This document shows, one piece after another, positions 1-35,045 of a stretch of DNA of 35,045 bases. Each line of letters opens with the position of its first letter. Position 1 is the first letter of the stretch. Origin of the DNA: Alphaproteobacteria bacterium (GTDB taxonomy: Bacteria; Pseudomonadota; Alphaproteobacteria; Micavibrionales; Micavibrionaceae). The notes under the pieces are model-generated. The model saw nothing but the letters and a program-made list of their open reading frames with translations. It searched no databases and had not been told where the DNA came from. The position numbers and the translations under genes are program-made. The stretch is from positions 1 to 35,045 of the forward strand of contig JAIOYC010000006.1 in assembly GCA_021741325.1 (NCBI GenBank), in the 5' to 3' direction.

Positions 1-104
1 GCCTCCAGCAAGGCACGGTCCACAGTGATCGAGCCTTCATAATGAAGGTCGGAGCCCGTTACGGTCGCCCGGTGGATCTTGCTTTTGAGAAGACGCAAAC
101 GCAT
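1..104 (-). CDS. panD: Aspartate 1-decarboxylase proenzyme, N-terminal part (runs off the window start)
   Basis: PanD converts L-aspartate to beta-alanine for pantothenate and coenzyme A synthesis in the cytosol. Only the first 34 codons plus two bases are present. The translation begins [19 protein letters not shown], and then reaches the self-cleavage site: Gly24-Ser25, followed by ITVD, the position at which PanD cleaves itself to make its pyruvoyl cofactor. The ATG lies at 102-104. No convincing Shine-Dalgarno sequence precedes it, but a promoter-like pair ends just before the ATG, so the message could be leaderless. It follows the OmpA-like gene on the same strand, about 60 bases away. 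Identification is firm despite the truncation because the N-terminus and cleavage site are diagnostic. Confidence 0.93.
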
Positions 105-111
105 GGGGGCA

Positions 112-140
112 GGTTTACGGAACCAGAGGTTTCAAGTCAA
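112..140 (-). promoter_or_regulatory. Candidate sigma-70-like promoter of panD, possibly leaderless
   Basis: On the minus strand TTGACT (140-135) is followed after 17 bases by TAAACC (117-112). The -35 matches 5 of 6 consensus bases but the -10 only 3 of 6. Transcription would begin at about 105, directly at the panD ATG (104), which would explain the missing ribosome binding site. This is a pattern match only. Confidence 0.3.
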
Positions 141-165
141 GGGGAGGGGAGGGTGTTTGCATGCC

Positions 166-567
166 TCAAAATCCAGGATCCTCAACAACCCTAAAATCGA
201 TCGCGCCCTTGGTAAAAAACGAAGATCCCGTTGGGGTAAAGCGGCGCGAGGGAATGCCGTGATTCTCGAGATACCTGCCAATCTCTTTCGCCCGCTTCAT
301 CTGCAATCCCGGATCCGGACAAGGCGTTTCTGTATAACCGCAAATCAGGACAGAGCCGGTATTTTCGCGCAGATAGCCCACCAGACTGTCCAGCGTGGAG
401 GATCCCCTCGGAGAAATCACGGACGATCCCGGGGAAAACCCCGAAACGCGCTGCTCCGGGGGCATGGAAGAGCTGTGAAGAAATCCGCCCTCCCAGCTGG
501 CATATATGTTGAACAATCCTGCAAGGATAAGAGTGCCGCAAACAGACGCCACGGTTGTCTTTTGCAT
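166..567 (-). CDS. Small membrane-anchored protein with an OmpA-like C-terminal domain
   Basis: This is a 133-residue protein of unknown role. Residues about 5-24 form one hydrophobic segment that could be a signal anchor or an uncleaved signal peptide. The rest resembles a shortened OmpA/MotB peptidoglycan-binding fold: a leucine-rich helix (STLDSLVGYLRE), a beta strand ending in ICGYTET where OmpA has a GHTD-like motif, then a helix (KRAKEIGRYLENHGI) matching the usual RA..V..YL...GI pattern. The Asp of the GHTD motif is replaced by Glu, and the arginine that contacts diaminopimelate is not clearly placed, so binding may be altered. An AGGGA element about 8 bases before the ATG supports the start. 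It lies 33 bases downstream of yejB and may share its transcript. Confidence 0.6.
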   Translation of the reverse strand: MQKTTVASVCGTLILAGLFNIYASWEGGFLHSSSMPPEQRVSGFSPGSSVISPRGSSTLDSLVGYLRENTGSVLICGYTETPCPDPGLQMKRAKEIGRYLENHGIPSRRFTPTGSSFFTKGAIDFRVVEDPGF

Positions 568-600
568 TAAACCATTCCCTTTCTCCGGCGGACAACAGGG

Positions 601-1710
601 TTATACCCCCCGGGCCTCGAAATCGATCCGGGGGTCGACAAGCACATACACCACGTCGCGTACCAGCGTCGCGATCAGCCCGATCAGCGCGAAGATATAG
701 AGCGTCCCCAGCACCACGGGGTAATCGCGGTTGATCACGCTCTCATAGCCGAGCAGCCCGAGGCCATCCAAAGAAAAAATCACCTCGATCAGCAGAGAGC
801 CGGTGAAGAATATACTGATGAACGCAGCGGGAAATCCAGCGATCACGATCAGCATCGCATTGCGGAATACATGCCCGTAGAGCACATCCCGCTCCGCCAG
901 ACCCTTCGCGCGGGCCGTCAGCACATATTGTTTCCCGATTTCGTCCAGAAAGGAATTCTTCGTCAGCAGCGTGAGCGACGCAAACCCGCTGATCACCAGC
1001 GCCAGCGTCGGCAGCACCATATGCCACGCGTAGTCCGCCGCCACGCGCCACCACGGCATGTCCTGCCATCCGTCCGACAGCAGACCACGAAGCGGGAAAA
1101 TGTCCAAATACCGCCCCCCCGCGAACAGCACGATCAGCAGGATCGCAAACATGAAGGACGGAACCGCATAACCGACGAAGATCGCCGCGCTGGTCCACAT
1201 GTCGAAGGGCTCCCCGTCCCGCACGGCCTTTTTGATCCCCAGCGGAATGGAAATCAGATAGATGATGAGTGTGGACCACAGGCCCAGGGAGATGGAGACC
1301 GGCATTTTTTCCGTCACAAGGCTCCACACGCCGACATCCCGGTAATAGCTCTGACCCAGATCGAAACGGGCATAATTTTTGAGCATGATCCAAAAACGCT
1401 CGGGCGCGGGCTTGTCGAATCCGTAAAGCTTTTCCAGCTCCGCGATGAATTCGGGATCCAGCCCCTGCGCACCGCGGTATTGACTCCCCTGCCCCGTCGC
1501 GGAAGCCGCCATCGCGCCGGCAGAGCCCGAATCCCCGCCTCCGCCGCCGGCAAAGCGAGCTGTCGCCTCCCCGCCATGGCCCTGGAGCTCGGCAATCATG
1601 CGCTCCACCGGACCGCCCGGCACGAACTGGATGACGACGAAGCTGATGACCAAAATCCCAAACAGGGTTGGGATCATGAGCAGGAGGCGCTTGAGGATAT
1701 AAGAGGCCAT
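601..1710 (-). CDS. yejB: YejB-type oligopeptide/microcin C ABC transporter permease
   Basis: This is one of the two membrane permeases of a YejABEF importer, which takes up short peptides and, in E. coli, microcin C across the inner membrane. It has 369 residues. A first membrane segment near residues 9-30 ends in FVPGGPVE, typical of DppB/YejB permeases. A long periplasmic loop rich in Gly, Ala and Ser (about 44-85) is the insertion characteristic of YejB compared with DppB. Five further membrane segments follow, with the ATPase-contact EAA-like loop around [20 protein letters not shown]. The C-terminus, [11 protein letters not shown], is typical of YejB. The genes for the binding protein, second permease and ATPase (yejA, yejE, yejF) are not next to it: an RHH gene lies upstream and an OmpA-like gene downstream. 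Function is confident, its partners are not visible. Confidence 0.9.
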
Positions 1711-1777
1711 AGGCCATTCTAATCCCGCAAGATTTGGAAAAGAAGCAGATTTATCGCGAAAATTAACGGATATTGGA

Positions 1778-2005
1778 TTAGGTTTTATTCTGAAGAGTCT
1801 TCAAAATATAAACCCGAATGGCGCTGGATAAATTGCGCGGGCCGCGCGCCTTGTCTATCTCCGCGATAAGCGCGGCGACGGAGCGACCTTCCCGGAGCGA
1901 GGCTTGTTTCAGCTCCGCCCAGAATTCCTCCTCCAGCGAGATGGAGGTGCGATGGCCCGCGATGGCGACAGAGCGTTTTTTCAAGCCCTCCGCTTTCTTG
2001 AGCAT
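1778..2005 (-). CDS. RHH_4-type ribbon-helix-helix protein coupled to dapB
   Basis: This 75-residue protein belongs to the alphaproteobacterial RHH_4 group, presumed DNA-binding ribbon-helix-helix proteins with no established target that I can name. The conserved pattern is clear: [20 protein letters not shown], then a helix with [13 protein letters not shown], then [12 protein letters not shown] chose the internal ATG at 2003-2005 rather than the longer reading to 2119, because the extra 38 residues overlap dapB and are not conserved-looking. This ATG sits 4 bases after the dapB stop codon (TAAGCCTATG), so translation is probably coupled to dapB. A link with lysine or cell-wall metabolism is only positional. 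Confidence 0.85.
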
Positions 2006-2009
2006 AGGC

Positions 2010-2783
2010 TTACAATCCCAGAACATCGCGCATGGAATACAGGCCGGGCTTTTTCTGATCCAGCGCCCATTGCGCAGCCCGCAGCGCACCCCGCGCGAAC
2101 AGTAGGCGGTCGGTAGCAATATGGCTCAGCTCTATGCGTTCGCCCTCGCCATAAAAATACACCCTGTGATCGCCCACGACATCGCCACCGCGCGCTACGG
2201 AAAAACCAATCGTGCCCGGATTGCGCGCACCTGTATGGCCTTCGCGGCTATAGACCGCGGATTTTTGAAGATCCACGCCCCGGCCGGATGCCGCCGCACG
2301 GCCTATGGCCAGCGCCGTTCCCGAAGGCGCGTCGACCTTGCGCTTGTGATGGGATTCGAAGATCTCGATATCCCAGTTTTCCGCCGCCAGACGGGGGGCG
2401 GCCTGTTCGACCAGCGCGAGAAGAATATTCACGCCCACGCTCATATTGGCGGCATAGACGATTCGCGTTTCCCGGGCAGCATCGGCCAGTTCCTGTTCAT
2501 CCGCCGCCGACAGCCCCGTGGTGCCGACCACGTAGGCTTTTTTATGCTTGGCGGCCAGCCAGGTGTTTTGACGGGTGGCCTCTGGGGTCGTAAAATCAAT
2601 CACAGCATCGGCGCGTGCGAACAATTCGGCAGGATCGGCGGTTGTAAAAAAATCCGTTTTTCCCAAGTCGGCGGACAGAACCGTTCCCCCCGCCAGTTCC
2701 AGCCCCTCATGCCCACCCGCGCGGAGCTCCTGCACCAGAGACGATCCCATGCGCCCCAGACATCCGGCCACTCCGATTTTCAT
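2010..2783 (-). CDS. dapB: 4-hydroxy-tetrahydrodipicolinate reductase
   Basis: DapB reduces 4-hydroxy-tetrahydrodipicolinate with NAD(P)H in the diaminopimelate and lysine pathway, in the cytosol. The 257-residue length is usual for the family. The Rossmann motif GVAGCLGRMG is at residues 4-13. VIDFTTPEAT (61-70) and VVGTTGL (85-91) are nucleotide- and substrate-site strands. The signature ESHHKRKVDAPSGTA (143-157) carries the catalytic His145 and Lys149, spaced as in E. coli DapB. A GGGA element about 8 bases before the ATG supports the start. It is divergent from hisA across 77 bases and is followed directly by the RHH gene. Confidence 0.97.
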   Translation of the reverse strand: MKIGVAGCLGRMGSSLVQELRAGGHEGLELAGGTVLSADLGKTDFFTTADPAELFARADAVIDFTTPEATRQNTWLAAKHKKAYVVGTTGLSAADEQELADAARETRIVYAANMSVGVNILLALVEQAAPRLAAENWDIEIFESHHKRKVDAPSGTALAIGRAAASGRGVDLQKSAVYSREGHTGARNPGTIGFSVARGGDVVGDHRVYFYGEGERIELSHIATDRLLFARGALRAAQWALDQKKPGLYSMRDVLGL

Positions 2784-2795
2784 AGCTTTATCCCT

Positions 2796-2823
2796 TTGCT
2801 TTTGAATGAGGTTTCCCTATAAA
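2796..2823 (+). promoter_or_regulatory. Candidate promoter of hisA-hisF
   Basis: TTGCTT (2796-2801) and TATAAA (2818-2823) are separated by 16 bases in the divergent dapB-hisA gap. Transcription would start about 30 bases before the hisA ATG. Both boxes match sigma-70 consensus moderately well. Confidence 0.45.
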
Positions 2824-2860
2824 ACCATAAAAGGGCGCAAATTTACATGAATAGTTTCAG

Positions 2861-3583
2861 ATGATCCTTTATCCCGCGATAGATTTGAAAAATGGCCGCT
2901 GTGTCCGCCTTTACAAGGGCGATATGGAGCAGGCCACGGTGTATAACGACGACCCGTCGGCGCAGGGGCTCGCCTGGCAGGATGCCGGATTTTCATGGCT
3001 TCATGTGGTGGATCTGGACGGGGCGGTTCATGGATCGCCCGAGAACCATCACGCGGTCCGGGAGATTCTCAAAGTCGTTAGAATTCCCATCCAGCTCGGC
3101 GGCGGCATTCGCACGCACGGGCAGATCGCGCACTGGCTGGAGGCCGGAATCAGCCGGATCATCCTGGGCACGGCGGCGGTGCGCGACCCGGACCTGGTGA
3201 AAGTCGCCTGCCGGGAGTTTCCCGGCCAGATCGCGGTGGGAATCGACGCGCGGGCGGGGAGAGTGTCTGTTGAAGGCTGGGTTCATGATGCCAATATCAC
3301 CGCTGTCGAACTGGCCAGACATTTCGAGGATGCCGGGGTAGCCGCCATTATTTTCACCGACATCGACCGCGACGGCACGGGGGAGGGAATCAATATCGCC
3401 TCCACGGTAGAACTGGCGCAGGCGACGTCCATTCCGGTCATTGCTTCGGGCGGCGCGGGATCGCTGGGAGATATCAAAGCCGTGAAGGATGCGGGCCTAC
3501 CCGGGATGATCATCGGAAAGGCGCTGTATGACGGACGGATCGACCCGGCAGAAGCGCTGGCCGCCGCGAACAGGGGGAAATAA
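2861..3583 (+). CDS. hisA: ProFAR isomerase (phosphoribosylformimino-5-aminoimidazole carboxamide ribotide isomerase)
   Basis: HisA opens the ribose ring of ProFAR to give PRFAR, the fourth step of histidine synthesis, in the cytosol. The 240 residues form a (beta/alpha)8 barrel built of two similar halves. Near the N-terminus is [17 protein letters not shown] with the catalytic Asp (residue 7 by this start). The second catalytic Asp is in VGIDARAG. The phosphate sites GGGIRT and ASGGAGS are present. The ribosome binding site is weak. The stop overlaps the hisF start (TAATG). Many alphaproteobacteria have hisB-hisH-hisA-hisF-hisE together; here only hisA and hisF are present, so the rest of the pathway is elsewhere. 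Confidence 0.97.
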
Positions 3584-4347
3584 TGCTCAAAACCCGGATC
3601 ATTCCCTGTCTTGACGTCGATAATGGCCGCGTGGTGAAGGGCGTCAACTTCGTCGATATCGTCGATGCAGGAGATCCGGTCGCGCAGGCAAAGATCTATA
3701 ACGACCAGGGCGCGGACGAACTGTGTTTTCTGGACATCACGGCTACCCACCAGGAGCGCCGTACAATGTTGGATGTGGTTTCCCGCGTAGCGGAGGAAAT
3801 TTTTATGCCCATGACCGTGGGCGGCGGCGTGCGCACGCTAGAGGATATCCGCAACCTGCTCCAGGCCGGCACGGACAAGGTCGCGATCAATTCCGCGGCG
3901 GTGAACCACCCTGAATTCGTGCGGGAAGCGGCCGAAAAATGCGGAAGTCAATGCATCGTCGTGGCCATAGACGCCAAGGAAAAAGCGGATGGCTCCGCCG
4001 GATGGGAGGTCTTCACCCACGGCGGCCGCAAGGGCACGGGGATCGACGCGGTGGAATGGGCGCAGCGCATGGCAGCATATGGGGCGGGAGAAATCCTTCT
4101 CACTTCCATGGACCGGGACGGGACGAAAAAAGGCTTCAATCTGGCCCTTACCCGTGCGGTCTCAGACGCCGTGAGCGTGCCTGTCATCGCCTCGGGCGGT
4201 GTGGGCACACTGCAACATCTCGTAGATGGGATTCAGGAGGGCGGGGCTTCGGCCGTTCTGGCGGCTTCTATTTTTCACTTCGGCCAGCACACCATTGGAG
4301 AGGCCAAACAGGCCCTGTACGACGCCGGAATTCCGGTGCGGCTGTAA
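3583..4347 (+). CDS. hisF: Imidazole glycerol phosphate synthase, cyclase subunit
   Basis: HisF uses ammonia channelled from HisH to close the imidazole ring, making imidazole glycerol phosphate and AICAR; AICAR feeds purine synthesis. The 254-residue length is standard. Catalytic Asp11 lies in [14 protein letters not shown], and the second catalytic Asp in VVAIDAKEK. Phosphate-binding loops GGGVRT and ASGGVGT are intact. A GGGGGA sequence precedes the start, and the ATG shares one base with the hisA stop, so the two are translationally coupled. Its partner hisH is not in this window. It converges on nnrD, whose stop codon is adjacent with no visible terminator between them. Confidence 0.98.
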
Positions 4348-5109
4348 TCAGACTTTGAACAATCCCCGCAAAGTCTGCGGAATCAGATCCGGTAAATCTT
4401 CCGCCACCAGGCCCGGCCCAAAGCGCAGAGCACAGTCTCCATGAATCCACGCCGAAGCGCAGGCAGCCTTGAAGGGCTCCATTCCCTGCGCCAAAAGCCC
4501 TGTTATCATGCCCGCCAGAACATCGCCTGTCCCGGCCGTGGCCAGCAAGGCCGAAGCATGTCCATTCACGGCCACCCGCCCATCCGGCGCGGCGATGACG
4601 GTTTCCGCCCCCTTGAGGACAAGAATTGCACCAGCCTGCCGCGCCGCACTCAGAGCTTTTTCGATCCGAGATCCCTGTATACTTGGGAAAATCCGGGCGA
4701 ATTCTCCCTCATGCGGCGTTAGAATATAGGTCCCTTGCAGCGTACCGGATATAAATTCCAAGGCGCCTGCATCCAGAACCGTGGGAATGTCCAAAGAAAA
4801 ATCCGGCGGGCTCGCGCTGCCGCCTGGTCCGCAGAGACGGGCCGTGACGCGCGTGTCCTTCCAGCCCGTATCTTCCCGCACCATAATATGAGCCGGCAAG
4901 CACGCGCGGTAGAAATCGCCCCGACCCCTATCTGTCAGAACCGTGACAAGTCCCGCGCCCATACGGGCGCAGGCTGACGCCGCCAGCCGCGTGGCCCCGG
5001 TCAGTCCCGGCGCGCCATGGATTAGGGCATGGCCGCAATCATATTTGTGGATATCCCCTGTTTTTTGCGGGAAATCGGCGCCCCAAAGATCGGGAGTATT
5101 ATGGATCAC
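4348..5109 (-). CDS. nnrD: ADP-dependent NAD(P)H-hydrate dehydratase, stand-alone
   Basis: NnrD repairs damaged hydrated NADH and NADPH, using ADP in most bacteria. This is the ribokinase-like C-terminal domain alone, 253 residues. In many bacteria it is fused to the epimerase NnrE, which is absent here. The signatures are HALIHGAPGLTGATRLAA near the N-terminus, the nucleotide-site KGAETVI, and the C-terminal ATAGTGDVLAGMITGLLAQG with its catalytic Asp. The usual D(A/S)DAL motif reads DAGAL here, an acidic-to-Gly change. The reading frame stays open to 5208 but would run into tRNA-His, so I chose the GTG at 5107-5109, which has GGGGAGGA about 11 bases upstream. It follows tRNA-His by about 54 bases and is probably on the same transcript. 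Confidence 0.88.
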   Translation of the reverse strand: MIHNTPDLWGADFPQKTGDIHKYDCGHALIHGAPGLTGATRLAASACARMGAGLVTVLTDRGRGDFYRACLPAHIMVREDTGWKDTRVTARLCGPGGSASPPDFSLDIPTVLDAGALEFISGTLQGTYILTPHEGEFARIFPSIQGSRIEKALSAARQAGAILVLKGAETVIAAPDGRVAVNGHASALLATAGTGDVLAGMITGLLAQGMEPFKAACASAWIHGDCALRFGPGLVAEDLPDLIPQTLRGLFKV

Positions 5110-5163
5110 GGGATTTAAGGTCCTCCCCAAGAAATCCTGCACAGCCAACAGCGGCAGGGAAAA

Positions 5164-5239
5164 TGGGGCGACTGACGGGGATCGAACCCGCGACAACTCG
5201 GACCACAACCGAGGGCTCTACCACTGAGCTACAGTCGCC
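5164..5239 (-). tRNA. tRNA-His (anticodon GTG)
   Basis: All cloverleaf arms can be drawn. The acceptor stem GCGACTG (5238-5232) pairs with CAGTCGC (5174-5168). The anticodon stem CTCGG/CCGAG encloses TTGTGGT with anticodon GTG. The T arm reads GCGGG TTCGATC CCCGT with one G-T pair. The extra 5' G-1 (5239) faces C73 (5167), the identity element read by histidyl-tRNA synthetase, and CCA is encoded at 5166-5164. A promoter lies upstream and nnrD lies downstream. Confidence 0.97.
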
Positions 5240-5274
5240 ATGGCCAGCGCGACGCACGCCGGTCAGAATGTTTC

Positions 5275-5302
5275 TCTATATACTCGACGCCTTGGCCGTC
5301 AA
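5275..5302 (-). promoter_or_regulatory. Promoter of tRNA-His (and probably nnrD)
   Basis: On the minus strand TTGACG (5302-5297) and TATAGA (5280-5275) are 16 bases apart. Transcription would start about 30 bases before the tRNA 5' end. The strength of the match and its position before a stable RNA gene make it credible. Confidence 0.65.
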
Positions 5303-5329
5303 GTCCCTTCCTCAAATTCCTATCTTTAT

Positions 5330-5680
5330 TTAATGATTAATGGCGTATCCCAGCTTCCTGAGAACGGCGATTCCCACGCGCTGGTCCAGTTCTTTGGGGT
5401 GGATGGTGATTTGTTTCTTTCCATCCTTTTCCACCGTGTAATCCTGAATGGTACGTCTGGCCACAGCCCTTACCATCTCATTAAAGTTATCATAAAGCTT
5501 TGATCCTGGGTTTTTATGCTTTGTGCCAAAGAGTTTTAGATCAACCTGATGAACCCCGTAAGCTTCGATTTCTTTGCCCGGATAATCCTTTCCCAACTGG
5601 AAATTGTGATTTAGGGAGTTCAGGGAAAGCAATTGCGGACGAAGCTGGTCCAGCAGTTCTGCGTTTGATTTCAAAGTCAT
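5330..5680 (-). CDS. Hypothetical protein, 116 residues
   Basis: I do not recognise this family. The protein is soluble-looking, has no signal peptide or membrane segment, contains no cysteine, and mixes basic and acidic residues. A helical N-terminus (NAELLDQLRPQLLSLNSLN) is followed by a central stretch that may be beta-rich (VHQVDLKLFGTKHK), then a helix (LYDNFNEMVRAVARRTI) and a strand pair around YTVEKDGKKQITIHP. GAGAAAG stands about 10 bases before the ATG. It is divergent from glnA across 135 bases and lies upstream of the tRNA-His promoter on the same strand. Its amino-acid make-up and a plausible start support a real gene, not a chance frame, but no function can be given. Confidence 0.6.
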   Translation of the reverse strand: MTLKSNAELLDQLRPQLLSLNSLNHNFQLGKDYPGKEIEAYGVHQVDLKLFGTKHKNPGSKLYDNFNEMVRAVARRTIQDYTVEKDGKKQITIHPKELDQRVGIAVLRKLGYAINH

Positions 5681-5728
5681 GTTTTGTGCTTTCTCATCTT
5701 AACCAACGCGCGTAGAATCATAAGGCTC

Positions 5729-5744
5729 TGGCGTATGGATTGTT
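5729..5744 (+). promoter_or_regulatory. Possible sigma-54 (-24/-12) element upstream of glnA
   Basis: TGGCGTATGGATTGTT keeps the TGGC of the -24 box and the TTG of the -12 box in proper phase, with GT instead of the usual GC at -12. Three of the twelve constrained positions differ from TGGCACR-N4-TTGCW. It lies about 70 bases before the glnA ATG. Nitrogen-regulated sigma-54 control of glnA is common in proteobacteria, but no NtrC sites were established here. Confidence 0.3.
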
Positions 5745-5815
5745 TTTGGCGTAAGCGCATGATACAGAAGCCCTATTGCCCCGTCAATAACTTATGGTAA
5801 GAACAAGGTGAGGCC

Positions 5816-7246
5816 ATGTCCGCGAACATCCTGAAATTCAAGAATAACACCGCGCTGATCAAATTCATTGATGAGAACGACATCCAGTTCATTGACCTGA
5901 ATTTTACGGATTTACGCGGAAAATGGCACCACACCACCGAGCATGTCAGTGCCTTTGGAGACGACAAGCTGAGGGACGGGGTCTATTTCGATGGCTCGTC
6001 GATCGCGGGATGGCGGGATATCGACAATTCGGATATGAATATCCGGCCCGATATCACACGCGTGTGCCTGGATCCCTTCGCCGCCCAAAAAACCATTAAA
6101 ATCATCTGCGACGTCATTGATCCGCAAACCGGGCGCCCCTACGAGCGCGACCCCCGGCAGATCGCAAAAGCCGCCGAGGCGTATCTGAAAAAGGCTACCA
6201 TCGGGGACACGGCCTATTTCGGGCCCGAGGCTGAATTCTTTATCTTTGATGATGTCCGGATCGATGTCGCGCCCCATCATGTGGGATTCCGGATCGACAG
6301 CGAGGAAGGCCCCTATAACAGCGGCCGGCACTATGAAACCGGGAACAAGGGGCACCGCCCCGGCCCCAAGGGCGGGTATTTCCCCGACAGTCCCGTCGAC
6401 AGCCTGTCCGATATTCGAGGAGAGATGGTGACGGTCATGCAAAGCATGGGGATCTCCGTTGAAAAGCATCACCACGAAGTGGCCCCGAGCCAGTGCGAGA
6501 TCGGAATTTTATATTCCACCTTGACGAATTGCGCGGACAATATTCAGATTTATAAGCACGTGGTCCAAAACGTCGCCAACAGCTACGGCAAGACCGCCAC
6601 CTTCATGCCCAAACCCATCTTCGGGGATAATGGCTCGGGTATGCATGTACATCAATCGATCTGGAACAAGGGCGATCCTCTGTTTGCCGGAAGCGGATAT
6701 GCGGGCCTTTCGGACATCGCGCTTTATTATATAGGCGGCATCATCCGGCACGCCCGGGCCCTGAATGCTTTTACAAACCCCACCACAAACAGCTATAAAC
6801 GCCTGGTGCCCGGCTATGAAGCGCCGGTGCTCCTGGCCTATTCGGCGAACAACCGTTCGGCCTCGTGCCGCATTCCTCATGCCGGCACACAGGCGGGAAA
6901 ACGGGTGGAAGTGCGCTTCCCTGATCCCTGCGCCAATCCCTATCTGGCGCTGGCGGCCATGCTTATGGCGGGACTGGACGGGATCGAGAATAAAATCCAT
7001 CCCGGCGAGGCCATGGATAAAAATCTCTATCACCTTTCAAAAGAGGATCAATCCCGCATTCCCACCGTCTGCGGTTCTTTGCGGGACGCGTTGGCCGCGC
7101 TGGAGAGCGACAAGGACTTCCTCATGAAAGGAGATGTTTTCTCCCAAGATATCATCGACGCTTATATCGCACTAAAGCGCGAGGAGCTGGACACCTACGA
7201 AACCATGGTGCATCCGGTCGAATATTCCATGTATTACTCTTCCTGA
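5816..7246 (+). CDS. glnA: Type I glutamine synthetase
   Basis: GlnA joins ammonia to glutamate at the cost of ATP and is the main entry of ammonia into metabolism; it acts as a cytosolic dodecamer. The 476-residue length fits the adenylylated class I-beta enzymes. Visible signatures are VYFDGSSIAGW, the metal-site GPEAEFFIFDD, NGSGMHVHQS, and KRLVPGYEAPV, followed by NRSASCRIP. Tyr405 in DKNLYHLSKED is at the position adenylylated by GlnE, so activity is probably controlled by uridylylation and adenylylation. The loop has Ser-Lys where PP is usual. An AAGGTGAGG element precedes the ATG. The PII gene glnB, often upstream, is not here. It converges on the TcpQ-C gene. Confidence 0.98.
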   Translation: MSANILKFKNNTALIKFIDENDIQFIDLNFTDLRGKWHHTTEHVSAFGDDKLRDGVYFDGSSIAGWRDIDNSDMNIRPDITRVCLDPFAAQKTIKIICDVIDPQTGRPYERDPRQIAKAAEAYLKKATIGDTAYFGPEAEFFIFDDVRIDVAPHHVGFRIDSEEGPYNSGRHYETGNKGHRPGPKGGYFPDSPVDSLSDIRGEMVTVMQSMGISVEKHHHEVAPSQCEIGILYSTLTNCADNIQIYKHVVQNVANSYGKTATFMPKPIFGDNGSGMHVHQSIWNKGDPLFAGSGYAGLSDIALYYIGGIIRHARALNAFTNPTTNSYKRLVPGYEAPVLLAYSANNRSASCRIPHAGTQAGKRVEVRFPDPCANPYLALAAMLMAGLDGIENKIHPGEAMDKNLYHLSKEDQSRIPTVCGSLRDALAALESDKDFLMKGDVFSQDIIDAYIALKREELDTYETMVHPVEYSMYYSS

Positions 7247-7292
7247 GCACTCCGCGCCCGGAAATATCGCGCCGGAGCAAACGTGAACCTAC

Positions 7293-9119
7293 CTAGACGC
7301 CCTTGGCCGTTTGGATAATCAGGGTACGCTTGCCACTCTGGGGATCTATATACAGACTTCCAACCGGACGGGTGCCGGTGCCAGCATATTGGTCGAGCAG
7401 GGATTGGACCGCTTCTTCATAGCTGGTCTGCAGACGCAGGGGCTCGCGAACCGCAAATGCCTCTTCGGGATGCCAGACCAATTCTACGCCCGCCGCATCC
7501 GACCATCCGCGCAAAGCTGCCTGTATATCGCCGCCGCGCTGCACCGTCCAGATGTTCAGGGCCTTGGGCGAGGGCATTAAGGATACCGGGGGCGCAGAGG
7601 GAGGAGAAGGACGAGATTGAATCAAATCCGCCGACGTGACGCGCAAGGGCTGGGACGGAGACGGCCGGGCCGCAACCGGTTGCGGAGAGGGAATCTGTCT
7701 TTGCGCCACAACCGCCTGTTTCTGCTGGGATTCTTTCTCTCTCAAAAGACGCTCGACCTCGCTTTTGATTTCGGATTGGACCTGAGCCTTGGAGTCCTGA
7801 TGCAGGGCGGAGATGGTTTCCTGAGCCTGGACAAGCTGACGGCCCAATTGCTGGACGGACTGAGCGCTATGGTCATTACGCGCCAGAGAAGCCCGGAGAG
7901 CTTCTATTTCCTGCTCCTTGCGGGCATCTTCCTGGCGGCGCTTCTCGAACTCCTGCTGGAGATCTTGTATTTTCCGCTGCGCTTCGGACAATTGCGCATC
8001 CAAACGGTCCACGGTTTCCTTTTTCACGCTGTTATCCACGAGAACAGGGACAGGCGAAGCGACGGATGGGGATGGGGATGGGGGTGCCGGAGGCGTGAAT
8101 TGCTGTCTTTGGGCCTCCTCCCGGCTTTTTGAGACTTCCTGTTGAAGGATGGAGATTTTCTTGTGGGCCTCCATAAGTTCTGCGTTCAACTGATCCACGG
8201 CCTGTTTGGGGACGGTGTTTTCAACAACAGGCGGCGGCGGAACGGGAGCCGCGCGAAGGGCGTTTTGTTTTTCAATCTCCGCCATTCTTTGGGCGCGCTC
8301 CGTCTCCGCCTGTGTTTGGAGCATTTCGATTTTCTTTTGCGTTTCAGAAAGCTGAGCGCTCAAACGACCGACAACCGCGTCATTGCTTTGGGCTTTTTGA
8401 AGAGACGATTTCAAAAGCTCAATTTCCATGTCCTTTTGGGCGGCCTGTTTTTCTTGGGCCGCTACATCGCTTTGCATGGCATCCAAGGCCGTGCGGGCGC
8501 CCTGCACCTGTTTCTGCAGAGCCTCCACATCCTTCCTGTTGTCCAGGACCATTTGGGAAGGAGGCGCAGGCATCCGGGCCGGAGCAGATTCCACTGGCAT
8601 AGCCATGGGGGTAGGAACAGCAGGCTCCCGGGCTGCAGAAATCGGCATGGGCATAGCCACCGACGGCGGAACGGGAGGAAGAGCTTGGCTCCTATCCGCG
8701 CGCGCATAGGGCGGACTTTTTTCAGCCTTATCATCAAACAGGGTGGGGGGCGGCGGGGGGGCGACCGCCAGGGGACGAATTCCATGGGGCATAGTAAAAT
8801 CCACGGGACGGTTCTGCGGCAGATTGGGATCGGTTTCATCCGCCAGCAAAGGTTTCGCCAGCTTTTCAGCAGTGCGCGCAGGCGGTACGATCAGAGATGT
8901 AGAGCGAGCATCCAGAGTGTCTGTCACAGGAAGCGGGGCCGGCACAGACGCGGCGGGAGGCAGAAGGGCCGGAATCTGCGTAACCGGCGCGGCGACAGAA
9001 GCCGTTGATTTAGGAGGATAGGGATTAATCAGGGTTTCCGCGCTGGCCTGTCCCATAGACAGCATGCATATGCCCAAAGTTCCGGCATAGCCAAATATTT
9101 TCATATTAAATCTTTCCAT
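7293..9119 (-). CDS. Long secreted proline-rich, coiled-coil protein with a TcpQ C-terminal domain
   Basis: The protein starts with a typical Sec signal peptide (MERFNMKIFGYAGTLGIC then LSMGQASA before ETL). About 190 residues rich in Pro, Ala and Met follow. Then come several coiled-coil blocks with Gln/Glu/Lys heptads, broken by proline linkers. The last 85 or so residues (from NIWTVQRGGDI, through LRGWSDAAGVELVWHPEEAF, to RTLIIQ) match the TcpQ C-terminal family, found in outer-membrane or periplasmic parts of type IVb pilus and conjugation-like machines. No other pilus gene is adjacent. I chose the ATG at 9119, which has AGGA about 10 bases upstream; the ATG at 9104 is also possible, and the longer frame to 9185 would bury the signal peptide. 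It could span the periplasm. Confidence 0.75.
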   Translation of the reverse strand: MERFNMKIFGYAGTLGICMLSMGQASAETLINPYPPKSTASVAAPVTQIPALLPPAASVPAPLPVTDTLDARSTSLIVPPARTAEKLAKPLLADETDPNLPQNRPVDFTMPHGIRPLAVAPPPPPTLFDDKAEKSPPYARADRSQALPPVPPSVAMPMPISAAREPAVPTPMAMPVESAPARMPAPPSQMVLDNRKDVEALQKQVQGARTALDAMQSDVAAQEKQAAQKDMEIELLKSSLQKAQSNDAVVGRLSAQLSETQKKIEMLQTQAETERAQRMAEIEKQNALRAAPVPPPPVVENTVPKQAVDQLNAELMEAHKKISILQQEVSKSREEAQRQQFTPPAPPSPSPSVASPVPVLVDNSVKKETVDRLDAQLSEAQRKIQDLQQEFEKRRQEDARKEQEIEALRASLARNDHSAQSVQQLGRQLVQAQETISALHQDSKAQVQSEIKSEVERLLREKESQQKQAVVAQRQIPSPQPVAARPSPSQPLRVTSADLIQSRPSPPSAPPVSLMPSPKALNIWTVQRGGDIQAALRGWSDAAGVELVWHPEEAFAVREPLRLQTSYEEAVQSLLDQYAGTGTRPVGSLYIDPQSGKRTLIIQTAKGV

Positions 9120-9212
9120 GGTCATTGTGTCCTGCTCTCGGGAAAAAACTTCCCAAATCATAATAGCCGCGTGACTTACATTCAATCCCGTAGTTTAAGG
9201 ATGAAGCCCCAT

Positions 9213-9238
9213 GAAAAAACCGCCGATCGCCCGGCGGT
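9213..9238 (-). terminator. Rho-independent terminator of phaR
   Basis: Read on the minus strand, ACCGCCG, a six-base loop and CGGCGGT form a seven-pair GC-rich stem, and the transcript then runs into a tract of six T. It lies about 28 bases after the phaR stop and closes that transcript before the TcpQ-C gene. Confidence 0.8.
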
Positions 9239-9265
9239 CTTTAAAAAATTTTCAATTCTCTGATT

Positions 9266-9802
9266 TTAATCTTTTTTCGCCGATGAGTCCGAAGTTCCGT
9301 AGGCCCGGTTGAAGGGGGTAAACATCTTCATCGCGCGCTCAAGCATCTCCATGTTCTTGCGATTCAGGTCTTCCAAAGAAGACGTCGGGGCGGGAAAGAT
9401 GCCCTTCATGCCGTTTACGCTACCCATGCCCTCAAGAGATTTTGAAATTTGCTCGCGCATGCGCTCCTGATTTTTAACGAACAGGTCAAAGGTGTTTTCG
9501 AGATAGTTCGGCACCAGGCTTTGAACATTGTCGCCGTAAAATCCGATAAGGCTTTTCAGGAAGCCCACCGGAAGAAGATTTTCACCTTTGGATTCCTGAT
9601 CCACAATAATTTGCGTCAGGACTTGCCGGGTAATGTCTTCGCCCGTCTTTGCGTCCTGAACAACGAAGTCATAACCTTCCTTCACCATGGCGCACAAATC
9701 TTCGAGCGTTACGTAGCTGCTGCGTCCCGTATCGTAGAGACGGCGGTTCGCATATTTTTTAATCAGTGTAGGCTCTTCTTTGCCATTTTTGGTTCTGGCC
9801 AT
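9266..9802 (-). CDS. phaR: PHA synthesis regulator PhaR
   Basis: PhaR is a DNA-binding regulator that also binds PHA granules and represses phasin and its own gene until granules form. The 178-residue protein has the N-terminal PHB_acc_N domain at about 14-72 (LIKKYANRRLYDTGRSSYV, then LTQIIVDQE) and a PHB_acc repeat with FLKSLIGFYGDNVQSLVPNYL. The C-terminus is amphipathic (NRKNMEMLERAMKMF). I chose the ATG at 9800-9802, preceded by AGGAAGG. The frame stays open to 10000, but that extension is hydrophobic, lacks a ribosome site and crosses the divergent promoter region. It is divergent from the synthase-like gene. This is the regulator PhaR, not the Bacillus class IV synthase subunit of the same name. 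Confidence 0.93.
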   Translation of the reverse strand: MARTKNGKEEPTLIKKYANRRLYDTGRSSYVTLEDLCAMVKEGYDFVVQDAKTGEDITRQVLTQIIVDQESKGENLLPVGFLKSLIGFYGDNVQSLVPNYLENTFDLFVKNQERMREQISKSLEGMGSVNGMKGIFPAPTSSLEDLNRKNMEMLERAMKMFTPFNRAYGTSDSSAKKD

Positions 9803-9854
9803 TATGCACCTTCCTATGATTGTTATTGCAGGAGATATGCGCGCCATTATGCAC
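9798..9854. repeat. Two direct copies of a 12-base sequence at the phaR start
   Basis: GCCATTATGCAC occurs at 9798-9809 and again at 9843-9854, exactly 45 bases apart. The first copy contains the phaR start codon on the minus strand. They may be regulator half-sites or a trace of a small in-frame duplication, because the upstream copy also encodes an in-frame Met-Ala-Arg. Confidence 0.6.
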
Positions 9855-9899
9855 AAATTTTGATTTTTGAAAAGCCTTATTCGTGGTTCAAGAAGAACC

Positions 9900-9928
9900 T
9901 TGGAAATAAGAGGAACAAACTCCATAAT
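9900..9928 (+). promoter_or_regulatory. Candidate promoter of the PHA synthase-like gene
   Basis: TTGGAA (9900-9905) and CATAAT (9923-9928) are separated by 17 bases. Transcription would begin near 9935, ahead of the ATG at 9969. This supports that start over the longer frame beginning at 9867. A small inverted repeat, GGTTC-N5-GAACC (about 9885-9899), sits just upstream and could be an operator. Confidence 0.5.
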
Positions 9929-9968
9929 AGAAAATATTCCCGGAAAATTAAGGAAGACTTTTTTGCAC

Positions 9969-11105
9969 ATGAAACCCCCATCGAAAAAATACAGACGCAA
10001 AGGATTGCGACCACTTTCGACGCCTATCGCCCTTGCGACGTCATATTGGTCTCATATGAATAAATCTCCTGCTTATGTTTCTGAAAACCTGCAAAAAATG
10101 CTGTTGGGAATTCATAAATATCAAACCCATGAATACGAACCCGCGCATCCTACGCTTGATACGATATGGACAAAGGGCGCAGTACGACTTCGCGTCATAC
10201 AGGCGCAGGAAGAGCAAACGGATACCGGAGCATCTTCAAGAGAAACACTGCTCCTGATCCCTTCCCTTATTAACAAAAGTTATATTTTCGACCTGACAGC
10301 CGAACGCTCCATGTTGCGATGGTTTTCCGAGAAGAATATGGATCTTTTCCTTCTGGACTGGGGAAACAGCGCTGAAGACGAAGGCCAGAAAAATCTGGAA
10401 GGCGTTATAAGGGATCGTTTAATCCCGGCGCTTGAATTCGTGCGCGAGCGCCAAGGAAAAAAGATCCATGCCCTGGGATATTGCATGGGCGGTACGATCC
10501 TGCTCGGCGCCGCCACACAGACGCATGACATCTTAAAGTCGATTATACTTCTGGCCGCGCCTTGGGATTTTCATGCCGGCTCGCAAGCGCTTTTGGATCG
10601 CATAAAATTCTGGGCTCCCACCGTTCTGCCCGCGCTGGATGAAAAAGGGGCTCTCCCGGTCGAATGGATTCAAACGCTTTTTGCTTCTCTCGATCCGGAG
10701 CAGGGCGCAGAAAAATTCGCACGATTTTACGACATGGAAAGAAACTCGGCGCAGGAAAAGCTTTTTATCGCCGTGGAGGACTGGCTCAATGACGGGGTGG
10801 ATCTCCCCACGCTGCTCGCGCGCGAATGCATCGCCGGATGGTATCTGAAAAACGAGCCCTTGCAGAACGAATGGCGGATCGGAGAGCACACGGTTTCTCC
10901 GGAAACGCTCGAATGCCCCGCCCTGGTGATCGCATCATCAAAAGACCGGCTGGTGGAATTCGAGACGGCGGCGATCCTGGCGGAGAAAATTCCGAAAGCC
11001 AAGCTTCTAGACCCTGCCTGCGGCCATATCGGCATGATCGCGGGCCGCAACGCGGTGGAGGATGTGTGGGGAAAGGTAGGGGAGTGGATCTCTTCTTTCT
11101 CTTGA
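9969..11105 (+). CDS. phaC: Short PHA synthase-like alpha/beta hydrolase (PhaC family)
   Basis: PhaC polymerises hydroxyacyl-CoA to polyhydroxyalkanoate at the granule surface. This 378-residue protein is near the size of class III synthases and much shorter than class I enzymes (about 560-600). It has the modified lipase box GYCMGG with nucleophile Cys172, the typical PhaC feature. PWDF follows about 25 residues on. The probable acid is Asp326 in SSKDRLV, and the catalytic His is His353 in CGHIGM. No phaE partner for class III is nearby. I chose the ATG at 9969, with AAGGAAGA upstream and a promoter before it; an ATG at 10056 has no ribosome site. It diverges from phaR and is followed by a thiolase. 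A related depolymerase or acyltransferase role cannot be excluded. Confidence 0.78.
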   Translation: MKPPSKKYRRKGLRPLSTPIALATSYWSHMNKSPAYVSENLQKMLLGIHKYQTHEYEPAHPTLDTIWTKGAVRLRVIQAQEEQTDTGASSRETLLLIPSLINKSYIFDLTAERSMLRWFSEKNMDLFLLDWGNSAEDEGQKNLEGVIRDRLIPALEFVRERQGKKIHALGYCMGGTILLGAATQTHDILKSIILLAAPWDFHAGSQALLDRIKFWAPTVLPALDEKGALPVEWIQTLFASLDPEQGAEKFARFYDMERNSAQEKLFIAVEDWLNDGVDLPTLLARECIAGWYLKNEPLQNEWRIGEHTVSPETLECPALVIASSKDRLVEFETAAILAEKIPKAKLLDPACGHIGMIAGRNAVEDVWGKVGEWISSFS

Positions 11106-11174
11106 AAAACCCCCTCTGGACGCTATGGTTAAGATGAATTCACTTTTATCTTCCTTTGAGAAAGGCCTTGCCCC

Positions 11175-12383
11175 ATGACCACATCCGATCCTGTCGTTAT
11201 CGTATCCGCCAAAAGAACCGCTATCGGCACGTTGGGCGGGGGATTGTCCACCCTGCCGGCGCATGAGCTGGGAAAAACGGTCATTCAAGCCGTCCTGACG
11301 GATTCCGGCGTGAAGCCCGAGGAGGTGGACGATGTGCTTCTGGGCCAGGTTCTTACCTCCCTGTCGGGCCAGAACCCCGCACGGCAAAGCGCCATGGCCG
11401 CTGGGATCCCCAAGGAGAAAACTGCGCTGACGATCAATCAGGTCTGCGGATCGGGCCTGCGCGCCGTTGCCATGGGGATGCAGTCTATTTTATGCGGAGA
11501 CGCGTCCATCATCGTGGCGGGCGGACAGGAAAGCATGAGCCTGTCCCCTCATGCCACGCAGATGCGCACGGGCGTAAAATTCGGCAATGCGGCGTTGAGC
11601 GACACCATGATTCAAGATGGCTTGTGGGACGCGTTCGGTGATATCCACATGGGGATCACGGCGGAGAACATCGCGGAGAAATTCGGCGTCTCCCGCACCG
11701 ATCAGGACGCACTGGCGGTTTCGTCCCAAAACCGTGCAGAGGCCGCCATCAAGGCCGGGAAATTCAAGGCTGAAATCGTACCCGTCACCATCAAGGGGAA
11801 AAAAGGCGACACCATTATCGACACCGACGAGTTTCCCCGGGCGGGCGCAGCCATCGAAGGTCTTGGTGCGCTGCGCCCCGCCTTCAAAAAAGACGGCACA
11901 GTCACCGCGGGCAATGCGTCGGGTATCAACGATGGTGCGGCGGCTCTGGTGCTGATGCGCGCGAGCGAAGCCAAAAAGCGTGGCCTGAAACCGCTGGCGA
12001 AGATTGTCTCATGGGCCACTGCCGGCGTTGCGCCCGAAATCATGGGCACGGGGCCCATTCCGGCTTCGAAAAAGGCTCTGGAGAAAGCGGGCTGGAAAGT
12101 CTCCGATCTCGATCTTATTGAATCCAACGAAGCCTTTGCCGCGCAGGCCTGTTGCGTGATGAAGGAAATGGGATTTCCGGCCGAGAAAACCAACGTGAAT
12201 GGCGGCGCAATCGCACTGGGCCACCCGATCGGTGCCTCGGGCGCGCGGGTTCTTGTGACGCTTCTGCATGAACTGGCGCGGCGGGACGGAAAAAAAGGCC
12301 TCGTTACGCTATGCATCGGCGGCGGCATGGGCATTGCCCTGTGCGTCGAGCGGGACGCAGGGATAGAGTGGAAGCAGGTTTAA
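11175..12383 (+). CDS. phaA: Acetyl-CoA acetyltransferase (biosynthetic thiolase)
   Basis: This enzyme condenses two acetyl-CoA into acetoacetyl-CoA, the first step of polyhydroxybutyrate synthesis, or runs in reverse in degradation. It has 402 residues. The acylated cysteine is Cys91 in [11 protein letters not shown]. His350 lies in [19 protein letters not shown] and Cys380 in CIGGGMG, all spaced as in the Zoogloea enzyme. GAGAAAGG upstream supports the start. It lies 69 bases downstream of the PHA synthase-like gene, which favours the PHA role. The reductase phaB, usual in such clusters, is not here. The GNAT gene follows after only 4 bases. Confidence 0.93.
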
Positions 12384-12387
12384 ATCT

Positions 12388-12948
12388 ATGAAAACGCCGG
12401 TTCTGGAAACCGAACGACTTATCCTGCGCCCGGTAACACTTGCAGACGCACCTTCCATCCAGAAGCACTTCAACCAATGGGAAATCATCAAGCATCTCTC
12501 CACGCTTGTTCCCTGGCCCTATCCAGAGGATGGCGCGGAGCAGTTTCTTTTCGGCAATGCTTTGCCCCGCATGGAAAAGGGGGAAGCCCTGGTTTGGGCC
12601 ATTATTTCCAAAACCGGGCCGGATGAAGCTATCGGACTTATAGATTTCCGGCTTCTGGAAGGAAAGACTGGAGACCGCGGATTCTGGCTCACCTTGGCTT
12701 TTCAGGGACGAGGCCTGATGACAGAAGCGATCACGGCCACGCAGGATTTTATATTTTTTACTGCGGGGATTAAAAAATTTACCGTCAAAAATGCCAAAAC
12801 CAATATCGCCTCCCGGAGGGTGAAGGAAAAGACAGGCGCACATTTTGTCGGTATGGAGAAACTGGAACATAATTCAGGTGAAACTGATTCCGAGAGTTGG
12901 GAAGTGACGAAAGAGGGCTGGGAAGCCATCAGAAAGGCAAATACCTGA
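12388..12948 (+). CDS. GNAT acetyltransferase of the RimJ/RimL type
   Basis: The 186-residue protein has the layout of RimJ/RimL-like GNAT enzymes, which transfer acetyl from acetyl-CoA to protein N-termini or small amines. It begins with the typical ETERLILRPVTLADA. A central beta strand pair (GLIDFRLLEGKTGDRGFWL) is followed by the acetyl-CoA loop, here FQGRGLMTEA, which fits the Q/RxxGxG/A pattern. Toward the end, NIASRRVKEKTGAHFVG matches the usual N.aS..v.eK.GF segment. It starts 4 bases after the thiolase stop and ends 2 bases before the hydrolase, so the three are probably co-transcribed. The substrate is unknown. Confidence 0.88.
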   Translation: MKTPVLETERLILRPVTLADAPSIQKHFNQWEIIKHLSTLVPWPYPEDGAEQFLFGNALPRMEKGEALVWAIISKTGPDEAIGLIDFRLLEGKTGDRGFWLTLAFQGRGLMTEAITATQDFIFFTAGIKKFTVKNAKTNIASRRVKEKTGAHFVGMEKLEHNSGETDSESWEVTKEGWEAIRKANT

Positions 12949-12950
12949 AA

Positions 12951-13934
12951 ATGTCCGTTCCCCCTCCCCTCGAAGACCGTTTCCTCGAACCGCCCGGCTG
13001 GCGGTGGGGAGAATTTACCCGCGCGGGGCGACGTATCCGCTTTGGTTCAGTCATGCCATCGAGTGGCGCGCCCGATATTCATGTTGTCTGTCTGCCTGGC
13101 TTAAGCGAATTCCCGGAGAAATATTTTGAGATCGCGCGCCATATTCTGGCGGATGATATGGCCTTCCATATCATCGACTGGATGGGACAAGGAAAATCAG
13201 GCCGTTACCTGAAAAATTCTCACAAACGCCATTCCTCGGGATTTGAAGACGATCTAGAAGATCTTCATTACTGGATCGTCCATGTGATCGAACCCGCCCT
13301 AAAGACCGAAGACCGGCTCGTCATGCTCGCTCACTCCATGGGAGGGAATATCGGGCTTCGATATCTTAGAAAATATCCGAGTCACTTCATCGGCGCCGCC
13401 TTTTCCGCTCCGATGATTGGTATCCGGGCCTTCCGGCATACCCTACCTTGCCTTACCGCGGCTCTGAGCAGCGTCCCCGCCTTTTTCATGCCGGATGCTT
13501 ACATTCCCGGGGGCGGGAATTGGCGAGAGGCATTCCGCCTGCCGCCCGGGGGTGATATTTTTTCAACCGATTCCGCACGCGGAGCCATCCACAACGCCTG
13601 GTGCCTGGCCGAGCCCGCGTTGCAAGTGGGAAATGTTACATGGAGCTGGCTCCATGAAGCCCTCAGATCTTCTGCGCTTTTGCAAAAAGACCCTCACACG
13701 GGAGATCTGGACATTCCCTGCGTAATCGCCACTGCGGAGCATGAGGCCCTCGTGGATAACAGGGCGGCCCGAGCGCTTGCGGAGATCCTGCCCCGTGCCC
13801 GTTTCCTTGAAATTCCGGGCGCACGCCATGAAATCATGATGGAAAAGGATGAGGCGCGCACTATGTTCCTGAACGAGTTCTCCCGCCTGATCGAAGAATG
13901 CCGCCGGGGGCAGCGCTTGAAACAGGGTGGATAA
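12951..13934 (+). CDS. Alpha/beta hydrolase, lysophospholipase-like (PldB type)
   Basis: The 327-residue protein fits the lysophospholipase/monoacylglycerol lipase-like group of alpha/beta hydrolases. The nucleophile elbow is AHSMGGN with the catalytic Ser. Upstream, FHIIDWMGQGKSGR is the strand and oxyanion region. The catalytic His is in PGARHEIMME; the acid is probably in TAEHEALVDN. There is no signal peptide. The frame is open 54 bases further upstream, inside the GNAT gene; I chose the ATG at 12951, two bases after the GNAT stop. Its position after phaC-phaA suggests lipid or PHA-related turnover, but the substrate cannot be read from the sequence. Confidence 0.85.
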   Translation: MSVPPPLEDRFLEPPGWRWGEFTRAGRRIRFGSVMPSSGAPDIHVVCLPGLSEFPEKYFEIARHILADDMAFHIIDWMGQGKSGRYLKNSHKRHSSGFEDDLEDLHYWIVHVIEPALKTEDRLVMLAHSMGGNIGLRYLRKYPSHFIGAAFSAPMIGIRAFRHTLPCLTAALSSVPAFFMPDAYIPGGGNWREAFRLPPGGDIFSTDSARGAIHNAWCLAEPALQVGNVTWSWLHEALRSSALLQKDPHTGDLDIPCVIATAEHEALVDNRAARALAEILPRARFLEIPGARHEIMMEKDEARTMFLNEFSRLIEECRRGQRLKQGG

Positions 13935-13989
13935 AAGGGCAAAATAGAAGAAGTGAATAGGCGTATGCCTCAAACGGAGAAAAGTGATC

Positions 13990-14226
13990 ATGGACAACCA
14001 GGAACGGCAAAGAATACGTCTCAGCGACCGGATTTTGGGGGCTTTGGATCTTGCCTTGGATCAAGGAGACGTTAAAATTTCAGAAACCCTTGTGAGGGCA
14101 CTCGAAATGTCCATGACGCGCAACGCCGGGGGCGGCGAATTCGTAGAGCGTCGTGAATATCCCCCTGAAATTGAAAATGCCATGGACAGACTTCAGGCCC
14201 TGCGAAACAAGCGCGAAGCCGTCTAA
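13990..14226 (+). CDS. Small hypothetical protein, 78 residues
   Basis: I do not recognise a named family. The protein is helical and charged: RLSDRILGALDLALDQGDV then ISETLVRALEMSMTRNAGG, then ERREYPPEIENAMDRLQALR. The two helices with regularly spaced leucines suggest a small helical bundle or a partner-binding protein. I chose the ATG at 13990, with GGAG about 10 bases upstream; a GTG two codons earlier is an alternative. It lies 55 bases after the hydrolase on the same strand and converges on the Wzz-like gene with a gap of 7 bases. Confidence 0.65.
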   Translation: MDNQERQRIRLSDRILGALDLALDQGDVKISETLVRALEMSMTRNAGGGEFVERREYPPEIENAMDRLQALRNKREAV

Positions 14227-14233
14227 CCGCCCT

Positions 14234-15193
14234 TTATTCCGCTGCGTCCTGCGATGAAATGAGGGGCGCGTTGGTGTTGCTGCTCCATCCCCTGGTCCAA
14301 GCTTTTGGAGACGATCCCCGGCGCATGCGGGTTTTTTTCACGGCTATCAAAATCCCATGCAGGGCAAAACCCCACACTGCTCCCACGAACAAGAACGAGG
14401 AAAGAACTAGCATCGAAGGAGGCCAGGCGATACGTGTGCCTGAGACCGGCGGTTCCACAACAGCAGCGGCATAGGATGTTTCCGCAGACACGAGCATTAA
14501 AAGCCGCTCCTGCTCTAAAAGCAGGGCCGTCAATGCCCGGCGATGATCGGGATTGAGAGTCCCATTCATGGCTCCTTGAAGATAGTGGATGCGCGCCGTG
14601 GACTCCGCGCGGGTCTTTTGCCGGATTAGATCATCCGCCGCGCGGTGGATATTATAGAGAAGATAAACACCGAAAGACGGATTGGGGTGCAGGTAGATTA
14701 AGCGCCGGAAAGCCGTGGATCCGACAGGCTCCATGCGCACCCGCTTGTCCAGATATTCGGACAAGCGCCCAGAGGTCCATTCACGGGATGATTTTGAAAA
14801 TCCAAATGCGCGGTCTTGAGACAGACCCTCCATAATTTTTTTATCCTGCAAAAGAATTCCGGCGACCGCGGGGCCGGTGAAAATATTTTCGAAGCGCGTG
14901 AAATCCGAAGAGTTCGATATATTCATGCGCAATGCCAGAGCATTCAGGGCTGGAAATTTGTCGTCGGGTAAAACCGAGGATATACCTGCGCCGTTCATGG
15001 GGCTGGCCGGGGCCACCAGCATCCATGCTCTATAAGAGGGAATGGTCGCGTATAAGAAAAAAGCCGCCGCGAAAACTCCCGCAGACACGCCTGCTGCTAC
15101 ATACAGACGCGCCCGCCAGAGATCCGCGCACATATCAAGAAAGGTGCGTGGTTGCACAAGAAAGGAGGTCATCGCTTTTGAGCGGCCAGTCAT
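14234..15193 (-). CDS. Wzz-like polysaccharide chain-length determinant / co-polymerase
   Basis: Wzz-type proteins sit in the inner membrane with a large periplasmic domain and set the chain length of O-antigen or exopolysaccharide. This 319-residue protein has the expected layout: a cytoplasmic N-terminus, a first membrane segment at about 31-51, a long periplasmic region, and a second segment at about 264-286. Just before the second segment is a proline-containing stretch (VVEPPVSGTRIAWPPS), the usual Wzz feature. A basic cytoplasmic tail follows. No kinase domain is present. Its ATG overlaps the stop of the upstream glycosyltransferase by four bases (ATGA), so the two are translationally coupled. 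Confidence 0.78.
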   Translation of the reverse strand: MTGRSKAMTSFLVQPRTFLDMCADLWRARLYVAAGVSAGVFAAAFFLYATIPSYRAWMLVAPASPMNGAGISSVLPDDKFPALNALALRMNISNSSDFTRFENIFTGPAVAGILLQDKKIMEGLSQDRAFGFSKSSREWTSGRLSEYLDKRVRMEPVGSTAFRRLIYLHPNPSFGVYLLYNIHRAADDLIRQKTRAESTARIHYLQGAMNGTLNPDHRRALTALLLEQERLLMLVSAETSYAAAVVEPPVSGTRIAWPPSMLVLSSFLFVGAVWGFALHGILIAVKKTRMRRGSSPKAWTRGWSSNTNAPLISSQDAAE

Positions 15194-16422
15194 ACAGCCT
15201 CCGGAGGCCGCGCGGAAAGCAGAGTTCGCGCATGGTCAATCCAGGCTTTGAGGGACACTTCGGATTTATAGACCTGCCCCGCGCTGACGGCCCCTTCCTG
15301 GGCGGAAAACCAATCCTCGCTGTTTAGACGATAGCGCCGGATTTCTTCGGCCAGATCTTCCGATTTTCCTTGCGTAAGAACGCTCCCGGCCTTGAAATCC
15401 CGAATGACCCTGCCCGCTTCCCCCTGGATGGGGCCAATATAAATACATGGACGCGCACTGGCCAGAGCCGCATAAAGTTTGCAAGGAACCAGCATCCCGG
15501 CTGCCTCTTCCTTCATGGAGATGAGATGAAGATCTCCGCTCTCCATCAGGGTACGCAGCCGCTCTTCGGGCTGCCAGGGCATAAGTCTTATATTCTCAAG
15601 GCCGCGCCGTGCTCGCTCCCGAACGATCGCGTCAAATCCCGGTCCTTCTCCCACGAATATAAATTCGATTTCAGGATTTTGTGTATTCAGGATTTCCGCG
15701 GCGTCCAGAATCGAGTCCACCGGATGCGCGCGCCCGATATTGCCCGCATAGAGCACCCGAAATTTGGGATCGCTTTTGAGCTGGGATTCATAAGGCTTCA
15801 CGCCTTTTCCGACGTAAACTGTTTTCAGGCTTTCTCCTTGAGAATCGGACAAGCCAAGCACGCCATCAGACCAGTTGGGAATGATTTCCATCGTCTGCGG
15901 ATTTATACCCGTCAGGGCTAAATGCCGGGCCATGCAGCGCCCGATCACGACGACCCTATCCGCCCGCCGCAGAGCCCGGCGGGATATCCATGACAGTGCC
16001 CCCATCATAAAGCCGGGAAATTTGAAATCCAGCGCGGGTAAAATGTCTGGATAGACATCCTGGCACCAATGAATATGCCGTCCACCCTTCAACATTTTAA
16101 AGAGGTTTCCCACAACCACCAGAAAAGGAGGATCGGTGAGCGTAATAACCAGATCCGCGCGGGGCTGGAACAAAACCGCTACGAAAAGCCGGAGCCAGAT
16201 GAAAAGGTAGGAAAAAAGCCCCGACGGCTTCGCCCGCCCCTTCAGACGGGTTACCCGCACAGCACCGTCCATGGTCTTTTCCAACCGCGAACCCGTGGTC
16301 AGAACCCGAACATCCCAGCCGTCCTGAACGAATGCCTGGGTCAAGTCACGCAAAACCCGGCCGCTCGCCCCCCGTACAGGGGGATAAACGCGGTTGATAA
16401 ATAAAACTGAAGGAATACTCAT
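15190..16422 (-). CDS. GT4-family glycosyltransferase
   Basis: The 410-residue protein is a GT-B fold, GT4-type glycosyltransferase, probably adding a sugar to a lipid-linked precursor at the inner membrane. The N-terminal domain begins FINRVYPPVRGASGRVLRDL, a common GT4 acceptor-side start. A hydrophobic patch (FSYLFIWLRLFVAVLF) suggests membrane association. The C-terminal domain carries FRVLYAGNIGRAH, then EFIFVGEGPG, and a donor-site segment EEAAGMLVPCKLYAALASARP, where the usual E(x)7E pattern is only loosely kept. I chose the ATG at 16422; the frame to 16452 would need TTG. It lies between the ligase-like gene and the Wzz-like gene, which implies surface polysaccharide synthesis. Donor and acceptor cannot be assigned. 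Confidence 0.87.
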   Translation of the reverse strand: MSIPSVLFINRVYPPVRGASGRVLRDLTQAFVQDGWDVRVLTTGSRLEKTMDGAVRVTRLKGRAKPSGLFSYLFIWLRLFVAVLFQPRADLVITLTDPPFLVVVGNLFKMLKGGRHIHWCQDVYPDILPALDFKFPGFMMGALSWISRRALRRADRVVVIGRCMARHLALTGINPQTMEIIPNWSDGVLGLSDSQGESLKTVYVGKGVKPYESQLKSDPKFRVLYAGNIGRAHPVDSILDAAEILNTQNPEIEFIFVGEGPGFDAIVRERARRGLENIRLMPWQPEERLRTLMESGDLHLISMKEEAAGMLVPCKLYAALASARPCIYIGPIQGEAGRVIRDFKAGSVLTQGKSEDLAEEIRRYRLNSEDWFSAQEGAVSAGQVYKSEVSLKAWIDHARTLLSARPPEAV

Positions 16423-16462
16423 GCCTGCCTTCGCCAGCGGTTGCCAAGACAAACCAGTGATA

Positions 16463-17656
16463 CTACACGCGGGAAGTCAATGCAACGCCGGGCCGAGGAA
16501 CCGAAAACAGCGTGATGAGCAAAAGAATCAGACCGAAATCAAGAGATTTGAAACTGGCATAAAGGAACACGTCGATCGCAACCGGGCCAGCCAGGGCCAG
16601 AGCCAAAACCGGCCTATGCAGGATCATTCCCCCCCCTTCCCGTGCCAAGCCCCAGAGATAAACCCCAGTGAGAAGCAACCCGATCAGCCCGGTTTTAAGG
16701 AGGATGCTGCTGAGAAGGCTATGGGTATAATTCACCCGCACCCCGCCGACGGCAGGAGATTCAAACGTCCCCCCCCATCCCGTGCCAAACAGAAATCCCA
16801 AGGGGCTTCCCGTTATCTCATTCCACACGGCGGCCAGCTCCTCCCGGCGCATATTCATGCCAACAAGCGCGGTTTTTTCCCTTAAGGAAGATACGATTTC
16901 AAGCAAGGGATCACCCAGGGTTAAAAACAGAAGGATTGTGATAGTCAGTATGACTCCCAGGACGCGGTACGGGGCACACCATAATCCCATACCCATCAGG
17001 ATAGCCGCGTATAAAACAGCGTATCCGAGACCGGCTCTTTGCACGGTCAGAGCCAGCGGAGTCAACGCGACGACCGATAAACATCCCAGAACAACAATAT
17101 GGAGAAAAGAAGCGCGATTCAGCGGAGCCATGGACATCAGAGCCGCCGTCCCCATCAGAAACAAGGCCGTAAACAAAATGGTGGGGGCATTGGCGAAGTA
17201 TGTCAGTTCCACCGGAACAAGAAAGAGCGAGGCTTGCCGGACTTCCCAAATCGCACGCACCGCGAACATCAATCCCGCGCCCTGAATGGCTATCAGGGTA
17301 ATATCAGGGCGTTTTTCTACCCCGCACAACCGAGTCAGAAACAAAGGCAGAAGAAAAAATAAGAACGGGATAACGTCCCGTATCATAAGGGCGGAAGCAT
17401 GACCGCCCAGAGCGCCCACAATGAGGGGCACGGTCAAACCGAAGAGAAGAAGCACTTGCGCAGCGCCCCGCCAAAGGGGCGTTTCCCGATCAAAAACCAA
17501 CAGATCCGAAATAATACCCGGACCTACGGCGGCTATTAAAAGAAAAGCGATGGCAGCTTCAACAAGGCCAGGAGAATCTGGAGTGGGCGAACTGAAAAGC
17601 GCGTACAAAGAAAGCGCCAGAAGAAAACACGCGAAACGGAGCGTATCCGTACGCAG
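16463..17656 (-). CDS. O-antigen ligase/polymerase-like membrane protein
   Basis: This is a very hydrophobic protein of about 397 residues with roughly ten membrane segments and a large loop (about 240-300) containing the sequence GTGWGGTFESPAVGGVRVNY followed by THS, in the style of the WaaL/Wzy family periplasmic loop. Such proteins ligate O-antigen to lipid A core or polymerise repeat units. The only ordinary start is TTG at 17608, without a ribosome site and inside a hydrophobic run. Sixteen more codons upstream give RTDTLRFACFLLALSLYALF, a natural first membrane segment, beginning at a CTG (17656-17654) with AGGA 7 bases before it. I therefore place the start at this CTG. The gene begins 9 bases after the rpmG stop and belongs with the glycosyltransferase and Wzz-like genes. 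Confidence 0.75.
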   Translation of the reverse strand: MRTDTLRFACFLLALSLYALFSSPTPDSPGLVEAAIAFLLIAAVGPGIISDLLVFDRETPLWRGAAQVLLLFGLTVPLIVGALGGHASALMIRDVIPFLFFLLPLFLTRLCGVEKRPDITLIAIQGAGLMFAVRAIWEVRQASLFLVPVELTYFANAPTILFTALFLMGTAALMSMAPLNRASFLHIVVLGCLSVVALTPLALTVQRAGLGYAVLYAAILMGMGLWCAPYRVLGVILTITILLFLTLGDPLLEIVSSLREKTALVGMNMRREELAAVWNEITGSPLGFLFGTGWGGTFESPAVGGVRVNYTHSLLSSILLKTGLIGLLLTGVYLWGLAREGGGMILHRPVLALALAGPVAIDVFLYASFKSLDFGLILLLITLFSVPRPGVALTSRV

Positions 17657-17665
17657 GAGAAGATC

Positions 17666-17872
17666 CTAGCTCTTCTTGGAGGGGGGCATTTTCTTTTCGA
17701 CAAAAAGAACATGCATGCCCTTTTTGCCCGTCTCGGGATTCAGAGCCCAGGGATCATATTTTTTCTTCTGAATTTTATATTCGGCGCGTGTGCTGCGCTT
17801 GGCGTAATAACGGTATCCCGTTCCCGCTTCGCTTTCCAACCTGACCTTGACAACCGATCCTTTTTTAGCCAT
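17666..17872 (-). CDS. rpmG: Ribosomal protein bL33, extended form
   Basis: bL33 is a small protein of the 50S subunit near the E site. The N-terminus is typical (MAKKGSVVKVRLESEAGTGY), and KKKYDPWA corresponds to the usual RKYDPxx. It has no cysteine pairs, so it is the zinc-free form. At 68 residues it is longer than the usual 55: about ten residues (NPETGKKGMH region) are inserted after the YDP motif, and there is a lysine-rich tail. AGGAG precedes the ATG by 7 bases. A strong promoter lies upstream, and three polysaccharide genes follow without an obvious terminator. Confidence 0.9.
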   Translation of the reverse strand: MAKKGSVVKVRLESEAGTGYRYYAKRSTRAEYKIQKKKYDPWALNPETGKKGMHVLFVEKKMPPSKKS

Positions 17873-17904
17873 TTTTCGACTCCTTGGGGTTCCGAAGAGC
17901 CCGC

Positions 17905-17933
17905 TTTATGAGATATTCCAATAGAAATGTCAA
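17905..17933 (-). promoter_or_regulatory. Strong sigma-70-type promoter of rpmG
   Basis: On the minus strand a perfect TTGACA (17933-17928) is followed after 17 bases by CATAAA (17910-17905). Transcription would start about 25 bases before the rpmG ATG. It may also drive the three polysaccharide genes downstream. Confidence 0.75.
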
Positions 17934-18009
17934 GCGGTTCGTGTCCTCTTCCTCCGAATTCCCCTAAACCCTGCCTTTCGCAGGGGCAGATGCCTCTCCG
18001 GACCAGCCC

Positions 18010-18303
18010 ATGATTTCCCCCGAAACACCCGAAAAAAAGAGAAAACGGCTGATTTTTCGCTCTTGGCACAGGGGGACGCGCGAAATGGACCTGCTGCTGG
18101 GATCCTTCGCGGATCAGAATGTTTTAGAATTTTCGGACAAAGAACTGGATGAATATGAGGCGTTGCTCCAACACAATGATCCAGATCTTTATGGATGGAT
18201 TACGCAGGAGACTCCCCCTCCCTCTCCCGCAGATAGCCCGCTGATGGAAAAACTGAGGTCTCACAGGTATCAGACAGACCCGAAAGACAGGATTTCCAGA
18301 TGA
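18010..18303 (+). CDS. sdhE: FAD assembly factor SdhE
   Basis: SdhE (YgfY/CptB, formerly DUF339) promotes covalent attachment of FAD to the succinate dehydrogenase flavoprotein. The signature is RSWHRGTREMDLLLGSFAD near residues 17-35, matching the conserved R(S/R)xRGxxExDLLL motif, with His replacing the usual Arg before RG. A second segment, LDEYEALLQHNDPDLYGWI, matches the end of the family fold. At 97 residues it is a usual length with a proline-rich tail. The stop overlaps the start of xthA by four bases (ATGA). The succinate dehydrogenase genes are not in this window. The ribosome site is weak. Confidence 0.9.
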   Translation: MISPETPEKKRKRLIFRSWHRGTREMDLLLGSFADQNVLEFSDKELDEYEALLQHNDPDLYGWITQETPPPSPADSPLMEKLRSHRYQTDPKDRISR

Positions 18304-19064
18304 AAATCGTGACCTGGAACGTCAATTCGATTGGAATGCGGCTGGAGCATGTTCTGAGGTTCCTCAGAGAAGAAAGCCCGGATATCCTGATGATGCAGGA
18401 GCTTAAAACACTGACCTGCCCCACCACCGAGTTCGAAGCGCTGGGGTATTCCTCGCACGCGCTGGGCCAAAAAGCCTATAACGGGGTCGCAATTCTCTCC
18501 AAAGCCCCGATCATCCTTATGCAGGACAGGCTTTCCGGAGAAGATGCGGACGAGCAGGCCCGCTATCTGGAAGCGGAAATTAAAGGATTGCGGATCATTA
18601 ATATTTACGCCCCCAATGGAAACCCGCTGCCTTCCGAGAAATTCGATTATAAACTGCGCTGGCTGGCACGCCTGCAGATGCGCCTTCAACATTTGATTCA
18701 GGGCGGGGTTCCCTTTGTAATCGGCGGAGATTTCAACATTATCCCGGAAGCCAAGGATTGCCACGATCCGAAAACCTGGATGGATGACGCGCTCTACCGG
18801 ATCGAATCCCGCCAAAAATTCCGGGCGCTTTTGAACTTAGGACTGACGGACGCTTTTCGGATTCAGAACTCCAACGGCGGGCATTACAGCTTTTGGGACT
18901 ATCAGGCGGGGGCTTGGCCCAGGAATCATGGTATCCGCATTGATCATTTCCTCCTTTCCCCCCTCATCGCCGACCGGATGCGATCCTGCCGGATCGAGGC
19001 CGCGCCGCGGGGATGGGAGAAGCCCTCCGACCATGTACCCGTGATTGTGGAGCTGGATTTTTAA
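18300..19064 (+). CDS. xthA: Exodeoxyribonuclease III
   Basis: XthA cuts DNA at abasic sites and removes 3' blocking groups in base excision repair. The 254-residue protein carries all metal and catalytic motifs: TWNVNS with Asn7, MMQELK with Glu34, NIYAPNG, GGDFNIIPE with the Asp-Asn pair, GIRIDHFLLS, and PSDHVPV with the final Asp-His. The ATG overlaps the sdhE stop by four bases, so the two are translationally coupled. It is followed by about 100 bases before the next gene. Confidence 0.97.
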   Translation: MKIVTWNVNSIGMRLEHVLRFLREESPDILMMQELKTLTCPTTEFEALGYSSHALGQKAYNGVAILSKAPIILMQDRLSGEDADEQARYLEAEIKGLRIINIYAPNGNPLPSEKFDYKLRWLARLQMRLQHLIQGGVPFVIGGDFNIIPEAKDCHDPKTWMDDALYRIESRQKFRALLNLGLTDAFRIQNSNGGHYSFWDYQAGAWPRNHGIRIDHFLLSPLIADRMRSCRIEAAPRGWEKPSDHVPVIVELDF

Positions 19065-19167
19065 GGTCAAGCGGTCTTCTAAGGAAGAATTTCGCTCTCG
19101 TTAATAAATTGTTAATACATTCCCCCTTAGAATGAATAAACATATTCATAAGCAGTGGGGAAGACGA

Positions 19168-19989
19168 ATGGGGACTCTAGGAATTTCAAAGGAATTCGGA
19201 CAGGCTGCAGCTCTGGCTCAGACAGACCCTAAAGATCCAGAAATTATATTCGAAGGCGGCCTAACCTATACCCTGAATGGTGAAACTTTTACGAAATCGG
19301 GGGTTCCCGTCATTATACCCGCGGGCGCAAATAAAAGAATTCTTGGTCCAGGAGAAGAATTCAGCGCCGCCGCGCCGATCGACCGGCTCAACAAAGCGGA
19401 TAAGGAATCCTATGACGTAGGGCTTCTCACCAAAGGTTCCGGACCGCTGAAAAAAACAGAAGAATTTAAAGTCGATGGCGGCAATACTATTTTTATCCTG
19501 CCCGGCGAAAAAGACAAAACAGGGGAAATAACCCTGCCGCCGGGAACGAAGGTTCTGCAGAAGGACGGGCGGCTTGAGATCGATGGTGGTGTCATTACCC
19601 TGACCGAGAAGGCAGACCTTCTCCAGATCGTGATGGTAGGAGATGGCAAAGCGGTCATGCTGCCCATCGATGTGGATCTTTTAAAAACAGAAACAGTCAA
19701 AACAACCGTGGGAAAGGACACTAAGAGCAAGGATCCTAGGGATGTCCATACGCCGACTTTGGCCATGACCGCCGAGTTTGAAGGCCAGTATAAAGTCCTG
19801 AAAGACAAATATGGCATGGCGGACGCGGATATCGTGACGCTGGCGGAAGAAGCCCGTCAGGCGGCGACTTATCAGGCTTATCCCGGTGAGAAGGGTTTTT
19901 TCCGGGAAGCCGGCGACCTTTTCAACAAAGGCGCGGAAGAAGCCGCCAAACTCAATCTTCCCTCGCTCAAAGTACCGGGCGGACATTAA
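19168..19989 (+). CDS. Unrecognised cysteine-free, beta-rich protein of 273 residues
   Basis: I do not recognise a family. The protein has no signal peptide, no membrane segment and no cysteine. The middle is rich in short beta-like strands joined by Gly, Pro and Lys turns: LTYTLNGETFT, then VPVIIPAGANK, then TIFILPGEKD, and EITLPPGTKVLQKDGRLEID, suggesting a beta-roll or cupin-like stack. The C-terminal third is helical and alanine-rich (ADIVTLAEEARQAATYQA). I chose the ATG at 19168, with GGGGAAGA just upstream; the ATG at 19132 has no ribosome site. It has its own terminator. It stands alone between xthA and tetR. Confidence 0.7.
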   Translation: MGTLGISKEFGQAAALAQTDPKDPEIIFEGGLTYTLNGETFTKSGVPVIIPAGANKRILGPGEEFSAAAPIDRLNKADKESYDVGLLTKGSGPLKKTEEFKVDGGNTIFILPGEKDKTGEITLPPGTKVLQKDGRLEIDGGVITLTEKADLLQIVMVGDGKAVMLPIDVDLLKTETVKTTVGKDTKSKDPRDVHTPTLAMTAEFEGQYKVLKDKYGMADADIVTLAEEARQAATYQAYPGEKGFFREAGDLFNKGAEEAAKLNLPSLKVPGGH

Positions 19990-20017
19990 AGATAGACGAA
20001 TCCTATTTAAAAATCGG

Positions 20018-20051
20018 GCAAGAGACACATTCGCGTCTCTTGCTTTTTTTT
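20018..20051 (+). terminator. Rho-independent terminator of the 19168-19989 gene
   Basis: GCAAGAGAC and GTCTCTTGC form a nine-pair stem with an eight-base loop, followed by eight T. It lies 29 bases after the stop codon. Confidence 0.92.
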
Positions 20052-20112
20052 GCCTCTGCTGACATGATCCCTCTCCGCCGATACGCTACGCGCAGTTCAG
20101 AAAGGAAGTGTC

Positions 20113-20718
20113 ATGTCGAATGCTGTCTTGAAAGAGGAAATTTCACCGCCCAAGGGCCGTCCGCGCAGCGAGAAATCGAAAAACGCCATCCTGAAGGCGA
20201 CCAACAGCCTTCTCCTTCATAAATCCGTTCAGGAATTGAGCATCGAGGCCATCGCCAAAAAGGCCAAGGTCGGAAAAACCACCATTTATCGCTGGTGGCC
20301 GAATAAGACTGCGGTGGTCATGGACGCCCTCATCAATCAGCCGGGAATGCAAACCCCCCTTCCAACGCCACGGAACAATACCGAGGCGGTCATCATGCAG
20401 CTGGAAAAGCTCATCCGCCTGCTCCAGAGCAAGAACGGCGAGGTCATTGCCCAGCTTTTCAGCGAAGCCCAGACGAACCCGGAATCGCATAAAATTTTTG
20501 AGAACAGCTTTCTCAGCCCCCTCATCGACGCCATCGCCTTCAGCATCGACCGGGGAAAGGCCGAGGGGGAATTTGGGAATACATTCGATACAAAAACAAT
20601 AGTGGATATCCTGTGCGGGCCGATCTTCTTCCGCTTGATGGCGCACCGTCCCGATTTCGACGATGCTTTTCAGGAATCCTATCCGCGGAAGGCCGTGAGT
20701 CTGATCCGTGCAAACTGA
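20113..20718 (+). CDS. TetR-family transcriptional regulator
   Basis: This is a 201-residue one-component regulator. The N-terminal helix-turn-helix spans about residues 24-68 and includes the typical IEAIAKKAKVGKTTIYRWWP followed by NKTAVVMDAL. The rest is the helical ligand-binding and dimerisation domain, of the TetR_C group often seen with the RWWPNK signature. The ligand is unknown. AAGGAAG precedes the ATG by about 5 bases. Its end overlaps the start of the mscS-like gene by 11 bases. A 27-base palindrome before the acyl-CoA dehydrogenase gene further along is a possible target, but that link is only inferred. Confidence 0.93.
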   Translation: MSNAVLKEEISPPKGRPRSEKSKNAILKATNSLLLHKSVQELSIEAIAKKAKVGKTTIYRWWPNKTAVVMDALINQPGMQTPLPTPRNNTEAVIMQLEKLIRLLQSKNGEVIAQLFSEAQTNPESHKIFENSFLSPLIDAIAFSIDRGKAEGEFGNTFDTKTIVDILCGPIFFRLMAHRPDFDDAFQESYPRKAVSLIRAN

Positions 20719-22000
20719 ACCGCCTGTCCCAAAAAAAATTCCCGACACACTTGTTTCCTGGTTTACAGAGCATGTCTGGATAGAAAATACCTTATATCAG
20801 GCAGCGCTGGTCCTGTCCGCCTATCTTGGCGGATATATTTTCTACAGGCTGACCCGCAAACGCCTCAGCAACGCCATTGACACGCTTCCCCTTCATATCC
20901 GGGTCAAGCGGACGCTGCATAATATCAAGGAGCTTGTCCTCCCCCTGGCAATGCTATGCTTCTTGCTGATCAGTACTCTTGCAGAGACCACACTCAGCGG
21001 AAATATCGACATTTCCCTGACCCGTGCGCTTATGAAAGTTCTTCTCGCCTGGATTGCCATCCGGATCGCGCTTCAATTTATCGTCAATCCGCTTGCGCGT
21101 AATTTTTTCAGCTTTACCATCTGGGCAATCGCGGCGCTCAGCATTCTGGGGATCATGGACGAGACCACGCGCGCCCTCGATTCCGTTGGATTTGAAATTG
21201 GCGTATTCCGGCTTTCCGCGCTGGCTCTCATCAAAAGTATTCTGGCGCTTTTTGGCCTGCTTTATCTGGCGCTTTTCACCTCCACATTTCTGGAAAGGCG
21301 TGTCCTGCGGGCCAAGAGCCTCACCCGTTCTTCCCAAGTTCTGATGGCGAAAATCATCCGGATCACACTCGTCGTTTTCGCCGTTATTATTGGAATCACA
21401 AGCGCGGGAATCGATCTATCGCTCTTCGCGGTTTTTTCAGGAGCTGTGGGTCTGGGGATTGGCTTTGGTCTGCAGAAAGTCGTCTCCAACCTGTTCAGTG
21501 GTCTCTTGCTGCTCCTGGATAAATCCATTGAACCCGGCGATGTGATTGAGCTTGAGAAAAGCGGCACGTTCGGCTGGGTACAACACATGGGTGCCCGCTT
21601 CATCGAAATCGTCACGCGGGACAATAAATCCTACTTGATCCCGAACGAGGAATTCGTCACGCAAAGCGTGGTCAACTGGTCCCACGGCAACAAGCTGATC
21701 CGGCTGGATATCCCTTTTGACGTTCATTATAAATCCGACCCTCATCAGGTTATCGCAATAGCAAAAAAAGCCGCCATCAAACCCAAGCGCGTCATGGATA
21801 CGCCCGAGCCTGTCTGCTGGATCACCTCCTTTGGAGACAGTTCCCTGAATTTTTCCCTGCGTTTCTGGATCAAAGATCCCGAAGGCGGGATCACAAACGT
21901 CAAGGGCGAGGTTTTGCTGATGCTCTGGGATGCATTTAAAGAGAACGGGATTGAAATTCCCTATCCACATCTGGAGATCTACGCCCATAAGGTGCCATGA
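20708..22000 (+). CDS. MscS-family mechanosensitive channel
   Basis: MscS-type channels open under membrane tension and release solutes after osmotic downshock. This 430-residue protein has about five membrane segments. The pore-lining helix and start of the beta domain are in the sequence [19 protein letters not shown], followed by [20 protein letters not shown], the diagnostic MscS segment. A beta domain ([17 protein letters not shown]) and an alpha/beta C-terminal domain follow. The start is GTG at 20708, overlapping the tetR stop by 11 bases; the stop overlaps the mnmA start by four bases. The extra N-terminal segments make it longer than E. coli MscS (286). Confidence 0.93.
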
Positions 22001-23127
22001 TGAATTCACTGGGTTTTGAGAAAGATCCCCGGGACACTCGCGTGGTTGTGGCGATGTCGGGGGGCGTCGATTCCTCCGTCGCCGCCGCACTGTTGCACGA
22101 GCAGGGCTATGACGTGGTGGGCGTGACGCTGCAACTTTACGACCACGGAGAAGCCACCTCTAAAAGCAAGACATGCTGCGCCGGGCAGGATATCCACGAT
22201 GCCCGCCGCGTGGCCGAAGGCCGCGGATTTCCGCATTACGTTCTGAACTATGAAAGCAATTTCCGCGAATCCGTCATTGACGATTTCGCGGATAGTTACA
22301 TGCGGGGTGAAACGCCTATTCCCTGTGTGCGCTGCAATCAAAGCGTCAAATTTAGGGATCTTTTGCATGTCGCCCGCGATCTAGGGGCGGAATGCATGGT
22401 AACAGGGCATTACGTGCGCCGGGTCTTGAATGGGGATGGACGCTCTCAGCTCCACCGGGCCATAGATCCAGTTAAGGATCAAAGTTATTTCCTCTTCGCC
22501 ACTACACAAGAACAGTTAGATTATCTGCGCTTTCCTTTGGGCGGATGGACCAAGGACAAAACCCGCGCCGAGGCACAGCGCCTTGGTCTTTTGACGGCTG
22601 AAAAACCGGACTCTCAGGATATCTGCTTTGTGCCGCACGGCGATTACGCCCGCGTGGTCAAGAAAATCCGTCCTGAAGCTGTCAATCCCGGAGATATAGT
22701 AGATCAGGAAGGGAACGTTCTGGGCCGGCACGAAGGCATCATCAACTACACGATCGGCCAGCGCCGGGGAATCGGCATCGGGGGCGGCGTATCGGAGAAT
22801 AACGATCCTTTCTATGTTCTGTCCGTCGATTCCCTGAAAAATCAGGTAGTTGTGGGCCCCAAAGAGGCGCTCGCCCGCAATGTAATTTATGTACAGGACT
22901 GCAACTGGCTGTCTTCGGAAGACCAGGCCACGGGCTCATCGCTTGTGAAATTCCGCTCTACTATGGCCCCCATTCCCGCCGCGATCCGACGGACGGAGCA
23001 GGCCGCCGCTGAAATCCAACTGGAGACTCCGCAATACGGAATCTCTCCCGGTCAGGCAGCGGTATTTTACCAAGACGATCGCGTGCTTGGCGGCGGCTGG
23101 ATCAGCGGAACTGGAAAAAACCCTTAA
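21997..23127 (+). CDS. mnmA: tRNA-specific 2-thiouridylase
   Basis: MnmA makes 2-thiouridine at the wobble base U34 of tRNA for Lys, Glu and Gln. The 376-residue protein has the ATP PP-loop SGGVDSS at 21-27, the nucleophile Cys113 in PCVRCN, and Cys210 in DICFVP, matching Cys102 and Cys199 of E. coli. [25 protein letters not shown] and the C-terminal beta domain are also typical. The ATG overlaps the mscS stop by four bases (ATGA). Linkage to a channel gene is unusual and probably has no functional meaning. Confidence 0.97.
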
Positions 23128-23147
23128 GATCCCTCTCTTTTCTCCCG

Positions 23148-23174
23148 TTTCTTTGTGATAGAATCATAAAGAAA
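23148..23174. promoter_or_regulatory. 27-base palindrome before the acyl-CoA dehydrogenase gene
   Basis: TTTCTTTGTGAT and ATCATAAAGAAA are inverted repeats matching at 11 of 12 positions, with AGA between. A -10-like TAGAAT (23159-23164) lies in the centre. There is no T-tract on the coding side, so it looks more like a repressor operator than a terminator. A TetR gene is about 2.5 kb upstream. Confidence 0.6.
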
Positions 23175-23188
23175 GCAAAGGAGTGTTC

Positions 23189-24979
23189 ATGCCCCTCTAT
23201 AATCCTCCCCTCGATGATATCCGCTTCATTCTCCACGATGTTTTAAATGCGGGGAGCCTGTCGGAACTTTCTGGCTACGCTGACTTCTCCGCAGACCTGA
23301 TGGACCAGATCCTGGAAGAAGGTGGACGGATCTGCGCCGAGATTCTATTCCCTCTCAACCGGAGCGGCGATGAGGAAGGATGCCATTTCAACAATGGAGA
23401 GGTCACGACCCCCGCCGGATTTAAGGAGGCTTATGAAACCTTCGCCAAGGGAGGATGGTGCGGCCTTTCCTCCGATCCTGCCTATGGCGGCATGGGCATG
23501 CCGGTGATGCTTAACACCGCGATGCAGGAGATGATCTGCTCGGCCAATATGAGCTTTGGCATGTATCCCGGCCTTTCCCAGGGAGCGTACGAAGCGCTGC
23601 ACCAGTTCGGCACAGATGAACAGAAGAAGACCTATCTGCCCAAGCTGATCCAGGGAATCTGGTCGGGCACGATGTGCCTGACCGAGCCGCATTGCGGCAC
23701 GGATCTGGGCCTGATCAAAACCAAGGCCGATCCGCGCGGCGACGGATCTTTTAGCGTAACCGGCACAAAAATATTTATTTCAGCGGGCGAACATGATTTG
23801 ACCGAGAACATCATCCATCTGGTTCTCGCCCGTCTACCCAATGCGCCGGAGGGCGTGAAAGGCATATCCCTCTTCGTGGTTCCGAAATTCATTCCGAACG
23901 CCCAAGGTAATCCGGGTCCGCGCAACGGGCTGGCCTGCGGCGCGATCGAGCATAAAATGGGCATCAAGGCCTCATCCACATGCGTTATGAATTTCGATGG
24001 CGCGCAGGGCTGGCTGGTGGGCGAAGAGAACAAGGGCCTAAAAGCCATGTTCACCATGATGAATGCCGCACGTCTGGGCGTGGCCATGCAGGGACTTGGC
24101 ATCGCAGAGGTATCTTATCAAAACGCCTTGAACTATGCGAAAGAGCGCCTGCAGATGCGCGCGCTGGACGGCACGAAATATCCGGGCAAGCCCGCTGACC
24201 CGATCATCGTGCACCCGGATGTGCGCCGCATGCTCCTAACAGGGAAATCCATCATCGAGGCATCCCGAGCCCTGGCCTATTGGACGGGAATGAATCTGGA
24301 CATCGCGCACAAGCACCCTGATCCTGCCGTCCGTGAAGAAGCCGACGATCTGGTCGCCTTGCTCACACCCATCGTAAAGGCCTTCCAGACCGACATGGGC
24401 ACCATGATCGCCGGCCTGGCCATTCAGACTTATGGCGGACATGGCTATATCCGCGAGCACGGCGTGGAGCAATATATGCGCGACGCCAAGATCGCCGAGA
24501 TTTATGAAGGTACCAACGGCATCCAGGCGCTCGATCTGGTTGGGCGTAAGATGAGCGTAGGTTATGGCCGTCTGCTACGCCGTTTCTTCCATCCCGTGCA
24601 AAAATTCATTCAAGAACATCAAGAAGATACGGCACTACAGGAATTTATATTCCCGCTCGCCAAATCATTCGCCAAGCTCCAGCAAGCCACGGCCAGCATC
24701 GCGCAAAAAAGTCTTAAAGACCCGAATGAAGCCGGAGCCGCGGCGACCGATTACCTGCGCCAGTTCGCGCTCGTCGCGCTCGCCTTCATGTGGTGCCGCA
24801 TCGTGAAAACCGCGCAGGAGAAGCTCTCTACCCAGCCAGGAAACGAAGATTTCTACGCCACGAAAATGGACACCGCCCGCTTCTACATGGAGCGCGTACT
24901 GCCCGAGGCGGATTCACGCTTTAAAATGGTGATGGCGGGAGCAAAAACGCTGATGGCGCTGAAGGAAGAGGCTTTTTAA
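23189..24979 (+). CDS. Acyl-CoA dehydrogenase, long DmdC-like form
   Basis: This flavoprotein removes two hydrogens from an acyl-CoA to give the 2-enoyl-CoA, passing electrons to ETF. At 596 residues it belongs to the long group with an additional C-terminal helical domain, related to DmdC (3-methylthiopropanoyl-CoA dehydrogenase) and fatty acyl enzymes. It has the FAD-site sequence MCLTEPHCGTDLGLIKTKA, then GTKIFISAGEHD, and the C-terminal signature YGGHGYIREHGVEQYMRDAK. The catalytic Glu is Glu440 in IYEGTNGIQ. I chose the ATG at 23189, with AAGGAG 5 bases before; an in-frame GTG two codons earlier overlaps that site. No ETF or hydratase gene is nearby, so the substrate is not known. Confidence 0.92.
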   Translation: MPLYNPPLDDIRFILHDVLNAGSLSELSGYADFSADLMDQILEEGGRICAEILFPLNRSGDEEGCHFNNGEVTTPAGFKEAYETFAKGGWCGLSSDPAYGGMGMPVMLNTAMQEMICSANMSFGMYPGLSQGAYEALHQFGTDEQKKTYLPKLIQGIWSGTMCLTEPHCGTDLGLIKTKADPRGDGSFSVTGTKIFISAGEHDLTENIIHLVLARLPNAPEGVKGISLFVVPKFIPNAQGNPGPRNGLACGAIEHKMGIKASSTCVMNFDGAQGWLVGEENKGLKAMFTMMNAARLGVAMQGLGIAEVSYQNALNYAKERLQMRALDGTKYPGKPADPIIVHPDVRRMLLTGKSIIEASRALAYWTGMNLDIAHKHPDPAVREEADDLVALLTPIVKAFQTDMGTMIAGLAIQTYGGHGYIREHGVEQYMRDAKIAEIYEGTNGIQALDLVGRKMSVGYGRLLRRFFHPVQKFIQEHQEDTALQEFIFPLAKSFAKLQQATASIAQKSLKDPNEAGAAATDYLRQFALVALAFMWCRIVKTAQEKLSTQPGNEDFYATKMDTARFYMERVLPEADSRFKMVMAGAKTLMALKEEAF

Positions 24980-25008
24980 GGGCCCCTGCGTGCATCAATA
25001 AACAAAAA

Positions 25009-25371
25009 TCAGGCGCGGATGGCTTCTATTTTTTGCGTGTTGAGCTTCGCAAGCTCTTTTTCAAGCCGGCCAATTAGATCCAGCGTCTGACCTTCATCAT
25101 TGTAGGAGGGAACAGCCTTGGACAACAAATCCCCCGGCACAAAGGCCAGCCGGGTATCCTTGGCCGCCTTAAGCGTTTTCAGGTAAATGCCGCTTTTGTC
25201 CCAACCATCCTGAACGGAAGGAGAATCCAGAAAATACGCCGTCGCGTACCATTTCCCTTCCACCCTTTCCACATAATCACAAAGCTGAAGATTCAAGCCT
25301 GCCACCTGCACCTGCCCGATGACGGCTGAATATTGGCTTAAATCCTTATATTTCATTGTTTTTGCATTCAT
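25009..25371 (-). CDS. Hypothetical protein, 120 residues
   Basis: I do not recognise a family. The protein has no signal peptide or membrane segment. The N-terminal half looks beta-rich (AVIGQVQVAGLNLQLCDYV, then KWYATAYFLDSP) and the C-terminal third is a helix (LDLIGRLEKELAKLNTQKIEAI). It has one cysteine and several aromatic residues. GGGAG stands about 9 bases before the ATG. A strong-looking promoter lies 45-73 bases upstream, which supports a real, separately expressed gene. It converges on the acyl-CoA dehydrogenase and lies downstream of pheS, in the place pheT would normally take; it has no resemblance to PheT. Confidence 0.68.
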   Translation of the reverse strand: MNAKTMKYKDLSQYSAVIGQVQVAGLNLQLCDYVERVEGKWYATAYFLDSPSVQDGWDKSGIYLKTLKAAKDTRLAFVPGDLLSKAVPSYNDEGQTLDLIGRLEKELAKLNTQKIEAIRA

Positions 25372-25415
25372 GGTGTAAGGCTCCCTGTTCTCATTTATTT
25401 AATCAATCTGCTTGA

Positions 25416-25444
25416 AGTATACATAAAATTTATAGTTTTTGCAA
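25416..25444 (-). promoter_or_regulatory. Promoter of the 25009-25371 gene
   Basis: On the minus strand TTGCAA (25444-25439) and TATACT (25421-25416) are separated by exactly 17 AT-rich bases. Both boxes match sigma-70 consensus well. Transcription would start about 37 bases before the ATG. Confidence 0.7.
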
Positions 25445-25483
25445 GTTTTCCACGCCTGTTTATTTCTCTCTAAGGAAAAATAT

Positions 25484-26563
25484 TTAAGGCCGTTCAAGCG
25501 AATCAAAACCATAATGCGCGAGCCAGCGTATATCGGACTCGAAGAATGTGCGCAGGTCGGGGATACCGTATTTCAGCATCGTGAGGCGCTCTATCCCAGC
25601 GCCGAAGGCAAAACCCTGATACTCATCGGGATCTATGTCGCAATTTTTCAGGACATTGGGGTGAACCATACCTGCCCCCAGAACCTCCATCCATTTCTGG
25701 TCAGCCGGATTTTCGGCGCGGCCCAGCTCGATCCCCCCTCCTTTTTTCACATAACCTATATCCACCTCGGCACCCGGCTCCACAAAGGGAAAAAACGAAG
25801 GGCGCAGGCGCATGGGCAGATCGTCCACCTCGAAAAAGGCCCGCGCGAAATCCGTCAGGCAGCCTTTCAGGTGACCCATATGCACGTTCTTGTCCACCAT
25901 CAGCCCTTCGATCTGGTGAAACATCGGCGTATGGGTCATATCATGATCGGAGCGGTAGGTACGCCCCATGCAGATGATCCGCAAAGGCGGCGTGTTGGTC
26001 TCCATATGGCGGATCTGGACGGAGGATGTGTGCGTGCGAAGCAGCATCCGGCCCCGGTCGCCCTGACTATCCGGATTATCCTGAAGGAAGAATGTATCCT
26101 GCATTTCCCGGGCCGGATGACCGGGAGGGAAATTGAGCGCGGTAAAGTTATGCCAGTCATCCTCAATGTCCGGCCCTTCCGCCACCGAAAATCCCATCGC
26201 GCCGAATATGCCGGTCAGCTCTTCCATCGTGCGGGAAATGGGATGAATAACGCCTTTTCCCTCGGGACGGGGGGAGAGCGTGACATCCAGCGCCTCGGAT
26301 GAAAGACGTGAATCCAGATCCTTCTTCTGCAGAAGGCTTTCGCGGGTTTTTAGAATTTCCGCGATCTCGTCCTTGAAGACGTTGAGCGCCTGACCCTGGA
26401 TCTTGCGTTCCTCGGGATCCATCGCGCCCAGACTCTTCATCAGATCCGTGACCCGGCCCTTTTTGCCAAGCGCGGCCACGCGCACCTCATCCAGGGCCTT
26501 GAGATCGTTGGCGGCCTCGATCTGGCCGGTCAGTTCGGATTTTAAAGCTTGAATATCGGTCAT
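25484..26563 (-). CDS. pheS: Phenylalanyl-tRNA synthetase, alpha subunit
   Basis: PheS is the catalytic subunit of the alpha2-beta2 enzyme that charges tRNA-Phe. The 359-residue protein has the N-terminal coiled coil (about 1-95) and the class II catalytic core: HPISRTMEEL, PPGHPAREMQDTFFL, RTHTSSVQIR, GRTYRSDHDMTHTPMFHQIE, and the C-terminal GFAFGAGIERLTMLKYGI. I chose the ATG at 26561-26563; the open frame to 26638 would overlap pseI and adds an unconserved stretch. The ribosome site is weak. The gap to pseI is 44 bases; a weak promoter-like TTGGCC-17-TAAAAC lies there. The beta-subunit gene pheT, almost always directly downstream, is absent. Position at the end of a sugar operon is unusual. 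Confidence 0.97.
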   Translation of the reverse strand: MTDIQALKSELTGQIEAANDLKALDEVRVAALGKKGRVTDLMKSLGAMDPEERKIQGQALNVFKDEIAEILKTRESLLQKKDLDSRLSSEALDVTLSPRPEGKGVIHPISRTMEELTGIFGAMGFSVAEGPDIEDDWHNFTALNFPPGHPAREMQDTFFLQDNPDSQGDRGRMLLRTHTSSVQIRHMETNTPPLRIICMGRTYRSDHDMTHTPMFHQIEGLMVDKNVHMGHLKGCLTDFARAFFEVDDLPMRLRPSFFPFVEPGAEVDIGYVKKGGGIELGRAENPADQKWMEVLGAGMVHPNVLKNCDIDPDEYQGFAFGAGIERLTMLKYGIPDLRTFFESDIRWLAHYGFDSLERP

Positions 26564-26607
26564 AATGACTGAGGTTTTATCATCCGCCAGAGGGAAGGCC
26601 AAGTTTT

Positions 26608-27786
26608 TTATTGGCGGGTGATCCCCACCATGCCCCATTCCAAGGGTTCCCCGGCCTTCAGATCGCGGGTAGCAGGCTTGCCCTCTATAACATCCGCATA
26701 TCTTATATGGAGCCCACCGCCGGGCCGGATAGAATCGAAATTACCTCTTTCTCCTCCCGAAAAACGCAGGACTTCGCCTTTCTTTATATCTTCCACGACC
26801 CACAGGCTGGGGCGGATGGAGCGGCTGCCTTCCTCCTTCGGCGTGGGATCAAAACGGACTTCTCCGCGCGCGGCAACGGCAAGAGCGGATTCTTCTTCCG
26901 TATAGGAAATTCCTTCTCCACGCTCAAAAGCCCGGATCGCATCCACCATCTGCTTTAGCTCCGCAGGGGTACGACTGAAGGGCCAGTCGAATCCGCCTTC
27001 ATTGTTCTCCATCAGGCCCCGTGCTTTCTCGCGATCCAGCGTCAGATGGACCTCCACGATCTTCGCGCCCAGCTTTACGGCTTCCAGCGGCGTGATGTGC
27101 GCAAAAGGCTTACGGCAGTTTTCAATTTGCGAATCCGCAAAAATAATGTGATCGGAAAGCCCCACCACGCAGCCGAACAGCTCTTCCATGACCGGAATGG
27201 TTCTCAGGTTAGCCTCCGCGAATTCCCCCGGATATCCGCTGTTACATTTCAGGATCGCGATGTCCGAAGCGCCTTGAGCACGCAGCGTATCGAAGGCTTC
27301 ACGCAGTTCCATATAGGTCGACATGCCGCTGGAGATGATGACGGGCTTGCGGGTCTTGGCGACTTTTTCAAGAAGCTTCGTATCCACGATCTCGAAGCTG
27401 GCGATTTTATAAACGGGAGCGTTCATCTCTTCCAGAAAATCTACCGCTGTCTCATCAAAGGGTGAGGAAAACAGATGTAGCCCATGGGCATCGGCGGTTT
27501 TTTGAAGCTCGCCGTGCCACTCCCAAGGCGTGGAGGCTTTTTTATAAAGCCCGTGCAGATCAAGATTTTCCCAGATCGTCCCCTTGGGTTTTGTTTTAAA
27601 ATCCCGGGTAATAGTGTCAGCGGTGTAGGTCTGGATCTTCACCGCGTCGCATCCGGCTTTCGCGGCGGCTTCGATGATCCCCCTAGCCTCCTCCAGATTG
27701 CCCTCATGATTGCAGGAAATTTCCGCGATGATATAGCAGGGATGGCCCGCCCCGACACTGCGATTCCCGATTTTAAAATTTCTCAT
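26608..27786 (-). CDS. pseI: Pseudaminic acid synthase (NeuB family)
   Basis: PseI condenses the 6-deoxy-altrose intermediate with phosphoenolpyruvate to give the nine-carbon pseudaminic acid. The 392-residue protein has the NeuB barrel, AEISCNHEG at 21-29 and AVKIQTYTADTIT, and the PseI hallmark ASTPWEWH (84-91), followed by SSPFDETAVDFLEE. The likely metal ligands are His213 in LSDH and His247 in VEVHLTLD. A C-terminal SAF domain (about 322-390) resembles antifreeze proteins. An insertion of about 13-15 residues (near 215-230) lies between LSDH and the next barrel strand compared with the usual form. Its ATG overlaps the stop of the formyltransferase by four bases. I favour PseI over NeuB or LegI on the TPWEWH motif. 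Confidence 0.92.
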   Translation of the reverse strand: MRNFKIGNRSVGAGHPCYIIAEISCNHEGNLEEARGIIEAAAKAGCDAVKIQTYTADTITRDFKTKPKGTIWENLDLHGLYKKASTPWEWHGELQKTADAHGLHLFSSPFDETAVDFLEEMNAPVYKIASFEIVDTKLLEKVAKTRKPVIISSGMSTYMELREAFDTLRAQGASDIAILKCNSGYPGEFAEANLRTIPVMEELFGCVVGLSDHIIFADSQIENCRKPFAHITPLEAVKLGAKIVEVHLTLDREKARGLMENNEGGFDWPFSRTPAELKQMVDAIRAFERGEGISYTEEESALAVAARGEVRFDPTPKEEGSRSIRPSLWVVEDIKKGEVLRFSGGERGNFDSIRPGGGLHIRYADVIEGKPATRDLKAGEPLEWGMVGITRQ

Positions 27787-28451
27787 AAATCTCTCTCATC
27801 AGGCTCAATCCGTATTTTATAACGCCGCCCTTTATAGTCGAAAAAAGCCGGATAATGTTCATTGTCCACCACACGCAACAAATCAAATTGCGCAGCGATC
27901 GTTTGCTCTGGGTCGAGGCGACTGTCTTTGGGGGTGCGGCGTGGATAAACGCTCGCTTCCCCGGATTGAGCCTTACCCTCTGGCGGCACGGGTTCGGACA
28001 GATAACGGCAGCAAAGATCCACGATATGACGCCCCAGAAGATCGCGAATTTCTTCCACCAGTTCCGTGCCGCTCAGATCGATCCATTCCTTGTAAATGAT
28101 AGGCCCCGTATCAACCTCCTCCGCGGCTTCGATGAGGCAAAGCGGAATACGGTTCTTTCCCTCCAGAATGGCATAGGTCCAGGGAGAAAATCCCCGCCCG
28201 TGGGGCAAGTCGCTCGCATGGGCGACAAGATTTTTCTGATTCCGGGCTAAAACGGCGGGCGGGGTAATTTTCACGCAGCCCAAATAAAAAGCCACCGCTC
28301 CCTCTTCAACCTCGTCATGGGTCCGGCATAGTTTGGCTATGTTCCCTTGGGCCATGCTCCATGAAATAAGAGCCCGCGCATAAGGCAGGACCCAGCTTTC
28401 ATTATCCACCACCACGGAAACGCGGTGCGGTTTTTTCCCTCCTTCAGCCAT
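27783..28451 (-). CDS. Sugar N-formyltransferase-like protein
   Basis: This 222-residue protein resembles the catalytic domain of 10-formyltetrahydrofolate-dependent formyltransferases. The core is NLVAHASDLPHGRGFSPWTY at 74-93, followed by EAAEEVDTGPIIYKEWIDL. His78 and Asp114 are 36 residues apart, as are the catalytic His110 and Asp146 of E. coli Fmt; the catalytic Asn is shifted (Asn74, with Val at the -2 position). It is too short for Met-tRNA formyltransferase and lacks its C-terminal domain. It lies between pseG and pseI, where the N-acetyltransferase PseH would be expected, and overlaps both neighbours (8 and 4 bases). I infer that it formylates the 4-amino group of the altrose precursor, or an amino group of the final sugar. 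The exact acceptor is unproved. Confidence 0.8.
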   Translation of the reverse strand: MAEGGKKPHRVSVVVDNESWVLPYARALISWSMAQGNIAKLCRTHDEVEEGAVAFYLGCVKITPPAVLARNQKNLVAHASDLPHGRGFSPWTYAILEGKNRIPLCLIEAAEEVDTGPIIYKEWIDLSGTELVEEIRDLLGRHIVDLCCRYLSEPVPPEGKAQSGEASVYPRRTPKDSRLDPEQTIAAQFDLLRVVDNEHYPAFFDYKGRRYKIRIEPDERDL

Positions 28452-29448
28452 GACACAGAACCTTTATCACACGCTCTGTTCCCAGACCGTCGCATACGCG
28501 CGCGGCGGCCGCGCTCATCGCCTTGAGGGCAAAACCGTTATTTTTGAGACTTAAAATCGCCTGCCGGATATTGTCTTTTGAAACGTCTTCCATGGGCCCA
28601 AGATAATCCACGGCGCCGGCTTTTGAAAGTTCCCGCGCGATCAGGGCCTGATTGTCGGCGATTTCAATCACAAGCGCGGGCAAGCCCAGACAACAGCGCT
28701 CCCAGCTGGCCGTCCCGCCCGCGCCAATTGCCAGATCGGCCTGTTTCATCAAGGTTTCCATGTCCGCGATATCGGTATGAATTGTGATGTCGTGGCGGGA
28801 TTTTTCCGCCATCTGACGAACCCGCGATAAATTTTCTGCGCCGCTTCCCAAAACCACATCCACGGACAGAAAAAAAGGAAGCCCGTTCAGCGCTTCGAGC
28901 ACGAAAGATGTTCCATCACGGGCATCGAGGCTGCTGATAAAGACCAGAACGCGCTCTAATCTTCCATCCCGACGGCGCAGAGAATCCGCACGCCGTTCTG
29001 CAAAGCCGGGGCGCAGCAGGGCGTAATCCGCTCCCACCAGTACCGTACAGCCGGGCGGCACAAAGATCTTGTAATCTGCCGCCTGTCGTCCATAAGTCTG
29101 GTCCAGCAGGATATCACACTCATGCGGACGGTCCGCCAGATCATCAATGACCATGATCCGTTTGGCCCATGCACGGGCTTTCTTCTCGTAGGCAGCATCA
29201 AGCCCGTAATGATCCACAACGAGCAAATCCCCGCAATCAGGCGGTGAGTCTGGAGAAAGGATATCGTATTTTTTTTCACGGAGCGCCGGAACGGCTAAGG
29301 TACTCTCGGTCCCCGTTATAAACGCGCAGATCCATCCCCGTGCCGCAAGGGCATCGGCCAGAGTCAGGCACCGCATGACATGCCCGCCTCCAATCTCAGA
29401 AGATGCCTCGCAGCGGAAAAACGCTTTTTTAGAATTTTTACTGTCCAT
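28444..29448 (-). CDS. pseG: UDP-2,4-diacetamido-2,4,6-trideoxy-beta-L-altropyranose hydrolase-like
   Basis: PseG removes UDP from the altrose intermediate just before PseI acts. The 334-residue protein has the GT-B-like fold with the N-terminal signature FRCEASSEIGGGHVMRCLTL (residues 11-30). His23 matches the catalytic His17 of the Campylobacter enzyme; the usual RxD is RCE here. The UDP-site motif GAGGTASWERCCLGLPALVI is followed by ADNQ. It overlaps the methyltransferase upstream by 11 bases and the formyltransferase downstream by 8. If the neighbouring enzyme formylates rather than acetylates, its real substrate would be the 4-formamido analogue. Confidence 0.92.
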   Translation of the reverse strand: MDSKNSKKAFFRCEASSEIGGGHVMRCLTLADALAARGWICAFITGTESTLAVPALREKKYDILSPDSPPDCGDLLVVDHYGLDAAYEKKARAWAKRIMVIDDLADRPHECDILLDQTYGRQAADYKIFVPPGCTVLVGADYALLRPGFAERRADSLRRRDGRLERVLVFISSLDARDGTSFVLEALNGLPFFLSVDVVLGSGAENLSRVRQMAEKSRHDITIHTDIADMETLMKQADLAIGAGGTASWERCCLGLPALVIEIADNQALIARELSKAGAVDYLGPMEDVSKDNIRQAILSLKNNGFALKAMSAAAARVCDGLGTERVIKVLCHG

Positions 29449-30106
29449 ATGGGTTATCTGGCCAGCCTAGAGCAGTATCTTTGTGCAGCACCGAAACCGA
29501 AACCCGGTTGTCCGGTGTTTCATCTGTACAGCCGGGATGAAGTATGACGTGCTTCTCGATCAGCCGGTAAGCCGGATTCCAAGAAAAAAGCGTGCTGTAA
29601 TCCATCTTGTAGCTGTAAAGCCCCTCCGCGTGCGTGTAGGGATTCCGGTAGGCCGGGTCTGCATGAAAATCATAAATTAAAAGCTGTCCGTTCTCCCGTA
29701 AAATACGGTCCGCCTCCGCCGCAATTTTAAACAAATCCGCGCGGTCGCACAGATAAAGACAAAACCCGAATATCACGAGATCGAAACTTTTATCCTCAAA
29801 GGGCAGATCTTCCGCGGTGCCTTGTTGCAGATGAAGGCCCTGCTGCGCCTCCGCAACCGCTTGTGCGGAAGGGTCGAGACCGAAAAATTCTGCCCCCGGC
29901 CAGCGTTCCTTTAAAATACTCAGGCGCCAGCCATTCCCCGCCCCGATTTCAAGAACGCGGGCGGGCGGGTTTTCTGTTTCGTTCAGAACTTGAAGAACCG
30001 GATCGGTCTTGCGTTTATCGGCCAGCCTGTCACCCACAATGCGGTTGCGCGCGTTCCAGCCGTCGCCCTCTCCGTTCAGGAAGATTGTCTTTTGAGATTT
30101 TCCCAT
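29438..30106 (-). CDS. Class I SAM-dependent methyltransferase
   Basis: The 222-residue protein carries the SAM-binding loop ARVLEIGAGNGWRL at about 49-62, with motif II Asp in FGLDPSAQAV. Post-I TAEDLPFEDKSFDLVIFGFC shows the typical acidic residue and aromatic stretch, followed by EADRILRENGQLLIYDF. No N-terminal domain is fused. It lies between the class III aminotransferase (gap 2 bases) and pseG (11-base overlap), so it is part of the operon. O- or N-methylation of the nonulosonate made here is likely, but substrate and position cannot be told. Confidence 0.85.
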   Translation of the reverse strand: MGKSQKTIFLNGEGDGWNARNRIVGDRLADKRKTDPVLQVLNETENPPARVLEIGAGNGWRLSILKERWPGAEFFGLDPSAQAVAEAQQGLHLQQGTAEDLPFEDKSFDLVIFGFCLYLCDRADLFKIAAEADRILRENGQLLIYDFHADPAYRNPYTHAEGLYSYKMDYSTLFSWNPAYRLIEKHVILHPGCTDETPDNRVSVSVLHKDTALGWPDNPYGQ

Positions 30107-30108
30107 AC

Positions 30109-31404
30109 TTATCCCCGCACCTGAAAGACGGGGTAAATAGCCGGAACTTCAAGATTTTTTAACAGTGTCCCAACCTTCAATTCCTGCGAAATCCGACCCA
30201 GCGCACCTTCATAAGCATCGCGCACCTGAGCAATGTCAGCATCATTGTGGGCAAAACAGATATTGTGGCTTCCGGCAATCAAAACGCCTGCGCGCAGCAT
30301 TTCGATCATGAAGCGGGTTTTGATGGCTTCCTTGGGCGCGGTTTTGTGATCCTTGAAATTCAGAACCTTCCAGGGTGCCACGCCGCTCAGGGAGAGAATA
30401 TTTTCAAGGCCATTAGCTGTAATCACATCTTGCGCAGTCTGAAGCATTTTTTCGCCAGTTTTCCACAGGCGCGTGATGACATTCTCGCGTTTCATCTTAT
30501 CAATGACAGCTATCGAGGCCGCCAGTGAGAGAGTTTCTCCGCCGAAGGTGCCAGAATAAAAAACCTTCTCCATGAAGCCCATAATATCCGCCCGGCCCAT
30601 GACCGCAGAAATCGGCATGCCGTTGCCCATGCCCTTGCCGAAGGCCGCCAAATCCGGGGTAGTTCCGCAATGAGCCTGAGCGCCACCGAGATGCACACGA
30701 AAACCGGTGATGACCTCGTCGAAGATCAAAACGATCCCTTCCTCCCGCGTAAGGACCCGCAGGGCCTCGAGGTAACCGGGCGCGGGTTCGTTAGAGGAAA
30801 TGGGCTCCAGAATCAGCGCGGCGATCTGACCTTTATGCTGCGCGACACGGGCTTTCACGGCTTCAAGATCGTTGTAGGGCAGTTTGTGCGTCAGCGCACC
30901 CACGGCAGAGGGTACGCCTAAATTTCGGGCGGTCGCACCGATATACCAGTCCTGCCATCCGTGATAGCCGCAGGCGATGACATGATCTTTCCCGGTGAAA
31001 GCACGGGCGAGGCGAATGGCGGCGGAGGTCGCGTCCGTTCCGTTTTTGCCAAAGCGCACCATTTCCGCGCAGGGTATGATCTCCACCAGCCGTTCGGCCA
31101 ACTCGACTTCCAGGACGGTGGAAAGACTGAAGCTGATCCCCTTCTCCAACTGCGCCTTGATCGCCGCGTCTGTGTCCGGATCGCAATAGCCTAGCGTGAC
31201 GGGCATTAGGGCGCAGATGAGATCGACATATTCATTACCGTCCACATCCCACACACGCCCGCCCTTCCCCCGATCCAGGAACAGGGGCGCAAACGGCACG
31301 GGAAATTGTATCCGACTCTTGCTAAAGGTCTGGGCTGCCAGTGGAATAACACGCTCTGCGCGTTTCAGGATGTCGTTGCTGATTTTATAGCGCTCTTGCG
31401 GCAT
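30109..31404 (-). CDS. Class III PLP aminotransferase (glutamate-1-semialdehyde aminomutase-like)
   Basis: The 431-residue protein has the class III fold. It resembles glutamate-1-semialdehyde aminomutase: VIPLAAQTFSKSRIQFP near the N-terminus, MVRFGKNGTDATSAAIRLAR, and YHGWQDWYIG. FDEVITGFR holds the PLP-contacting Asp229, and AAFGKGMGNGMP the Schiff-base Lys257. It follows Gfo/Idh by 4 bases. Because HemL works in tetrapyrrole synthesis elsewhere, this sugar-operon copy is more likely to aminate a carbonyl on a sugar or nonulosonate. The paired dehydrogenase could make that carbonyl. That pairing is inference from position. Confidence 0.88.
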   Translation of the reverse strand: MPQERYKISNDILKRAERVIPLAAQTFSKSRIQFPVPFAPLFLDRGKGGRVWDVDGNEYVDLICALMPVTLGYCDPDTDAAIKAQLEKGISFSLSTVLEVELAERLVEIIPCAEMVRFGKNGTDATSAAIRLARAFTGKDHVIACGYHGWQDWYIGATARNLGVPSAVGALTHKLPYNDLEAVKARVAQHKGQIAALILEPISSNEPAPGYLEALRVLTREEGIVLIFDEVITGFRVHLGGAQAHCGTTPDLAAFGKGMGNGMPISAVMGRADIMGFMEKVFYSGTFGGETLSLAASIAVIDKMKRENVITRLWKTGEKMLQTAQDVITANGLENILSLSGVAPWKVLNFKDHKTAPKEAIKTRFMIEMLRAGVLIAGSHNICFAHNDADIAQVRDAYEGALGRISQELKVGTLLKNLEVPAIYPVFQVRG

Positions 31405-31408
31405 GATT

Positions 31409-32410
31409 CTATCCTATATCCACCCTTCGTCCCGTTCCAGCCGATTCATGGACGGCCAGCGCGGTTTTTAGTCCCATCAGGGCTTCACGACCATTCAGCA
31501 AGAATGACGGTTTATTTGGGTCTTTCAGAACGGCTATAAAATGCTCCATGAGCTCCACATACATGCAAGAAGCATCCAGGGCGTGATCTTGCAAAAGAGT
31601 TTCCCAGACCGCCGTATCCGCACGGTAGATTTTCACGGTGCATTGTTCCGGAGCTTTTCCTTCGCTATTCCAGACCAGAGTGCCCTTGGAGCCCACGATT
31701 TCGCAACCGCGACGCTTGAATTTCTGAAGATAATCGAGATGAATTTCACTACGGATATTATTTTTATGCTTCATTATAATAGTGGCATAATCCTCGACAT
31801 CAATTTCAAGATCGCTGCATTTATCCGCATCGCACAACACGCTCTCCACGGGCCCAAAGAAATTGCTCAAATAGTCGATCTCGTGAATGGCATCGAGGAT
31901 CACCCCGCCGCCCTGTTTTTTCTGCGCACAGTATAACGTCCGGTAATCCGCACCGGGTCTCATATTGGGAAGGTAATTCCCGTATTGCGAGCGCGCGCAA
32001 TAAATGTCACCGATCCGGTCCAGATTTTCATGCAGGGTTTTAATGGCCGGATGAAAACGCATGTTACAGACCACATGAATGGATTTTTTATTTTTTTCCG
32101 CGTGCTGCAAAAAATTTTCTACGCCTTCGGTCGAATTCGAAATCGGCTTTTCGATCAGCACATGTGCGCCCGCATCCACGGCCCTGCACGCCAGAGCAAT
32201 ATGGGTATGATGCGGTGTGGCAATTATCACGCCGTCGGGCGCCCAGTTTAAGGCTTCTTCAAGCCTATTGAAACTGGAAGCTCCACTCTCATGCGCGGCC
32301 TGTGCGGACAATTGAATATTTTCATCAAATATACCGCCCTGCGCATGGCTCAAAGCGTTTGCAATATGCCGTCGTCCGATGGACCCTGCGCCGAGAACAA
32401 GGATTTTCAT
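31409..32410 (-). CDS. Gfo/Idh/MocA-family oxidoreductase
   Basis: This 333-residue NAD(P)-dependent sugar dehydrogenase-like protein has the Rossmann motif LVLGAGSIGRRH at 4-15, GVIIATPHHTHIALA, and HVLIEKPIS with the Lys of the EKP triad. A long alpha/beta C-terminal domain includes GGGVILDAIHEIDYL, with the catalytic-site Asp and His spaced in the family's usual DxxxH style. It overlaps the CMP-sugar synthetase by four bases and is followed by the aminotransferase after 4 bases. It may oxidise a hydroxyl on a nonulosonate precursor. The substrate is unknown. Confidence 0.87.
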   Translation of the reverse strand: MKILVLGAGSIGRRHIANALSHAQGGIFDENIQLSAQAAHESGASSFNRLEEALNWAPDGVIIATPHHTHIALACRAVDAGAHVLIEKPISNSTEGVENFLQHAEKNKKSIHVVCNMRFHPAIKTLHENLDRIGDIYCARSQYGNYLPNMRPGADYRTLYCAQKKQGGGVILDAIHEIDYLSNFFGPVESVLCDADKCSDLEIDVEDYATIIMKHKNNIRSEIHLDYLQKFKRRGCEIVGSKGTLVWNSEGKAPEQCTVKIYRADTAVWETLLQDHALDASCMYVELMEHFIAVLKDPNKPSFLLNGREALMGLKTALAVHESAGTGRRVDIG

Positions 32411-33084
32411 GCACTCCCCGCTTGCCGGATGGCAAAGAACCGGGCCAGATCGAGATCCAGCGATTCGTCGATATCCTGCGACCGCTCACGCGGCATAATG
32501 TGTGCGCGCATTCCCGGACCGTAAAAGATTTTGTGGTTTTTAAATGCCGGAACGGAAACGGCGTAGGTGCTGCCATTATCCACGACAAGCGGGTCGATAT
32601 CGGAGGCCCGGCGATTAACCAGATCAGGCCAGAAGGGCTTGATAAAACCGTCCTGTCCAGCTTTGAGCGCCTGATGCGGGGGCATGTCGTAGCGGGTGGC
32701 CGCGATGGAAAAATCGCACCAGCCCGGCTTGATCAGATTCACGACGGCCACGATGTCCTCTGTCGTGCGCAACGGCGCGGTCGCATAGAGCACGCATAAG
32801 ATATCGCAGGAATTCCGATCCAGAAATTCAAGGCAGACCTCTCGCACGCTTGCCTGGTCCGTAGCAAGCGCGGGCGAGCGATCATCAATTTCTGCGCCGT
32901 ATTCAAGCGCGATCTTTCGGATTTCAGGGTCTTCCGTGGAAACCACCACACGCTCAAACAATCCCGTTTCCCGCGCAGCCTGGATAGTCCACGCAATAAT
33001 AGGCTTACCCAAAAAATCGAGGATGTTTTTCCGCGGCAGGCGCTTGGACCCCCCGCGCGCGGGGATCAGGGCTACGCGGCGCAT
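32407..33084 (-). CDS. CMP-nonulosonate (acylneuraminate) cytidylyltransferase
   Basis: This enzyme activates a nonulosonic acid with CTP to its CMP form. The 225-residue protein starts ALIPARGGSKRLPRKNILDF, the family signature, followed by VVSTEDPEI and the acidic metal-site region around DID. It overlaps the divergent NeuB-like gene by 13 bases, so the two are a unit. The segment near residue 165-175 reads DNGSTYAVS. As I recall, PseF proteins carry a DAGQFY-type sequence in that region, so specificity for pseudaminic acid is uncertain and I give no gene symbol. It is either a shared CMP-synthetase for both sugars or specific for the second sugar. Confidence 0.9.
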   Translation of the reverse strand: MRRVALIPARGGSKRLPRKNILDFLGKPIIAWTIQAARETGLFERVVVSTEDPEIRKIALEYGAEIDDRSPALATDQASVREVCLEFLDRNSCDILCVLYATAPLRTTEDIVAVVNLIKPGWCDFSIAATRYDMPPHQALKAGQDGFIKPFWPDLVNRRASDIDPLVVDNGSTYAVSVPAFKNHKIFYGPGMRAHIMPRERSQDIDESLDLDLARFFAIRQAGSA

Positions 33085-34181
33085 GCCTTATCCGCGGGCT
33101 GGGAAAAATCCTGCCATGTCAGGCGGTGGCTTGAAGGAAGATCGGCGGTGAACACCGCATCCATAAGGCCGTCATACATTTCTGGCCCGATTCCAAAACC
33201 GGGACGGCGGAATTCCACCTTTACATCCCGTAGGCGCTGGCCTTTTTTGGCTCCCTCTGCCAGGAAGATGCTGCGGCGGATCGCCATGCGCTTTTCCCGT
33301 TCCGCAGGCTGTAAAATACGGCGCGGCGCGCCCATGGCGGTTTCCACGTCGCGGATAATTTTTACGAAAGACGCCATTTCAGACGGCTCCAGGGACATGA
33401 TATGTTCGACGCTGGGCGTGGTGCGGTCCAGCGTAATGGTTTTCTCAACCAGATTGGCTCCAATCGAAATCGCCGCAATATCCATTTCCCATCCCGGCAC
33501 ATGATCTGAATAGGCCGTCGGATACCCGAACATCTGTTTGAGCGTCAGGATGATCCGCAAATTCACGCTATCCAGTCGCGCGGGATAACCCGTGGGACAT
33601 TGGTGGATGATGATGTTCTCATTGCCCTCGCGCCGGATCACGTCGATAGCGGTTTCAATCTCCCCCAGCGAGGAATTCCCAGTATCGAGCTGCAAGCACA
33701 TCCCGGTTTTGGCCGCCATGCGAATCAGCGGAATATGGTTCACATCCGCCGACGCGATCTTGATGGAATCGCATTTCAATTCTTCCAGAAGACGGATTTC
33801 ATCCTCAAACCCGATCGTGGCGAAAAAGGCCAAACCCAAAGAATCGCTGTATTTCTTAAGATCACGCCATTCATCCTTTGAAAGCGCGCGGCGGGCCAGA
33901 ATGTCGTAGAGAGGCTCACTCACAGTTTCGGTCTTGCCCGTCTCGCGGTCCACGAGAATGTCGTAGGTAAAGAGCTGTTTCTTGTCCGCAACCAGCCGAT
34001 CGGGATCGATGATCTGGAATTTCACCGCGTCCGCGCCAGCCTCGGCGGCCAGATGGACAAGCTTTTTGGCGCTGTCCAAACCGTCATGGGTCGGTCCGGC
34101 CTCATAGGTGATAAAGCACGGATGTCCATCGCCAATCACACGCGCTCCGAAAGTCACCGTTTTTTGTTCCGTCTGATGCAT
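33072..34181 (-). CDS. Second, divergent NeuB-family synthase
   Basis: The 369-residue protein has the sialic acid synthase layout: PEP-condensing barrel and a C-terminal SAF domain (about 300-350). Barrel motifs are TYEAGPTHDG at 25-34, AGADAVKFQIIDPDRL, DSIKIASADVNH, LDTGNSSLGEI and HQCPTGYP. His227 in YSDHVPG matches one metal ligand of NeuB. The second, in the usual EKHFTLD, is Thr248 here (EKTITLD). It lacks the TPWEWH motif of PseI. It overlaps the CMP-synthetase by 13 bases and shares a base with the pseC stop. It probably condenses phosphoenolpyruvate with a different hexosamine than PseI, or has changed metal chemistry. Product is unknown. Confidence 0.87.
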   Translation of the reverse strand: MHQTEQKTVTFGARVIGDGHPCFITYEAGPTHDGLDSAKKLVHLAAEAGADAVKFQIIDPDRLVADKKQLFTYDILVDRETGKTETVSEPLYDILARRALSKDEWRDLKKYSDSLGLAFFATIGFEDEIRLLEELKCDSIKIASADVNHIPLIRMAAKTGMCLQLDTGNSSLGEIETAIDVIRREGNENIIIHQCPTGYPARLDSVNLRIILTLKQMFGYPTAYSDHVPGWEMDIAAISIGANLVEKTITLDRTTPSVEHIMSLEPSEMASFVKIIRDVETAMGAPRRILQPAEREKRMAIRRSIFLAEGAKKGQRLRDVKVEFRRPGFGIGPEMYDGLMDAVFTADLPSSHRLTWQDFSQPADKACAA

Positions 34182-35045
34182 CAGATCCTCAAAATCGTTT
34201 TTAATTCTTCAACCACATAGGCCGCGTTTTCATCGCTCATCGACGGATATAACGGCAGGGACAGTGTGCGGGCATAATAAGCCTCTGCTCCGGGGAGCGC
34301 AATGTCCCCATAACGTTTCTTGTAATAGGGTTGCTGATGCACAGGAATGTAGTGAACCTGCGTGCCGATGCCCTTGTCCTTCAGGGCGCTCATCAGCGCC
34401 GCGCGGCCCATCCCGGCCTTTTCAAAGTCAATTTGCACTGCATAGAGGTGCCAGGCAGGGTCGGAATACCCATTGCGCGCGGGAATATTGACCAGAGAAG
34501 CGAGGGGCTCCAAAAAGCCGTCATAAAGATCCGCCAGCGCCCGGCGGCGCGCGACAAAGGCCGGAAGCTTTTTAAGCTGCGAAACACCCAGGGCGCACTG
34601 GATATCCGTCATGCGGTGATTGAATCCCAGATCCGGCATTTCATACATCCACGGGCCCTTATCAGGTGTAAAGATCATACCGTGGTGGCGCAAGCGCTTC
34701 ATGAGCGCCGCTTTTTCCGGGTCATTCGTGGTCACCGCGCCGCCCTCGCCCGTGGCGATGGTTTTTACCGGATGAAAGGAAAAGGTCGAGAGATCTTCAT
34801 AAAAGCCTGCACCGACAGGTTTTCCGTTCACGCTCCCCCCGATCGCGTGGCATGAATCCGCTACAACGGAAAGCCCGTGCCGGTCGGCGACCTCCCGAAG
34901 GCCCCTCAGATCCACACCCAATCCTTTCAGATGCACGGGGAAAACCGCGCGCGGTTTTAAGCCGCCACAGCGGGATAGGGCTTCTTCCAGATGTTCCGGT
35001 CCCATAAGCCCCGTGACCGGATCGACATCCGAAAACACAACTTCC
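34181..35045 (-). CDS. pseC: DegT/DnrJ/EryC1-type sugar aminotransferase, PseC-like (N-terminus outside window)
   Basis: The protein adds an amino group to C4 of the UDP-4-keto sugar made by PseB, using PLP and glutamate. The visible part has ADSCHAIGG, the Schiff-base Lys in STFSFHPVKTIATGEGGAV, YEMPDLGFNHRMTDIQCALG, and the C-terminal HYIPVHQQPYYKKRYG. A start inside the window (GTG at 35038) would cut away the N-terminal part of the fold, and the frame is open to the last base, so the gene is 5'-truncated by the window. Pseudaminic-type function is judged from these motifs and from pseG and pseI downstream. A LegC-like specificity cannot be fully excluded. Confidence 0.87.
   Translation of the reverse strand, partial: EVVFSDVDPVTGLMGPEHLEEALSRCGGLKPRAVFPVHLKGLGVDLRGLREVADRHGLSVVADSCHAIGGSVNGKPVGAGFYEDLSTFSFHPVKTIATGEGGAVTTNDPEKAALMKRLRHHGMIFTPDKGPWMYEMPDLGFNHRMTDIQCALGVSQLKKLPAFVARRRALADLYDGFLEPLASLVNIPARNGYSDPAWHLYAVQIDFEKAGMGRAALMSALKDKGIGTQVHYIPVHQQPYYKKRYGDIALPGAEAYYARTLSLPLYPSMSDENAAYVVEELKTILRI

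Follow-up and report, generated by a model that had tools for sequence, protein, structure and literature searches.

The window (35,045 nucleotides, the whole stretch of DNA analysed) is a complete contig (C111) of a genome of 1.69 Mb in 116 contigs, which is 84.75% complete. Its minus strand carries a pseudaminic acid (pse) operon that reads, from the contig end inward, truncated pseC, a second NeuB-family synthase, pseF, a Gfo/Idh/MocA oxidoreductase, a class-III aminotransferase, a methyltransferase, pseG, a formyltransferase and pseI. Between adjoining genes there are either overlaps of at most 13 bp or gaps of 2–4 bp, as in one transcription unit. As the window is a whole contig ending inside pseC, the DNA just upstream sits on another contig. 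The features of the operon are as follows.

34181..35044, minus strand: pseC aminotransferase, cut by the contig end (TIGR03588, 340.8 bits, cut-off 424; profile positions 93–380 of 380)
33072..34181, minus strand: second NeuB-family synthase, by cut-off neither PseI nor NeuB, with Thr for the usual His (VEKTIT)
32407..33084, minus strand: pseF-like CMP-pseudaminic acid cytidylyltransferase (TIGR03584, 181 bits, under the cut-off of 205.7)
31409..32410, minus strand: Gfo/Idh/MocA oxidoreductase (Pfam)
30109..31404, minus strand: class-III aminotransferase, glutamate-1-semialdehyde aminomutase-like group (NF004856, 386 bits, under the cut-off of 486)
29438..30106, minus strand: SAM-dependent methyltransferase (Methyltransf_11)
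28444..29448, minus strand: pseG, UDP-sugar hydrolase (TIGR03590, 259 bits, cut-off 153.55)
27783..28451, minus strand: clade A formyltransferase, 222 aa, in the PseH slot (ORF; PF00551, 31.3 bits; tree; fold match to 1zgh)
28218..28226, minus strand: codons of Val76-x-His78, with Val at the canonical catalytic Asn of N-x-H (ungapped alignment to WbkC; clade A alignment)
28110..28112, minus strand: codon of Asp114, the catalytic Asp position (invariant in the clade A alignment; residue checked)
26608..27786, minus strand: pseI, pseudaminic acid synthase with SAF domain, 392 aa (TIGR03586, 350 bits, cut-off 340.25)

The pseB gene lies apart from the other pathway genes, alone on contig C13 (6151–7182; locus L006), between a fabZ-like and an rluD-like gene. 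A second NeuB-family synthase beside a true PseI is found not only in the window but also in loci L017, L018, L056, L065 and L068; its VEKTIT motif puts Thr at the position of the His of EKHFT in PseI and NeuB, a metal ligand in NeuB, and its gene is divided between two ORFs in L056. The class-III aminotransferase also recurs in pse loci (the window, region 30109–32410; L012, L055, L059, L078, L084, L097 and L145), partnered by an aldo-keto reductase in L012 and by a Gfo/Idh enzyme in the window and in G006, a genome related to that of the window. This enzyme might introduce a third amino group, for instance at C8.

The ORF at 27783..28451 begins with ATG. The initial annotation had described it as overlapping both of its neighbours, and overlaps of 8 bp with pseG on the 5′ side and 4 bp with pseI on the 3′ side were indeed found. 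The encoded protein exceeds the gathering score of Pfam Formyl_trans_N (26.1 bits), which some members of its clade (clade A, see below) slightly miss, and no NCBIfam equivalog fits it. The housekeeping methionyl-tRNA formyltransferase (TIGR00460/fmt) was ruled out on score (38.9 bits against a cut-off of 201.5) and on operon context. An AlphaFold model of the enzyme, predicted from the window and L012 sequences only and hence from a shallow alignment of three rows, has a pLDDT of 74. A fold search with this model returned 1zgh, a formyltransferase, as the best PDB match (E 3.4e-14), followed by many other formyltransferases.

Across a nine-sequence alignment of clade A, residues H78 and D114, the catalytic His and Asp of Formyl_trans_N, are invariant, as is an S-x-L-P-x-G-x-G loop. 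The catalytic Asn is absent: V76, which aligns with the Asn of WbkC, is likewise invariant in this alignment, and the second clade of such enzymes (clade B, see below) has Val or Cys at the same position. The missing Asn offers a chance to test the active-site requirements of formyltransferases.

PseH is the acetyltransferase of pseudaminic acid, a sialic-acid-like surface sugar, and is usually kept where the window formyltransferase sits. The initial annotation had noted the lack of a PseH-like GNAT in the operon and had called for a genome-wide search for pseH. Our results agree with the former; the GNAT at 12388–12948 of the window, between a thiolase and a lysophospholipase, is RimL-like and gives no PseH match at E ≤ 0.01. 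In the search itself, no PseH match over the TIGR03585 cut-off was found in the window or in the 84.75% complete genome, the best score being 13 bits. The GNAT at 12388–12948 is the strongest of five GNAT-domain (PF13302) places in this genome; among other candidates for PseH, the GNAT on contig C25 was rejected as RimI-like and adjoining hisH, and that of genome G364 as SpeG-like by sequence. No PIG-L deacetylase was detected in the window's genome, again at 84.75% completeness, or in G006. Because the window assembly is incomplete, its relatives weigh more for the absence of PseH. Specifically, PseH over the cut-off occurs in none of eight clade A genomes, seven of which are 99–100% complete, as compared with 5 of the 16 other genomes in the same search.

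To place the gene among its counterparts, a PseG search was run over 397 genomes of the phylum, and 60 of the loci it returned were taken together with the window and annotated with profiles built for this analysis (61 loci); a single-sequence scan of genome contigs returned two loci only. The formyltransferases of pse loci form two clades, A and B (tree support 1.0), and the window gene belongs to clade A. A PseH-like GNAT is present in 0 of 6 loci with clade A, as compared with 37 of the 55 other loci (Fisher p=0.0024), and the exclusivity is also seen among loci with both pseC and pseI (p=0.0009). In all six sampled loci the clade A gene lies directly behind pseG. These loci span five families and at least two classes, in a modest sample whose related genomes are not fully independent. 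A profile search placed full-score clade A genes (>297 bits) in exactly six of the 397 genomes, all within the sampled PseG loci. PIG-L, by comparison, tracks clade B (6/6 versus 2/55 loci, p=5e-7) and not clade A (2/6 versus 6/55 loci, p=0.17), and every clade B locus also carries either a GNAT or a clade A gene. With its place in the tree and a genome in which PIG-L was not detected, the window gene falls outside clade B by both partner and phylogeny.

Within one genus, genomes G360 and G686 carry clade A and genome G669 carries PseH in the same slot. From pseB into pseG, the operon DNA is 90.4% (G360) and 93.1% (G686) identical to that of G669; 0.8–0.9 kb is then unalignable, and the pseI DNA beyond it is 83–85% identical, with the breakpoints of the swap inside pseG and pseI. 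At the protein level, G360 and G669 are 98.5% identical in PseB, 96% in PseC, 94% in PseF, 76% in PseG and 83% in PseI. Genus-wide, clade A is present in 2 of 10 genomes and PseH over the cut-off in 1 of 10, never together. No other single result speaks as strongly as this swap for the clade A enzyme and PseH having one and the same task, on the same amine.

We propose, with a probability of roughly three in four, that the window gene encodes a formyl-THF-dependent N-formyltransferase that replaces PseH and that its product would be 7-N-formyl pseudaminic acid. As a reading of sequence, formylation is well supported by gene order, family, fold, PseH exclusivity, the cassette swap and the lack of detectable PseH or PIG-L. 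In the predicted pathway, PseB and PseC would supply UDP-4-amino-4,6-dideoxy-beta-L-AltNAc, and the window enzyme, with the formyl donor and substrate that we infer for it, would formylate the C4 amine of UDP-4-amino-4,6-dideoxy-AltNAc. PseG would then take off UDP, PseI would condense the formylated sugar with PEP, and PseF would activate the product. Since the C4 nitrogen ends up as N7 in the nonulosonic acid, the core product would be 5-N-acetyl-7-N-formyl pseudaminic acid (Pse5Ac7Fo), which other operon enzymes would possibly modify further. In particular, given the second synthase, aminotransferase, oxidoreductase and methyltransferase in the operon, the final sugar may differ from plain Pse5Ac7Fo. 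The N-formyl pseudaminic acid that the initial annotation predicted from PseH replacement is supported by operon slot, exclusivity with PseH, the swap and the undetected PseH and PIG-L, with the qualification that the product may exceed plain Pse5Ac7Fo. Pseudaminic acyl groups shape surface antigens and flagellin glycans.

Several observations count against PseH replacement, namely Val in place of the catalytic Asn, the combination of a GNAT with clade A in L012, the PIG-L of L018, the GNAT of G006 and the incompleteness of the genome. In L012, from an Alteromonadaceae MAG, clade A and clade B genes occur together with PIG-L, a class-III aminotransferase and a GNAT, and this GNAT may serve the extra amine. 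L018, whose nonulosonate context is different, has PIG-L next to clade A and no clade B. G006 has, in an acetamidino/capsule island some 13 kb away from its formyltransferase, a GNAT that scores 28.6 bits against PseH, and the same region contains PseG, an AT3-like aminotransferase, a Gfo/Idh enzyme and PseF. One rival reading is formylation of an extra amine, for example at C8, made by the class-III aminotransferase and the Gfo/Idh enzyme, the C4 amine being otherwise acylated or free. The class-III aminotransferase is present in the window operon and in the G006 and L012 regions, but the loci of G360, G364, G519, G502 and G411 have clade A without it, L055, L059 and L097 have it with a GNAT and without a formyltransferase, and the PseH step would be left without an enzyme; we consider this explanation unlikely. 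It is quite improbable that the ~15% of the genome absent from the assembly holds a pseH, with the formyltransferase making a further modification. The contig end inside pseC in an incomplete assembly and the joint presence of GNAT and clade A in L012 would fit such a gene, but the PseH slot next to pseG is occupied, and PseH over the cut-off is absent from all seven near-complete genomes with clade A.

Because the canonical Asn is gone, with Val76 fixed throughout clade A and Val or Cys in clade B, formyl transfer could have been lost, or another one-carbon or acyl group could be transferred. We see only a slim chance of this, as His78, Asp114 and the S-x-L-P-x-G-x-G loop are invariant, and the gene is intact, is kept in distant families and replaces PseH in a near-identical operon. 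Mutational work on GAR transformylase is also said to have found the Asn not strictly essential. Finally, the enzyme might act with a deacetylase to exchange the other N-acetyl group (N2 of AltNAc or N5 of the nonulosonic acid), as proposed for clade B. This would be in line with L018 and with the 5-N-formyl legionaminic acid of Halorubrum (PMC6137143), but it is very improbable for an enzyme whose clade PIG-L does not track and for which no PIG-L was detected in the window genome or in G006.

If it replaces PseH (TIGR03585), as we favour, the window enzyme would share with it the operon slot and the predicted substrate amine, but PseH has an unrelated GNAT fold and acetyl-CoA as donor. The precedent in Anoxybacillus that the initial annotation mentioned would be PseJ, an enzyme of Anoxybacillus kamchatkensis that is active on the PseC product. 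It fits the PDB structures 6ci2, 6ci4, 6ci5 and 6edk, which are named 'formyltransferase PseJ', but the window enzyme is not a close relative of PseJ. The two belong to the same superfamily, are similar in size and are both predicted to N-formylate the PseC product in a pathway that lacks PseH. However, PseJ scores only 28.8 bits with the clade A profile, less than 1zgh, ArnA, Fmt and WbkC do, and is absent at E ≤ 10 from a phmmer search with the window sequence, as a separate lineage; by profile scores, the window clade is nearer to 1zgh and ArnA. The solved structure closest to the window enzyme by both sequence and fold is 1zgh, a 'methionyl-tRNA formyltransferase' of Clostridium thermocellum, which shares the H-x-x-D-L-P-x-G-R-G loop and likewise lacks the Asn. 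It differs in that it groups with clade B, whose genes accompany PIG-L deacetylases in pse loci, and is probably misnamed, being most like the clade B sugar-locus enzymes. ArnA, VioF and WbkC have the same fold and reaction type, formylating nucleotide-linked amino sugars, but they act on other nucleotide sugars and show weaker similarity, and WbkC keeps the canonical Asn.

The predicted product is already known chemically, as Pse5NAc7NFm in P. aeruginosa O7 (PMC12795346) and a 7-formamido sugar in Pseudoalteromonas distincta KMM 638 (PMC3210612); in the literature searched, no gene was found for 7-N-formyl pseudaminic acid in P. aeruginosa O7 or Pseudoalteromonas distincta. A 2016 paper (PMC5109656) described flagellin islands of Geobacillus that carry pse genes and in every case lack PseH; some contain formyltransferases, for which it made no assignment.

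On a simple reading of the loci, clade A would take over the step of PseH, whereas clade B and PIG-L together would exchange the acyl group on the other nitrogen. The pairing of clade B with PIG-L suggests deacetylation followed by re-formylation of that nitrogen. More broadly, and with the case evenly balanced, the two Asn-less lineages may constitute a modular N-acyl code in pse operons, in which clade A, PseJ-like in function and recruited independently of PseJ, swaps for PseH (7-N-formyl), clade B with PIG-L gives 5-N-formyl, and both together give di-formyl nonulosonic acids. Operon sequence could then predict the N-acyl pattern, with clade A marking N7-formyl and clade B plus PIG-L marking the other nitrogen.

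Clade B formyltransferases (1zgh-like) were seen in L012, L019, L020, L022, L067, L070, L071, L073, L078, L102 and L153, always in a pse locus with PIG-L. A divergent formyltransferase accompanies PIG-L and WbqC in L021 (Mariluticola). Searches of plasmid and phage records returned only distant, clade B or unrelated formyltransferases. Among viral contigs (IMG/VR), L151, L152, L154 and L155 are phage-like contigs that carry clade A relatives without a pse operon, so the fold is not restricted to a pse substrate; in L152, genes of both clades, one of each, lie in tandem among phage genes. In a further viral contig, L153, a full pse operon that includes clade A, clade B and PIG-L genes adjoins phage-like genes. 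Several loci without a GNAT or clade A carry other genes near pseG and pseI, namely ATP-grasp and HAD genes in L082 (Pfam) and, by resemblance only, L086, and WbqC in L108 (Pfam) and, by resemblance only, L111. These are perhaps other N-acyl systems.
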